Assembly (NCBI GenBank): GCA_947626795.1
Contig: CANQTH010000004.1
Span: 1 to 64,000, forward strand
DNA length: 64,000 nucleotides
Origin: an uncultured Lachnospiraceae bacterium
GTDB taxonomy: Bacteria > Bacillota > Clostridia > Lachnospirales > Lachnospiraceae
Direction: 5' to 3'
In this document: positions 1 through 64,000 of the stretch, piece after piece
Numbering within the stretch: the first letter of the stretch is position 1
How the letters are laid out: every line of letters starts with the position of its first letter
Notes under the pieces: model-generated
What the model saw: the letters and a program-made list of their open reading frames with translations, nothing else
Told to the model about the DNA's origin: nothing
Databases searched by the model: none
Position numbers and translations under genes: made by a program

Positions 1-78
1 GGTTTTTTCTGTAAGCTAAAGCGGCTGTTATCACACCTGCATAGCAGGTGGTTTATTAAAAGACTGCCTTACAAGAAG

Positions 79-106
79 AAAGGCTGCCTTTTCCAAAGCA
101 GCCTTT
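79..106. terminator. Hairpin AAAGGCTGC/GCAGCCTTT, possible bidirectional intrinsic terminator
   Basis: 9-bp perfect inverted repeat (79-87 / 98-106) with flanking T/A-rich sequence. Confidence 0.5.
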
Positions 107-587
107 CCTCATTTGTATCTACGGCGGCCGAACGTTCGCAGAGCGCGCTCCCAGCCGCTTTTTCTTTTGTCTTCCATCGCTCTTTTGTATATGCTGTCCT
201 TCGTACTTTTATGACTTCTTTTGAAACTTCTGCGCAGCTATCTTTTGCAAAGATCTTTTGCAGATCGAAAACTTTATTCTGAAAGTACCCCAAAATGCCG
301 TTTCCTGCAATTTTGACTCCTAGCAAAGCTAGGTGGGCGACCGCAACCTCTCTTCTGCCTTCCGCTGCACAATGACGGCCTGACATCCAATCGGCAATAT
401 AGGAATCCCATGAACGTAAATGTAGGTTCAAAATAGCAGGGTATCGAACATCCCAGGAATACTTCCTGACGGATAAGATTATACTCTATTATGCCCCGAT
501 TATCAACTAAAAATTAATGTAAAATTGTTACATTATAACGATTTATATACCGATTCAGCCTTCGGCTTCATCATTACGGAATCCGGC

Positions 588-3029
588 TCATTCCAGATCG
601 GCTTCCGGCCTCGCCGCTGCGGGATCCGCCTGGCTCCCAGACGCATCCTGCTCCGTCCCGCCTGCCTGGGCTTCCGCCCCAGACGCCGGAGAATCTTGCC
701 CGCCCGGATCTGAATCCTGCCCGGCCTCGTCAGGCAAATCTTCCGACGTCTCAGGATCGATCAAGGCCGCTTTCTGGCCGCCTCCGCCCGGATCCTGCGG
801 GCTTTCCTGGCCCGTCGGCTCCGTTGGCGTATTCAGATCCGCCGGATCTGTCACCGTGTTCTGGTCTGCCGACGCATTCGGGTTCGCCAGCGCGTTCGGC
901 TCCGCCGCATTTGTCGGCGCATTCGGATCCGCCGGGTCTGTCGGCGTATTTGGATCCGTCGGGTCTGTCGGCGTATTTGGATCCGTCGGGTTCGTCGGCG
1001 TGTTCGGATCCGTCGGCGTATTCGGATCTGTCGGGTCTGTCGGCGTATCCGGATCTGCCGGCTTCTTGACGGTCAACGTAAATTCCGCCGTGGCTACTGC
1101 TTCGCTGTTATTCGGGTTCACAGCCGTGTAAGTGATGGTATAAGTCCCTTCCGCCGTGAATGCCGCCTTTCCGTCCACGATCGCCGGGATGTCCGCGATC
1201 GCCTTCCCATCCGCGTCGATTCCTATGATGGACGCCGTCAACGGGAGTTCCGAAAGATCCGGCAGGGACGCCGTCACCTTATCGTATACGTCATACGGCA
1301 CGGACACTTCCGCTTCCTTTAACTTGTCCTCGCCGATCGTGATCTGCGGGATCCTCGTGTCGGTCACAAGGACTGTCATCTTCTTCGTCCTGACCGCCGC
1401 TTCGTTATTCGGGTTGCTTACGCGGTATGCCACCACGTATTTCCCGGCCTTGTTAAATGCATACTTCTTCGCCTCGCGTGAGGTGATCGCCGTAAATTCC
1501 TCATCCCCCGGGCTCTTTACCTGGATGGAGATCCTCGATGTCACGTTCCTGCCGCAGAGCAGGCTCGCCTTCACGTCTTTCTTTAAGTTCAGGACGGTTC
1601 CGTACTCGACTTCCCGCTTGGAGACGATTCCTTCAAAGACTGGCTTCTTCGTGTCCTTCACGCTCACCGTCATGACCTTCTCCGCGACCGCCTTCTTATT
1701 ATATGGGTTCGCCACGGAATATTTCACGCGGTAAGTCCCGGTCTTCGCGAACTTGTATTTCTTATACTTGCTCTCGCTCAGCTTCGCGTAATTCTTTTTT
1801 CCCGGCGCCTTGGCCCGGATCACGATCTTCGATGTCAGATCCTTCCCGGACACCAGCTTCGCGCTGATCCCTTTCTTCAGATTCTTCGTCGCGTTGTACT
1901 CCGCCGACAGCTTGGAAGTCACGCCCTGCAGCTTTGGCTTCTTCGTATCCTGCACCTTGATGCTCGTCGTGGCCTTCGTCTCAAGCCCGTTGTTCGGATT
2001 TGTCACATAATAATTGATCTTATATGTCCCTAATTTCTTTAATCGTAATTTACTGCCTTTGTATGCCTTTTCCTCCTTGGATCCGGGGTAAATTACTTTA
2101 ATCCTGATTTTATTTGTTAAATTTTCCCCGGTAGAATTGGATGCCTTCACTCCTTTTTTAATATTAAACGTGGAATTATATTCCTTTTTGAGGCTCTTTT
2201 TCACCCCTTTTATCGCCGCTTTTCCCATGTCTTTGACGGTATATACGACGTCCGCGTAAGCCGTCCGGCCCAATGCGTCGGTGACGCGGTATGTAACCCG
2301 ATAGCTTCCAATCCGGTTCGTGTCGACATTCCCGGCGTAGGCCAACTGCCCGGTAATGTCGTTTCCAAGCGAATCCGCCGCCGTAATGCCCACATACGGC
2401 TGGAACGGCGTCCCGTAAGCAATCTCCGTCGCCGCGCCGCCCGTATTGATGGAAGGCATCGCCGAGCGGTACGGGTTGCCTGGCGCGGGATCGGTCGGAT
2501 CCCATCCTTCCTTCACGTTCGCCACCTTGATCGCCGCGGGCTTCCCAAGCGGGTCGTCCGCCGCCGAGCCATATATGATCTTCACGGTCGTCCCAAGCGG
2601 GCAGTTGTCGTAGATCCACTTGGCGTCCGCCACGGTCAGCCGGACGCATCCGTGGGACGCCGTCGTTCCGAGCTTATTGTATTCGCGATAGGACTGGGAC
2701 GCGAGGTCGCCGTTCCGGTAATACCATACGGAATGGAACAGGACGCCGCCGTGTATCCTCGTGCAGTACTGTCCGTAAGACGGGCCGTCCAAGGTATGCC
2801 ATCTGTATTTTGCCGGCGTGCTGAACGTCCCGATCGGCGTATCGTTCCCGCAGGAACATACAAAGGCGCGTTCCGGCGTCCCGTCGCTGCGGAACACGGT
2901 GACGACGTTCGTCCCCTTGTTCACCCGCAGCCAGTAATTCCCCGCCGCCTTCGCCTCGCCTCTGGGGAACAGCACGGCCGCCGCAACCCACAAAAGCAAA
3001 AGGGGTACCAATATTCTTTTTCTCTTCAT
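588..3029 (-). CDS. Secreted L,D-transpeptidase (YkuD) with tandem Ig-like repeats and a Pro/Thr/Asp-rich acidic C-terminal tail
   Basis: N-terminal signal peptide; HGGVLFHSVWY and SHGCVRLTVADAKWIYD catalytic motif of YkuD; repeated DTKKPxLxGV...NPNN units; PTDPNTPTDP repeats. Confidence 0.9.
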   Translation of the reverse strand: MKRKRILVPLLLLWVAAAVLFPRGEAKAAGNYWLRVNKGTNVVTVFRSDGTPERAFVCSCGNDTPIGTFSTPAKYRWHTLDGPSYGQYCTRIHGGVLFHSVWYYRNGDLASQSYREYNKLGTTASHGCVRLTVADAKWIYDNCPLGTTVKIIYGSAADDPLGKPAAIKVANVKEGWDPTDPAPGNPYRSAMPSINTGGAATEIAYGTPFQPYVGITAADSLGNDITGQLAYAGNVDTNRIGSYRVTYRVTDALGRTAYADVVYTVKDMGKAAIKGVKKSLKKEYNSTFNIKKGVKASNSTGENLTNKIRIKVIYPGSKEEKAYKGSKLRLKKLGTYKINYYVTNPNNGLETKATTSIKVQDTKKPKLQGVTSKLSAEYNATKNLKKGISAKLVSGKDLTSKIVIRAKAPGKKNYAKLSESKYKKYKFAKTGTYRVKYSVANPYNKKAVAEKVMTVSVKDTKKPVFEGIVSKREVEYGTVLNLKKDVKASLLCGRNVTSRISIQVKSPGDEEFTAITSREAKKYAFNKAGKYVVAYRVSNPNNEAAVRTKKMTVLVTDTRIPQITIGEDKLKEAEVSVPYDVYDKVTASLPDLSELPLTASIIGIDADGKAIADIPAIVDGKAAFTAEGTYTITYTAVNPNNSEAVATAEFTLTVKKPADPDTPTDPTDPNTPTDPNTPTNPTDPNTPTDPTDPNTPTDPADPNAPTNAAEPNALANPNASADQNTVTDPADLNTPTEPTGQESPQDPGGGGQKAALIDPETSEDLPDEAGQDSDPGGQDSPASGAEAQAGGTEQDASGSQADPAAARPEADLE

Positions 3030-3580
3030 GTCTGCCTCCTATCATGCGCTTTTCTTCCTGCGGCAGCAAGCCGTGCGGCCATGCCCGCATGGGCAATCCG
3101 GCAAACGCCGCGAGAGCCAGATCCTAAGCCCCTTGGGGCGCGCAAGCAAGCGTATGCCCGCAAGCCTGCCGCCAGGCGGTCCGGCTTATGACGAAAGAAA
3201 GCCCGCGAAGCGCGCCCGCTATCGTCCCGGAAGCCGTCAAAAGCGCGTCCTTCCGCCGGGCGCGAGCCGCCGCTTCCATGCGGGATCCTGCCAACACAAG
3301 CATATGTACATAACCGTCCAGCCTCCGGCCTTCCTGTCACGGAATCCATTCATTCCAAACCGCCTCCGGCCCTGGGCTAAATGGCTGCGATGAGGCCATA
3401 TCCCTGCCTCTTCTACCATATCTTGTATGACAAGCGTTTTTGACGTACAAATCCATGTCTATCATAAGGATATCCTTTTGCCCTGTCTTTGTCAATGTTT
3501 TTTTGCCAATGAGACAAAAATCCGGGCAAAACGACAGCAAAAAAATATGCGCTTCGCGGGCTTCCCATTCCAGCCGCCCT

Positions 3581-3970
3581 TTAGAACGACGAAAACGGCG
3601 CGGGAAACAGCTCACCAAGGGTCATGACGCGGTAATCCCGTTCGTCCGCCGCCATGATGACCCGGAACGCGTCCGGATCGCAAAATTCCGACAGAACCTG
3701 CCTGCACACGCCGCACGGGGACAGGTACCTGCCGTCCCCTCCCGTTATGGCGATCGCCTCGAATTGCCGTTCCCCTTCGGAAACCGCCTTGAACACCGCC
3801 GTCCTCTCCGCGCAGTTCGTTGCGGAAAAGCTGGCGTTTTCCACATTGCACCCCGTATAGACCTTCCCGCTCCTGCCTAAGAGCGCGGCCCCCACCCGGA
3901 ATTTTGAGTAAGGCGCGTACGCCTCCTCCCTCGCCTGGACCGCCCGCGCGGCCAATTCACGGTCTTCCAT
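3581..3970 (-). CDS. cdd: Cytidine deaminase
   Basis: CNVENASFSATNCAERTA and PCGVCRQVLSEF zinc-binding motifs. Confidence 0.93.
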   Translation of the reverse strand: MEDRELAARAVQAREEAYAPYSKFRVGAALLGRSGKVYTGCNVENASFSATNCAERTAVFKAVSEGERQFEAIAITGGDGRYLSPCGVCRQVLSEFCDPDAFRVIMAADERDYRVMTLGELFPAPFSSF

Positions 3971-4188
3971 CTGCGTCCCTCCTTCATCTTACGCCCGATT
4001 TTCCCTATTCTTTTTCATTTTATCGGAAGGCAGGTAAAAAATCCATGTCCTATCCCTTAATTTTTTATTAAAATATGAACTTTTCATAAATTTATTGTTT
4101 TTTCCCTTGAAAATATGCTATCATAGACAAATGATGAAAAAAATAACGAAAAAATTGTTACAAGAAATTTATCAAAGGGGGACGAAGT

Positions 4189-5553
4189 ATGAAAGCAAAT
4201 TATTTTTGTGAGGTCACGCCCGAAATCGCCCATTTAGCCGAATTAAGCAAACAGGCCGCCACGATCGACCCGGAGCTTTTCTCAAAATACGACGTCAAGC
4301 GCGGCCTGCGCGACGTAAACGGAAAAGGCGTCCTGGTGGGACTGACGGAAATCTCCGACGTCAACGCCACCAAGATTGTGGACGGGCAGTCCGTCCCCGC
4401 GCCCGGCGAGCTTTATTACCGGGGCTATAATGTAAAGGATATCATCCGTGGGATTTCCGAGTCTTCCCATTTTGGATTTGAGGAATGCACCTACCTCCTT
4501 CTGTTCGGGAAGCTCCCGACCCGGGAGGAGCTGGATTCCTTCTGCGGGCAGCTCGCGAAATACCGCACGCTCCCCGTCGACTTCGTGCGGGACATCATCA
4601 TGAAGGCCCCGAGCCACGACATGATGAATACGCTGGCGCGCAGCGTCCTCACGCTGTATTCTTACGACGAACATGCGGACGACATCTCCATCGCCAACGT
4701 GCTGCGGCAGAGCCTGGAGCTGATCAGCCTCTTCCCCCTGCTCTCGGTATACGGGTACCATGCGTACCGCCATTACCATGACGGCGCGAGCCTCTTCATC
4801 CACACGCCCGAGCCGAACTTGTCCACCGCGGAGACGATCCTCCATATCCTGCGCCCGGACAGCAAATATTCGCCGCTCGAAGCCAAGCTGCTCGACATCG
4901 CGCTGATCCTGCACATGGAACACGGCGGCGGCAACAACTCCACTTTCACGACGCACCTGGTATCCTCTTCCGGCACGGATACATATTCCGTCATCGCCGC
5001 GTCCTTAGGCTCTCTGAAAGGCCCGAAGCACGGCGGCGCGAACATCAAGGTCGTCAAGATGTTCGAGGACATGAAGGCGCACGTGCATGACTGGAAGGAC
5101 GAGGACGCCATCTGCGCGTACCTGTCCGACCTTTTGAATAAGAAGGCGTTCGACCACGCGGGGCTGATCTACGGGATGGGACATGCGGTATATTCCCTCT
5201 CCGACCCGCGCGCGGAGCTGTTCCGCACTTTCGTGGAGCGCCTTTCCAAAGAAAAAGGGCGGGAAGAGGAATTTGCCCTCTACTCCGCCGTAGAGCGGCT
5301 CGCGCCCCAGATCATCGCAAAAGAGCGGAAGATCTACAAAGGCGTAAGCCCGAACGTGGACTTTTTCTCCGGCTTTGCCTACAGTATGCTGAACCTGCCG
5401 CTTGAGCTTTACACCCCGATCTTCGCCATCGCGAGGATCTCCGGCTGGTGCGCGCACCGCCTCGAAGAATTGAGCTACAACGGGAAGATCATGCGCCCTG
5501 CGTACAAAAATGTGCAGGAACACCGCGCTTACATCCCCATGGCGGAGCGCTGA
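4189..5553 (+). CDS. Citrate synthase / 2-methylcitrate synthase family
   Basis: LYYRGYNVKDIIRG, HGGGNNSTFTTHLVSSSGTD, GPKHGGAN, GMGHAVYSLSDPRAE motifs; RBS AAGGGGGACGAAGT. Confidence 0.92.
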   Translation: MKANYFCEVTPEIAHLAELSKQAATIDPELFSKYDVKRGLRDVNGKGVLVGLTEISDVNATKIVDGQSVPAPGELYYRGYNVKDIIRGISESSHFGFEECTYLLLFGKLPTREELDSFCGQLAKYRTLPVDFVRDIIMKAPSHDMMNTLARSVLTLYSYDEHADDISIANVLRQSLELISLFPLLSVYGYHAYRHYHDGASLFIHTPEPNLSTAETILHILRPDSKYSPLEAKLLDIALILHMEHGGGNNSTFTTHLVSSSGTDTYSVIAASLGSLKGPKHGGANIKVVKMFEDMKAHVHDWKDEDAICAYLSDLLNKKAFDHAGLIYGMGHAVYSLSDPRAELFRTFVERLSKEKGREEEFALYSAVERLAPQIIAKERKIYKGVSPNVDFFSGFAYSMLNLPLELYTPIFAIARISGWCAHRLEELSYNGKIMRPAYKNVQEHRAYIPMAER

Positions 5554-5660
5554 CCGCCGGGGCCTGCGCCCGCGTCCCCATGGCGGAACGCCGATCGCCA
5601 AAGCCTGCTCTCCTCCCGCATCCCCATGGCAGGGCGCTGATCACCAGAACCTGCGCTTCG
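5535..5660. repeat. Three degenerate ~41-46 bp tandem copies (CCCATGGCGGAGCGCTGA-CGCC...GCCTGC) spanning the end of the citrate synthase gene and the end of the convergent ORF
   Basis: TCCCCATGGC recurs at ~5534, 5575 and 5621 with similar flanks. Confidence 0.75.
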
Positions 5661-5976
5661 CCCGGTTCATGCTCACGTAAAACCATACGCATACCACGAG
5701 GAAGAGCAGCACGAGCGCGCGCATAACCCAGGGAAGCGGCGTGACAAGGTCGTTATAGAGGCCGACCGCGCCGAACACCGCCGCGATCCCGCCCATCAGG
5801 ACGATGCGCCCGAAAATATAATCGATATAGCCCTGCACGTCCCGCATGGACGCGGCCGGGCGGCTTCCCATGAGCCAACTGCTCAACTGCCTCGTCCGCT
5901 TCATGCGCACGGCCCCGTAGACAATATAAAGCCCGTACCCCAAGATGACTACGTCGAACAATGCCATCATCTGCAT
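5641..5976 (-). CDS. Small membrane protein of unknown function
   Basis: 111-aa ORF with three hydrophobic segments; AAAGGAAATG upstream. Confidence 0.65.
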   Translation of the reverse strand: MQMMALFDVVILGYGLYIVYGAVRMKRTRQLSSWLMGSRPAASMRDVQGYIDYIFGRIVLMGGIAAVFGAVGLYNDLVTPLPWVMRALVLLFLVVCVWFYVSMNRAKRRFW

Positions 5977-6137
5977 TTTACATCATTTCCTTTCTTTTTG
6001 TATTGAATGCCTGGTAATACATTATACCTTCTGCAGGAAAAGATTGCAAATGATATTTCTAAAGAAAATGATTGAAACTTCTCATTACATGGTGTAAAAT
6101 GGAAATATAAATTTTGTAATTACAAGGAGCGATACGA

Positions 6138-6509
6138 ATGGAAAACGTAAAAATCTTAATCTGCGATGATTCCATACTGGCCCGCAAGCAGCTAAAGGAC
6201 ATCATCCTTTCCTATGGTTATACCGATTTCATAGAGGCTTCCAACGGACAGGAAGCGATCGAATTGTACAAGGAGCATAAGCCTGACCTGGCATTTTTGG
6301 ATATCGTGATGCCGATCAAGGACGGCGTGGAAGCCATCAAGGAGATCCGCGCGTTCGACCCCAAGGCTTACATCATCATCGTTTCCTCTGTCGGCACGCA
6401 GACGCAGCTCAAAAACGCGATCCTGGAAGGAGCCAAGGATTTTGTGCAAAAGCCTTACGTGGATTCCGCCATCACGGAGATTTTGAAAAGACGTTTTGAA
6501 GGGAGATAA
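6138..6509 (+). CDS. CheY-like single-domain response regulator
   Basis: ILICDDS...DLAFLDIVMP...IIIVSSVG...KPYVD receiver motifs. Confidence 0.93.
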   Translation: MENVKILICDDSILARKQLKDIILSYGYTDFIEASNGQEAIELYKEHKPDLAFLDIVMPIKDGVEAIKEIRAFDPKAYIIIVSSVGTQTQLKNAILEGAKDFVQKPYVDSAITEILKRRFEGR

Positions 6510-6515
6510 TCTGTT

Positions 6516-7580
6516 ATGCATACGCAGTTTTTCGGCAATTTCTTGCTCAACAAAGGAGTCATTACTCCCGAACAATTGATAGACGCGCTCAAGGTGCAGG
6601 CATATGCGCACAAAAAGTTCGGCACGCTGGCGATCCATTCCGGCTATATGTCCGCGTCGGAAGTGGAGGACGTCTATATCACCCAGACGCACTTTGACAA
6701 GCATTTCGGGGAGCTTGCAACGGAGCTTGGATATCTCTCCGCCGACCAGGTGGACGAGTTGTTGGATACCCAGCTTCCGGATTATATGCTTTTGGGGCAG
6801 ATCCTCGTAGAGCAGAAGATCATCACCCGCATAGAGTTCGAGAACCTGATCGCGGAATATCAGTCCGCTTACGAGATCTATGACCTGGACTTGATCGACG
6901 AGCAAAAAGATATGGTAGAAAAGCTTTTGGCGAATTTTTACCTGCCGGAGGATGCGCCTTACTCTCAGAACATCCTCTCCTACCTCACGCTCTTTTTCAA
7001 TAACCTGGTGCGTTTTATCGGCGAGGATTTCACGCCGCTGAATATCATCGTCCTGCCGGAGGTTCCGACGAATTTCTGCGTCTCGCAGGATGTGGAAGGC
7101 TCGTTCTCCTTCCTCTCTGCGCTGGACATGGAGCCGGAGACGGCCGTCGCCTTCGCGAGCAGGTATATGAACGAGGAATTGACCGAAATGGACGAATATG
7201 TGCGCGCTTCCATGGAGGACTTCTTAAATCTGCATAACGGGCTTTTCTCCGTGAATATGTCAAACGACTTTTCGATGGAGCTGCATTTGCATCCCCCTGT
7301 CATAAACGAGCATACGACGCTGGCGACGGAATCCCCCTCGTATCTCCTTCCGATCATATACTCTTTCGGGACGATCAACTTTATCTTTTCCGTAAAGATG
7401 TCCGCATCGCTCGAAGATATCCCCGCAGCGGGAGAATCCGATACGCAAGGCGCGGACGGGCCGGAAAGCGGATCGGATCGATCGGAAGCCGCTCCGGAAG
7501 AGACGCCGGATCGATCTGAAGCCGCTCCGGAAGAGACGCCGGATCGATCGGAAGCCGCTCTGGAAGAGATGCCGGACTGA
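6516..7580 (+). CDS. Protein with N-terminal MshEN/T2SSE_N-like repeats and a CheX/CheC-like C-terminal domain; tandem DRSEAAPEETP tail
   Basis: FGNFLLNKGVITPEQLIDAL and LLGQILVEQKIITRIEFENLI resemble MshEN-type modules; the second half resembles CheX; immediately follows the CheY gene. Confidence 0.6.
   Translation: MHTQFFGNFLLNKGVITPEQLIDALKVQAYAHKKFGTLAIHSGYMSASEVEDVYITQTHFDKHFGELATELGYLSADQVDELLDTQLPDYMLLGQILVEQKIITRIEFENLIAEYQSAYEIYDLDLIDEQKDMVEKLLANFYLPEDAPYSQNILSYLTLFFNNLVRFIGEDFTPLNIIVLPEVPTNFCVSQDVEGSFSFLSALDMEPETAVAFASRYMNEELTEMDEYVRASMEDFLNLHNGLFSVNMSNDFSMELHLHPPVINEHTTLATESPSYLLPIIYSFGTINFIFSVKMSASLEDIPAAGESDTQGADGPESGSDRSEAAPEETPDRSEAAPEETPDRSEAALEEMPD
7474..7578 (+). repeat. 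In-frame 33-bp tandem repeat x3 (DRSEAAPEETP)
   Basis: GATCGATCGGAAGCCGCTCCGGAAGAGACGCCG repeated three times. Confidence 0.9.
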
Positions 7581-7702
7581 TCCCAAGATATCGTCTGTTC
7601 CGATCCGAATCTCTGCGCGGCCCAGTTTCAGCCGACGCAAACGTGCCATTGGCGCACGGCGTCCTAGAATGCTGTGCGGGTGTTCACAGCCGCAGGAAAA
7701 AC

Positions 7703-7740
7703 AAATCCCCCGCCCTTCCCGGGCGGGGGATTTGCTTTTC
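7703..7740. terminator. Strong intrinsic terminator between convergent genes
   Basis: Perfect stem AAATCCCCCGCCC/GGGCGGGGGATTT (7703-7715 / 7721-7733) with T-tracts on both sides. Confidence 0.85.
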
Positions 7741-7752
7741 CTGCTTCTTTTC

Positions 7753-9237
7753 TCAGATCTTCAAAAAGCCCTTCACGGCCTCCTGCATCTGATCCGCCTC
7801 GCAGACTGCCGTATGGACGACCGGAGCCGTGCGGATCTCTTCCACCGCCTGCGGGGCCTTTACCTTCGAGATCGCCTCCAATTCGTCGATCAGCTCAAAA
7901 TCCGGCTTATCGCCGTATTTTTTCGGATCGATCGCGGACATGACGCTCTTCGTGAACTTGTAAGGGCTTGCCGTGGAGACGATGACCGTCTTCGTCAGAT
8001 CTTTGGTCTCTTTCTTGTATTTCTCATAAACGGCCGCCGCCACCGCCGTATGCGTGTCGATCACATAGCCGGACTCCTGGTAAATCTTTCGGATCGCCTC
8101 CGCCGTCTCTTCCTCGCTGGCGTAATTCCCGTAAAAATCCGCCAACTGCCGACGCATCCCTTCCGTGATCTCGTACCGCCCCGTTTCCTGCAGCGAGCGC
8201 ATCAGGGCGGCGTTCGCCTGCGCGTCGTCTCCCGCGATGCGGTAGATCAGCCGCTCCAGGTTGCTGGAGACGAGGATATCCATCGAAGGGGACGACGTCA
8301 GGATAAATTCCCGGTTCTTGTCATATGTACCCGTCGAGAAGAAGTCGTACAGCACCTTGTTCTCATTGGACGCGCAGATCAGCTTCGCGATGGGGACGCC
8401 CATGTTCTTCGCATAAAACGCAGCCAGAATGTTCCCGAAATTCCCGGTCGGGACAACGACGTTGATCTTCTCCCCCTCCCGGATATCGCCGGACTTGATC
8501 ATCCTGGCATAAGCGTAGGCATAATACGCCACCTGCGGGACAAGGCGGCCGATATTGATCGAATTTGCCGACGAGAACTGATAGCCCGCGTCCGCCATCT
8601 CCTTCGCCAACTCTGCATCGGAAAACATCTGCTTCACCCCGGCCTGCGCCTGGTCGAAATTCCCGTTGATCCCCACGACGAAGGTATTCGCCCCCTTCTG
8701 CGTCACCATCTGCCGCTTCTGGATGGGGCTTACGCCGTCTTTCGGATAGAACACGACGATCTTCGTCCCCTCCACGTCCGCGAAGCCCGCCAGGGCCGCT
8801 TTCCCGGTATCGCCGGACGTGGCCGTCAGGATGACGATCTCGTTCCCCACGTTATTCTTCCTCGCCGCCGTCGTCAAGAGGTGCGGGAGGATCGAAAGCG
8901 CCATGTCCTTGAACGCGATCGTCCTGCCGTGGAACAATTCCAGGTAATAAGCCCCCTGCGCAGCCACAAGCGGCGCGATCTCCTCCGTGTCGAATTTCTC
9001 ATCATAGGCGTTCCGGATGCACGCTTTCAGCTCTTCCTCCGTATAATCCGTAAGGAACAGCTTCATGACCTCGTACGCCGTCTCCTGGTATGTCATCCCC
9101 GCCAGCTTCCCGACCGGGACGTCCAGCTTCGGGATCTGCTCCGGCACAAACAGCCCGCCGTCTGACGCGAGGCCCTGCATCACCGCCTGGGAGGCCGTCG
9201 CTTTCTCTTCCTGATTCCTTGTGCTTACATATAACAT
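7753..9237 (-). CDS. thrC: Threonine synthase
   Basis: MLYVSTRNQEEKATASQAVMQGLASDGGLFVPE; FHGRTIAFKDMALSILPHLL; TATSGDTGKAALAGF PLP-enzyme motifs; start chosen at the internal ATG with RBS. Confidence 0.95.
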   Translation of the reverse strand: MLYVSTRNQEEKATASQAVMQGLASDGGLFVPEQIPKLDVPVGKLAGMTYQETAYEVMKLFLTDYTEEELKACIRNAYDEKFDTEEIAPLVAAQGAYYLELFHGRTIAFKDMALSILPHLLTTAARKNNVGNEIVILTATSGDTGKAALAGFADVEGTKIVVFYPKDGVSPIQKRQMVTQKGANTFVVGINGNFDQAQAGVKQMFSDAELAKEMADAGYQFSSANSINIGRLVPQVAYYAYAYARMIKSGDIREGEKINVVVPTGNFGNILAAFYAKNMGVPIAKLICASNENKVLYDFFSTGTYDKNREFILTSSPSMDILVSSNLERLIYRIAGDDAQANAALMRSLQETGRYEITEGMRRQLADFYGNYASEEETAEAIRKIYQESGYVIDTHTAVAAAVYEKYKKETKDLTKTVIVSTASPYKFTKSVMSAIDPKKYGDKPDFELIDELEAISKVKAPQAVEEIRTAPVVHTAVCEADQMQEAVKGFLKI

Positions 9238-9329
9238 AGTATTTCCCATCCTTTGCTTCTTCGTATGATGTCCCGCGTCCGGAACACACTCAATTATAGA
9301 ATCTTTCCGGGATTCTGTCAATCATCCAT

Positions 9330-10151
9330 TTATGGAAGGGCGTAAAATTCATGCCCGCCGTACTGGAAGAGCCATTTCAAGTTCCGGTCGAACCACGCCA
9401 TGTCATACGGGTCCGCTTTGCTCCTGGCCGAAAAGAACAGCGCGCCCTGCGAATAATCTTCGCCATGCAGGGCCTTCTCCACCGCCTCTACCGTCCCTTC
9501 CGTCACCTCGACCGTATAATACCTGCCGTCCGCCGTCGGAGAGAACTGCGCCCGCCCCGCGACGCGCTCAAAGACCACACCGTACACCGTTGAGGCGAAC
9601 CCGTCGGAAAGGACCCGGTTCAGCACAACTTCCGCCACTAAGCGCTTTCCCGTCTCATCCTCGCCCCCGGCCTCCGCCTGCACGATCCGGCAAAGAGCCT
9701 CATAATCCTCCGGCGAGACCTGGATCTCCCCGTAACGGTTCACCGGGTCTTTCCGCACCTCGCTGTACATCGTCTCCACGCTCGCGCAGACCTCCGTCTG
9801 CTCGATCTTCCGCAGCTTTTCCCTGCTCTCCCGGATCAGCCTCTCCTGATCCCCGTCCAGGACGTTTTTGCAGACCAGAGCGAAATTCCCGCCCGCGAGC
9901 GCGTTCGACTGCCAGGGATTTTCCCCCGCGCTCTCCCCGTCCTCCCGCCGGAAGCTCAAGCACTCTTCCGCCGCCCAAAATCTCCCTCTGTCCCCTAAGC
10001 CATGCACATTCAGGGAAATCAAGGCAAATATGGAAAATCCCGACATCAGGACGGCGCAGTCCCGGCAAGCCCTTTTCGCCCGATCCTGGATGCCGCCATA
10101 TAAGTTCTTGAAAAAATTCTGAATCGCTAACATAACCTTCCTCTTTTCCAA
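9330..10151 (-). CDS. SleB/CwlJ-type cell wall hydrolase (Hydrolase_2)
   Basis: YEALCRIVQAEAGGEDETGKRLVAEVVLNRV ... GRAQFSPTADG ... GALFFSARSKAD. Confidence 0.85.
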   Translation of the reverse strand: MEKRKVMLAIQNFFKNLYGGIQDRAKRACRDCAVLMSGFSIFALISLNVHGLGDRGRFWAAEECLSFRREDGESAGENPWQSNALAGGNFALVCKNVLDGDQERLIRESREKLRKIEQTEVCASVETMYSEVRKDPVNRYGEIQVSPEDYEALCRIVQAEAGGEDETGKRLVAEVVLNRVLSDGFASTVYGVVFERVAGRAQFSPTADGRYYTVEVTEGTVEAVEKALHGEDYSQGALFFSARSKADPYDMAWFDRNLKWLFQYGGHEFYALP

Positions 10152-10239
10152 AACTTGCGTTTCTTCATTTTTATGATATACTTATTTTGTATTTTTTTGA
10201 GCAAATCATACATCGACAGTAGAAAATGCGGAGGATCCC

Positions 10240-11043
10240 ATGCTGCCAGGCGTTTATGCTGCACATAAGAAAAACGGGGAACTTTATTACCGTTCCAGCG
10301 TCACTTACCAGAACAAACATATTTCCCTTGGAAGCTTTCCGGACGAAGCGCAGGCGAACTGCGCTTATCTGGATGCCCTCCGCCTGCTGAAAGACGCTTC
10401 CGTCTCCCTTGCGGACGTTTTTTCACTACCGACTATTTTAAGTTTTGGGAAAGTGATTTCTTTGTTGAATTTTCGGGATAACAAGATATATTTTAAAAAT
10501 CCTATTTATTTAAAGCATAATTATTTCATATACTATATTTCCCGGACAGACGAGCTGAAATTCGATATCGACGATCTTTTCTACTATTCCAGCCACAAGA
10601 TCATGCGCCGCAAAGGGCATCTTTTTGTCAACGATTACGGAATGCAGATCAATATCCTTTCCCGCTACGGCATCAAAAACTACGCCGTCGCCGGGCGCGA
10701 CTACTACTTTGCCAACGACGACCCGACCGATTTCCGCTATTCCAATATCATCATCGTCAATCCCTACTACGGCGTAACGAAAACAACGGCGAACGGGCGG
10801 GACTCCTACAAGGTTCAGATCCACATCAACGGAAATTACACGATCGGCTCTTATGCCATGGAAGAACAGGCCGCCATCGCCTATAACAAGGCGGTGGACC
10901 TGGCGAAAGAACATGGCGTCTCAAAAAACTTCCAAACCAATTACATCGAGCGGTACTCCCCCAGGGAGTATGCCGAGCTTTACCGCCAGACGGAACTGTC
11001 CGAAAAGTACACTGATTATTTAAAATACTTTTTAAAAAATTGA
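10240..11043 (+). CDS. AP2-domain protein with a degenerate HNH-like core (putative domesticated homing endonuclease / DNA-binding regulator)
   Basis: Two AP2-like modules (GVYAAHKKNGELYYRSSVTYQNKHISLGSFPDEAQANCAYLDA; GVTKTTANGRDSYKVQIHINGNYTIGSYAMEEQAAIAYNKAVD) flanking an HNH-like segment that lacks the catalytic His residues. Confidence 0.6.
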   Translation: MLPGVYAAHKKNGELYYRSSVTYQNKHISLGSFPDEAQANCAYLDALRLLKDASVSLADVFSLPTILSFGKVISLLNFRDNKIYFKNPIYLKHNYFIYYISRTDELKFDIDDLFYYSSHKIMRRKGHLFVNDYGMQINILSRYGIKNYAVAGRDYYFANDDPTDFRYSNIIIVNPYYGVTKTTANGRDSYKVQIHINGNYTIGSYAMEEQAAIAYNKAVDLAKEHGVSKNFQTNYIERYSPREYAELYRQTELSEKYTDYLKYFLKN

Positions 11044-11390
11044 TTAAGCCTTGCTATTCTGCTATTATATCTTTTTATTTATTTTTACTATAATCGTGAT
11101 ATATTTATTAAATAAAGATTTATATTTTATATTCTTTGCGTTTTATAAGTATCACTTATTACTAAATTATAATCTCTCTATAATTTAATTACATTTTAAT
11201 TAAGTTTTGTTTTATTTTTTCATTCCAATTTTTTGCTTTTCGAGATTGTTGTAGATTTTGGGAGATTTTACCGAAGTCCAGCCTGGTGGGATCCGGCCAC
11301 ACACGGCGCTTTTTCAGTCCAAAAATCGAATTTCCCAATACAAAAAACAATCTCTTAGATCGAATCCAGGCATTTTTTACAACGCAAAAG

Positions 11391-11455
11391 GGCAGCCGTG
11401 CGGATCCTGGATGCGCCTTCCATTTTGCATCGAATCCTGCACGGCTGCCCTTTTT
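11391..11455. terminator. Long imperfect hairpin with AAGGGCAGCCGTGC/GCACGGCTGCCCTT arms and T7 tract
   Basis: 14-bp inverted repeat around a partly self-complementary ~35-nt core; T-tract on + strand. Confidence 0.7.
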
Positions 11456-11597
11456 TTGCAACTATTCAGCCTTCTGCTTCCTAGCTGGTTATCTTCTCTT
11501 CCATTATTTCCTTCGCTTTTCCCGTAACAAAGAACCCGGAGGCGGGACTGTTACGGCCCAAATCTCACATCCAGGCCCGCAAGCGAGCCTGGAACGA

Positions 11598-12110
11598 TCA
11601 GCGGCTTTCGCCCGCCTCTTCCTTCTGCTTTTGATTGATATAATTGACTAATCCTTCGGCTCGGATAATCTTCTGCATAAATTCCGGGAACGCCTGCCCC
11701 TGGAACGTCGTCCCTTTCGTCTTGTTCGTGATGATCCCGCTGTCGAAATCCACTTCTACCTCGTCCCCGTCAGCAATCCCCTTGGACGCTTCCTTGCATT
11801 CGATGATCGGCAGCCCGATGTTGATCGCGTTCCGGTAAAAGATCCGCGCGAACGTCTCCGCGATCACACAGCTTACGCCCGCCGCCTTGATCGCGATCGG
11901 CGCGTGTTCCCGCGACGAGCCGCACCCAAAATTCTTGTCGGCCACGATCAGGTCGCCCGCTTTTACCTTATGCACAAATTCCTTGTCAATATCTTCCATG
12001 CAATGCTGCGCCAATTCCTTCGGGTCGGAAGAATTTAAGTACCTTGCCGGGATAATGACGTCCGTATCCACATTGTCTCCATATTTAAAAACTGTTCCGC
12101 TGGCTTTCAT
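11598..12110 (-). CDS. leuD: 3-isopropylmalate dehydratase small subunit
   Basis: [31 protein letters not shown] motifs; adjacent to leuC. Confidence 0.95.
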
Positions 12111-12119
12111 CTCTTCCTC

Positions 12120-13376
12120 CTATTCCTCCGGCGCTGAAATCTTTCCGGTGATCGCGCTGGCTGCTGCTACTGCTGGGCTTGCAAGGTACACTTCCGACTC
12201 CACATGCCCCATGCGCCCTACAAAGTTACGGTTGGTCGTGGAAACGCAGCGTTCCCCTTCCGCCAGGATCCCCATGTATCCGCCTAAGCACGGACCGCAG
12301 GTAGGCGCGCTGACGACCGCGCCCGCCTCGACGAACGTGCGCAAAAGCCCCTCTTCCATCGCTTCCAAATAAATCCTCTGGGTAGCCGGGATCACGATGC
12401 AGCGGATCCCCTTCGCGACTTTCTTCCCTTTCAAGATCTTCGCCGCGATCCGCAGATCGTCCAGGCGCCCGTTCGTGCAGGAGCCGATCACGACCTGGTC
12501 GATCGCCACATCCCCAACCTCGTCGATCGTCTTTGTGTTTTCCGGGAGATGCGGGAATGCCACGGTTGGCTTTAACTCGCTTAAGTCGATCGTATACGTC
12601 TCGTCGTATTCCGCGTCCTCATCCGCCTCATATACCTTATATTCCCGTTTGGAATGTCCTTTTAGATAAGCGGCCGCAATCTCGTCCACCGGAAAGATCC
12701 CATTCTTCCCGCCTGCCTCGATCGCCATGTTCGCGATCGTGAAACGGTCGTCCATGGACAGGTTCTTAATCCCGTCCCCGGTAAATTCCATCGACTTGTA
12801 CAGCGCGCCGTCCACACCGATCATGCCGATGATGTGCAAGATCACGTCTTTCCCGCTGACCCATTTTGAAGGCTTCCCGACGATATTGAACTTGATCGCG
12901 GACGGCACCTTGAACCACGCTTTCCCCGTCGCCATGCCCGCCGCCATGTCCGTGCTTCCCACGCCTGTGGAAAATGCGCCGAGCGCGCCGTATGTGCAGG
13001 TATGAGAGTCCGCGCCGATGATCACGTCCCCCGCCACGGTAAGCCCTTTCTCCGGGAGGAGCGCATGCTCGATCCCCATCTCGCCCACGTCGAAATAATT
13101 GCTGATCTCGTGCCTGCAGGCAAATTCGCGGACGCATTTGCAGTGCTGCGCGGATTTGATGTCCTTGTTTGGCACGAAATGATCCATGACCAGGGCGATC
13201 TTATCTTTATGGAACACCCCGTCCGTGGCAAACTTATCCATCTCATGGATCGCAACGGGCGTGGTGATGTCGTTCCCCAGGACTAAATCCAGGTCTGCTT
13301 CGATCAACTGCCCCGCCTTCACCTCCGGAAGGCCCGCCGCCGCAGCCAGAATCTTCTGCGTCATTGTCATTCCCAT
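12120..13376 (-). CDS. leuC: 3-isopropylmalate dehydratase large subunit
   Basis: [45 protein letters not shown]; start chosen at MGMTMTQK with RBS GGAGG. Confidence 0.95.
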
Positions 13377-13397
13377 CTTCGTTCCTCCTTTTTTCTT

Positions 13398-13446
13398 GTA
13401 ACAGCTCAGCCTTGCGGCTTGCAACAATTCAGCCTTCGGCTTCGCA
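13398..13446 (+). repeat. Two abutting left-end fragments of the GTAACAGTTCAGCC repeat family
   Basis: GTAACAGCTCAGCCTTGCGGCTTGCAACAATTCAGCCTTCGGCTTCGCA. Confidence 0.75.
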
Positions 13447-13552
13447 TTTCTTTCTTCTTGCTATTTTAGCATAAGGCATAGTATAATAGAAATACATATT
13501 AAATATGTTTATTATAAAATTTAGTTATAGAACACCCCGAAAGGAGCCTCTT

Positions 13553-14449
13553 ATGGAACAGAATCTTTCCTCTTACCGGATCTTTTACGCGGTCGCCACG
13601 ACCGGGAACATCTCCAAGACGGCCAAGGAACTCTACATCAGCCAGCCCGCCATCAGCAAATCCATCCAAAAGCTGGAGGAAAGCGTGGGCGTGAAGCTGT
13701 TCAACCGCAGCTCGCGCGGCGTCACGCTCACTTCGGAAGGGGAGCTGCTCTACGCGCACGTAAAATCCGCGTTTGAGACGCTCATCGCCGGAGAAGAGAA
13801 GCTGCGCCGCTTCGTCGCGTTGGGCGTCGGGAACCTGACCATCGGGGCAAGCTCCACGCTGTGCAAATATGTGCTGCTCCCTTATCTCAAGGGCTTCATC
13901 AAAAAATACCCGCACATCAACATCTCCATCGCCTGCCATTCCAGCCGCCATACCCTCAAGCTCTTAGAAGAGGGCAAGCTGGACATCGGCCTGGTCGGGA
14001 AGCCGGACGTGTTAAGGAACATCGCGTTCTACCCGCTGCGCACGATCGAGGATATCTTCGTCGCCACGCAGGATTACCTGCACAACTTAAAGATCCGCGG
14101 CATCGACCGACAGCATATCCTGCAAAACTCCACGCTCCTGCTGCTCGATCCGGAAAACATGACGCGCCAATACGTTGACGACTATCTCCAGGTCGGCCGC
14201 ATGGCGATCCAGGACACGATCGAAGTCTCCAACATGGACCTGCTCATTGAAATGGCAAAAGTCGGCCTTGGGGTCGGCTGCGTCATCCGGGATTTTGTGC
14301 AAAACGAGCTGAAAAGCGGCGCGCTGCTGGAAATCCCCTTAAAGACCCCCATCCCCAAGCGGGAGATCGGCTTCGCCTATCATAAAGGCGCCAAGACATC
14401 AAAGCCGCTGGAGCATTTCATGCATTTTTACGAGGCATACGGCTCTTGA
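13553..14449 (+). CDS. LysR family transcriptional regulator
   Basis: MEQNLSSYRIFYAVATTGNISKTAKELYISQPAISKSIQKLEE HTH; divergent from leuCD. Confidence 0.92.
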   Translation: MEQNLSSYRIFYAVATTGNISKTAKELYISQPAISKSIQKLEESVGVKLFNRSSRGVTLTSEGELLYAHVKSAFETLIAGEEKLRRFVALGVGNLTIGASSTLCKYVLLPYLKGFIKKYPHINISIACHSSRHTLKLLEEGKLDIGLVGKPDVLRNIAFYPLRTIEDIFVATQDYLHNLKIRGIDRQHILQNSTLLLLDPENMTRQYVDDYLQVGRMAIQDTIEVSNMDLLIEMAKVGLGVGCVIRDFVQNELKSGALLEIPLKTPIPKREIGFAYHKGAKTSKPLEHFMHFYEAYGS

Positions 14450-14576
14450 CAGCGATCGCGTTTCCCGCAGCCTGCGGCTTCCAAACGGCTGGTTCCCAAA
14501 AAGAGGAAAACGCTTCCTGGAATCGCTGCCCACGTTGGGCTACGCCGCGCTCCCAAACATCTGGTTCCCAAAAAGA

Positions 14577-14615
14577 AGAAAACCCCCTGGCGGACAATCT
14601 GCCTGACAGGGGGTA
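14577..14615 (-). terminator. Intrinsic terminator downstream of ilvC
   Basis: ACCCCCTG...CAGGGGGT stem; T-rich tail on minus strand. Confidence 0.75.
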
Positions 14616-14640
14616 TCCAAAAATCCGATCAGCCATTCGA

Positions 14641-15672
<1,032 letters not shown>

Positions 15673-15725
15673 CTACATATATATTTATAAAAATTCGTTA
15701 AGGAATTTTTATGTCAACCCAATGG

Positions 15726-16226
15726 TCACTCGAACATCCTGACGTCGGACGAGCCTCTTGTCAGCCCCGTGATCCCGGTCCGCGCAAGCTCCAGGATCTC
15801 GTAGCCCTCCAAAAGCTCCAAAAACGCGTCCAGCTTGCTCTGGCTCCCGATCAGCTCGATCATCATGGAATCATTCGTCACATCCACGATCTTCGTCTTA
15901 AAGATCTCCGCCAGGGAGATCACCGCCTGCCGCTCCGTGCTTTTGACGCGTATCTTGATCAGGATCAATTCGCGGCACACGGAATTGCCGCTCTCCAGCT
16001 TCTTGATGTCCACGACGTCTTCGAGCTTCGCGAGCTGCTTCTCGATCTGCTCTAAGATCAGCTCGTCGCCGCTTGAGACGATCGTGATCCTGGTAAACCT
16101 TGGATCCGCCGTCACGCCCGCCGATATGCTGTCGATGTTGTAGCCCCTCCGGCTGAACAGCCCGGACACATGGCTAAGCACATTCGGCGTGTTCTCAACC
16201 AAGATAGATAATGCTTGTCTTCCCAT
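15726..16226 (-). CDS. ilvN: Acetolactate synthase small (regulatory) subunit
   Basis: LSILVENTPNVLSHVSGLFSRRGYNIDSISAGVT ACT domain. Confidence 0.95.
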   Translation of the reverse strand: MGRQALSILVENTPNVLSHVSGLFSRRGYNIDSISAGVTADPRFTRITIVSSGDELILEQIEKQLAKLEDVVDIKKLESGNSVCRELILIKIRVKSTERQAVISLAEIFKTKIVDVTNDSMMIELIGSQSKLDAFLELLEGYEILELARTGITGLTRGSSDVRMFE

Positions 16227-16255
16227 GACTGAAACCTGCCTTCTTCCTTCTTAAT

Positions 16256-16383
16256 GCTTCCGCGGCCATAACATACTTCCGCGATCATGATATGCTTCCG
16301 CGGCCACAATATGCTTCTATAGCCATCGCGCGCTTCCGCAACATATACTTCCACAGCCATCGCGTGCTCCCGTAACCATAATA
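16256..16383 (-). repeat. Array of ~6-7 degenerate ~19-bp units in the putative 5' leader of ilvN
   Basis: Recurring GCTTCCGCGGCCAYAAYAT-type units on + strand. Confidence 0.75.
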
Positions 16384-16411
16384 AGTTTAGCATATTAAAG
16401 CGGTTTGTCAA
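16384..16411 (-). promoter_or_regulatory. Putative sigma-A promoter of ilvN
   Basis: Minus strand TTGACA-N16-TAAACT preceded by TGC (extended -10). Confidence 0.5.
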
Positions 16412-17262
16412 GAGGGACGATTCCAGTTTTCGTCAATTCCGTCCGCCTTCCAGGCGTTCTTTTGCTCCGCATATCCCCCTACGGTCAGATACTGGAAACG
16501 GCTCACCGTCTTCAAGGCATCGTACACATAGCGCAGCGGGATCCGGGAGCGGTTGTTCTCCGGGCTTCCCGGCTCCGCCAGAAATACCGTGTCGTCTTCC
16601 TCCCGGTACAGCCAGAGATTGACGTAATGCCCGGGCGTGTCCTGCCAATACGCGTCGTCGTTGAAGCTGCTCACCAGAACGACCGCCGACTTCGCCCGCG
16701 CCATCTGCCTCTGGAACTTCCGGTAGCTCTCCGGCTTGCGGCGCAGGCGGCAGGAAATCCCGCAGGCGCGCAGGGAATCCCGCATATCCGCCCAATCGAT
16801 CGCCCCCGCTTCCCCTTCCGGGGCGTAATCAGACGCCTCGATGGCATAGCCGTACATATCCAGGGGCGAGACTTCATAAGGCGAGAGGGTGTCGTAAATA
16901 TTCGCCATGCAGCAAAGGCCGCAGCCAAAACCGCCGAACGGGTTCCCCTCTACCCTGAACTGGCACCATTCGCCCGACCACGGGACGCTTTCCGCCCAGG
17001 AGCGCGGCCCCTGCAAAAAGGAATAGACGTCCGCTTCCTCTAAGGAGAACGCCCGTATCAGTGCTTTCTTCTCCTGCTCGTTCAGGCTCTCCGCCAGCCA
17101 ATCGGCCGGGCCCGTATACAGCTCGCCGCCCAGATCCATGTGTACCGTCTCCACTTTTATGCGGATCGGCTCTTCCTCCGCACTCTTTCCGCTCTCCCAC
17201 GCCATGCCTGCCAGGCAGAAAAGAAAGAGCAGAACCGCGGCCACAGACATATGCTTTCCCAT
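16408..17262 (-). CDS. Secreted C39-like (papain-fold) cysteine peptidase family protein
   Basis: Signal peptide; GFGCGLCCMANIYDTL nucleophile-like motif and downstream PGHYVNLWLY. Confidence 0.65.
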   Translation of the reverse strand: MGKHMSVAAVLLFLFCLAGMAWESGKSAEEEPIRIKVETVHMDLGGELYTGPADWLAESLNEQEKKALIRAFSLEEADVYSFLQGPRSWAESVPWSGEWCQFRVEGNPFGGFGCGLCCMANIYDTLSPYEVSPLDMYGYAIEASDYAPEGEAGAIDWADMRDSLRACGISCRLRRKPESYRKFQRQMARAKSAVVLVSSFNDDAYWQDTPGHYVNLWLYREEDDTVFLAEPGSPENNRSRIPLRYVYDALKTVSRFQYLTVGGYAEQKNAWKADGIDENWNRPS

Positions 17263-17285
17263 CGTTTTTCTCCTGCGTAAAAATT

Positions 17286-17322
17286 CGTAACAGCCAGCTT
17301 ACGGCTGCCCTGTTACGGAACC
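17286..17322 (+). repeat. Member of GTAACAGTTCAGCC repeat family (left-half palindrome)
   Basis: CGTAACAGCCAGCTTACGGCTGCCCTGTTACGGAACCC. Confidence 0.7.
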
Positions 17323-17347
17323 CGCCCATAGAGGCGGAAGCCTTCTC

Positions 17348-17965
17348 TCACCGAATAAAATGCGTCGGCCTCCACGCTTCTTTTTCCGGAAGGCCGTACT
17401 TCTCCTTCCCAAGCTGGATACTCTTGATCAAGAATGACATATTCCGCGCCAGCGTCCGCATGGTCTGAAGGCCTTCTTCGTCTTTTGCCGCCTCGCCTTT
17501 CTCCCGCCCGTGCGCGCTGTTCCAATACTGGCTCGACGCGACTGGCATATTAGAGATCGTGAAGTACTTATTCAGCTCGTCGAAGGTGGCGGAAAGGCCG
17601 CCCCGGCGCGCGACTGCCACGCTCGCCCCCACTTTCATCGTCTTGTCAAAGCCCGTGCTGTAAAACAGGCGGTCCAAAAAGGAGATCAGCGTCCCGTTCG
17701 CCGACGCGTAATACACGGGGCTTGCGATCACCAGCCCGTCCGCCGCCTCGAACTTGGGCGCAGTCTCATTCACCAGGTCGTCGAACACGCATTTCCCGCT
17801 CTCAAAGCAGGAGCCGCAGGCAATGCAGCCCCGAATCTCCCGGCTGCCGACCTGGACGGTCTCCGTTTCAATCCCATTTTCCTTAAAAACCTGTTCCATC
17901 TCATGCAGCACGAGTTCCGTGTTCCCCTGCGGCCTGGGAGAGCCGTTAAGCATCAAAACCTTCAT
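17348..17965 (-). CDS. Flavodoxin-family NADPH-dependent FMN reductase / iron-sulfur flavoprotein
   Basis: MKVLMLNGSPRPQGNTELVL; CIACGSCFESGKCVFDD; GLVIASPVYYASANGTLISFLDR. Confidence 0.88.
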   Translation of the reverse strand: MKVLMLNGSPRPQGNTELVLHEMEQVFKENGIETETVQVGSREIRGCIACGSCFESGKCVFDDLVNETAPKFEAADGLVIASPVYYASANGTLISFLDRLFYSTGFDKTMKVGASVAVARRGGLSATFDELNKYFTISNMPVASSQYWNSAHGREKGEAAKDEEGLQTMRTLARNMSFLIKSIQLGKEKYGLPEKEAWRPTHFIR

Positions 17966-18189
17966 TCCCGTTTCCTTCCTTTCCTCCGGGCGCCGCCTGG
18001 CACGTCTTTTCCGCGCGGCCAAGCGTCCCGGCTTTTGATTTAATATTATAACGCTATTTTTTTCATCTTACAACTCAAAATGCATAAATTTACTTTCACA
18101 TTCCGAAAAAAATTACTTGCATAATCCGAAAAAATGCGTTATTGTATTATTTGTATAGTACAGTAAGACACGAAAGGCGAGGTGATGAA

Positions 18190-18561
18190 ATGCCATGGGA
18201 CTTTACTTCTGACCGGCCTATTTTTCTCCAGATCATCGAAAAAATACAACTGGAGATCGTATCCGGCCGCTATCGGCCGGGCGACAAGCTTCCGTCTGTC
18301 CGCGAACTCGCGCAGGAAGCCTCCGTCAACCCCAATACGATGCAAAAGGCCCTTTCCGAGCTGGAACGCACCGGGCTGGTCTACTCGCATCGCACGAGCG
18401 GCCGCTTTATCACGGAGGACGCCGCCATGGTGAGCGGGCTGAGGGCCGAGCTTGCCGAAAAGGTCGTGGCGCAGTTCCTCTTGGACCTCCAAAAGCTCGG
18501 GTTCCAGAAAGAAAGCGCGCTGACGCTCATCACAAATTTTATCAAAGGAGACGAGAAATGA
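18190..18561 (+). CDS. GntR family (YtrA-type) transcriptional regulator
   Basis: PIFLQIIEKIQLEIVSGRYRPGDKLPSVRELAQEASVNPNTMQKALSELERTGL. Confidence 0.93.
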   Translation: MPWDFTSDRPIFLQIIEKIQLEIVSGRYRPGDKLPSVRELAQEASVNPNTMQKALSELERTGLVYSHRTSGRFITEDAAMVSGLRAELAEKVVAQFLLDLQKLGFQKESALTLITNFIKGDEK

Positions 18562-19253
18562 CATTATTGGAATGCAAAGGACTCACGAAAAAATACTGCG
18601 GATATCCCGCGCTGTCCAACGTCGACCTCCAGATCGGAAGCGGGCACATCATCGGGCTGCTCGGCCCGAACGGGAGCGGGAAGACCACGTTGATCAAGCT
18701 GATCGCCGGGCTGCTCGCCCCTACCGAGGGGACGGTCTCCGTCGTCGGCTGCCCCATCGGCGTGAAAAGCAAGGGAATGGTCTCCTACCTTCCCGATTAC
18801 AGCTATTTGAACGGCAGCATGAAAGTCAAGGACATCATCCGCCTGTTCGAGGATTTTTATGAGGATTTCGACACGGCGCGCGCCTACGATATGCTGGCGA
18901 AGCTCGACATCAATCCGGGAAAGAAGCTGAAGACCTTCTCCAAAGGCGCGAAGGAAAAGGTGCAGCTGATCCTGGTAATGAGCCGCCGCGCCAAGCTTTA
19001 CGTCCTGGATGAGCCGATCGCCGGGGTAGATCCGGCCGCAAGGGATTATATCCTGCAGACCATTCTTTCCAATTATGAGGAAGACGCTTCCATCCTGATC
19101 TCCACGCATCTTGTCTCGGATATCGAGAAGATCTTAGACGAAGTGATCTTCATCCGAAACGGCTCCATCCTAACCCATGCTTCCGTGGACGGCCTGCGGC
19201 AGCAGGGAGGCAGATCCATCGACACTATTTTCCGGGAGGTGTTCAAATGTTAG
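18558..19253 (+). CDS. ABC transporter ATP-binding protein
   Basis: GLLGPNGSGKTTLIKLIAGLL; KLYVLDEPIAGVDPAARD; 4-bp overlap with GntR gene. Confidence 0.95.
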   Translation: MTLLECKGLTKKYCGYPALSNVDLQIGSGHIIGLLGPNGSGKTTLIKLIAGLLAPTEGTVSVVGCPIGVKSKGMVSYLPDYSYLNGSMKVKDIIRLFEDFYEDFDTARAYDMLAKLDINPGKKLKTFSKGAKEKVQLILVMSRRAKLYVLDEPIAGVDPAARDYILQTILSNYEEDASILISTHLVSDIEKILDEVIFIRNGSILTHASVDGLRQQGGRSIDTIFREVFKC

Positions 19254-20083
19254 GGAAATTATTAAAATACGAATGGAACTCCGTCGGCAGGATCCTGCCT
19301 TATGTCAATCTGGCGATCCTTGTCATTACCGCCATCGGGTGCGTCGTTCTAAGCTCCGGTGCCTTAAACGGCGCCTTTGGGGCGTTCCTGACCCCGCTGC
19401 TCTTTCTCTTTTACATAGTCTCCCTGACCTCGTTCATGCTGCTTACGCTCCTTTACTTATACGTGCGTTTTTATCGGAACTTATATTCCAGGGAAGGATA
19501 CCTGATGCACACGCTCCCGGTCACGCCCCTGCAGCTTTTCCACTCCAAATTGATCGTGGGTTTCTTCTGGACGTTTCTCAACGACCTGCTGATCATCTTA
19601 TCCCCGGTCGGGCTGGTCGTCCTGGCCGACAAAGGCTCCGGCAACCCGTCTATCCTGCAGTTTTTCTCCGAGGATGGCCTGGGGCAGGGGAGCCCGTTCT
19701 CGTTCCGCACGGTCTTTGGCTATTCCCTGCCGGGATTTATCCTTCTCCTGCTCCTTTTGACGGCAGTCGGATGCTTTTCAGCCCTCCTGACGGGCTACGT
19801 GAGCATCCTGCTGGGGCAGCTCGTGGAAAAATACAAGGCAGCCGCGGCGGTCGGATTTTATTTCGTCTTCTATATGGCGAACCAGATCATCTCCTCGATC
19901 TCCATCCTGCTGCCGAACTTCCAGCTCCTGGCCGCCTCCAGCGAGCCGGACGCCGTCCAGAATTTTCTGCCGCGCTACCTGCACGGGATATTTTCCGCCT
20001 CGCTCATCACCCAGCTCGTGATCGGGATCATCCTGTACCTCGTCTGTGTCCTGCTCGCGCGGCGGCAGGTGAACCTGGATTAA
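19247..20083 (+). CDS. ABC transporter permease
   Basis: Polytopic hydrophobic protein overlapping ATPase gene. Confidence 0.88.
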   Translation: MLGKLLKYEWNSVGRILPYVNLAILVITAIGCVVLSSGALNGAFGAFLTPLLFLFYIVSLTSFMLLTLLYLYVRFYRNLYSREGYLMHTLPVTPLQLFHSKLIVGFFWTFLNDLLIILSPVGLVVLADKGSGNPSILQFFSEDGLGQGSPFSFRTVFGYSLPGFILLLLLLTAVGCFSALLTGYVSILLGQLVEKYKAAAAVGFYFVFYMANQIISSISILLPNFQLLAASSEPDAVQNFLPRYLHGIFSASLITQLVIGIILYLVCVLLARRQVNLD

Positions 20084-20096
20084 GCCGACAGGAAAA

Positions 20097-20226
20097 TGCG
20101 CTTTAAGGCTTGCCCGCAAGTCTTAAAGCGCACTTGGGCCTGCGTTCGCAGACATCTTCCGCTACGAATCCTGGCGTCCTCGCGGAGCGTTGGGCCAGAT
20201 GGAGGATCGGCTCCCATCTGGTCCAA
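20097..20226. terminator. Hairpin cluster between convergent genes (three stems)
   Basis: TGCGCTTTAAG/CTTAAAGCGCA (20097-20107/20122-20132), CTGCG/CGCAG, GGCCAGATGG/CCATCTGGTCC. Confidence 0.55.
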
Positions 20227-20249
20227 TGCGGGCGGGGCTTATCTTTCAC

Positions 20250-22607
20250 TCATTCCGCTTCCGTTTCCAGGCTCTGGAACGCCACCGTCACGGTAAAGAG
20301 ATCGGCATCCGTCCTGATGTCAAAGCTGCCGCCGCAGGCCTCCGTAAAGCTCTTCGCAATGGACAGCCCCAGCCCACTCCCGCCGTCTGTCCGGCTTGCG
20401 TCCCCGCGCACGAACCGCTCGGTAAAATCCGCCGATGCGTCCAATTCCATGCTGGACGTATTCTTCAGCGTGGCGACCGCCCCCGCCTCCTCCTCGCGGA
20501 GCGTCAGGTAAGCCCGCGAGCCGGGAAGGGAATACTGCAGGGCGTTCTGGATCAGGTTCTGGAACACGCGGTACAGCTTCTGACCGTCCGCCTGGATGTA
20601 AACCGGACGCTCCGGAACTGCGCTTTTGATCTCCAGCCCGCTTTCTTCAATCTGGCCGCCCATGTCCGCCAAAGTCTGGCGCAGCAGCTTCCCAAAATCC
20701 AATTTTTCCATTTTAAGCGGCAATTCCCCGGAGGATGCCTTGCTGATCTCAAACACATCCTGGACGATCGTATTCAGCCGCTCGGATTTCTCCCCTAAAA
20801 TGCGGATGTATTCCTCCACATGTCCGGGAAGCCCAGTCTCCTGCTTGAGCAGCTCCACGTAGCTGATCACTGAGGTCAGCGGCGTCTTGATGTCATGGGA
20901 CACGTTCGTCACCAGCGCCACTTTCATCCGCTCGCTGCGCACCTGCTCCTGCAGTGCCGTCTCCATGCCGCCCTGGATCTCGTTTAGATCCTCTGCGAGC
21001 TGCCGCAGGTCCGCGTCCTCGGGCAATTCCAGCGGCTTGGAAAAGACGCCGTCCCTTATCCCGCGGATCCGGTCCGAGAGCAGGGCGAAGTCCTCGGCCA
21101 GCCTGCGGTTTTGCTTCGCCCCGAAAACGGCAGCCGCCACATACAGGCAGGCCAGCAGCGCATAAGCCATGCCAGGCCGGGAGAGGCGCATCCCATGCCC
21201 TAGCACCCAAAGCAGCGGAGCCGCCGCCAGCACAAACCCCAGCGCCGCCAGGCGCGCATACCGCCTCACCAGCCTTTTTTGGACGGGATACAAAAGGCCC
21301 TTCGCCCGAATGCTGTCGAGGAACGGTTTTTTCTGCTTCCCCCTGTTATACCGGAAGTCCAGCGCGGCCAGCCAGGCCAGCCAGAGGCTCCCGGCAAAAA
21401 GCAATGCGTCCGACGCGCCCCTGTAAGGCTCCCAATCCAGGGCGCCCCTGGAAAACGCGGCCTGCCCCGCTAAGCCAAAAACCTGCGTAAGATATCCCGC
21501 CGCGCCGCGACAGAACATCCAGGGGAACAGCGCCAGAAATGCCGCCGCCTTCGCTTCCAGCCATACGTTCCCCAACACCCGGGCGACCGCGCGGTTCGCC
21601 TGCCCTTTTCTCAGGCAGAAGGCATACGCCAGCAGGAGAACGGACGCCGCCAGCCAGACGCCATGCCTCCGGAACGCCTCTTTTTTAAGCTCTAAGTCCC
21701 GCTGCATCTCATACAGGGTCCCTCCGGTATAAGAAACGCCGGATTCCAGATAATTCCCCACAACGTAGAGGCTCGGCTTTTTCGCGGCCGCCAAAAATAC
21801 CACCGCATCCCGTCCCTCGTCCCCGATGGTGAAATTTTTATACCCCGGAACGCGCCAGCGGCTCCCCGGGCGGTAGACGCCGTCCCCGTAGACGTCCTCC
21901 TTTTTCCCGTCTTTCTCAATCTCCACCTTGCCGTCCCCGTTCCGGTTCAGCCACAGGAAAAAATTATAGCGGTCGTCCGAAAGCAGCTTAGAAAAGTCCT
22001 CCCCCTGCCACGAGAGCCTCCCCTTTCCCTCAAGCGCGTCAATGTTCGTATAGAGCAATATGCCCCTTTTCCCGGAATTCCGGCTCTCCTCCATTCGGAT
22101 GATCGCATAGCGCAGGTTCCGGTCCCCGGAAAGGCTGTCCATATGCCTCTTTAAGCGCTCCTCCCGCGAACGCGCAGACTCTTCCTCATCGTCAGTGACT
22201 GTCTCCTCGGCCTGCATGGCCGTTCCAGTCTCTTCCGCCTCGCCGCCCAATGCCTCCCCGGCTCTTCCGAGCCATGAAAAAATGCCTTCCTCTTCCCGGC
22301 TCGCCTCCGCGTCCGCCTCTTCGGTCACTACCGCGTCCGCCTCCCCGGTCACTACCGCGTCGCTGCGCGACCCTGCCCAGCCGTTCCCGCCGTCCCCGCC
22401 GACGGCGATCGAGGCCATTTCCTCCAACTGGCTGGAAATGTAAGAGCGGAACCGCTCCGTCTCCTGATAATCCTCCCCTTTGGCATTTACGCCCAGAAAA
22501 ACGCCTAAGCCGAGGAACGGGCAGACATTGCACAAAAACAATGTCATGCCGAAAAAAAATGCTGCGATCTCACGTACGGTTTTCCCGTTTTTCCATTTTG
22601 TACCCAA
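20250..22607 (-). CDS. Sensor histidine kinase
   Basis: VTNVSHDIKTPLTSVISYVELLK H-box; SGLGLSIAKSFTEACGG G-box; overlaps response regulator gene. Confidence 0.93.
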   Translation of the reverse strand: MGTKWKNGKTVREIAAFFFGMTLFLCNVCPFLGLGVFLGVNAKGEDYQETERFRSYISSQLEEMASIAVGGDGGNGWAGSRSDAVVTGEADAVVTEEADAEASREEEGIFSWLGRAGEALGGEAEETGTAMQAEETVTDDEEESARSREERLKRHMDSLSGDRNLRYAIIRMEESRNSGKRGILLYTNIDALEGKGRLSWQGEDFSKLLSDDRYNFFLWLNRNGDGKVEIEKDGKKEDVYGDGVYRPGSRWRVPGYKNFTIGDEGRDAVVFLAAAKKPSLYVVGNYLESGVSYTGGTLYEMQRDLELKKEAFRRHGVWLAASVLLLAYAFCLRKGQANRAVARVLGNVWLEAKAAAFLALFPWMFCRGAAGYLTQVFGLAGQAAFSRGALDWEPYRGASDALLFAGSLWLAWLAALDFRYNRGKQKKPFLDSIRAKGLLYPVQKRLVRRYARLAALGFVLAAAPLLWVLGHGMRLSRPGMAYALLACLYVAAAVFGAKQNRRLAEDFALLSDRIRGIRDGVFSKPLELPEDADLRQLAEDLNEIQGGMETALQEQVRSERMKVALVTNVSHDIKTPLTSVISYVELLKQETGLPGHVEEYIRILGEKSERLNTIVQDVFEISKASSGELPLKMEKLDFGKLLRQTLADMGGQIEESGLEIKSAVPERPVYIQADGQKLYRVFQNLIQNALQYSLPGSRAYLTLREEEAGAVATLKNTSSMELDASADFTERFVRGDASRTDGGSGLGLSIAKSFTEACGGSFDIRTDADLFTVTVAFQSLETEAE

Positions 22608-23280
22608 TGCCCCACACCACCTTTATATATTCTGGCTCTTTTGGATTGAGTTCCACCTTCTCCCGTATGTGGCGAATGTGTACCATCACGGTGTTCTCCG
22701 GGGAAAACGACGGCTCTTCCCATACCCTCCGGTAGATTTCCTCCGCCGGGAAGACGCGCCCCCGGTTGCGCATGAACAGTTCGACGATCTTCGTCTCGGT
22801 CGCCGTCAGCCGCACCGGGTCCCCGTCCGCATATAAGACGCGCTCCCCGGTTCGATAGCACAGGCGGCCGTTCCAGATCTCTTCTTCCTGCCGGGACGCA
22901 TGGATATCGCCTAAGAGCGTATACCTGCGGAGCTGGCTCTTAACGCGCGCCATCAGCTCCTGCGGGTTGAACGGCTTGGCGACATAATCGTCCGCGCCGA
23001 TGGAAAGCCCCAGGATCTTGTCGCTGTCTTCCGTCTTTGCGCTCAAGACAAGGATCGGCAGGTTCCGCTTCTCCCGTATCTTCATGATCGTCGAAAGCCC
23101 GTCCAGCTTCGGCATCATGACGTCCAGGATGACAAGCCGCACCGTCTCGTCCTCCAAAGCCTCCAGCGCCTCCGCGCCGTCGTATGCCTTCCGCGCGCGA
23201 TATCCTTCTTTTTCCAGCAGCAGGGCGATCGCCTGCACAATTTCCCGGTCGTCGTCCACGACCAATACGCATCCATCCAT
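22570..23280 (-). CDS. OmpR/PhoB-family response regulator
   Basis: VLVVDDDREIVQ, LVILDVMMPKLDG, C-terminal winged helix VRLTATETKIVELFMRNRGRVF. Confidence 0.94.
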   Translation of the reverse strand: MDGCVLVVDDDREIVQAIALLLEKEGYRARKAYDGAEALEALEDETVRLVILDVMMPKLDGLSTIMKIREKRNLPILVLSAKTEDSDKILGLSIGADDYVAKPFNPQELMARVKSQLRRYTLLGDIHASRQEEEIWNGRLCYRTGERVLYADGDPVRLTATETKIVELFMRNRGRVFPAEEIYRRVWEEPSFSPENTVMVHIRHIREKVELNPKEPEYIKVVWGIGYKMEKRENRT

Positions 23281-23370
23281 ATCGGTGTCTCCTCTATCCT
23301 TTCTGAAGCCTGGGTTTATCTTATAAAACATTCCTTATGAAATTTCTGACCTATTTCTTATAAATTCCTT

Positions 23371-23418
23371 AAAAAAGCAGGAGGGCGCCCCGCCGTTTCC
23401 AACGGCTTTTGGGGCGCC
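23371..23418 (-). terminator. Intrinsic terminator of hydCBA
   Basis: GGCGCCCC...GGGGCGCC with nested GCCGTT/AACGGC; T6 on minus strand. Confidence 0.8.
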
Positions 23419-23444
23419 ACTCTTTTCTTTCAAGGCTCTCTTTC

Positions 23445-25142
23445 TTATTTCTTGCAGTAATCCACATGGAGCAGCTCATGCTCGCGGTTCTTCAAAAGAT
23501 CCTGGTAGAGGGATTCCACCAGCGGGTTCTCCTCGCTGCGCTTGATCTGGAGCGCCTTATCGTTCTTGTAAAGCCCCTCGGCGCGCATCCGCTTCTCCGT
23601 AGAACGCGCGAACGGCTGTCCCGCGCCCGCAACGCATCCGCCCGGACACGCCATGACTTCCACGAAGTCAAAATGCTCCTCGCCGCTCTCGATCTTCTGG
23701 AGCAGACGGTCCGCGTTGCCAAGCCCGCTGACGACCGCGATCCGCACCTGCCTGTCCCCTACGGAGACCTCGCAGGTCTTCACGCCTTCCATCCCGCGCG
23801 CCCCGATGAACTCGATCTCCTTTAGTGCCTTCGGGCTTTTGTCCGCCACGACGCGGCGCACGGCGGCTTCCGTCACGCCTCCGGTCGCGCCGAAGATGAC
23901 GCCCGCGCCGGAATAGATCGAAAACGGCATATCATACGCTTCCGGCTCTAAGCGGTCGAAGCGGATGCCGATCTCCTTTAGCATCGTGATGACTTCCTCG
24001 GAGGTCAGCACGTAATCGATATACGGCATCCCGTCCCTCTTAAACTCCTCCCTGGACGCCTCGTATTTCTTCGCCGTGCATGGCATGATCGCGACGGATA
24101 CCGTCTCGCGGCCTTCCCGCCTGTCCATCTTCCGGTAATATTCCTTGATCACCGCGCCGAACATCTGCATCGGGGATTTCGACGTGGAGACATATTTCAG
24201 CAAATGCGGGTACTGCGTCTCTACGAACCGGATCCAGCCCGGGCAGCAGGACGTGAACAGCGGGTACTTGCGGTCTTTCTCCGCCAGAGAATCCAGCAAT
24301 TCCTCGGCTTCCTCCATGATCGTAAGGTCCGCCCCGATGGACGTGTCGAAGATCGCGTCGACCCCGAGCATCCGCAGGGACGCCACTAATTTCCCGATCG
24401 TGTTCTCTCCCGGCGCGTAGCCGTAAGCCTCGCCGATCGCCACGCGGACAGCCGGGGCGATCTGGACGACGACGCGCTTCTGCGGGTTGTGGATCGCCTC
24501 CCAGACGTCGTGCGTGTCGTTCTTGATCGTGATCGCTCCGGTCGGGCAGACTGCCGCGCACTGGCCGCAGTTGACGCAGTTCGTGTCCGCGATGTCCCTG
24601 CCGAACGCCGTGGAGATCTCCATGTCGGATCCCCTGTGCGCGAAATCGATCGCCCCGACGTGCTGGATCTCGCTGCAGACGCGCACGCAGTCGCCGCAGA
24701 GGATGCACTTGTTCGGGTTGCGCACAATGGCCTTGGACGAGGTGTCGATCGGCTTGATCGGCTTGGTGTTCTCAAAGCGCACGGACGGGATCTGGAAACG
24801 GTTCGCCAATTCCTGCAGCTTGCACTTCCCGTTTTTCTCACAGGTCGTGCAGTCGCGGCAATGCGCCGCCAACAGCAGCTCTAAGATCCGCTTCCTGTGG
24901 TAATAAAGCGACGGCGTGTTCGTCCGGATCTCCATCCCGTGCTTGGGCGGCGTGGAGCAGGAAGCGATGATCCCGCCCCATTTGTCCTCCACCACGCACA
25001 TCCGGCACGCGCCGTAAATGGACAAGTCTGAATAATAGCAAAATGTTGGTAAGATGATTCCTGCCTTCCGAATGACTGCAAGAATATTCTTCTCATCGGT
25101 GAACCCTACGCGCTCGCCGTCAATAATCATATATTTTTCCAT
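23445..25142 (-). CDS. hydA: [FeFe] hydrogenase catalytic subunit (HydABC type)
   Basis: H-cluster motifs TSCCPGWIRF, MPCTAKKYEA, MACPGGCVAGAGQP; N-terminal 2Fe-2S and 4Fe-4S binding segments. Confidence 0.95.
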   Translation of the reverse strand: MEKYMIIDGERVGFTDEKNILAVIRKAGIILPTFCYYSDLSIYGACRMCVVEDKWGGIIASCSTPPKHGMEIRTNTPSLYYHRKRILELLLAAHCRDCTTCEKNGKCKLQELANRFQIPSVRFENTKPIKPIDTSSKAIVRNPNKCILCGDCVRVCSEIQHVGAIDFAHRGSDMEISTAFGRDIADTNCVNCGQCAAVCPTGAITIKNDTHDVWEAIHNPQKRVVVQIAPAVRVAIGEAYGYAPGENTIGKLVASLRMLGVDAIFDTSIGADLTIMEEAEELLDSLAEKDRKYPLFTSCCPGWIRFVETQYPHLLKYVSTSKSPMQMFGAVIKEYYRKMDRREGRETVSVAIMPCTAKKYEASREEFKRDGMPYIDYVLTSEEVITMLKEIGIRFDRLEPEAYDMPFSIYSGAGVIFGATGGVTEAAVRRVVADKSPKALKEIEFIGARGMEGVKTCEVSVGDRQVRIAVVSGLGNADRLLQKIESGEEHFDFVEVMACPGGCVAGAGQPFARSTEKRMRAEGLYKNDKALQIKRSEENPLVESLYQDLLKNREHELLHVDYCKK

Positions 25143-25155
25143 GTCAGCCACCCTC

Positions 25156-27045
25156 CTAAACTTCTTTTACCGCGTGGAAATTGCAGCCATCCCTGCAAGC
25201 CCCGCACTTGATGCATTTCGTCGTATCGATCCGGAACGGTTTCTTGATCTCGCCGGAGATCGCGCCGACCGGACAGACTTTCGCGCATTTGCTGCAGCCC
25301 TTGCACAATTCCGGATCGATCTGGAAGGTGATCAGTTTCTTGCACTGGCCCGCCGGGCAGCGCTTGTCCACGACATGGGCGATGTACTCGTCGCGGAAAT
25401 ATTTCATCGTGCTTACGACCGGGGACGCCGCCGTCTTCCCAAGGCCGCAGAGAGCCGTCGCGGAGATCGTCGCCGCCAGCTCCTCCAGCATCGTGATATG
25501 CTCCATCGTGCCGCGTCCCTCGCAGATGTCGTTCAAAAGCTCCAGCATCCGCTTCGTGCCTTCCCGGCACGGGATGCACTTCCCGCAGGACTCGTTCTGC
25601 GTAAAGTTCATGAAGAACCGCGCCACTTCCACCATGCAGCTCTTGTCATTCATAACGACCAGGCCGCCGCTCCCGATCATCGCGCCCACTTTTTTCAGGG
25701 AGTCGAAATCCAGATGCAGGTCCAGGTGATCCTCCTCCGGGCTGATGCAAAGGCACCCGCCGGACGGCCCGCCGATCTGAACGGCCTTAAACTCGCCGCC
25801 TTTGACGCCGCCGCCGATATCGAAGATGACTTCCCGCAGCGTCGTCCCCATCGGAACCTCGATCAGGCCCGTGTTCATGACGTTCCCGGTCAGCGCAAAC
25901 GCTTTCGTCCCGTGGTTCTTGTCCGGGCCGATCGTCTTGTACCATTCCGCGCCCTTTAAGATGATCGGCGGCACGTTGCAGTACGTCTCCACGTTGTTCA
26001 AGACGGTCGGCTTCCCAAACAGCCCCTTCTCCACGGTACGCGGCGGCTTCACGCGCGGCATCCCGCGGTTCCCCTCGATCGACGCGGTCAGCGCGGAGCC
26101 TTCCCCGCAGACGAACGCGCCCGCGCCCTGGCTGATCTTTAAATCGAAATCGAAGCCGGAATCCAAGATGTTTTTCCCAAGAAGCCCTTTGTTCTCCGCC
26201 TTCGCGATCGCCGTCTGGAGGCGCTGCACCGCAAGCGGGTATTCCGCGCGCACGTAAATGTATCCGTAATGCGCGCCCGTCGCGATCCCGGCGATCAGCA
26301 TCCCCTCAATGACGCGGTGCGGGTCGCCTTCCATCATGCTCCGGTCCATGAACGCGCCCGGGTCGCCCTCGTCGCCGTTGCAGACCACGTACTTTACTTC
26401 CTCATCCTGCGCCAGCACCTGCGCCCACTTCCGCCCGGTCGGGAACCCGCCGCCGCCGCGCCCGCGCAGCGAAGCCTCGGAGATCTCGTCCACGATCTGC
26501 TGCGGCGTCATGTCGAACAGCGCTTTCGCCACCGCGCTGTAGCCGCCGATCGCTATGTACTCCTTGATGGACTCCGCGTTGATGCGCCCGCAGTCCTCTA
26601 ACGCCACGCGCATCTGCTGTTTGTAAAACGGGATGTCCTCCTGCTTCTCATACGGCTTCCCTTCCTGGTCGTGGTATACCAGCCGGTCGATGATCCTGTC
26701 GTTTACGATGCTCTCTTCTATGATCTCTTCGCAGTCCTCTACTTTTACCTTGATATATAAGATCCCTTCCGGCTCGATCCGCAACAGCGGCCCCATCTCG
26801 CAGAACCCATGGCAGCCGGATTTCTTCAGCCCGACGCTGTCGCCGTGCGGCTCTTTCTCCAGGACGAGCGAGCATTTGATCTCGCGCTCCATGAGGATCT
26901 CCTGCATCCTGTCGTAAATTTTCAAGGATCCGCCCGCCACGCAGCCTGTCCCCGCGCAGATCAAGATCTGCTTCTTCTGCGTCTTTAAGGACGCCGCGTA
27001 TTCCTGCCTCCTTGTTTCCAGCTCTTCTCTCGTATTAATTCTCAT
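25156..27045 (-). CDS. hydB: NuoF-like NAD(H)-binding flavoprotein subunit of bifurcating hydrogenase
   Basis: RGRGGGGFPTGRKWAQVLAQ; NGDEGDPGAFMDRSMMEGDPHRVIEGMLIA; C-terminal 2x[4Fe-4S] motifs. Confidence 0.95.
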   Translation of the reverse strand: MRINTREELETRRQEYAASLKTQKKQILICAGTGCVAGGSLKIYDRMQEILMEREIKCSLVLEKEPHGDSVGLKKSGCHGFCEMGPLLRIEPEGILYIKVKVEDCEEIIEESIVNDRIIDRLVYHDQEGKPYEKQEDIPFYKQQMRVALEDCGRINAESIKEYIAIGGYSAVAKALFDMTPQQIVDEISEASLRGRGGGGFPTGRKWAQVLAQDEEVKYVVCNGDEGDPGAFMDRSMMEGDPHRVIEGMLIAGIATGAHYGYIYVRAEYPLAVQRLQTAIAKAENKGLLGKNILDSGFDFDLKISQGAGAFVCGEGSALTASIEGNRGMPRVKPPRTVEKGLFGKPTVLNNVETYCNVPPIILKGAEWYKTIGPDKNHGTKAFALTGNVMNTGLIEVPMGTTLREVIFDIGGGVKGGEFKAVQIGGPSGGCLCISPEEDHLDLHLDFDSLKKVGAMIGSGGLVVMNDKSCMVEVARFFMNFTQNESCGKCIPCREGTKRMLELLNDICEGRGTMEHITMLEELAATISATALCGLGKTAASPVVSTMKYFRDEYIAHVVDKRCPAGQCKKLITFQIDPELCKGCSKCAKVCPVGAISGEIKKPFRIDTTKCIKCGACRDGCNFHAVKEV

Positions 27046-27538
27046 CTGCGGCCTCCTCCCCGGCTTTTGCCTCGCCCTTTAATTCCAGGATCAAATCCCT
27101 CGCCTTTTCCGGCGTCATCGCCGGATGCACGACGTCGTTGACGGTGCAGACCGGGGCAAGCCCGCACGCCCCTAAGCAGGACACGGTCTCCACCGTAAAC
27201 ATCATATCGTCCGTCGTCGGCTTTTCCGCCGTCACGCCAAGCTGCCCGCGGATCTCGTCGAGGATCTCGCTGGACTTGCGCACATGGCAGGCAGTCCCGT
27301 CGCAGATCTTGATCAGGTATTTCCCTTTCGGCTCCAAAGAGAAATTCTCATAAAAAGTCGCCACCCCATACACTTTCGCCTCACTTAAATGCAGCTTCCC
27401 CGCAATGTAGCAAAGCATCTCTTCCGGCAGATAGCGGTAAACCTTCTGGATGTCCTGCATGATCGCGATCACCGCCGTCTGGTCGTACCCGTGAGACTCT
27501 AAGATCTCGTCCAATACTTTTTGGTCTTTCGCTTCCAA
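27035..27538 (-). CDS. hydC: NuoE-like [2Fe-2S] subunit of bifurcating hydrogenase
   Basis: ICDGTACHVRKSSEILDEI, VSCLGACGLAPVCTVN thioredoxin-like ferredoxin motifs. Confidence 0.94.
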   Translation of the reverse strand: MEAKDQKVLDEILESHGYDQTAVIAIMQDIQKVYRYLPEEMLCYIAGKLHLSEAKVYGVATFYENFSLEPKGKYLIKICDGTACHVRKSSEILDEIRGQLGVTAEKPTTDDMMFTVETVSCLGACGLAPVCTVNDVVHPAMTPEKARDLILELKGEAKAGEEAADEN

Positions 27539-27579
27539 TCCTTTTCCTCCTTATTGTGCAGATGTTGCCCTAATATCCC

Positions 27580-27612
27580 GCAACAGTTCAGCCTCCGGAT
27601 TCCCTGTCACGA
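27580..27612 (+). repeat. Left-half copy of GTAACAGTTCAGCC repeat family in the hydC 5' leader
   Basis: GCAACAGTTCAGCCTCCGGATTCCCTGTCACG. Confidence 0.65.
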
Positions 27613-27622
27613 CATCTCTTTT

Positions 27623-27654
27623 ATATTACCACAATCTTTGTGTATTTTCCACAG
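27623..27654 (-). promoter_or_regulatory. Putative hydC promoter with palindromic operator-like spacer
   Basis: Minus-strand extended -10 TGGTAATAT; CACAA-TCT-TTGTG and TTGTG-N7-CACAG arrangements. Confidence 0.4.
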
Positions 27655-27780
27655 AAATCTTTTAAAAACAGCGGCAAATAGTAACCGATTGAAACTGCCG
27701 CTTTCCCCCTTGCCAAACGGGGCTTTTTCGTTATACAATACCAGTGACTGCAGGCAAGTCTTGAAATAAGGAGGGCAACC

Positions 27781-29520
27781 ATGGCTTTTGACGGAATTGT
27801 AATCGCAAATTTAGTGAAAGAATTGAACGAAACGATCTTAAACGGGAGGATCAGCAAGATCGCGCAGCCGGAAAGCGACGAGCTTCTGCTGACGGTCAAG
27901 GGGACAAAGGGGCAGACCCGCCTCTTGCTGTCCGCGAGCGCGTCCCTCCCGCTGGCTTATCTCACATCGGGGAACAAGCCCAGCCCGATCACCGCGCCCA
28001 ATTTCTGCATGCTCTTGCGCAAGCATATCGCGAACGGCAAGATCACGCGCATCTCCCAGCCGGGGATGGAGCGCGTCATCCAGTTTGAGATCGAGCATCT
28101 GGACGATCTTGGCGACCGCTGCAAAAAAAATCTCATCATCGAGATCATGGGCAAGCACAGCAACATCATTTTCTGCAAGGACGACGGCGTCATCATCGAC
28201 AGCATCAAGCATATCTCCGCCCAGGTCAGCTCCGTCCGGGAGGTCCTGCCGGGACGGCCTTACTTCATCCCCGCGACCCAGGATAAGAGCAACCCGCTCG
28301 AAGCCACGGAACGCTCGTTTTTTGAGACGGCCTATTCCAAGCCGCTCCCCGTGCAGAAGGCCATCTATTCCTCCTACACCGGGATCAGCCCCGTGATCGC
28401 CTCCGAGCTTTGCCACCGCGCCGCCGTGGACGGCTCCCGCCCGGCGGACGCTTTGTCAGAGGATGAGAAGCTGCACCTCTTCCACCACTTTTCCTGGCTC
28501 ATGGACGACGTCCGGGAAGGGCGGTTTTCCCCGAACATCGTCCGCGACGGGAAGGAGCCTGTCGAATTTTCCGCCGTGGAGCTGACGCAGTACGCCGACC
28601 TTTCCATCGCGCGCCACGCTTCCATCTCGCAGGTCTTAGAGACGTTTTACGCTTCCAAGAGCGCATACACGCGGATCCGGCAGAAATCCGCCGACTTGCG
28701 CAAGGTCGTCGGCACGCTTTTGGAACGCAGCCGGAAAAAATACGCCCTGCAGCTCAATCAGCTAAAGGATACGGAAAAACGGGAAAAATACAAGCTATAC
28801 GGCGAGCTGATCCACACCTACGGCTACGGCCTCGCGGAAGGCGCAAAGAAGCTGGACGCCCTGAACTACTACACGGACGAGATGGTCTCCATCCCCTTAG
28901 ACCCGCAGCTTACGCCGCTTGAAAACGCCCAGAAGTATTTCGACCGCTACGGCAAGCTCAAGCGCACCTGCGAGGCCCTCGGCGCGCTGACGAAGGAGAC
29001 GCACGCGGAGCTTCTTCACTTAGAATCCATCGCGGCCTCCCTCGACATCGCCGTTTCCGAGGACGATTTGGCGCAGATCAAAGAAGAGCTGGCGCAGTCC
29101 GGCTACATCCGGCAAAGGCGCTCCCAGAAGAAGGCGGTGTCAAAAAGCAAGCCGTTCCACTACGTCTCCTCGGACGGCTTCCATATGTACGTCGGGAAGA
29201 ACAATTTCCAAAACGACGAGCTGACCTTCCATTTCGCCTCCGGCAGCGACTGGTGGTTCCACGCAAAGGGCATCCCAGGCTCCCATGTCGTCGTCAAGGC
29301 AAACGGGGAAAGCCTGCCGGACCGCGCGTTCGAGGAAGCCGGGCGTCTCGCCGCTTACTACTCGAAGGGACGTAGAAATGAGAAGGTGGAGATCGACTAT
29401 CTGGAACGGAAAAACGTCAAAAAGCCGAACGGGAGCAAGCCGGGCTTCGTCGTTTACTACACCAATTACTCCCTGGTCGCCTCCCCCGACATCTCCGCCC
29501 TTACGCTTGTCTCGGAGTAG
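27781..29520 (+). CDS. rqcH: NFACT family protein RqcH (Rqc2 homolog)
   Basis: MAFDGIVIANLVKELNETILNGRISKIAQPE; central coiled coil; FHYVSSDGFHMYVGKNNFQNDELT ... DWWFHAKGIPGSHVVVK. Confidence 0.95.
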   Translation: MAFDGIVIANLVKELNETILNGRISKIAQPESDELLLTVKGTKGQTRLLLSASASLPLAYLTSGNKPSPITAPNFCMLLRKHIANGKITRISQPGMERVIQFEIEHLDDLGDRCKKNLIIEIMGKHSNIIFCKDDGVIIDSIKHISAQVSSVREVLPGRPYFIPATQDKSNPLEATERSFFETAYSKPLPVQKAIYSSYTGISPVIASELCHRAAVDGSRPADALSEDEKLHLFHHFSWLMDDVREGRFSPNIVRDGKEPVEFSAVELTQYADLSIARHASISQVLETFYASKSAYTRIRQKSADLRKVVGTLLERSRKKYALQLNQLKDTEKREKYKLYGELIHTYGYGLAEGAKKLDALNYYTDEMVSIPLDPQLTPLENAQKYFDRYGKLKRTCEALGALTKETHAELLHLESIAASLDIAVSEDDLAQIKEELAQSGYIRQRRSQKKAVSKSKPFHYVSSDGFHMYVGKNNFQNDELTFHFASGSDWWFHAKGIPGSHVVVKANGESLPDRAFEEAGRLAAYYSKGRRNEKVEIDYLERKNVKKPNGSKPGFVVYYTNYSLVASPDISALTLVSE

Positions 29521-29687
29521 GATTTTTTCCAGGATCTGGAAAAATCGGAAAGAAGCGCCTGTCTAATCCCGCCTCCTTTGCATATAATATCTCCGTAACC
29601 GAAAGCGCCGTGCGGCGCATGGCGCGCAAACGGTTATGCGTCACCTATCCCACAATGGGAAAACAAAAGACAACAGGAGGTAACGAT

Positions 29688-29897
29688 ATGTCAAATTCAT
29701 CGAACAAAGCAACCGTTCCGGAAGCGAAAAGCGCGTTAGACAAGTTTAAGTTTGAAGTCGCAAGCGAGATCGGCGTTCCTTTGAAAGAAGGTTACAACGG
29801 CGACCTGACCTCCAGGCAGAACGGCTCTGTCGGCGGTTATATGGTGAAGAAAATGATCGAAGCCCAGGAAAAACAGATGTCCGGCGGCGTTCGCTAA
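29688..29897 (+). CDS. Alpha/beta-type small acid-soluble spore protein
   Basis: ALDKFKFEVASEIGVPLKEGYNGDLTSRQNGSVGGYMVKKMIEAQEKQMS; RBS AGGAGG. Confidence 0.96.
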   Translation: MSNSSNKATVPEAKSALDKFKFEVASEIGVPLKEGYNGDLTSRQNGSVGGYMVKKMIEAQEKQMSGGVR

Positions 29898-29950
29898 GAG
29901 CCTCCGGAAAATGAGGCCGCAAAGCGGAAAAATCTGCTTTTTGGCATAAG

Positions 29951-29992
29951 GCAAGGCGCCGCCCATTGAAAGATGGGCGGCGCCTTGCCGCT
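29951..29992. terminator. Perfect 15-bp stem bidirectional terminator
   Basis: GCAAGGCGCCGCCCA/TGGGCGGCGCCTTGC (29951-29965/29974-29988). Confidence 0.75.
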
Positions 29993-30015
29993 TTCTTCGC
30001 CTTTCGCAAAAGTGC

Positions 30016-32166
30016 CTACAGGTTCGCCGTCTCCGCCTGGCTGTCCAAGTAACCCTCGATCCGTTCCCGGAGCCTTCGGTGTTCCGGCAATTCCAGCAGG
30101 CGGTCTTCCGTAAGGATCAGGTTCGCCTCCTCGGACGCCTGCTTTAGCAGATCCGCGTTCTGGTAAATGTCCCCCAGCCGAAATTCCAAAAGCCCGCTCT
30201 GACGGACGCCGAAAAAGTCCCCCGGCCCGCGCAGCTTCAGATCTTCCGCCGCAATGAAAAAGCCGTCGTTCGACTTTTTCAGGATCTCCAGCCGCTCCTT
30301 CGCCTTCTCGGAATCCGAGGTGTTGACCAGGATGCAGTAAGACTGCGCGTCCCCGCGCCCTACGCGCCCGCGGAGCTGGTGGAGCTGCGCAAGCCCGAAC
30401 CGCTGCGCGTCCTCGACCATCATCACCGTGGCGTTCGGCACGTTCACGCCGACCTCAACGACCGTCGTGGACACCAGTACCTGGATCTCGTTGCGGGCGA
30501 ACTGCTCCATGACCAGGTTCTTCCTGCCCGACTTCATTTTCCCATGAAGGCATTCCACGACGACGCCAGACGGCATCTTCTCCGCCAGCTGCCTCGCATA
30601 ATCCGTGACGTTTTCCGCCTCCAGCCCTTCGCTCTCCTCCACCAGCGGACAGATGACGTAAGCCTGGCGCCCCGCCGCAAGCTCCCGCCGGATGAAGTCG
30701 TACGCCTTGCCCCGGTAGCTTTTCCCCACGACGCAGCTCTTGATGGGAAGCCGCCTCGCCGGAACCTCGTCCACGAGGGAGACGTCCAGATCCCCATAGA
30801 GGATGATCGCGAGCGTGCGTGGGATCGGCGTCGCGCTCATCACCAGGACGTGCGGCTGCGTCCCTTTCCGGAACAGCGATTCCCGCTGCTTGACGCCGAA
30901 CCTGTGCTGCTCGTCCGTGATCACCAGGGCAAGCTCCCCATAGGCGGGGCGTTCCTGGATGAGGGCGTGCGTCCCGATCACCATCGCGTTCGGATAAAGC
31001 TGCAGCCGCTCATACGCCCTGCGCTTTTCCTTCGCCGTCAGCGCCCCGGTTAAGAGTATGATAGGGATATCCAGCCCATTCGCCTCGCACAGCGACGTGA
31101 ACGTCTGGTAATGCTGGGCCGCCAAAACCTCAGTCGGCGCCATCAGCGCCGACTGATAGCCCGCCTGCGCGACGTCGAGCATAGCCAGGAACGCGAGGAT
31201 CGTCTTCCCGGAACCCACATCCCCCTGGACGAGCCGCTGCATCACGTTCTGCCCCCGCAGGTCCTGGCGGATCTCCCGCAGCGTGCGCTTCTGCGCTCCG
31301 GTCAGCTCGTACGGGAGGTTTTCGATCACCCGGTCCGCCCAAAGCGCCTGCCTGCCGCCATCCTCCTGCGGATCTCGCGCCTCGTCCCGCGGCTCCTGCG
31401 CGCCCGCCGGGCGTGCAAGCGGCGGGAAGGAGAAACGGTTCTCAATCTCCTCCATCTGCCCTTTCTGCATCCCGGCGGCCAGGATGAACTGGAAAAACTC
31501 GTCGAAGATCAATCGCTTCCTCGCCTGCTCCAACGCTTCCTCTCCTTCCGGGAAATGGATGTTCTCAAGCGCGAAATTCGCTTCCGCCAAGTGGCGGCGC
31601 GCACGGATGTCCTCCGGCAGGTAGTCAACGGACAGATCCAGCTCATCGAGCGCCTGCCTCACCGTCTGGGAAATCTTGTTCTTGCTAAGCCCGGACGTCA
31701 GCGCGTAACAGGGCCATAACGCGCCCTGCATCGCGTCGTATTTCTCCGGCTGGAAGATCTGGGGCTGCTCCATGTGTATGGCGTCCCCCTTCCATACGGC
31801 CTTCCCCAAAAAGACGAACCATTGCCCCAATTTGAGCGTGCTTTTCAGATAAGGCATGCGGAACCACACAAAATCCCCCTTCACGCCCCCGTCCTGCAGG
31901 GCGAGAGCCGTGACCGCCATATTCCTGGAACGCCGCACAGCCGGGGATTTTGCGATCCGCACGGCGACGGCTGCCATGGTGCCGCCTTCCTTTCCCTCCA
32001 GATAGCCCGGCATCTCCGCTAACGGGGTGATCGGCGGCATCCTGTCATAATCCTTGGGATAATGAAGGAGTATATCGCCAACGGCGTATACTCCCAGGTT
32101 ATGGAATAACTGTTCTGTTTTTGCGCCAATCCCCTTCAATTCCGCTATGCTGGATGATCGATCCAT
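30016..32166 (-). CDS. recG: ATP-dependent DNA helicase RecG
   Basis: LVQGDVGSGKTILAFLAMLD, VMSATPIPRTLAIILYGD, QLHQLRGRVGRGDAQSYCIL. Confidence 0.97.
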   Translation of the reverse strand: MDRSSSIAELKGIGAKTEQLFHNLGVYAVGDILLHYPKDYDRMPPITPLAEMPGYLEGKEGGTMAAVAVRIAKSPAVRRSRNMAVTALALQDGGVKGDFVWFRMPYLKSTLKLGQWFVFLGKAVWKGDAIHMEQPQIFQPEKYDAMQGALWPCYALTSGLSKNKISQTVRQALDELDLSVDYLPEDIRARRHLAEANFALENIHFPEGEEALEQARKRLIFDEFFQFILAAGMQKGQMEEIENRFSFPPLARPAGAQEPRDEARDPQEDGGRQALWADRVIENLPYELTGAQKRTLREIRQDLRGQNVMQRLVQGDVGSGKTILAFLAMLDVAQAGYQSALMAPTEVLAAQHYQTFTSLCEANGLDIPIILLTGALTAKEKRRAYERLQLYPNAMVIGTHALIQERPAYGELALVITDEQHRFGVKQRESLFRKGTQPHVLVMSATPIPRTLAIILYGDLDVSLVDEVPARRLPIKSCVVGKSYRGKAYDFIRRELAAGRQAYVICPLVEESEGLEAENVTDYARQLAEKMPSGVVVECLHGKMKSGRKNLVMEQFARNEIQVLVSTTVVEVGVNVPNATVMMVEDAQRFGLAQLHQLRGRVGRGDAQSYCILVNTSDSEKAKERLEILKKSNDGFFIAAEDLKLRGPGDFFGVRQSGLLEFRLGDIYQNADLLKQASEEANLILTEDRLLELPEHRRLRERIEGYLDSQAETANL

Positions 32167-32180
32167 GGGATTGCTCCTTT

Positions 32181-33905
32181 CTACTCTACGGACACGACGT
32201 AAGAATAGATCGGCTGCCCGCCGTAATGCGACTCGACTTCGCAATCCGGATAAAGGCTCTCGATCTCTTCCGCCAGCTTGCCCGCTTCCTCTTCCTTCAC
32301 GTCCTCGCCGTAATAAATGCTGATGATCGAAGAGCTTTCCTCAACCAACTGCCCGACCATCTCCATCGCGACGGCGTCCCGGTTCTCCCCTACGGAAAGG
32401 ATCGCGCTGTCGCCCATGCCCATGTAATCGCCCTGTCGTATGGGCTTGTCGTCAATGAGCGTGTCGCGCACGGCGTAAGTCACCTGCCCGGTCTTGACCG
32501 TCTCCAACCCTTCCGACATACGCTTCGCGTTCTCCTGCGCGCCGCTGTCCGGGATAAAGTTGATCAGCGCCGCGATCCCCTGCGGGATCGTCTTGGACGG
32601 GATGACGAACACGTTTTTTTCCTCGATCAGGGAAGCCGCCTGGTTCGCCGCCAGGATGATGTTCTTGTTGTTCGGCAGGATGAAGATGTTGTCCGCGTTC
32701 ACATCCTCGATGGCGTTGAGGATGTCCTCCGTGCTGGGGTTCATGGTCTGCCCCCCGGCGATGATGCGGTCCACGCCAAGACCCTGGAAGATCTCGTTGA
32801 TCCCGTCCCCGATGGAAACGGAAATGAAGCCCATCTCCTTCTTCGGCTCTTTTTTCGCCTCCGCCATCGCCGCCTTTTCGGAACGCTTCCGCTCGTCCTC
32901 CGCTTTCTGGGCGGCGGCCGCCTTCTCCGCGTCCTTGATCAGCTTCTCCTGATGCTCTTCCCTCATATTGTCGATCTTGATCTTGCTCAAGGAGCCGTAC
33001 GTCAGAGCCCGTTGGATGGCAAGCCCGGGGTCGTTGGTATGTACGTGGACCTTGGTGATCTCATCGTCGGCAACCACCACGATGGAATCCCCGATCGATT
33101 CCAGGTACGATTTGAACTCGACTTCCTCCTGCTCGCCCAAAGGCTTGTTCAGGACGATGATAAACTCCGTGCAATACCCGAACTTGATGTCCTGCTCCGC
33201 CTGGCTGGAGATCTTCGTCACGCCGCTCCCCGCAGGCTTCTGCTCGATCGTATAGTCGATCTCCTTGCCCAAGAGCGCGTCGTACGCGCCGCGCAGGATC
33301 GTGACCAGCCCCTGCCCGCCGGAATCCACCACTCCGGCCTGCTTTAGGACGGGCAGCATCTCCGGCGTCTGGCTCAAGACGTACTCCGCCTCCTTGATGA
33401 CTTCCTCCATGAATACCGTAAGATCCTCCGTCTCCCCGATCAAGTCGAGCGCCTTATCCGCCCCGCCTTTCGCGACGGTGAGGATCGTGCCTTCCTTCGG
33501 CTTCATGACCGCCTTATATGCCGTCTCAACCGCTTTCTGGAGGGCGTCGCACAAGATCACGGCGTCCAGGAACTCATATTTCGCGATCCCCTTCGTGAAT
33601 CCCCGGAACAACTGGGACAAGATCACGCCGGAATTGCCCCGCGCCCCGCGCAGGGACCCGTACGAGATCGCCTTCGCCAGGGAAGCCATGTCCGGCTCTT
33701 CCCCAAGGCCGCTCACTTCCGCCGCCGCCGCCATGATCGTCATCGTCATATTCGTCCCCGTATCGCCGTCCGGCACGGGGAACACGTTCAGCTCGTTGAT
33801 CCACTCCTTCTTCGCTTCTAAGCTCTTCGCTCCCGCCAGGAACATTTTTGCAAGCATTGGTGCGCTTATCGTAGTTACCGCCACTTTTATTTCCTCCTTA
33901 ATCAA
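32181..33905 (-). CDS. DAK2-domain protein (YloV / FakA-like)
   Basis: ELNVFPVPDGDTGTNMTMTI; GARGNSGVILSQLFRG; C-terminal DegV-adjacent domain. Confidence 0.92.
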   Translation of the reverse strand: MIKEEIKVAVTTISAPMLAKMFLAGAKSLEAKKEWINELNVFPVPDGDTGTNMTMTIMAAAAEVSGLGEEPDMASLAKAISYGSLRGARGNSGVILSQLFRGFTKGIAKYEFLDAVILCDALQKAVETAYKAVMKPKEGTILTVAKGGADKALDLIGETEDLTVFMEEVIKEAEYVLSQTPEMLPVLKQAGVVDSGGQGLVTILRGAYDALLGKEIDYTIEQKPAGSGVTKISSQAEQDIKFGYCTEFIIVLNKPLGEQEEVEFKSYLESIGDSIVVVADDEITKVHVHTNDPGLAIQRALTYGSLSKIKIDNMREEHQEKLIKDAEKAAAAQKAEDERKRSEKAAMAEAKKEPKKEMGFISVSIGDGINEIFQGLGVDRIIAGGQTMNPSTEDILNAIEDVNADNIFILPNNKNIILAANQAASLIEEKNVFVIPSKTIPQGIAALINFIPDSGAQENAKRMSEGLETVKTGQVTYAVRDTLIDDKPIRQGDYMGMGDSAILSVGENRDAVAMEMVGQLVEESSSIISIYYGEDVKEEEAGKLAEEIESLYPDCEVESHYGGQPIYSYVVSVE

Positions 33906-34254
33906 TCACTCTGACACCTTCCACAAAGATGTTGATCTTCTCGATCTCCATTCCGGTGAACTCTTCCACCCGGTACTTCACCGTACTGATCAGGTTATCA
34001 GAAACAGTGGAAATGCTAACCCCGTAAGAAACGATCACATGGAAATCCAGGATGATCTTATTTCCCTTGAGCGTGACGTTAATCCCATGGTTGAGGTAAT
34101 CACGCTTCAGAAGCCTGACAAAGCCGTCCTTCATGTTGACGGCCGCCATGCCGACGATCCCAAAACATTCTACTGCGACGGACCCTGCGTAAATGGCGAT
34201 CACGTCCGTCTTGATGAAAACTTTTCCGTATTGGGTATCCAACTGTCCTTTCAT
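33898..34254 (-). CDS. Asp23/Gls24 family (YloU-like) protein
   Basis: GKVFIKTDVIAIYAGSVAVECFGIVGMAA ... VEGVRV; adjacent to YloV. Confidence 0.93.
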   Translation of the reverse strand: MKGQLDTQYGKVFIKTDVIAIYAGSVAVECFGIVGMAAVNMKDGFVRLLKRDYLNHGINVTLKGNKIILDFHVIVSYGVSISTVSDNLISTVKYRVEEFTGMEIEKINIFVEGVRVID

Positions 34255-34454
34255 ACTGCAACCTCCATCCCTTCCGCTATATCACATATAAGGACATTAT
34301 AACCATTTTTCCCCAAAAAAGAAACCTCTATTTTCCCTTTTTAAAAAAAATAATTTTACACTTGCAATATGCCCATATTTCTGGTAAAATATCCATGTTA
34401 TGAGCTTGCGCGGTACCATCAAGCAGGCTTAGTAAGCTGCAAGGAGGTGCGATC

Positions 34455-34640
34455 ATGGCAAAATGCAGTATCTGTGGCAAGGGCGCGCAGTTTGGGAACA
34501 ACGTCAGCCACTCCCATAAAAAGACCAGGAGGATGTGGAAAGCGAACATCAAATCCGTAAGATGCAAAGTAAACGGAGCGTCGAAGAAGATGTATGTTTG
34601 TACTTCCTGCTTAAGAAGCGGGAAAGTCGAAAGGGCTTAA
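34455..34640 (+). CDS. rpmB: 50S ribosomal protein L28
   Basis: MAKCSICGKGAQFGNNVSHSHKKTRRMWKANIKSVR. Confidence 0.97.
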   Translation: MAKCSICGKGAQFGNNVSHSHKKTRRMWKANIKSVRCKVNGASKKMYVCTSCLRSGKVERA

Positions 34641-34679
34641 TCATCGAAGCCCACGCGCTTTCTTTCATCATGAAGAAAA

Positions 34680-34720
34680 GGGGCAGCCTGCCGGAAGAAT
34701 CCGGCGCGCTGCCTCTTTTT
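34680..34720 (+). terminator. Intrinsic terminator of rpmB
   Basis: GGCAGC-CTGCCGG-aagaat-CCGGCGC-GCTGCC followed by T5. Confidence 0.85.
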
Positions 34721-34724
34721 GGCG

Positions 34725-34755
34725 GTAACAGTTCAGCCTTCGGCCGCACAGTTAC
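34725..34755 (+). repeat. Left-half copy of GTAACAGTTCAGCC repeat family
   Basis: GTAACAGTTCAGCCTTCGGCCGCACAGTTAC. Confidence 0.8.
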
Positions 34756-34832
34756 TTTTGGCGTCTTTTTGTGCGCATCCCCCGAAAGGGAGTTCTGGCA
34801 AACGGAACCTGTCATCGACGTTTGCCATCGTC

Positions 34833-34967
34833 TTAACAGAACAAATTATACCCGACCAGCAGCAGGGCAAAAATGATCAATACCCCAAGCAGGTCGTTCG
34901 GCAGCAGGAGCATGACCGCCATCCCTACCGCGATCCAGAACAGGATAAATCCAAACAGCCGTTTCAC
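34833..34967 (-). CDS. Small membrane protein sORF (~44 aa, GTG start; alternative TTG start further upstream), absent from the ORF track
   Basis: Manual translation: (V/M)KRLFGFILFWIAVGMAVMLLLPNDLLGVLIIFALLLVGYNLFC*; two hydrophobic helices. Confidence 0.55.
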   Translation of the reverse strand: MKRLFGFILFWIAVGMAVMLLLPNDLLGVLIIFALLLVGYNLFC

Positions 34968-35025
34968 GCCATCACCGAAAAAAGCATCTGTCAAGGATAA
35001 TATATGCCTTCCTTGTGAAAAAAAT

Positions 35026-35172
35026 GTAACAGTTCAGCCTTCCGGCTTCACAGTTACGGGATCCGGCTCATTGAAAGTTTGCCTTCGGCAAAGAGCCGGA
35101 TCCCCACTCGGCAAAATTGATACGTTCTTACGGACTTTGCAGCAAGTGCAAAGTCCTGGGCTGAACTGTTAC
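35026..35172 (+). repeat. Full-length structured intergenic repeat, copy 1
   Basis: TIRs GTAACAGTTCAGCC (35026-35039) and GGCTGAACTGTTAC (ends 35172); internal stems GGGATCCGGCTC/GAGCCGGATCCC (35058-35069/35093-35104) and GGACTTTGC/GCAAAGTCC (35132-35140/35148-35156). Confidence 0.92.
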
Positions 35173-35317
35173 AACAATTCAGCCTTCCGGCTTCACAGTT
35201 ACGGGATCCGGCTCATTGAAAGTTTGCCTTCGGCAAAGAGCCGGATCCCCACTCGGCAAAATTGATACGTTCTTACGGACTTTGCAGCAAGTGCAAAGTC
35301 CTGGGCTGAACTGTTAC
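35173..35317 (+). repeat. Full-length structured repeat, copy 2 (exact 145-bp tandem duplication apart from the first bases)
   Basis: Base-by-base comparison of 35041-35172 with 35186-35317 shows no differences. Confidence 0.92.
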
Positions 35318-35345
35318 AACAATTCAGCCTTCCGGCTTCACAGGG
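35318..35345 (+). repeat. Truncated third copy of the 145-bp repeat
   Basis: AACAATTCAGCCTTCCGGCTTCACAG then divergence. Confidence 0.85.
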
Positions 35346-35353
35346 CGTTACCC

Positions 35354-35794
35354 TCACGCCTCCTCTTCCGCTTCTTCCGCCGGGATGTTCAGCTTCTGCG
35401 CCAGATCCTGCGCCGCCGCTTCCTGCGCCGCCACGTCCACGGACCTTTTCTCTTTTTCCGCGGATCTTCCCGCGAACTTGTTCACAAAATCCGGAACCAT
35501 GTCCAGGATCTTCGTGATGCTGTCCTGATTCTTGATATTCACAAGCTTCGTGCATCCGTCCTGGATGACAAGCACGGCGCTCGGCGTGATCTTCCCGCCC
35601 AGGCCGCCCGCCGCGTTATTCTTCTTCTCCTGGCAGAACGCGCCCGCCGCCACCCCGAACGAGACTTCGACGAGCGGCAGGATGATGGTGTCCCCGATAT
35701 GCACGGCCTCCCCGACGACGGTCTTCGTCGTGATGAAGCTGTCCATTCCCTTGAACAAAGACTGTACGGTTGCGTTAAAATTATTTTCCTGCAT
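35354..35794 (-). CDS. GerW family sporulation protein (YtfJ-like)
   Basis: VQSLFKGMDSFITTKTVVGEAVHIGDTIILPLVEVSFGVAAGAF. Confidence 0.93.
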   Translation of the reverse strand: MQENNFNATVQSLFKGMDSFITTKTVVGEAVHIGDTIILPLVEVSFGVAAGAFCQEKKNNAAGGLGGKITPSAVLVIQDGCTKLVNIKNQDSITKILDMVPDFVNKFAGRSAEKEKRSVDVAAQEAAAQDLAQKLNIPAEEAEEEA

Positions 35795-35812
35795 AGCTTA
35801 TGACCTCCTGGC

Positions 35813-36961
35813 TTATTTTCTGATCTTCTTTATGACTTCCCTTATGACCTTCTCTTTGACCAGCCGGATCAGCGACGTCAACAAATGCACGATCCGGATA
35901 TGGCCTTTGAGACGGAGCGACCCTCTTACGTAAAAGACGTCCGACGAAAAGTCCGGCTCCATTTGGATCCGGTACCGCGCCCAGAACGGGAGCAGGCTGG
36001 CCGCCCCGCACACAAGCCCCGTCTGGGACGGATCCTGCATGGCGAACGCCACCTTCCCGGACGCCTTCCGCGGCGCGTAATGGAAAAACAGTCTCCTAAG
36101 CTCCCGCAGCAGGCAGCGAAACGCGTTCTTGTCCGTCTCTTCCAAACGCCGCGCCTGCGCCAAAAGGTTCCTGATCCCGCTTGTCCGTCCCGTTTCCGGC
36201 TTCTTCCCTTTTCCGCGCCGCCTGCCCTTGCCCGGCTTCCCGCGGAGCCATTTCCAGGCAAAGCGCGCGCGCCTGCGCCTTTTTTTCTTCGGGACAGGCG
36301 CTCCGCTCTCCTCCTCCGCCGCTTCCGGCAAGGACGGCGTCTCTCCCCCCGCTTTCGCAGGGATCGGATGCTCCCCGATCTGAGCCGCCTTTTCCGCCAG
36401 AGAAGACGCTCCGCTCTCCTCCTCCGCCGCTTCCGGCAAGGACGGCGTTTCTCCCCCCGCTTTCGCCGGGACCGGATGCTCCCCGATCTGAGCCGTCTTT
36501 TCCGCCGGAGAAGACGCTCCGCTCTCATCCTCCGCCTTTTCCGCCGAAGCGGGCGTCTCTCCCCCCGCTTTCGCAGGGATCGGATGCTCCCCGATCTGAG
36601 CCGCCTTTTTCGCCGGAACGGGCGTCTCTCTCTCCTCCGCCGCCGGGACGGGCGTTTCTTCCGCTGCTTCCCGCGAAGACTCGGATCCTTCCCCGCCTCC
36701 GCCGCGCTTTCCCCGCTTCCTGCCTGGCAGGATGGGAATCCCAAAAACGCGGAACCGATAAGAAACGCCTTCCGCCCCGTACGACACCCGCAGATCCAGC
36801 AGATGGAACAGCCAGCCGACCGCAGCCTTCCCTTCCGCCCGATCCTGCAGCACAGCGTCCACGGCGTACCGTACCGGGACTGCCGTAACCAGCACGGCGA
36901 GCAAAAGAAGGACTGCCAGGGCCGCGCCAACGATTTTTAAGATAACGACTAAGATTCCCAT
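35813..36961 (-). CDS. DUF2953 (YtfI-like) protein with tandem 36-aa linker repeats
   Basis: N-terminal TM; C-terminal DPSQTGLVCGAASLLPFWARYRIQMEPDF; adjacent to GerW gene. Confidence 0.8.
   Translation of the reverse strand: MGILVVILKIVGAALAVLLLLAVLVTAVPVRYAVDAVLQDRAEGKAAVGWLFHLLDLRVSYGAEGVSYRFRVFGIPILPGRKRGKRGGGGEGSESSREAAEETPVPAAEERETPVPAKKAAQIGEHPIPAKAGGETPASAEKAEDESGASSPAEKTAQIGEHPVPAKAGGETPSLPEAAEEESGASSLAEKAAQIGEHPIPAKAGGETPSLPEAAEEESGAPVPKKKRRRRARFAWKWLRGKPGKGRRRGKGKKPETGRTSGIRNLLAQARRLEETDKNAFRCLLRELRRLFFHYAPRKASGKVAFAMQDPSQTGLVCGAASLLPFWARYRIQMEPDFSSDVFYVRGSLRLKGHIRIVHLLTSLIRLVKEKVIREVIKKIRK
36299..36622 (-). repeat. In-frame 108-bp tandem repeat x3 (AEKAAQIGEHPIPAKAGGETPSLPEAAEEESGASS)
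   Basis: Three near-identical copies visible at DNA and protein level. Confidence 0.9.
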
Positions 36962-37299
36962 ACGACTTCTTTCCCAGGGCCTTCCAGGCGTTTCCCCAAA
37001 AAGTGATCCCTGACCTTAAAATCCCCGGTCTTCCGGTATACGTCCAAGACGATCTCCCCGGCCAAATCCAGCGCGTTGTCATACCCCTTGTCCACGCCCA
37101 CCACGACAAGATCCTCCTTGGGATAATATCTCTGCCGCAGCTCCCACGCGGGAATGATGTCCAAAAGGTTCCCCGGGACGCTTCCAAGGGCGATCACATA
37201 GACATCCCACTGCCTGACATTGTGGAGGATCTTCCACTTCACGGCCTTCGCGTTCCCGCCAATGCCCGCCCCCACGTAAAAATCCTTATGCCAAACCAT
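36949..37299 (-). CDS. Conserved hypothetical protein
   Basis: Plausible 116-aa ORF starting MVWHKDFYVGAGIGGNAKAVKWKI; RBS GGGAAGGGAAAG; overlaps DUF2953 gene. Confidence 0.6.
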   Translation of the reverse strand: MVWHKDFYVGAGIGGNAKAVKWKILHNVRQWDVYVIALGSVPGNLLDIIPAWELRQRYYPKEDLVVVGVDKGYDNALDLAGEIVLDVYRKTGDFKVRDHFLGKRLEGPGKEVVWES

Positions 37300-37335
37300 C
37301 TTCCCTTTCCCTTCTTCCCGGTTCAAGACTTTCAA

Positions 37336-37365
37336 GATAAAAGACGCCCATCCTGCGGGCGCCTT
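37336..37365 (-). terminator. Intrinsic terminator downstream of NUDIX gene
   Basis: GGCGCCC/GGGCGTC stem, TTTTAT on minus strand. Confidence 0.6.
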
Positions 37366-37414
37366 CTCCTGCGTATGGCCGACACGCCAAGGGACGCGTT
37401 CTTTTCGCGTCTCC

Positions 37415-37867
37415 CTAATAATATTTCCTGCTGCCCCAGAGATTGCTTTTTTTCAGATCCAGATACTCGGCGTATGCCTTTTCCAGAATCTGCTTCTCGT
37501 TCGCGAAACGGAGCAGATGGTACGCCTCATGGTATTTGTAATATCCAGAATCAAAAAAAAATTCTTCCCGTTGTGGTTTGCTGTAGTAACTGTCCGCCAT
37601 CATAAGATACCAATGCACGTCCTTTTCCACCGTGTCTTCCGGCACGGTGAACGTGTACTGGCTCTTCCCGATATATTTTATGATCAGGGCGTCTACCCCC
37701 GTCTCTTCAAATACTTCCCGCGACGCCGTATCCCGATATTCCTCCCCCGGCTCAACAGTCCCTTTCGGAAGCACCCAGCCCTCATATTTGTTCTTGTAAT
37801 TTTTATATAAAAGCAAAATCTTCCCACGAAATATTACCACACCACCACAACTCGTTGCTTCAATCAT
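37415..37867 (-). CDS. NUDIX hydrolase
   Basis: LPKGTVEPGEEYRDTASREVFEETGVDA Nudix box. Confidence 0.93.
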   Translation of the reverse strand: MIEATSCGGVVIFRGKILLLYKNYKNKYEGWVLPKGTVEPGEEYRDTASREVFEETGVDALIIKYIGKSQYTFTVPEDTVEKDVHWYLMMADSYYSKPQREEFFFDSGYYKYHEAYHLLRFANEKQILEKAYAEYLDLKKSNLWGSRKYY

Positions 37868-37947
37868 TGCAATACCTCCTGATGTGGTCTTTAATAGAAC
37901 TTGAGAACAGTATACCCCTTTTTCGCGCTTCTTGCAAGAATTTTCTG

Positions 37948-39393
37948 TCATTGGCCAAAATATCGGTCGAACACCTGCTTTGCCGCCGGGACTGCCACGG
38001 AGCTTCCCGAGCCGCCGTTCTCAACGATCACGGTCACGGCGATCGTCCCTTTTTCCGCCGTAGACGCATAGCCCGTGAACCAGGCGTGGCTCTCTCCCTT
38101 GTTGTTGCTAAATTCCGCCGATCCCGTTTTCCCGGCCGCCTGGTAGATCTGCCCGCTCAGCGCCGAGCCTGTCCCCTCGCTTACCACGAGCGACAGAAAC
38201 TCCTGCATCTTCGCGGCCTCTTCCGGCCCAAGCAGCGTCCGGTACTGGGACGGGGCGTACTCTTTCACCGTGACCCCCTTGTAATTTTCCGTATGGTCGA
38301 TGACATAGGGCTTCATCAGGACCCCCTGGTTGGCGATCGCGGCCGTGACCATCGCCATATGCATCGGCGTCACGAGCGTCTTTCCCTGCCCGATCGCCGT
38401 CTGAGCCACTTCCTCGTCGGTCGACCCGGCGTCCAGCTCAAATCTGCTGCTCTTATATGGATAGGCGATTGGAAGATCCTCCTCAAACAAAAGGCTCTTG
38501 CAGAATTTGGCGAACGCCGCCCGATCCAGGCCAAGCCCGATGTTGGCGTACGAGGTATTGCAGGATTTCGCAAAAGATTCCTCCAGCCCCTCCGTCCCGT
38601 GGACCGAATTTTCATAACAGTGGATCTCCGTCGATCCTACGGTGATGCTCCCCGTGCATTCATGCGTATAATTCTGGTAATCGGGATTCTCCCGCAGATA
38701 CTCTAACGTCGTCAGGATCTTGAAGGTGGACCCGGGCGGGTAAAGCCCCTGCGTCGCCCGGTTCACGAGAACCGAATTGTCGCCGTCTGTATCGGCTATG
38801 ATGCCGTCCCATTCCGAAGCTATCGTATTGGGATCGAAATCCGGCTTGGAGACCATCGTCAGGATCTTCCCGGTGGACGGCTCCAGCGCGACGATCGCCC
38901 CGCGGCGGTCCCCAAGCGCCTGGTAAGCCGCCTCCTGCAGCCCCTGATCCAGCGTCGTGACGATGTTGTCGCCCTGGTTCTTATCCCCCTTTAAGCCGTT
39001 CACCGCCTGCTCTAAGAAAAACGCGTGGGAGCGCAGCAAGTTGAAATTCCCGAACGACTCGATCCCGGACTTCCCGTTGCTGTCGTAGCCCACGGCATGG
39101 GCGAACATATTTCCATACGGATAATACCGCGTCTCGCTCCCGTCTTCCCCCACCACGGTCTGCGCCAGCGTTTTCCCGTCGGCGGAACGGATCTCGCCCC
39201 GTACGACGTGTTCCGAAAACGTATTCAGCCTGGCGTTGTACGGGCTGTTGATAAAATCCTCGCTGCGGAACACCTGGAAATATGCGAAATATCCCATCAG
39301 GGAAATAAAGATCCCGACAAACAGATACGTGATGACGGCAAACTCCCGGTTATTCGATGTCCTGGACTTTCGTTCCGTGGATCGTCTTTTCAT
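37948..39393 (-). CDS. Penicillin-binding protein, class B transpeptidase (PbpA/FtsI-like)
   Basis: LYPPGSTFKILTTLEYL (SxxK), AKTGSAEF (KTG), KSCNTSYANIG (SxN). Confidence 0.94.
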   Translation of the reverse strand: MKRRSTERKSRTSNNREFAVITYLFVGIFISLMGYFAYFQVFRSEDFINSPYNARLNTFSEHVVRGEIRSADGKTLAQTVVGEDGSETRYYPYGNMFAHAVGYDSNGKSGIESFGNFNLLRSHAFFLEQAVNGLKGDKNQGDNIVTTLDQGLQEAAYQALGDRRGAIVALEPSTGKILTMVSKPDFDPNTIASEWDGIIADTDGDNSVLVNRATQGLYPPGSTFKILTTLEYLRENPDYQNYTHECTGSITVGSTEIHCYENSVHGTEGLEESFAKSCNTSYANIGLGLDRAAFAKFCKSLLFEEDLPIAYPYKSSRFELDAGSTDEEVAQTAIGQGKTLVTPMHMAMVTAAIANQGVLMKPYVIDHTENYKGVTVKEYAPSQYRTLLGPEEAAKMQEFLSLVVSEGTGSALSGQIYQAAGKTGSAEFSNNKGESHAWFTGYASTAEKGTIAVTVIVENGGSGSSVAVPAAKQVFDRYFGQ

Positions 39394-40834
39394 GAGACTT
39401 TATCCTCCCTTTCCGCTTCCCTGCGCGTTTCTTCGGAGCCTTCTCCCGTTCCGGCGCGCCGCCTCCCGCGCGCCCTTCCGCTTCCAGACGGGCGGCCCTG
39501 CCTCGCTTTGGCCGCCGCTCTTCTTCCTCAAGCGCGCGCTCCCGCATCAGGTACAGCCCCTGGATCACCGCGAAAATGATGAGCGTGCTTAACAGCGAGC
39601 TGCCTCCATAGCTGACGAGCGGCAGCGTGACGCCCGTAGACGGGATAAATTTGATGTCGCCCCCGACCGAAAGGAAGATCTGGAAACCGTAGATCGTCCC
39701 CAATCCCAGCGCCACCAGCTTGTAAAAGAAATCTTTCATCTGCATCGCGATGTTTAAGAACATCAAAAAGCAGCTCACGCACACCAGGATCAGGCAGATG
39801 GCGAAGATCCCGCCCAATTCCTCCGATATCGCCGAGAAGATGAAGTCCTGCTTCACTTCCGGGATCTTATACGGCATCCCCTGGTTCAGCCCCATGCCGA
39901 ACCAGCCGCCCGTCCCAATGGCGAAGAGGGAATTGGAGATCTGGTTCCCCTCGTTCTCAAAAACAGCGAGCGGATCCTGCCACGCCACCACGCGCACCCT
40001 GACGTGGTTAAATAAAAAATACGCCACGACGGAGGCCGCGGCCCCGGCAAGCAGCCCCCCGGCAAAATAATACAGCTTGCGCGTCGCCACGTAAAGCATC
40101 ACCATGTAGGCGACAAAGAAGATCAATGCTGCGCCAAGATCACGGGACAGCACCAGGATGACTACGTGCAGCCCCGCGACCGCCGTCGCCTTCACCACCT
40201 GCGCGAACTCCGTGGACTCATAGAACATGGACGCCACAAAAAACACGAAAATGATCTTGATGAACTCCGACGGCTGGACGGAGATCCCGGCCACTGAGAA
40301 CGACAGTTTCGCCCCGTGGGAAACCGCTCCAAGCACCGCCACCACGCCAAGCAGCGTGATCCCCAAAAGCGCGTAGAGCCAGGACAGATTGCGGAACGCC
40401 CTGACCCGGCTGACCGAGAACGGGATCAGCAGCGTAAGGGCCGCCGAGATCACGGCGATCCAGAACTGCTTGACGGCGTGGTCATACGAAAGCCTCGTGA
40501 GCATGACAAACCCGATGCACATCAGCATGCACATATTGTTCACCACGAGCTTCGAGGCCCTCCGGTAAAAAATCCCGTAGCATAGCTGTATCGCCGCGAA
40601 GAATGCGGCCTGCTCTAAGTAAAATTTCAGCAGGTCGACATTTTTCGTGGACAAAAAAAGCACCGCATAGGCGTTTAGGTGGAACAGATACAGGTAAATG
40701 ACCTGCTTGCGGAACTTCCATGCCTGGTCTTCCGGGTCCACATCCCGCCTCAACGCGGAAAAACATTGGTACGTATACAACGCGAACAGGATGATCATCG
40801 TATATTTCGATAATTCTGTGATCAAATGCACCAT
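39350..40834 (-). CDS. FtsW/RodA/SpoVE family SEDS protein
   Basis: Polytopic; VSYGGSSLLSTLIIFAVIQGL; LGAALIFFVAYMVMLYVAT. Confidence 0.93.
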   Translation of the reverse strand: MVHLITELSKYTMIILFALYTYQCFSALRRDVDPEDQAWKFRKQVIYLYLFHLNAYAVLFLSTKNVDLLKFYLEQAAFFAAIQLCYGIFYRRASKLVVNNMCMLMCIGFVMLTRLSYDHAVKQFWIAVISAALTLLIPFSVSRVRAFRNLSWLYALLGITLLGVVAVLGAVSHGAKLSFSVAGISVQPSEFIKIIFVFFVASMFYESTEFAQVVKATAVAGLHVVILVLSRDLGAALIFFVAYMVMLYVATRKLYYFAGGLLAGAAASVVAYFLFNHVRVRVVAWQDPLAVFENEGNQISNSLFAIGTGGWFGMGLNQGMPYKIPEVKQDFIFSAISEELGGIFAICLILVCVSCFLMFLNIAMQMKDFFYKLVALGLGTIYGFQIFLSVGGDIKFIPSTGVTLPLVSYGGSSLLSTLIIFAVIQGLYLMRERALEEEERRPKRGRAARLEAEGRAGGGAPEREKAPKKRAGKRKGRIKSHEKTIHGTKVQDIE

Positions 40835-40836
40835 GG

Positions 40837-43170
40837 TTATTCGACTCCTCGCTTCCAGTGGCCGTTGGTATAATCCGTCAGGTAGCCCTCCCGGCTGACC
40901 GTCCCCGTCCGAACCGCTTCCCTGTAATAGGCGAATACCCGCTCCATTTCCCGCCCGCCCTCAAACGTGAACGACATCCTCACGCCTGCGGGCGCAAGCG
41001 CGCTGACCTCCCCGTAATGGTGCAGCAGGGAAAGCGGGCTGGCGTTATAAATGACGTTATGGCAGCCCCGGCAGCGGTTCCTCACCGGGAACTGCTTGCC
41101 GCAGCGGTCTTTCAGGAAAAGGACGCCCTCGCGCCCGTCGCAGCCCATCGTATTCTTGCGCAGGCACTGCGCGCTCACCATCAGCGGCTGACGCCCGTAG
41201 ACGAGCAGTTCCCCGCCCGCGCAGCCCCGCCGCCTTAACTCTTTTCCGTTCAGCTCGGCCGGGAGCGCGCAATGCCCTAAACGAAGCCCCAACAGGCCCC
41301 GGGCGGCTTCCTGGGAATACGCGTACAGGCCCTGGTCTCCCTGGATGCGGGACGCGTCTACGCCCATTTCCCCTAAGAACCCAAGCCCGTCGTAATTCCG
41401 CGCCAGATAGCCGTCCGGCCCGGCTTCCCGGATCTTTTGCCAATTGCGAAAGAACCAGGACGCCTCCTCCATGCGGAACACATAGGGAAGGGCTAAGCAG
41501 CATTCCTTCCCGGCCTCGCGCGCCCGTTTCACACGGGACGCCAGCTGCGGCCCGAAATCTTCCTGCGGAAGCATGGAACTCTCCAGATACACGCGCCTCA
41601 CTTCCGGCTGCCGCAAAACGAACGAGAACTGCTCTTCCGTCTCCGTCAGGACACGGAGCGCGATCCGCCCGTTTTCCGCATCCGTTCCGCCTGTTCCCAG
41701 TTCCGTCACAGCCGCGCAGGCATCCGTGCCGCGCGCGCCTTCCGCCTCCGCCACAGCCGTGCATGAGGCTGCTTCCGTATCCGTTCCGCCTGTTCCCAGT
41801 TCCGTCACAGCCGCGCAGGCATCCGTTCCGCGCGCACCTTCCGCCTCCGCCACGGCCGTGCCCTGCTTCCTGCGGTACCCGTCCAGGACCGCCTCTTCCA
41901 GCCGCCTTATGGCTTCCCGCCTAAGGCGTTTCAAGTCCCCGGCAGGCAGGAAAACATCCCCGTCCAGCTCCACATCCAGCGTCTCAAACTCAAACGGCGT
42001 ATCCCCGGTCTTCCCGATCTTGTCCCGGACCGTCCCGGCCGTGAGCGGCTGGCTGGACGCAGCCTGCACGCGTGCGCCTTCCGCCTCCGCTTCTATCCCC
42101 TGGTATTCTAGCACAAGCCGCGCAGGATTTTCTTGGGAAAGTCTTAAGATTCCCTTTATTTTTTCTTTTTTTTCCGGGAAATCCCAGAGCTTTTGCCGTT
42201 CCCTGCGCTCATAGGAAGGCTTTTGGGACGCGGCCATCTGCCTTCCGTTGCGCCGCGCATAATATCCGTCGGTAAACCCGCAGCGGCTGCCCAGGCCAAG
42301 CAGCGCGCGCCTGTCCTCCTCCGACACGCGGTATTCCGCTTCTGGATCCGCCTCGTACCTGTCCATGTACTTCCGGTAGATCGCCGTGACCCCGGCCGCA
42401 TACTCCGCCTGCTTCATCCGGCCTTCGATCTTAAACGAGTACACCCCGCTCTTTGCCATCTGCGGGATTAAATCTATCGCGCACAGGTCTTTTAGGCTTA
42501 ACAGGTAATCCCCCTGCTTTTTCCCTCGCCCCGCCTCCTCTGCGCCGTCCAAGATCCGATAAGGCAGGCGGCAGGGCTGGGCGCACCTGCCCCGGTTGCC
42601 GCTCCTTCCCCCGATCATGCTGCTCAAGAGGCATTGCCCGGAATAACAATAACAGAGAGCCCCATGCACAAAGCTCTCAATCTCCGCTCCCGTCTTCTTA
42701 TGAATATCCGCGATCTCCGCAAGGGAAAGCTCCCGCGCCGTCACGATCCGGCTGCATCCCGCGTCCAAAAGAAGCCGCGCCCCGTACGCGCCCGTGACGC
42801 CCATCTGCGTGCTGGCGTGTATGGGAAGCTCCGGAAAATGCGCGCGGATCGTGCGCAAGACCCCCATGTCCTGCACAATGGCCGCGTCCAGCCCCGCCTC
42901 GTAAAGCGGGCCTAAAAACTCCGGCAGCTCCTGAATCTCCTTATCCTTCAACAACGTGTTCACCGCGAGGTAAAGCCGCTTCCCGCGCAGGTGCAGGTAA
43001 TCGATCGCCTCTAACAGCTCTTCCTCCGTGAAATTCACGGCATACGCCCGCGCGCCAAACTTGCTCCCCGCCGCGTACACCGCGTCCGCCCCCGCGCCCG
43101 CGACGGCCTTTAAGATGCCGAACGACCCCGCCGGGGACAAAAGCTCTAATTTCCTGCCCTGCCTGTCCAT
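40837..43170 (-). CDS. U32 family peptidase with DUF3656 and duplicated linker
   Basis: ELLSPAGSFGILKAVAGAGADAVYAAGSKFGARAYA; NRGRCAQPCRLPYRI; YSFKIEGRMKQAEYAAGV. Confidence 0.93.
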   Translation of the reverse strand: MDRQGRKLELLSPAGSFGILKAVAGAGADAVYAAGSKFGARAYAVNFTEEELLEAIDYLHLRGKRLYLAVNTLLKDKEIQELPEFLGPLYEAGLDAAIVQDMGVLRTIRAHFPELPIHASTQMGVTGAYGARLLLDAGCSRIVTARELSLAEIADIHKKTGAEIESFVHGALCYCYSGQCLLSSMIGGRSGNRGRCAQPCRLPYRILDGAEEAGRGKKQGDYLLSLKDLCAIDLIPQMAKSGVYSFKIEGRMKQAEYAAGVTAIYRKYMDRYEADPEAEYRVSEEDRRALLGLGSRCGFTDGYYARRNGRQMAASQKPSYERRERQKLWDFPEKKEKIKGILRLSQENPARLVLEYQGIEAEAEGARVQAASSQPLTAGTVRDKIGKTGDTPFEFETLDVELDGDVFLPAGDLKRLRREAIRRLEEAVLDGYRRKQGTAVAEAEGARGTDACAAVTELGTGGTDTEAASCTAVAEAEGARGTDACAAVTELGTGGTDAENGRIALRVLTETEEQFSFVLRQPEVRRVYLESSMLPQEDFGPQLASRVKRAREAGKECCLALPYVFRMEEASWFFRNWQKIREAGPDGYLARNYDGLGFLGEMGVDASRIQGDQGLYAYSQEAARGLLGLRLGHCALPAELNGKELRRRGCAGGELLVYGRQPLMVSAQCLRKNTMGCDGREGVLFLKDRCGKQFPVRNRCRGCHNVIYNASPLSLLHHYGEVSALAPAGVRMSFTFEGGREMERVFAYYREAVRTGTVSREGYLTDYTNGHWKRGVE

Positions 43171-43173
43171 ACG

Positions 43174-43674
43174 CTATCCCTTGCTTTTCTTCGCGCTCCC
43201 TTTCACCATTTCCGTGCTGGCGCCCGCGTCGCCCTTTTCCCCGACCGGAGCCTGCCCCTTCACTTTCCCTAAAAGCGCGTCCTCCAAAGCCGCCTCCAGC
43301 TTCGCCTTGTTCAAGAGCAGCTCCCGGTTCTCACGCTCTAAGTCCGTCGTCGCCTTATCGCTGCTCTCCTCCTTGATCTGGGCCGAGATCAGCTCGTGCT
43401 TCAGCTCATAGATCTCCTTGTCCCGATCCTTCAAGTCCTGCTCCAGGCGCTCGGCCTGCTCCTTCGCCTTAAAATAATCGTCCGCGATATTCAGCTCCAC
43501 CAGCGTCGCCTTCATATCCATCGGGAAGCGCCGGAACTGCTCCATCTCGTTAAATTCGTTGATCTTATTATTAATATAATTCGCGACTTTCTGCAGATAA
43601 TTCTCACTTTCGTAACCGCTTAACGTGTAAATCTTCCCGCCGATCAAAACATCGGCATTGGTCTTCGTCGACAT
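43174..43674 (-). CDS. zapA: Cell division protein ZapA
   Basis: ADVLIGGKIYTLSGYESENYLQKVANYINNKINEF; C-terminal coiled coil. Confidence 0.88.
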   Translation of the reverse strand: MSTKTNADVLIGGKIYTLSGYESENYLQKVANYINNKINEFNEMEQFRRFPMDMKATLVELNIADDYFKAKEQAERLEQDLKDRDKEIYELKHELISAQIKEESSDKATTDLERENRELLLNKAKLEAALEDALLGKVKGQAPVGEKGDAGASTEMVKGSAKKSKG

Positions 43675-43806
43675 AACCCATCCTCTCCCGGTATCCTGCC
43701 CGCGTCCTTCGCGCCGCGGCGTCTTCCATTCCTTCTTCCGCAACGGCGCATTCCCGCCCGCTGCGTCTCTTCTTCCATTATAACGATTTCCCGCAGAAAA
43801 ACAATA

Positions 43807-44808
43807 CTATTTTGCAATTCCAAAATGCCGGTACGCAAAATCCGTCACGACGCGCCCCTTGGGCGTGCGGTTGATGAAGCCGTTTTTCACGAGATAAGGC
43901 TCGTACACGTCCTCGATCGTCCCGGAATCCTCGCCCAACGCCGCCGAGAGTGTGTCAAGCCCCACCGGGCCTCCCTGGAACTTCTCGATCATCGTCGTCA
44001 AGATGTTCCGGTCATTCTGGTCTAAGCCAAGCTTGTCCACCTCCAGCAGATCCAGGGCGAACGCGGCGACCTCCTTCGTAACTTTCCCGTCGTATTTCAC
44101 CTGCGCGAAATCGCGCACCCGCTTTAGCAGGCGGTTCGCAAGCCTCGGCGTCCCGCGCGAGCGCCTTGCCAGCTCGAACGCGCCTTCCCCGTCGATCTCA
44201 ACTTCCAGCTTCCTGGCGGAATGGAGGATGATGGACTTTAATTCCTCCGGGCTGTAAAATTCCAGATGCTGCACCACGCCGAATCGGTCGCGCAAAGGCG
44301 CCGACAAGAGGCCCGCCCGCGTCGTCGCGCCCACCAGCGTAAAATGGGGCAGATCCAGGCGGATGGAACGCGCCGACGTCCCTTTTCCGATCATGATGTC
44401 GATCGCGTAATCCTCCATGGCCGGGTAAAGCACTTCCTCCACCTGGCGGTTGAGCCTGTGGATCTCGTCCACGAACAGGACGTCCCCTTCCTTTAAGCCG
44501 CTTAAAACGGCGGCCATCTCCCCCGGCTTCCCGATCGCCGGGCCGGAAGTGACCTTCATATGCACGCCCATCTCATTGGCGATGATCCCCGCCAGCGTAG
44601 TCTTCCCAAGCCCCGGCGGCCCGTAGAACAGCACATGGTCCAGCGGCTCCTTGCGCTGCTTCGCCGCCTCGATATATACCTTTAATGTTTGTTTCGTTTT
44701 TTCCTGCCCGATATATTCTTCCAGGCACTGCGGCCGCAAGCCCGTCTCAAGGCCCCGGTCTTCCTCCTGTATCTGGGTGGAGATCACTCGTTTTTCCATG
44801 GAATACAA
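43807..44808 (-). CDS. ruvB: Holliday junction branch migration helicase RuvB
   Basis: [52 protein letters not shown]. Confidence 0.97.
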
Positions 44809-44821
44809 TCCTTCCCGCGCC

Positions 44822-45433
44822 TTACAAGGACGACATCTGCCTGAGGGCTTCCTTCAATACTTCCTCCACCGTCATGTCCGGGGCAATCTCTATGCCGTTT
44901 ACCGCCTTTAACGCCTCCGATGAGGAATAGCCCAGGGCGGCCAGCGCCTGGACCGCGTCGCCCCGCACGCCCGACATGGCGTCCGCCTGCCGCTGCCCCG
45001 CCTGCCCCAGCCGCTTCTCCAGCGTGTCCTCCAGGCTCAGCTTGTCCTTGAGTTCCAGGATGAGGCGCTGCGCCGTCTTGTTCCCGATCCCCGGCGCCTT
45101 CGCGATGGCTTTCGCGTCCTCCCCCAGGACGGCGAACCGCAGCTCGTCCGGCGTCAGGACCGCCAGGATGGCAAGCGCGCCCTTCGGCCCGATCCCGCTG
45201 ACGCCAAGCATCATCTGAAAGACCTCCAGGTCGTCCCTCGTCAAAAAGCCGTACAGCTCCATGGCGTCCTCTTTGATATGCAGGTAGGTATAGATCTTCA
45301 CCTCCTGCCCGATCTTCAAAAATTGATCCGTCATGCTCGCCGGGATATGGATCCGATACCCGACGCCATGCGCCTCCACGACGGCCACGCCCTCCCAGAT
45401 CTCAGCCAGCTCTCCTTTTATATATGCGTACAT
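44822..45433 (-). CDS. ruvA: Holliday junction helicase subunit RuvA
   Basis: [47 protein letters not shown]. Confidence 0.96.
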
Positions 45434-46875
45434 GCTGCCTCTCCGTAAAAATAAAACCCCTTGCACTCCCGCAGCCTCACCGGGACGATCTTCCCGACCA
45501 GGTCCTTTGTCCCCGGGAAATGCACGATGTAATTATTGCCCATGCGCCCCGTCACAAGGGAGGCGTCCTGCTCGTTCACCTCTTCTGCCAGCACGGGAGC
45601 GACCTGCCCGACGAGCGCGCCCGCCCGCTTAGAAGACGCGCGCTGCACTTCTTCTAACAGGCGGCTGAAACGCTCCTTCGCCACGCCGTCCGGCACCTGC
45701 CCCTCCATCGAGGCGGCTGAAGTTCCCGTCCGTTTTGAGTAGAGGAACGTGAACGCGCTGTCAAACCCGACTCTTTTTACCACGTCCACCGTCTCTAAAA
45801 AATCTTCTTCCGTTTCCCCGGGGAATCCCACGATAATGTCCGTCGTCAGGGCGATATCCGGCATCTCCTCCCGGATCTTCCGAACGAGCGACAGATACTG
45901 CTCCTTGTCGTAATGACGGTTCATCGCCTTTAAGATGCGGCTGCTGCCCGACTGCAAGGGAAGGTGGAGATGCCTGCATATCTTTTTCGATCTTGCCATC
46001 GTGCGGATCAGCTCGTCCGAGAGATCCTTTGGATGGGACGTCATAAAGCGGATCCGCTCGATCCCTTCTACCTTCTCAATTTCCGTAAGCAGCTCCGCGA
46101 ACGTGACAGGCTCTTCTAAGTTCTTCCCATAAGAATTGACGTTCTGCCCCAAAAGCATGACTTCCACCACGCCGTCCGCCGCCAGCCGCCCGACCTCCCG
46201 GATGATGTCCTTTGGGCTGCGGCTGCGTTCGCGCCCGCGCACATAAGGAACGATGCAATAGCTGCAGAAATTGTCGCACCCGAACATGATGTTGACGCCG
46301 GATTTGAAGGGATATTTCCGCTCCGCCGGAAGATCCTCCACAATCTCGCCCGCGTCCTCCCAAATGTCAACCACCATGCCATCCTGCTCAAAAGCGGTGT
46401 CCAGAAGCTCCGCGAATTTATAGATGTTATGCGTCCCGAACACCAGATCCACAAACCGATAGCTCTCCTGCAGCCTGCGCACCACGCCCGGCTCCTGCAT
46501 CATGCAGCCGCACAGCGCGATCTTCATATGGGGATGCTTCTTCTTGTAGGCGTTTAAATACCCAAGACGCCCCCAGACCTTGTTGTTGGCGTTTTCTCTC
46601 ACCGTGCAGGTATTGTAGACCACAAGATCCGCCTCCTCGCTGTCGGAAAGCTCGTAGCCCGCCGACGCCAGGATGCCGGAAAGCTTTTCGGAATCCCGCG
46701 CGTTCATCTGGCAGCCCATGTTAAATACGCAGGCCTTCGGCTTGCGCCCATGCCGCTTCTCAAATTCTTCTGTGTGCCGACGGCACCGCTCGATGAAATA
46801 ATACTGCCGCTCCGGCTCCTGCGCCGGGGGCTGCGGCTGCAGGCCTGCCCCGCAAAACTCTGTCTTCTGATCCAT
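45418..46875 (-). CDS. miaB: tRNA-2-methylthio-N6-dimethylallyladenosine synthase
   Basis: FNMGCQMNARDSEKLSGIL; GCDNFCSYCIVPYVRGRERSR radical-SAM; HLPLQSGSSRILKAMNRHY. Confidence 0.96.
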   Translation of the reverse strand: MDQKTEFCGAGLQPQPPAQEPERQYYFIERCRRHTEEFEKRHGRKPKACVFNMGCQMNARDSEKLSGILASAGYELSDSEEADLVVYNTCTVRENANNKVWGRLGYLNAYKKKHPHMKIALCGCMMQEPGVVRRLQESYRFVDLVFGTHNIYKFAELLDTAFEQDGMVVDIWEDAGEIVEDLPAERKYPFKSGVNIMFGCDNFCSYCIVPYVRGRERSRSPKDIIREVGRLAADGVVEVMLLGQNVNSYGKNLEEPVTFAELLTEIEKVEGIERIRFMTSHPKDLSDELIRTMARSKKICRHLHLPLQSGSSRILKAMNRHYDKEQYLSLVRKIREEMPDIALTTDIIVGFPGETEEDFLETVDVVKRVGFDSAFTFLYSKRTGTSAASMEGQVPDGVAKERFSRLLEEVQRASSKRAGALVGQVAPVLAEEVNEQDASLVTGRMGNNYIVHFPGTKDLVGKIVPVRLRECKGFYFYGEAACTHI

Positions 46876-46902
46876 ATCCTTAACCTTTCCAAAACTATAC
46901 GG

Positions 46903-47814
46903 TCACGCCAGGGCATAATCCTTGTATTTCGCGACTTCTTCCAAATACTTCTGCCCGATCATGCTGATCTGCACGCCTTTCCGCGCAAGATAGCCGATGG
47001 ACATCTTTTCCTCCGACTTCAAGCGGACGGCGCAGTAAATGCTCCCGTTCAATTCCTCGCAGATGATCCCGGAGCAGAGCGTGTAGCCGTTCAGCCCCAC
47101 CATGAGATTCAGCAGGGTCGCCCGGTCGTTCGCTTTGATCAGGCGCTTGTACTGGTATGTGCTAAGCACTTCCTCGGCGAAGTAAAACGAGTTGTACTCC
47201 CCCTGCTCAAACGACAGACAGGGATATTCCCTAAGATCCTCCAGCGACACTTCCCGCTCCGCCGCCAGCGGATGCCCCTTCCATAGATACGCATAGACGC
47301 CGCAGGACAAAAGCTCATGAAATTCCAAGTCGTATTCTTCGAATAATTTCGTCAGCACCTTGCGGTTAAAGTCATTCAGGTACAAGATCCCGATCTCGCT
47401 GCGGAAGTTCCTCACGTCCTCGATCACCTCGTGGGTCTTCGTCTCATGGATGGCAAACTCGTACTCGTCCATCCCGAACTGCTTGACCATCTCCACGAAC
47501 GCCTTAACGGCGAATGTATAATGCTGCATGGAAACGCTGAATTTCTTCTTCACATTCGCCTTTTCAATGTACCGCATCTCCAACAGGCCGTACTGCTCCA
47601 CGACCTGCCTCGCGTATCCAATAAATTCCTCCCCGTCCGGCGTCAGCGTGATCCCACTCTGGGAACGCTTGAAGATCTCGATCCCGATCTCCTTCTCCAA
47701 AGAGCGGATGGACGTCGACAAGCTGGGCTGAGAAATGAACAATTTTTTCGCCGCCTCGTTCAGCGAGCTTTCGCCCGCCACGGTGATCGCATATTTTAAT
47801 TGCATTAACGTCAT
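46903..47814 (-). CDS. LysR family transcriptional regulator
   Basis: MTLMQLKYAITVAGESSLNEAAKKLFISQPSLSTSIRSLEKEIGI. Confidence 0.93.
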   Translation of the reverse strand: MTLMQLKYAITVAGESSLNEAAKKLFISQPSLSTSIRSLEKEIGIEIFKRSQSGITLTPDGEEFIGYARQVVEQYGLLEMRYIEKANVKKKFSVSMQHYTFAVKAFVEMVKQFGMDEYEFAIHETKTHEVIEDVRNFRSEIGILYLNDFNRKVLTKLFEEYDLEFHELLSCGVYAYLWKGHPLAAEREVSLEDLREYPCLSFEQGEYNSFYFAEEVLSTYQYKRLIKANDRATLLNLMVGLNGYTLCSGIICEELNGSIYCAVRLKSEEKMSIGYLARKGVQISMIGQKYLEEVAKYKDYALA

Positions 47815-47825
47815 GTCTTTCTCTC

Positions 47826-49076
47826 CTACGGCCGGACCTGCCCGTTCCCATAAATGACATATTTTGTGCTTGTCAGCTCCTTTAGCCCCATCGGCCCCCT
47901 CGCATGGAGCTTCTGAGTGCTGATGCCGATCTCCCCGCCAAACCCAAATTCAAACCCGTCCGTGAACCGGGTGGAGGCGTTCACATAGACGGCCGCCGCG
48001 TCGACCTCGTCCAAAAACCTGCGGGAACGGTCGTAATCCCTGGTAATGATGGCCTCAGAATGCCCGGTGTTGTATCGATTGATATGGGCGATCGCCTCGT
48101 CGATGCCAGAAACCGTCTTAATGGAGAGGACATAGTCCAGGTATTCCTTCCCCCAGTCCTCTTCCGTGGCCGGGACGATATCCGCGCAGGCTTCCCTGCT
48201 CGGCGCGTCCCCGCGCAGCTCCACGTTCTTCTCTTTCAGCCTCGCCGCCAGCTTCGGAAGCAGCGCGTCCTTTTCCTTCTCATGGACGACCAGGGACTCG
48301 CAGGCGTTGCACACGCCGATCCGCTGTGTCTTCGCATTGAAGATGATCTCGACCGCCATGTCAAGATCCGCGCCCTCGTCCACGTAAATATGGCAGTTCC
48401 CCGTCCCCGTCTCGATGACGGGCACCGTGGAACGCTCCACGACCGTGCGGATCAGTCCGGCCCCGCCCCGCGGGATCAGGACGTCCACGTACTGGTTCAA
48501 GCGCATAAATTCCTCCGCCGTCTCATGGCTGGTGTCCGTGATCAACTGGATGGCGTCGTCCGGCAGCCCGCATTCCGCCAGCGCTCCCTTCAAGACCTCC
48601 GTGATCGCGCGGTTGGAGTGGATCGCGTCCTTGCCGCCGCGCAGGATCACCACGTTCCCGGCCTTGAAGCACAGCCCGAACGCATCCGCCGTCACATTTG
48701 GGCGCGACTCGTAGATAATGCCGATCACGCCTAATGGGACGCGCTTTTGCCCGATCACCAGCCCGTTCGGGCGGCGCTTCATGGAAAGGACTTCCCCGAT
48801 CGGGTCTTCCAGGCCCGCGATCTGCCTTAGCCCTTCCGCCATCTGCCCGATCCTGCCTTCCGTCAATTGCAGGCGGTCAACGAGCGCGGGCGGCATCCCG
48901 TTTCCCCGCGCGTTGTCAAGATCTCTCCCGTTGGCCTCTAAGATCTCATCCTTCCGTTTTATCAGAAGCTCCGCGGCCGTTTCCAACGCCTGGTTCTTTT
49001 CCCCTGTAGAAAGAGTCCGCATCGCCGCCTCCGCCGCTTTCGCCTTCTCCCCAATCTGCTTTAATGTCAATTCCAT
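47826..49076 (-). CDS. proA: Glutamate-5-semialdehyde dehydrogenase
   Basis: [48 protein letters not shown]. Confidence 0.97.
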
Positions 49077-49117
49077 TATGCCCTCCATTCCTCCTAAGCC
49101 TTATGGAGGCCCTCTTT

Positions 49118-49192
49118 TACGGATTCCCTCCTGGCTAAATCTTTGTATCCTTACGGACTTTGCAGCAAGCGCAAAGTCCTAAGCTGAACTGC
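49118..49192 (+). repeat. Right-half copy of the GTAACAGTTCAGCC repeat family
   Basis: ACGGATTCCCTCCTGGCTAAATCTTTGTATCCTTACGGACTTTGCAGCAAGCGCAAAGTCCTAAGCTGAACTG. Confidence 0.8.
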
Positions 49193-49198
49193 CGCTGT

Positions 49199-49780
49199 TT
49201 AACCGTTCTGCCCATCCCGAAAATATCGGACGCCCCGCTCCGTCGCGACCGCGTCCATCGCGACGTCCTGCGCGTCGCAGGCAAGCGCCTCCACAAGCTG
49301 CGCGCCATAGGCGACCCCGACCTTGCGGCAGCCGGGATACCTCGCAAAATACCGATCGTAATACCCCTTCCCATAGCCTATGCGGTTCCCCCTCGCGTCA
49401 AACCCGAGGCCCGGTACGAGGACGAGTGCCCCCGCCGCGCGGATCAGCCTGTCCCCGGCCGGCTCCATCACATGGAAGCTCCCTTCCTGAAACTCCCCAA
49501 GGTCCCGCACCTGGTAAAACTCCATATCCAGGCCCGCCACCCGCGGGAACGCGACGCATTTCCCCCGCTCCAGCGCTTCCGCCGCCAGAGCCAGCAGATC
49601 CGTCTCGCTCCCCAGCGGATAATAGAAATACAAGATCTCGGCCTCCTGGTACCAGGGCTGCCGCCGGATCTTTCCGCAAATCTCTTCTGAGAGACGCGCG
49701 ATCTCCGCTTCCGTAAGGCTGTCCCGCCTCTGCCGCAGGATCTTCCGGATCCGCCCTTTAGTTTGCCTTTGCGCGTCCAT
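49199..49780 (-). CDS. 5-formyltetrahydrofolate cyclo-ligase
   Basis: ILYFYYPLGSETDLLALAAEAL; LVLVPGLGFDARGNRIGYGKGYYDRYF. Confidence 0.95.
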   Translation of the reverse strand: MDAQRQTKGRIRKILRQRRDSLTEAEIARLSEEICGKIRRQPWYQEAEILYFYYPLGSETDLLALAAEALERGKCVAFPRVAGLDMEFYQVRDLGEFQEGSFHVMEPAGDRLIRAAGALVLVPGLGFDARGNRIGYGKGYYDRYFARYPGCRKVGVAYGAQLVEALACDAQDVAMDAVATERGVRYFRDGQNG

Positions 49781-49979
49781 ATTTTTCTCCTAAGTTCTCC
49801 ACCGACCCGTCCGGGGCCACCATGTCGATCTGATCAAGCTGCGCGCGCAGGTTGCGCCGTATGTTCGCAAGGAACTCCTCGCGCAGCAGGGCCTGTTCCT
49901 TCCTTTCCGCCTCGGTCAGCCCCTCGGCCTTCGACTTTCTCGCCAGGGCGTTGATCCGGTCTATCTTTTTTTGATCCAT
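49758..49979 (-). CDS. DUF896 (YnzC-like) protein
   Basis: MDQKKIDRINALARKSKAEGLTEAERKEQALLREEFLANIRRNLRAQLDQI. Confidence 0.95.
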   Translation of the reverse strand: MDQKKIDRINALARKSKAEGLTEAERKEQALLREEFLANIRRNLRAQLDQIDMVAPDGSVENLGEKYGRAKAN

Positions 49980-50003
49980 CGGTCCTTCCCTCCACTGCCG
50001 CTC

Positions 50004-50849
50004 CTAATTTATGCTTTTCTCAATGAAATCCGCGATATAAAAATCTTCGTTCCAATGCTCCTTAAAGAGCGTCCCGACAAAATTCCCCTCGAAGATCCGA
50101 TGCAGGATGCCCACGTCCGCGCCGTTCGCAATGATCATGTCCGCGCCGGAGAGCGTGGCGATCTTCGCCGCCGTGATCTTCGTCTCCATGCCGCCCGTGC
50201 CTACGTCGCTCCCCGTCGAGCTTTTCGCCATGGCAAGCACATCCCCGTCCAGCTCGTCCACGACCTTGACAAGCTCCGCTTCCGGGTTCTTGTGCGGGTC
50301 GTCTGTGAACAGCCCGTCAATATCCGACAGCAGGATCAGAAGATCGGCCCCAATGAGGGACGCCACGATCGCGGACAGCGTGTCGTTGTCCCCGAACTGC
50401 ATCTCGTACGTCGATACTGTGTCATTCTCATTCACGATCGGAATGACGCCTAAGTGGAACAGCTCCTCGAAGGTATTTTGCGCGTTCTTCCGCGAGACGT
50501 TGTTCAGCATCGTCCCCTTCGTCATCAGAACCTGCCCCGCCGTCTGATGGTATTCGGAAAACATTTTCTGATACGTCATCATCAGCCTCGCCTGCCCGAC
50601 GGACGCGCACGCCTGCTTCGTGGAGATCCCCTCGGGCGGCTCTGTCAAGCCGATCGCCTTGCGTCCCACCGCGATCGCGCCGGAACTCACCAGGCAGACG
50701 TCGATCCCCTGGTTGCGGATATCGCAAAGCTCCCGCACCAATTTTTCTAATTTCCCAAAATTCAGGTTTCCCGTCGCCTCATGGTTCAGGGATGAGGATC
50801 CGATCTTTACCACGACCCTCTTTTTCTTCCTGAAATAATCGCTTTCCAT
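50004..50849 (-). CDS. proB: Glutamate 5-kinase
   Basis: RVVVKIGSSSLN; VSSGAIAVGRKAIG; FGDNDTLSAIVASLIGADLLILLSDIDGLF. Confidence 0.96.
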   Translation of the reverse strand: MESDYFRKKKRVVVKIGSSSLNHEATGNLNFGKLEKLVRELCDIRNQGIDVCLVSSGAIAVGRKAIGLTEPPEGISTKQACASVGQARLMMTYQKMFSEYHQTAGQVLMTKGTMLNNVSRKNAQNTFEELFHLGVIPIVNENDTVSTYEMQFGDNDTLSAIVASLIGADLLILLSDIDGLFTDDPHKNPEAELVKVVDELDGDVLAMAKSSTGSDVGTGGMETKITAAKIATLSGADMIIANGADVGILHRIFEGNFVGTLFKEHWNEDFYIADFIEKSIN

Positions 50850-51014
50850 CGTAATCGTTCCCTGCCCTCCCGCATCCGCGCGCCGCCGCTCCGGCAATCC
50901 GCCAGGCCTTGGCGCCTTCCGCGCCGTTTTACCGTAAGTCAATTTATCGGCAAGGACATTATAACCGATTCTAATTTTACTTGCAACTTATTTTCACGGC
51001 TCCGCGTAACCCAT

Positions 51015-51119
51015 CGTAACGATTCAGCCTTTGGCAAAGAGCCGGATTCCCTCTCGGCAAAATTTACACATTCCTATGGACTTTGCGGCAAGCGCAAAGT
51101 CCTGGGCCAAACGATTACG
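51015..51119 (+). repeat. Internally deleted member of the GTAACAGTTCAGCC repeat family
   Basis: CGTAACGATTCAGCCTTTGGCAAAGAGCCGGATTCCCTCTCGGCAAAATTTACACATTCCTATGGACTTTGCGGCAAGCGCAAAGTCCTGGGCCAAACGATTACG. Confidence 0.88.
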
Positions 51120-51133
51120 TTCCTTTGTAACTC

Positions 51134-51162
51134 AAAAAAATCCCCCGCCTTGCGGCGGGGGC
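51134..51162 (-). terminator. Intrinsic terminator of the rnf operon
   Basis: CCCCCGCC/GGCGGGGG stem; ATTTTTTTG on minus strand. Confidence 0.85.
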
Positions 51163-51186
51163 GGATCCCATCTTAGCGGGATCTTT

Positions 51187-51217
51187 GTAACAGCTCAGCC
51201 TTGCGGCTAAACTGTTA
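51187..51217. repeat. Minimal palindromic member of the repeat family (TIRs only)
   Basis: GTAACAGCTCAGCC-TTGC-GGCTAAACTGTTA. Confidence 0.8.
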
Positions 51218-51252
51218 GGAATCTTCCTGTCCTTACGGGCATCCCATGATCT

Positions 51253-52053
51253 TCACACTGCCTTGCTGATGATCTTCTTCGGGCATTTTTCCGCGCAGGC
51301 GCCGCATCCGGTACACTTCTCATAATCAATATGCGCGACATTGTCCGTGACCGTCACGGCGTTCTGCGGGCAGTTCTTCTCGCAAAGACGGCATCCAATG
51401 CAGCCGACGCTGCAGGCCGCCATGACGTCTTTCCCCTTATCCTTGGAATTGCACTGAACCCTGTGCTTAGAATCATAGGGAACAAGCTCGATCAGGTTCT
51501 TCGGGCAGGCCGCCACGCATTTCCCGCAGGCTTTGCAGGCCTCCTCGTCCACCAGCGCGATGCCGTTCACAATGTGGATCGCGTCGAACGGACAGGCCTT
51601 CACGCAGCTCCCGTACCCCAGGCAGCCGTAATTGCAGGACTTCGCGCCGCCGTTCGGGATGAACGCCATCGCCGCGCAGTCCTCCACGCCGCTGTATTTA
51701 TAATCCTGCTTCCCTTTCTCGCAATCCCCGGCGCATTTCACGAACGCGACCTTCCGCGTCCCTTCTTCCGCGGCCACTCCCATGATCTCCCCGACCAGGG
51801 ACGCGACGGGCGCGCCGCCCACCGGGCATTGGTTCACCGGGGCCTCGCCCTTCACGATCGCCGCCGCCAAGCCGGAACATCCGGCATATCCGCAGCCGCC
51901 GCAGTTATTTCCCGGAAGGACGCCAAGGATCGCTTCCTCCCTCTCATCTACCTCAACCTTGAACTTCTCCCCGAAGATCCCCAGGAAAAAGCCAAGGAAA
52001 ATGCCTGTTCCGCCCACGACCGCCGCGGCAATGGCAATTGCTACTATATCCAT
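51253..52053 (-). CDS. rnfB: Rnf complex ferredoxin subunit RnfB
   Basis: LPGNNCGGCGYAGCSGLAAAIVKGEAPVNQCPVGG; multiple 4Fe-4S motifs; last gene of operon. Confidence 0.95.
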   Translation of the reverse strand: MDIVAIAIAAAVVGGTGIFLGFFLGIFGEKFKVEVDEREEAILGVLPGNNCGGCGYAGCSGLAAAIVKGEAPVNQCPVGGAPVASLVGEIMGVAAEEGTRKVAFVKCAGDCEKGKQDYKYSGVEDCAAMAFIPNGGAKSCNYGCLGYGSCVKACPFDAIHIVNGIALVDEEACKACGKCVAACPKNLIELVPYDSKHRVQCNSKDKGKDVMAACSVGCIGCRLCEKNCPQNAVTVTDNVAHIDYEKCTGCGACAEKCPKKIISKAV

Positions 52054-52098
52054 ATCCATTCCTCCTATCATCGTCACAGTTTGGCTTGCACGCGCAGT

Positions 52099-52674
52099 TT
52101 AGATCATCCCCGAAAATCCCATGAAGGCGATCGACATCAGGCTGGCCGTGATCAGCACGATCGCCGTCCCCTGGAAACGCTTCGGGACGTCGTTGTACTC
52201 GATCTTCTCACGGATGCCCGCCATGATCACGATCGCGAGGAAAAAGCCGACGGAAGTCGCGAGGCCGTTCACAACGCCCTCAAGCAGGCCGTAGCCCTTC
52301 GTCACATTCGTCAAAGCGACGCCCAACACGGCGCAGTTCGTCGTGATCAGCGGAAGGTACACGCCCAGCGACTCATATAAGGGGGGCATGTTTTTCCGCA
52401 GGAACATCTCCACGAACTGAACCAGCGAAGCGATGACAAGGATAAATACGATCGTCTGCAGGTACTGCACGTCACAGGGCGTCAGGATAAATTTATAGAT
52501 CAGCCCGGTCACAAACGAGGCCAGGGTGATGACGAAGATGACCGCCCCGCCCATCCCGGCCGCCGTCTCCGTTTTCTTCGATACGCCTAAAAACGGGCAA
52601 ATGCCCAAAAACTGGCTCAGCACTACGTTATTCACAATGGCAGAGCCGATTGCAATGATCAATAACTCTTTCAA
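52099..52674 (-). CDS. rnfA: Rnf complex membrane subunit RnfA
   Basis: NNVVLSQFLGICPFLGVSKKTETAAGMGGAVIFV. Confidence 0.96.
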   Translation of the reverse strand: MKELLIIAIGSAIVNNVVLSQFLGICPFLGVSKKTETAAGMGGAVIFVITLASFVTGLIYKFILTPCDVQYLQTIVFILVIASLVQFVEMFLRKNMPPLYESLGVYLPLITTNCAVLGVALTNVTKGYGLLEGVVNGLATSVGFFLAIVIMAGIREKIEYNDVPKRFQGTAIVLITASLMSIAFMGFSGMI

Positions 52675-52686
52675 CTGTCCCGCCTC

Positions 52687-53364
52687 CTATTCTTCCGCTT
52701 TTTTCGCCGCGGACTGCGATTTCCCGGTGCAGAGCGCGGACTGCGTGCAGCTCGCGCAATCTCCGGTCAGGCATCCTGCCGGGGCCGCGAGCGGCTTGCC
52801 TTTCTTTTCCATCTTGTCCCTTACGACGTTCATGCCCGCCACAAGGAACGCCAATACCAAAAACGCCCCCGGCGCCATGACAAATACCGTGATCCCCAAG
52901 GACGCGCCTAAGATCTGGCGGATGAAGCCGATCAGCGTCAAGCCGATCGTGAAGCCCAAGCCCATCCCAAGACCGTCAAAAATCGACGGCACGACAGGGT
53001 TCTTGGACGCATAGCTCTCCGCACGGCCAAGGATGATGCAGTTTACCACGATAAGCGGGATATACACGCCCAGTGCCTCGGAAAGCGCAGGCGTATACGC
53101 CTGCATCACAAACTGCACAATCGTCACAAGGGAAGCCACGATCACGATGTAAGCCGGCATGCGCACGCCGTTCGGGATCACCTTGCGGAACGCGGAGATC
53201 AGCAGGTTGGACATGACAAGGACCACCGTGGTGGAAAGCCCCATGCCCACGCCGTTCACCGCCGAGGACGTCACCGCCAAAGTCGGGCACATCCCCAGCA
53301 TCAATACAAAGGTAGGATTCTCTTTGATGATACCGTTATACAGACGTTCTATATTTTTATTCAT
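52687..53364 (-). CDS. rnfE: Rnf complex membrane subunit RnfE with Cys-rich C-terminal tail
   Basis: NPTFVLMLGMCPTLAVTSSAVNGVGMGL; EALGVYIPLIVVNCIILGRAE. Confidence 0.96.
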   Translation of the reverse strand: MNKNIERLYNGIIKENPTFVLMLGMCPTLAVTSSAVNGVGMGLSTTVVLVMSNLLISAFRKVIPNGVRMPAYIVIVASLVTIVQFVMQAYTPALSEALGVYIPLIVVNCIILGRAESYASKNPVVPSIFDGLGMGLGFTIGLTLIGFIRQILGASLGITVFVMAPGAFLVLAFLVAGMNVVRDKMEKKGKPLAAPAGCLTGDCASCTQSALCTGKSQSAAKKAEE

Positions 53365-53367
53365 AAT

Positions 53368-53979
53368 CTAGTTCCCTCCCTGTAAAACGTCCCGGAAATA
53401 TACCAGGCACGCATTGACGCCATTCGTGATGGCCCTTGAAGAAATCGTGGCCCCTGTGACCGCCTGGATCTCATTGTCCGCCGCGGCCTCCGTCTTTACG
53501 ACGTCGTACGATTCCTCCGCCTTATTCTCAAACTGGGAATAAAACGGCTCTTCCGTTACCAGCATCCCAAGCCCCGGCGTCTCGCTGATCGTCGTGACGG
53601 AATAGCCGTTCAGCGTCCCGTCGTCCTGGATGCCCACCGAAAATGAGATGTCCGCCTGGCTGCCTTCGTGGGAGGTCACGTTCAGCACATACCCCAGCAC
53701 GTTCCCGGAAGCGTCAAGCGCCTTGTTCACCGCCGTGATCTCGTCATTCGGATATTCGCTGGAAGCAAGGGCCTCCGCCGCTTTTTCCGCGTCAAACGAA
53801 TCGTCCTCCTCAAATGTCTCCGCTTCTTCAAATACCACGCGGTACGCCTCGTCAAGCGCCGCTTTTTCCGCCTCGGCGATCGGCTCTTTCGTAATCCCGT
53901 AGACAATCCCGAGCAAAAGCCCTAATACCAGCGTGAAAGCGGTCAGTACCAACGCGTCATGCACGATTTTCTTATTCAT
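53368..53979 (-). CDS. rnfG: Rnf complex FMN-bound subunit RnfG
   Basis: TPGLGMLVTEEPFYSQF; EIQAVTGATISSRAITNGVNAC flavinylation-type motif. Confidence 0.95.
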   Translation of the reverse strand: MNKKIVHDALVLTAFTLVLGLLLGIVYGITKEPIAEAEKAALDEAYRVVFEEAETFEEDDSFDAEKAAEALASSEYPNDEITAVNKALDASGNVLGYVLNVTSHEGSQADISFSVGIQDDGTLNGYSVTTISETPGLGMLVTEEPFYSQFENKAEESYDVVKTEAAADNEIQAVTGATISSRAITNGVNACLVYFRDVLQGGN

Positions 53980-54913
53980 GCTGCTTTCCCCCTTTCTTCA
54001 GTCCAAAAGCCCTCGGGATCGTAAATTTCTCAATGATCGGGACCAAAAGGTTGCTCAAGATGATCGCAAAGGAAACGCCCTCCGCGTTCGCGCCAAAGAC
54101 GCGGAACAGCCCGGTCAATATGCCGATCAGGACGCCGTACACGATCTTCCCCATCGGGGTGATCGGGGACGTCACATAATCCGTCGCCATGAAAAACGCG
54201 CCCAGCATCAGGCCGCCGCCGCAAAGCTGCGCCGTCAGGTAGCCGCCGTCAAGCCCATGGCCGCCAAATAACAGGATGAAGATCGCAAACGACACGATAT
54301 AGCTCGCCGGGATCGTCAGGTCGATCACTCCCAGCAGGATCAGGATCACAGCCCCGATCAGGATCGCGATCACGCTTGTCTCTCCGATCGTGCCCGGGAT
54401 CGTCCCGATCAGCATCCGCATCGTGTCCACTTCCCCGCCGCTCCGCATCACGGCGAGCGGCGTCGCGCCCGTCGCGCCGTCATACGTATAGCTCGTCATC
54501 GTCCCCGCGAAGGAGACCAGCAAAAAGCACCTCGCCCCAAGCGCCGGGTTCATGAAGTTCTGCCCCAGCCCGCCAAAAAGCATTTTCACCACTACGATCG
54601 CGAACACGCTGCCCAAGACCGCCTGCCAGATCGGAAGCGTATGCGGCAGGTTCAAGGCCAGCAGCAGCCCGGTCACGACCGCGCTCAAATCTTTGATCGT
54701 GCTTTTTTGGTGGAGCAGCATCTCATAGATCCATTCAGAAGCCACGCAGGTTATGATGCAGACCGCGATCAGGAGCAGCGCCCTTAACCCGAAATTCCAG
54801 ACGCCAAAACATGTCGCCGGCAACAACGCGATCACCACATAGAGCATGATTCTGGCGGATGTATCTTTGGCGCGGATATGCGACGAAGATGATACATTAT
54901 ATAAATCACTCAC
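53972..54913 (-). CDS. rnfD: Rnf complex membrane subunit RnfD
   Basis: Polytopic; DGATGATPLAVM flavinylation-type motif; GTG start with GAGGTG RBS inferred. Confidence 0.93.
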   Translation of the reverse strand: MSDLYNVSSSSHIRAKDTSARIMLYVVIALLPATCFGVWNFGLRALLLIAVCIITCVASEWIYEMLLHQKSTIKDLSAVVTGLLLALNLPHTLPIWQAVLGSVFAIVVVKMLFGGLGQNFMNPALGARCFLLVSFAGTMTSYTYDGATGATPLAVMRSGGEVDTMRMLIGTIPGTIGETSVIAILIGAVILILLGVIDLTIPASYIVSFAIFILLFGGHGLDGGYLTAQLCGGGLMLGAFFMATDYVTSPITPMGKIVYGVLIGILTGLFRVFGANAEGVSFAIILSNLLVPIIEKFTIPRAFGLKKGGKQHE

Positions 54914-54933
54914 TGTAAGACACCTCTTTCTCT

Positions 54934-56256
54934 CTATTTTTTCTTTCTTCTCTCTGCGAGAATCTGCTTTTTCATCGTGCGGATCGACTGCGCCAACGGA
55001 ATCTTCGCCGGGCAGATGTAACTGCAGCTCCCGCATTCGATGCACTCCATGCCGTTCCATTTCTCAAACCCGGCCATATCGCCATGGCCCGCCATCTTCG
55101 CTAATCTGGTGGGGACGATCTGCTCCGGGCAGGCTCCCACGCACCGCCCGCAATTGATGCAGGCCGTCGTCTCGCTGGCCGCCACATCGTCCTTAGCCAG
55201 GCACAGCAGGGAGGAAGATGTCTTCGTCGTCGGGATATCCAGCCCAAACATGGCAAATCCCATCATCGGCCCGCCGGAAATGATCTTCTCCGGCTGCTCC
55301 TTAAAGCCCCCGGCCGCCTCTAAGACTTCCGCATAGCTCATCCCAAGGCAGATGTCGAAATTCCCCGGCTCGGCGACCGCGTCACCCGTCACCGTAAAAA
55401 TGCGGTTCGTCACGGGCCTGCCCAATTTCACCGCCTTGTAGATCGAGATCAGCGTCTCCACATTGTCCACGATGCAGCCCGCGTCCGCCGGAAGCATCGT
55501 GGAATTGATCTTCCGCTTCGTCGTCGCGTAAATGAGCTGCCGCTCCCCGCCCTGCGGGTATTTCGTCTTCAACGGACAGACTTCCATGCGCGGCTCGTCC
55601 TTGGTCAGCTCTTTCAGCTTGGCGATGCAGTCCGGCTTGTTGTCCTCGACGCCGAACAGCCCCTTCGCATTGTCGAACAACTGCAGGACGATCCGCATCC
55701 CTTCGATCAGATCCTGCGGATTCTCCAGCATCCTGCGGTAATCCGCCGTCAAATACGGCTCGCACTCCGCGCAGTTCGCGATAATGTACTCGATCTTCCC
55801 CGGCTCTTTCGGGGACAGCTTCACATGGGTCGGGAAACCCGCGCCTCCCATGCCTACCACGCCCGCTTCCTTCACCCTTCCAATGATCTCCTCCTTGGAA
55901 AGGGACGCCACGTTGTCCACCGGGGAATAAGCGACTTCCTTCATCTCCCCGTCATTCTCGATGACGATGGAATTGACCATGTCGCCCACCGCCCCCCTGC
56001 GCGGCTGGATCGCCTTCACCGTACCGGATACGGAAGAATAAACCGGAGCGGATACAAAACCGCCTGCTTCGGCAATCTTCTGCCCCCGCAGCACGGTATC
56101 CCCGACAGCGACGATCGGCGTCGCCGGGGCCCCGATATGCTGAGATACCGGAAATACCAGTTCACTTTTGGGTAATAGCTCGCGGATCGGCTTATCCTTG
56201 GAAAATTCCTTTCCGTCATGTGGATGAACGCCGCCTTTAAATGTCATGAAACCCAT
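54934..56256 (-). CDS. rnfC: Rnf complex subunit RnfC
   Basis: KGGVHPHDGKEFSKDKPIREL; GMGGAGFPTHVKLSP; CINCGRCVGACPEQIVP; CIECGSCSYICPAKIPL. Confidence 0.96.
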   Translation of the reverse strand: MGFMTFKGGVHPHDGKEFSKDKPIRELLPKSELVFPVSQHIGAPATPIVAVGDTVLRGQKIAEAGGFVSAPVYSSVSGTVKAIQPRRGAVGDMVNSIVIENDGEMKEVAYSPVDNVASLSKEEIIGRVKEAGVVGMGGAGFPTHVKLSPKEPGKIEYIIANCAECEPYLTADYRRMLENPQDLIEGMRIVLQLFDNAKGLFGVEDNKPDCIAKLKELTKDEPRMEVCPLKTKYPQGGERQLIYATTKRKINSTMLPADAGCIVDNVETLISIYKAVKLGRPVTNRIFTVTGDAVAEPGNFDICLGMSYAEVLEAAGGFKEQPEKIISGGPMMGFAMFGLDIPTTKTSSSLLCLAKDDVAASETTACINCGRCVGACPEQIVPTRLAKMAGHGDMAGFEKWNGMECIECGSCSYICPAKIPLAQSIRTMKKQILAERRKKK

Positions 56257-56334
56257 CTTCGTGCCCCCACTTTCTTCTTAGATTTTTGCCCATTCCGCAT
56301 CCATGCCCTTCCATGCATGGACGCCGCTTTCTTT

Positions 56335-56516
56335 GTTATTATACCATCTCGGCTATCGTCTCGATGGAGATACTCGTCAAATGCCTCTTGACGCAAGCGT
56401 CATTGGCACTTTCCTCGTTATTATACCATCTCGACTATCGTCTCGTTGGAAATACTCGTCAAATGCCTCTTGACGCAAGCGCCATCGGCACTTTCCTCGT
56501 TATTATACCATATCTT
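56335..56516 (-). repeat. 82-bp tandem repeat upstream of rnfC carrying three identical -10 boxes
   Basis: ATTATACCAT at 56338, 56420 and 56502 (exact 82-bp spacing); intervening sequence near-identical. Confidence 0.92.
56338..56510 (-). promoter_or_regulatory. Three putative extended -10 promoters (TGGTATAATAA) for rnfCDGEAB
   Basis: Minus-strand TGGTATAAT x3, no clear -35. Confidence 0.6.
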
Positions 56517-56720
56517 CATTTTCATAGATATACTTTTTTCATCAATTTTGACCAATTTTTGATATTTTTGTGACGCCCGGCCATTTTTCCCCTTTCTTTC
56601 CATGCTTATTCCATTTGGCGGGGCGATATTTCCAAAAATTGAAGAATTCCAAAAAATGTGTTATATTCTAAGGAAACAAGCGCGCGGGCCAAGACCCATG
56701 CCGCGCAGGAAGGAGAGACT

Positions 56721-57824
56721 ATGAAAACCTGGCAGGACACCATGCCTTTTTCAGACGCAGATTCCCTGTGGGACGAATTTTTGCCGGAATCCACGTTATT
56801 TTTTGACATCGAGACGACCGGGTTCTCCCGCTCGGAAACGACCGTCTATCTGATCGGATGCGCCGCGAAGGAGGCAGTCGGCGTCCGCGTCACCCAATTT
56901 TTCGCGGAACGCCCCGAAGAAGAAAAACAGCTCCTGGAAACGTTCTTAAAGCTGGCCTCCCGCTACCGCGCGGCCGCCTCTTTCAACGGTCTTGGCTTCG
57001 ACGTGCCTTATTTGAAAAGCCGCTGCGCCGTCCACGGATTAGAAGAGCGGCTCGACAGCCTGCCCCACACGGACATCTACAAGGAGATTTCAGGGCTGCG
57101 CCATATCTTGAAGCTGCCCAACTTAAAGCAAAAGACGCTTGAATCCTTCCTTGGCGTCGCACGGGACGACGTCTTCTCCGGCGGGGAGCTGATCTCGGTC
57201 TACCACGACTACGTCAGGCGCCCAAGCGCGGAAAGCTGCGCCTTGTTAAAGCTGCACAACTACGACGACATGGCCGGGATGCCCGCCCTCTTGCCCCTCT
57301 TATCTTACCGCAGGCTGTTTGACGGCTGCTTCCAGATCCTTTCCCGGGAAGAAAAAGACTGCGCTTCCCCTGACGGCCGCGCCGCCCGGGAGTTCCTCCT
57401 GACGCTCGGCTTAATGCATCCCCTGCCCAAGCCGATCTTCGCCGCCGCGGGCGGGATCGCCTTAACGGGCGCGCAGGCGTCCGCAACGCTGTCCGCCCCG
57501 ATCTTCCAGGGGGAACTGCGGCATTTCTATCCCAACTACAAGGACTATTATTACCTGCCCGCCGAGGACATGGCCATCCACAAAAGCGTCGCCGCCTACG
57601 TGGACAAGGACTACCGCGTCAAGGCCACCGCCGCAAATTGCTACGTCAGGCGGGAAGGGAAATTCCTCCCGCAATACGGGGAACCGCGCTTCCCCTGCTT
57701 TTTTTCCGCTTATAAGGGAAAAGAACGCTATTTTGAGATGACAGAAGAATTTTTCGGTTCAAAAGAAGCCTTAAAAGACTACGCGATGAGCCTGCTTTCG
57801 CGCCTGGCCGAGACAGTAAGGTGA
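56721..57824 (+). CDS. Ribonuclease H-like / exonuclease-fold protein (YprB-like)
   Basis: TLFFDIETTGFSRSETTVYLIGC; AASFNGLGFDVPYLKSRC; HNYDDMAGMPALLPLL DEDD-type motifs. Confidence 0.85.
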   Translation: MKTWQDTMPFSDADSLWDEFLPESTLFFDIETTGFSRSETTVYLIGCAAKEAVGVRVTQFFAERPEEEKQLLETFLKLASRYRAAASFNGLGFDVPYLKSRCAVHGLEERLDSLPHTDIYKEISGLRHILKLPNLKQKTLESFLGVARDDVFSGGELISVYHDYVRRPSAESCALLKLHNYDDMAGMPALLPLLSYRRLFDGCFQILSREEKDCASPDGRAAREFLLTLGLMHPLPKPIFAAAGGIALTGAQASATLSAPIFQGELRHFYPNYKDYYYLPAEDMAIHKSVAAYVDKDYRVKATAANCYVRREGKFLPQYGEPRFPCFFSAYKGKERYFEMTEEFFGSKEALKDYAMSLLSRLAETVR

Positions 57825-57992
57825 TCCTCTGCGGATGGCGAAAGGCGACACGGCAAGCCTCTGCGGATGATTTTCGGGCAGACAAAAAGCGCATACCACA
57901 AAACGGCATGCGCCTGCTATGGCCCTCGCCCAGACTGCGAACGATAACGTCGCCTCTCGCCCAGACCGCAAGCGATAACGTCGGCCCTCGCC
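57824..57992. repeat. Two different 32-bp tandem duplications in one intergenic region
   Basis: CCTCTGCGGATG at 57826 and 57858; CTCGCCCAGAC(T/C)GC(G)AA..GATAACGTCG at ~57924 and ~57956. Confidence 0.75.
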
Positions 57993-58003
57993 GCCGCGCC
58001 CGC

Positions 58004-58798
58004 TCACACCTTTTGGAAAAAGAACGACTGATTCCGCTGGAAATTCAATTCCTTATAGTTCATGATCTGCTCCGTGCTTCCGATGAACAAGATCCCATCC
58101 TTCACCAGCGCATGGTTGAACTTCTTGTAGATATCCTCCTTCGCCTCTTCCGTAAAGTAGATCAGCACGTTCCTGCATACGATCAGGTTGCATCCGGACG
58201 GATATGTGTCTTTCAACAGGTTATGCTCCTTAAAATCCACCTGCCGCTTGATCGTATCGGAAATCTGATAAGAGCTTCCGATCTGGGTAAAATACTTCCT
58301 CTTAAACTCAGACGGGACGGACGCGATGCTCTTCGCATTGTACAGCCCCATCCGCGCTTTGTCCAACACCTGCTTGTCTATGTCCGTCGCCATGATCCGG
58401 ATCTGGTTGATCGGGATATGCTTCGACAGCGCCATCACCAAAGAATACGGCTCATCCCCTGTCGAGCAGGCCGCGCTCCAGACTTTCAAATTCTTGCCGA
58501 ACCGCTTGATCAGCTCCGGAAAGATCTCTTTATCCAGGTATTCCCACTGCTCCGGGTTACGGTAAAACTCAGATACATTGATCGTCAGGAAATTCACGAA
58601 CTGCTCAAACTTCTCCTTGTCCTTTTTCAGGAGCTCGACGTATTCCTTGTAGGAACTGACGTTATTCTTGCCGATCAGCGTGTCGATTCTGCGCTTCATC
58701 TGCTTTTCCTTGTATGCGTTCAGGTCAATCTTCGTCAGTCCGTAAATGTCCTTTTTAAACTCTTCATATCCATGTAATACAGTATACCCACTCACCAT
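58004..58798 (-). CDS. cheR: CheR-type protein-glutamate methyltransferase
   Basis: NVSEFYRNPEQWEYLDKEIFPEL; VWSAACSTGDEPYSLVMAL; DIDKQVLDKARMGLY; NLIVCRNVLIYF. Confidence 0.95.
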   Translation of the reverse strand: MVSGYTVLHGYEEFKKDIYGLTKIDLNAYKEKQMKRRIDTLIGKNNVSSYKEYVELLKKDKEKFEQFVNFLTINVSEFYRNPEQWEYLDKEIFPELIKRFGKNLKVWSAACSTGDEPYSLVMALSKHIPINQIRIMATDIDKQVLDKARMGLYNAKSIASVPSEFKRKYFTQIGSSYQISDTIKRQVDFKEHNLLKDTYPSGCNLIVCRNVLIYFTEEAKEDIYKKFNHALVKDGILFIGSTEQIMNYKELNFQRNQSFFFQKV

Positions 58799-58811
58799 AT
58801 TATCTTGTCCT

Positions 58812-59945
58812 CTACTCTTCTGAAGATTCCGCAGCTTCCTCGTCCTTTGCCTTCTGCGCTTCTTTTTCCGCGGCCGCCCTGGCTTCTTCCGCCGTAGGAA
58901 GCAGAGCCTTCATGCTTAAGCTGATCTTCTTTTCCGCCTCATTGAAGTCCACGACTTTCACTCTTATCTCCTGCCCGATCTTCAATACGTCCGACGGCTT
59001 ATCCACATGCTCCCGCGCGATCTGGGATACGTGCAGCAGAGCGTCCACGCCCGGGGCAAGCTCCACGAAAGCGCCGAAATCCGTCATGCGCGCGACAACG
59101 CCCGTCAAGATGTTCCCGACCGCAAATTTCTCAGCCGCGTCCCTCCACGGGTTCTCGTCCTCAAATTTCCTGCTAAGCGCGATCTTCCTCTCTTTGATGT
59201 CCTTGATGAATACCTTTACGACGCTTCCGACCTTGAACACCTTCTTCGGGTTCTCGACCCTGCCCCAGGACATCTCGGAAATATGCAAAAGCCCGTCCGC
59301 GCCCCCTAAATCGATGAACGCACCAAAATCCGTCACATTCTTAACCGTGCCTTCGATCACGTCGCCCACATGGATCCTTGCGAACAGCGCCTGCCGCAGC
59401 TCTTCCTTCTTCGCGAGGAGAAGCTGCTTCCTGTCGCCGATGATCCTGCGCTTGCGCGGGTTAAATTCCGTGATCAGAAACTCAATCTCCTGATCCTTGT
59501 ACTTCCCTAAATCCTTCTCGTATGTATCGGACACAAGGCTCGCCGGGATGAATACCCTCGCCTCGTCGATGAGGATGCTAAGCCCGCCTTCTAACACCTG
59601 GTCGACCTTCGCCTTCAAAACCTCCTGGTTGTTGAACGCCTCTTCGAGCTTCTTATTGCCTCTCTCAGCCGCGAGCCGCTTGTAGGTCAAGATCACCTGG
59701 CCCTCGCCGTCATTTACCTTCAATACCTTCGACTCCATCGTGTCGCCTACGGATACGATCTGGGTCAGATCCACATTCGGCTCGTTCGTATATTCGTTCC
59801 TGGTGATGATCCCATCGGATTTGTATCCAATATTCAAGATGATCTCGTCCGGTTTCACGTCAATAACAGTGCCTTCGACTACCTCCCCATTCCTTATTGT
59901 TTTAAATGACTCCTCTAACATTTGTTCAAAACTGATCTCTGACAT
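58812..59945 (-). CDS. rpsA: 30S ribosomal protein S1 (four S1 domains)
   Basis: GTVKNVTDFGAFIDLGGADGLLHISEMSWGRVENP and three further S1-type repeats; RBS GAGGAGG inside ispH. Confidence 0.93.
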   Translation of the reverse strand: MSEISFEQMLEESFKTIRNGEVVEGTVIDVKPDEIILNIGYKSDGIITRNEYTNEPNVDLTQIVSVGDTMESKVLKVNDGEGQVILTYKRLAAERGNKKLEEAFNNQEVLKAKVDQVLEGGLSILIDEARVFIPASLVSDTYEKDLGKYKDQEIEFLITEFNPRKRRIIGDRKQLLLAKKEELRQALFARIHVGDVIEGTVKNVTDFGAFIDLGGADGLLHISEMSWGRVENPKKVFKVGSVVKVFIKDIKERKIALSRKFEDENPWRDAAEKFAVGNILTGVVARMTDFGAFVELAPGVDALLHVSQIAREHVDKPSDVLKIGQEIRVKVVDFNEAEKKISLSMKALLPTAEEARAAAEKEAQKAKDEEAAESSEE

Positions 59946-60780
59946 TTTTTTGAACCTCCTCAATAATTTTGTGTGGGGTAGAAGCCCCTGCTGTAATACC
60001 TACGCTATTCATGGACTGCAGTTTAGACAAATCCAGATCCCCCTGTGTCTGTATATAGCAAGTATTCTTACATTCTTTCTTACATATTTCAAATAGCTTT
60101 TGCGTATTGGAGCTGCTCTTCCCGCCAATGACGATCATAGCGTCCACCCGCCCCGCGATCTCCTTAGCCTCGGCCTGCCGTTCCTGCGTTGCGTTGCAAA
60201 TCGTATTCAAAACAATTATATCATAACCTTTTTTTTGAATAATTTCAACTAGTTCTTTAAATTTCTTGTTGTTAAATGTCGTTTGCGACACAATGCACGC
60301 CTTTTCCCCGTCTGGCAGCGTGAGATCCCCGGCTTCTTTTGCGCTTGAGACCACGGACGTCCCCCGCGCGCCCACGCTCCAGCCCCTGATCCCCTCGACT
60401 TCCGGGTGGGAATTGTTGCCAATGATCACGATATGGTACCCTTCCCGGCTGTATCGCTCCACGATCCGGTGGATCTTCAGCACGAACGGGCAGGTGGCGT
60501 CCACATACGGAATCCCTTCCCGCTCCAGCAGCCCGTAGATCTCCTTCCCGACGCCGTGGGAGCGGATGACCACCGTCCCGTCCCGGCAGGCGGCCAGCTC
60601 TTCCGGCGTCTCCACCACGCGGACGCCCCGCTCCCGCAAGTCCCGCACCACTTCTTCATTGTGGATGATCGGCCCGTAGGTGTAGATCGTCTTTCCCTGC
60701 TCCGCCTGCTCGTACACGGTGTCCACCGCACGCTTGACCCCAAAGCAAAAGCCCGCGCTCTTTGCCAGGATCACTTCCAT
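59926..60780 (-). CDS. ispH: 4-hydroxy-3-methylbut-2-enyl diphosphate reductase
   Basis: MEVILAKSAGFCFGVKRAVD; YGPIIHNEEVVRDL; ATCPFVLKIHRIVE; TAGASTPHKIIEEV. Confidence 0.96.
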   Translation of the reverse strand: MEVILAKSAGFCFGVKRAVDTVYEQAEQGKTIYTYGPIIHNEEVVRDLRERGVRVVETPEELAACRDGTVVIRSHGVGKEIYGLLEREGIPYVDATCPFVLKIHRIVERYSREGYHIVIIGNNSHPEVEGIRGWSVGARGTSVVSSAKEAGDLTLPDGEKACIVSQTTFNNKKFKELVEIIQKKGYDIIVLNTICNATQERQAEAKEIAGRVDAMIVIGGKSSSNTQKLFEICKKECKNTCYIQTQGDLDLSKLQSMNSVGITAGASTPHKIIEEVQKNVRDQF

Positions 60781-60823
60781 GCCCATCCCTCCTGTTCCCT
60801 GCCCGTCCATGGGCGCGCAAGCC

Positions 60824-61510
60824 TCATCCTTCGGCCTGCTCCTGTTCCCGGCGCGCGCGCGCCAAATCCAGTATTTTCCCCGTCACTTCCTCGATCCCCA
60901 GGTCGGAGCTGTCGATCAGGACCGCGTCCTCGGCCTGCCGCAGCGGGGAGATCTCCCGATTCATGTCCTGGAAATCCCGCTTTTCGATATCCTCGCAGAT
61001 CTTTTCCAAGCTGCATCCGACCCCTTTTTCCTGCAGTTCCAAAAACCTGCGCCTGCCGCGCGTCTCGACGCTCGCCGTCAGGTAAACCTTTACCTGCGCG
61101 TCCGGAAGCACGCACGTCCCGATATCCCTGCCGTCCATCACCAGATCCGTGCCTGCCGCCATCTCCCGCTGGAGCTGCGTCAATTTTTCCCGCACCGCCC
61201 GGTAAGCGCCGACGGCCGCCGCCATCGCGCCCACCTTTTCCTCGCGGATGAGGCCGTTCACGTTCTCTCCGTTCAGAAACACCTGCTGCTCGCCGCCTTC
61301 ATTGGAAAGCGTCACGGAAACCCTCTCGCATGCCGCGCGGATCGCCGCCTCGTCCTCTCCCGCGATCCCTTCCCGCAGGAAAAAGAGCGCCATCGCGCGG
61401 TACATCGCTCCCGTATCCACATAGATGTAGGACAGCTCCTTCGCCACGCGCTTCGCTACCGTGCTTTTCCCTGCGCCCGCAGGCCCGTCAATCGCAATAT
61501 TAAACGCCAT
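60824..61510 (-). CDS. cmk: Cytidylate kinase
   Basis: IAIDGPAGAGKSTVAKRVAKELSYIYVDTGAMYRA; LVMDGRDIGTCVLPDAQVKVYLTAS. Confidence 0.97.
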   Translation of the reverse strand: MAFNIAIDGPAGAGKSTVAKRVAKELSYIYVDTGAMYRAMALFFLREGIAGEDEAAIRAACERVSVTLSNEGGEQQVFLNGENVNGLIREEKVGAMAAAVGAYRAVREKLTQLQREMAAGTDLVMDGRDIGTCVLPDAQVKVYLTASVETRGRRRFLELQEKGVGCSLEKICEDIEKRDFQDMNREISPLRQAEDAVLIDSSDLGIEEVTGKILDLARARREQEQAEG

Positions 61511-61534
61511 ATGCCTGATTCTCCTTTATCTCTC

Positions 61535-61641
61535 ATCATGCGCCGGACGCCGCGCCCATGCGCTAAATGTAAGTCTCCCTCCTACAGCAGCCGCAGAAAA
61601 TCCCTGTCATGCGCTTAGGTGCCGCGCCCATGCGCTAAATG
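61535..61641. repeat. Direct repeat TCATGCGC-N5/6-GCCGCGCCCATGCGCTAAATG, 72-bp spacing, second copy covers the end of the adjacent flavoprotein gene
   Basis: Exact 21-bp repeats at 61549-61569 and 61621-61641. Confidence 0.85.
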
Positions 61642-62909
61642 CTGTCGCCCGCGAGGTATCCCGTGGACCACGCGATCTGAAGGTTGAATCCGCCCGTCAA
61701 AGCGTCCACATCCAGGACCTCCCCCGCAAAATACAGCCCTTCCACCAGCCTGGACTCCATCGTGGAAGGGTTTACCTCCTTCACGTCCACGCCGCCCCGG
61801 GTGACGATCGCCTCGTCAAACCCCCGCAGCCCGGCTAACGTGAGCGGAAACGCCTTGGTCAGGGACACAAGCCTGCCGCGCTCTTCCTTCGTGACCTCGT
61901 TGACCTTCTTTTCCGGCTGGATGCCGCTTCGCTCGACCATGACCGGGATCAGCTTCGCCGGGAAGAGCTTCTGCAGGGAATTCTTGAACTGCCGGTTCAG
62001 ATTCTCCTCAAAATCCCGCAGCACGCGCCTGTCCAACTGCTCTTCCGACAGCGCCGGCTTTAAGTCGATCTCCATCCGCAGGGGCTTCTCCCAGATCTCG
62101 TCGTTGACGACGCCGCTCGCGCTCAACATCAGCGGCCCGCTGACGCCGTAGTGGGTAAAGAGCATTTCGCCAAAATCCTCGAACAGGATCTTCTTCCCGT
62201 CGCGGACCCGCACACTCACATTCCGCAGGGAAAGTCCCTGCAGCCTGCCGACCCAGGCTTCCTGCGCCTCAAATGGCACGAGGGACGGCCTCGTCTCTTT
62301 GACGTTATGCCCAAGCTCTTTCGCGAAGCGGCACCCGTCCCCGGTAGATCCCGTCGACGCGTACGAACGCCCTCCTGTGGCGACCAGCACGGCGTCGGCC
62401 TTTTTTACGCTCTGATCCGCGAGGCGCACGCCCACGGCCCTGCGCTCCCGGCCTTTGCGTTTCCCTCCCGCGCCGTCCGCCTCCCCGCCTATGGATTCCG
62501 TTAAGATCTCTTCCACCCGGGCGTTCAGCTTAACCTGCACGCCCCGCTCCCGCAAAGCGCGCTGCAGCGCGCGTATCACATCCGAGGCATGGTCGGACTG
62601 CGGGAAGACGCGCCCGCCGCGCTCTGTCTTGGTCACAAGGCCGTTCGATTCAAAAAAACCGATCGCCTGCCGGCTGTCAAAGCCGTAAAACGCGCTGTAA
62701 AGGAATTTCTTGTTCCGCAGGACATGCTTAAACAAGTCCTCCGTCTCACAGTCATTGGTCAGGTTGCACCTGCCCTTCCCGGTAATATAGATCTTTTTCC
62801 CCAGCTTCTCATTTTTTTCCAGCAAAAGGACCTGATGCCCCTGCTCGGCCGCGCGGGCCGCGCCGATCATCCCGGCCGCCCCGCCGCCGATCACGATCAC
62901 CCTGCTCAT
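61635..62909 (-). CDS. NAD(P)/FAD-dependent oxidoreductase, HI0933/BaiN-like
   Basis: VIVIGGGAAGMIGAARAAEQGHQVLLLEKNEKLGKKIYITGKGRCNLTN. Confidence 0.94.
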   Translation of the reverse strand: MSRVIVIGGGAAGMIGAARAAEQGHQVLLLEKNEKLGKKIYITGKGRCNLTNDCETEDLFKHVLRNKKFLYSAFYGFDSRQAIGFFESNGLVTKTERGGRVFPQSDHASDVIRALQRALRERGVQVKLNARVEEILTESIGGEADGAGGKRKGRERRAVGVRLADQSVKKADAVLVATGGRSYASTGSTGDGCRFAKELGHNVKETRPSLVPFEAQEAWVGRLQGLSLRNVSVRVRDGKKILFEDFGEMLFTHYGVSGPLMLSASGVVNDEIWEKPLRMEIDLKPALSEEQLDRRVLRDFEENLNRQFKNSLQKLFPAKLIPVMVERSGIQPEKKVNEVTKEERGRLVSLTKAFPLTLAGLRGFDEAIVTRGGVDVKEVNPSTMESRLVEGLYFAGEVLDVDALTGGFNLQIAWSTGYLAGDSI

Positions 62910-63820
62910 TCCACTCTCCCATACCGCAGCCTTACGGATTCCCCGATGTAATCGATCTCATCGTTCCCATAAACCTGATAATCTTCCCATACCTGCTCCA
63001 GCATTTCCAGATTCTCCGCAACCTCGCCCTTCTTCTTCGTGCAGATCGCCATAAGCAGCGCGTTTAAGACGCTTAACGGCGCGGCTAAGGACTCGACGAT
63101 CGCCGACATATCGCTGTTCGCGATCAGGTTGCAGGAAGAATACAGGTTCATCGGGGAATGCACGCTGTCCGTCAGCGTGATCACCCTGGCGTTGCGGTTA
63201 TTGGCAAATTCCATCGCCTTTAGCGTACGCACGGAATACCGCGGGAAACTGATCCCGACGATGGCGTCCTCCGAATTGATGCGCACCATCTGCTCAAACA
63301 GCTCGCTGGAACTGTTCGTCTGGAGCAGCCGCACGTTGTCGCAGACCATGTTGAGATAAAACGCGAAAAATTCCGCGAGGGGCGCGCAGCTCCGGATGCC
63401 CACGACGTAGACGTTCCGCGCAGAGACGATCGCGTCTACCGCCACCTGGAACGCCTGCTCGTCGATCTTTTCCAGCGTCTCCTGGATGCGCCTCGCGTCC
63501 GATTCCAAGACCGTCTTTAAGATCTCGGACTGCGGGATCCTCCCGTATACGTCCTCCATGCGCTGAACCGCCAAAAGCTTCGACTGCACCATCTCCTCCA
63601 AGGCCCTCTGGAACTGCGGATATCCCCGATATCCCAAATGAGCCGCAAAACGGACAACCGTAGATTCGCTTACCCCTACGGTTGCCCCCATTTTTGCCGC
63701 AGTCAAAAAGACCGCTTTGTCATAATTGTCCGTAATGTAAGCCGCAAGTTTCTTCTGCCCCTTGCTGAAACTCCCATATCGTTCATTGATCCGATTCAGT
63801 AAGTCATTGGCGCCGCCCAT
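62906..63820 (-). CDS. MurR/RpiR family transcriptional regulator
   Basis: N-terminal HTH MGATVGVSESTVVRFAAHLGYRGYPQFQRAL; C-terminal SIS domain VYVVGIRSCAPLAEFFAFYL. Confidence 0.94.
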   Translation of the reverse strand: MGGANDLLNRINERYGSFSKGQKKLAAYITDNYDKAVFLTAAKMGATVGVSESTVVRFAAHLGYRGYPQFQRALEEMVQSKLLAVQRMEDVYGRIPQSEILKTVLESDARRIQETLEKIDEQAFQVAVDAIVSARNVYVVGIRSCAPLAEFFAFYLNMVCDNVRLLQTNSSSELFEQMVRINSEDAIVGISFPRYSVRTLKAMEFANNRNARVITLTDSVHSPMNLYSSCNLIANSDMSAIVESLAAPLSVLNALLMAICTKKKGEVAENLEMLEQVWEDYQVYGNDEIDYIGESVRLRYGRVE

Positions 63821-63940
63821 TTTTCCTTCCTCAATTCCTATTTAAATTATGGACTGCCACAAGTACGGCTCTGCGGAAAACAGATCCCCGTTTTCCGCAA
63901 AACCATGTATCTGTAACAGCCCATTCTTCCGTTTCTGTCC

Positions 63941-64000
63941 TTATACCGGGTAAGCCCCATTCTCCGTATCCGCGACTGTCGCGTCCACTTTCGTCTGCTG
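63941..64000 (-). CDS. C-terminal end of a CDS truncated by the window edge
   Basis: Manual translation of minus strand: ...QQTKVDATVADTENGAYPV*; followed by hairpin TGCGGAAAAC/GTTTTCCGCA at ~63871-63901. Confidence 0.4.
   Translation of the reverse strand, partial: QQTKVDATVADTENGAYPV

Follow-up and report, generated by a model that had tools for sequence, protein, structure and literature searches.

ERIC of the enterobacteria, NEMIS/Correia of Neisseria, and RUP of pneumococcus are short, gene-less repeats with terminal inverted repeats, which lie between genes in high copy number and have strong secondary structure. The repeat described here, which we read as a non-autonomous mobile element (MITE), was found in a 64,000-nucleotide stretch of DNA from an uncultured Lachnospiraceae bacterium (hereafter, the window). 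It has all of these traits, but differs from the three in its ends, in its 8-bp duplication, in its link to the IS66 family, and, as far as the sampled genomes go, in its restriction to a single bacterial family; we know of no sequence relation between it and any of them. It also resembles the REPIN/RAYT elements in being palindromic, dispersed, and intergenic, but is distinguished from them by its 8-bp target duplications and its IS66 ends. The insertion sequence ISDge4, which belongs to the ISBst12 group, is actively transposing, with the ends GTGACTACTCAGCA/GTAACTGCTCAGCA and an 8-bp repeat (PMC12898284). Its GTAAC-type ends with TCAG (GTAACTGCTCAGCA, compared with GTAACAGTTCAGCC in the MITE) and its 8-bp direct repeat are like those of our element, and the single-transposase organization of the ISBst12 group recurs in the IS elements found in this study. 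We consider it very probable that the MITE is mobilized in trans by the DDE transposase of a single-gene IS66-family element of this group.

The element occupies positions 35026–35172 of the window on the plus strand (147 bp; covariance model score, 167.6 bits) and consists of a left end, three hairpins, and a right end. Read directly, its outermost 14 bp form a perfect inverted pair, as claimed in the initial annotation: the left terminal inverted repeat, GTAACAGTTCAGCC, lies at 35026–35039 and the right one, GGCTGAACTGTTAC, at 35159–35172, both given on the plus strand. With at most one mismatch, the 14-bp end occurred 249 times in the genome and its reversed control once, and the 3′ hairpin, with at most three mismatches, occurred 165 times against none for the control; these frequencies are not due to chance. 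The element has no coding capacity, and a transposase gene could not fit within it. It is followed by a tandem copy (35173–35317, plus strand), which had been described as exact; the tandem arrangement holds, but 144 of 145 bases match the first copy, and the left tip is altered, reading ACAACAA in place of GTAACAG. A truncated third copy, also recognized previously, is a 26-bp stub of the left end (35318–35343, plus strand, from sequence reading), which stops approximately 10 bp from the stop codon of the right flanking gene. The array sits between two converging ORFs, which we take from sequence knowledge to be rpmB (ribosomal protein L28; 34455–34640, plus strand, with synteny in relatives) and a gerW/YtfJ-like sporulation protein gene (35354–35794, minus strand).

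The window also holds family members that were absent from the initial annotation. A 31-bp remnant (34725–34755, plus strand) contains hairpin I only, is flanked by the perfect 8-bp duplication TTTTGGCG, and reads as an internally deleted MITE; partial copies lie at 49094–49195 and 50999–51118 (both plus strand; covariance model scores of 57 and 67 bits, respectively). A small membrane-protein-like ORF on the minus strand (34830–34985) adjoins gerW. In other same-genus genomes, this ORF is preceded by a conserved AGAGCATATATTAG...TAATATATGCTCT hairpin, and the MITE array adjoins a degenerate version of that hairpin.

To characterize the insertion sites, flanks were compared for 109 unique end-to-end copies from the same genome and other genomes. 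A perfect 8-bp duplication was observed in 50 of the 109, compared with 0.4 expected from re-paired flanks, and duplications of 7 bp were found in three copies and of 9 bp in none. Overall, 71 copies matched at seven or eight of the eight duplication bases, and 38 matched at fewer than seven. These target-site duplications show that the element has transposed. When units bounded by exact 8-bp duplications were surveyed (0.04 expected by chance), they measured 31, 35, 49, 57, 62, 101, and mainly 133–148 bp, and there were longer units of 157, 161, 216, 289, 936, 1813 (three loci), and 2287 bp. The 31-bp units with duplications were considered as tiny transposons and rejected, because they end in internal-arm sequence; deletion between short direct repeats would therefore be a simpler origin. 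At the level of the interval, rather than of the exact base, no full copy was present downstream of gerW in 27 of 27 other same-genus genomes, in most of which rpmB lies near this interval. The mobile, non-autonomous nature proposed initially is thus borne out by dispersal, 8-bp duplications, IS66-family ends, and, at interval level, the lack of a full copy in the other species checked. Between G017 and G028, which are mostly 99.5–99.9% identical, no pair differing in the presence and absence of a MITE was found.

A transposon sharing the MITE ends, as is characteristic of MITEs in general, was found in a partly deleted form in the same-genus genome G025. This 936-bp, internally deleted IS66 element (L230, 1177–2112) retains pieces of a transposase, has the ends GTAACAGTTCAGCCTTCCGGCT..., and is flanked by the perfect 8-bp duplication AATTTTTT; its start is identical to MITE positions 1–22 (22/22 bp), and G025 itself carries related MITEs. 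At a second locus (L223), tnpC ORFs that match PF03050 stop approximately 45 bp from GTAACAGTTCAGCC; this tnpC is frame-broken and split over two frames, and its right end was not found. A third element (L224) is 1813 bp long, with a single IS66 ORF (NCBIfam IS66, 261 bits) and GTAACTGTTCAG ends, and exact 8-bp duplications flank elements of this type at three loci. Among the IS66-family elements of G018 and G026, the ends are GTAACAGTTCAG and GTAACTGTTCAG, and the duplications measure 9 bp and 8 bp. The GTAAC ends, the 8-bp duplication, and the single-gene IS66 transposase match the ISBst12 group. Among the elements recovered with the exact 14-bp MITE end, none was an intact full-length TnpC element, L230 being deleted and L223 split. 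The MITE differs from the ISBst12 group in having no transposase and in its interior, which bears no relation to those of the IS elements recovered; because the likeness is confined to the ends, it gives no support for an origin of the MITE from these IS copies by deletion.

We infer that TnpC binds the MITE and moves it in trans. The candidate mobilizer, a TnpC from the IS66 elements with GTAACNGTTCAG ends, would recognize GTAACNGTTCAGCC ends and insert the element elsewhere, producing an 8-bp target duplication. In the genome of the window, a 144-contig draft, there were no matches to PF03050 and none to the L207 TnpC query at an E-value of 1e−8; as no IS66 gene is detectable there, its copies look orphaned. 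They are probably left over from an earlier burst whose transposase can no longer be detected, and may now change through tandem duplication and internal deletion. Meanwhile, TnpC searches of plasmid records gave only distant IS66 matches, in five records, and searches of phage records gave none. Weak 501-aa PF03050 matches in G013 and one candidate in G002 were rejected as partners, as they were without MITE-type ends, and a 2722-bp inverted pair (L168) was rejected as a transposon because it encloses ABC transporter genes. A 2287-bp element with inverted ends (L148, 3311–5597; GTTACAATTCACGGCC) and the duplication AACGGTTC is possibly another transposon with related ends.

In hairpin I (35026–35057), the left end of the MITE pairs with the internal arm GGCTTCACAGTTAC. 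Hairpin II (35058–35104) has a 12-bp stem, GGGATCCGGCTC/GAGCCGGATCCC, around TTTGCC-TTC-GGCAAA (element positions 33–44/68–79, with the inner stem at 53–58/62–67), and hairpin III (35132–35156), GGACTTTGCA-GCAAG-TGCAAAGTCC, is the best-conserved module, with a 10-bp stem at element positions 107–116/122–131; all three are given on the plus strand. The nested stems are present as first described, except that the one given as 9 bp has 10 bp. As a single strand, the element has a folding energy well below that of shuffled sequences (RNA z, −8.6; DNA z, −8.0; equalled by 0 of 200 shuffles). Among 103 distinct copies from other genomes, two-sided changes were observed in 40 of 42 pairs over four stems, and cells with double changes numbered 472 compared with 110 in shuffles, the signal being lost when the partner was slid; this alignment was fitted to the covariance model, which favours structure, and related copies are not independent, so that the covariation counts are not probabilities. 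In a MAFFT alignment that was not fitted to the model, the values were 26 pairs and 90 cells, compared with 12.7 and 26.2. The left end tracks the internal arm (TA in 21/21) above the right end (9/21).

Such covariation could also be expected of a conserved cis-acting RNA (an attenuator, a terminator, or a small RNA) spread by recombination. The positions of the copies fit this explanation to some extent, because the nearest gene edge is somewhat more often a stop than a start codon (37 vs 20) and because antisense copies outnumber sense copies in other genomes (20 vs 8; p 0.036). However, no Rfam family reached its gathering score for the element, G-U pairs were not in excess of A-C mismatches (50 vs 75; 72 vs 91), the copies in the genome of the window showed no orientation bias (14 vs 15), and dispersal comes with 8-bp duplications. 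We therefore regard a cis-acting RNA as improbable. The initial annotation had suggested a selected RNA/DNA structure; the stems do covary, but a strand-specific RNA role is unsupported, given the lack of both a G-U excess and an orientation bias in the same genome. Instead, A-C mismatches no rarer than G-U pairs, equal orientations, and the location of 81 of 90 copies outside predicted ORFs (with crude ORF calling) favour maintenance at the DNA level. The better reading is that the hairpins are kept as DNA-level palindromes, by selection or template switching, rather than as RNA of one strand. Covarying hairpins without a sign of RNA selection thus offer a testable case of such maintenance. 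More doubtfully, the three-hairpin layout may mark a long-lived non-autonomous lineage and owe its compensatory change across approximately 39 genera to a use of the DNA fold (cruciform) as such, for example by the transposase or in limiting read-through, and not just to conservation of the ends.

A MITE of another DDE family is very unlikely: IS6, ISL3, IS256, and IS1595 likewise make 8- or 9-bp duplications, but the elements found here with identical or nearly identical ends carry IS66 transposase genes or fragments, and to our knowledge the ends of those families are not GTAA. Least probable is a REP/REPIN-like element moved via single-stranded hairpins by a RAYT (an IS200/IS605-type tyrosine transposase), a reading raised in the initial annotation and compatible with strong hairpins, intergenic sites, and high copy number, because RAYT/IS200 elements make no target duplication, whereas 50 of 109 copies here have a perfect one, and because a DDE transposase is indicated by the 8-bp duplications and by the GTAAC ends, which the MITE has in common with IS66 elements.

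The family that we attribute to mobilization by an IS66-family transposase is dispersed both within the genome and among relatives, as had been supposed. In the 2.89-Mb genome of the window, a covariance model trained on 32 diverse copies gave at least 149 matches to copies or fragments (150 candidates scored), and a DNA search gave at least 42 near-full-length copies with 91–100% identity (40 of 266 candidates scored). The family makes up approximately 0.7–0.8% of the genome, as estimated at 147 bp per copy, some copies being fragments. The mean pairwise identity of 38 end-to-end copies from this genome was 90%, a value more in keeping with a burst long ago than with recent activity. In a sample of the bacterial family, with one genome per genus as a rule and strict filters that make the counts lower bounds, matches occurred in 39 of 250 genomes, or 39 of 249 genera, including the genome of the window. 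In a sample of the class, 2 of 291 genomes matched; both belong to the same family and one is the genome of the window. Named records with the 3′ hairpin were nearly all Lachnospiraceae among the matches listed, and the left end had no exact match in viral contigs. In the literature searched, no comparable MITE was reported, either for IS66 or for Lachnospiraceae. The family defined here is therefore apparently an undescribed repeat, linked to the little-studied ISBst12 transposase group, although MITEs as such are a known and ordinary kind of element; its structure is unusually well preserved.

Several contigs (L091, L110, L133, L142, L145, and L155; Lachnospiraceae IMSAGC_002) end at or inside MITE copies, and the ends of G017:C67 and C17 likewise stop at or within them. 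The repeat is therefore a likely cause of contig breaks, and probably accounts for some of those in assemblies of such gut bacteria. At G000:C1:17793–17951 (L031), three tandem units with a 59-bp period, comprising the 3′ hairpin and the right end, form a derivative array.
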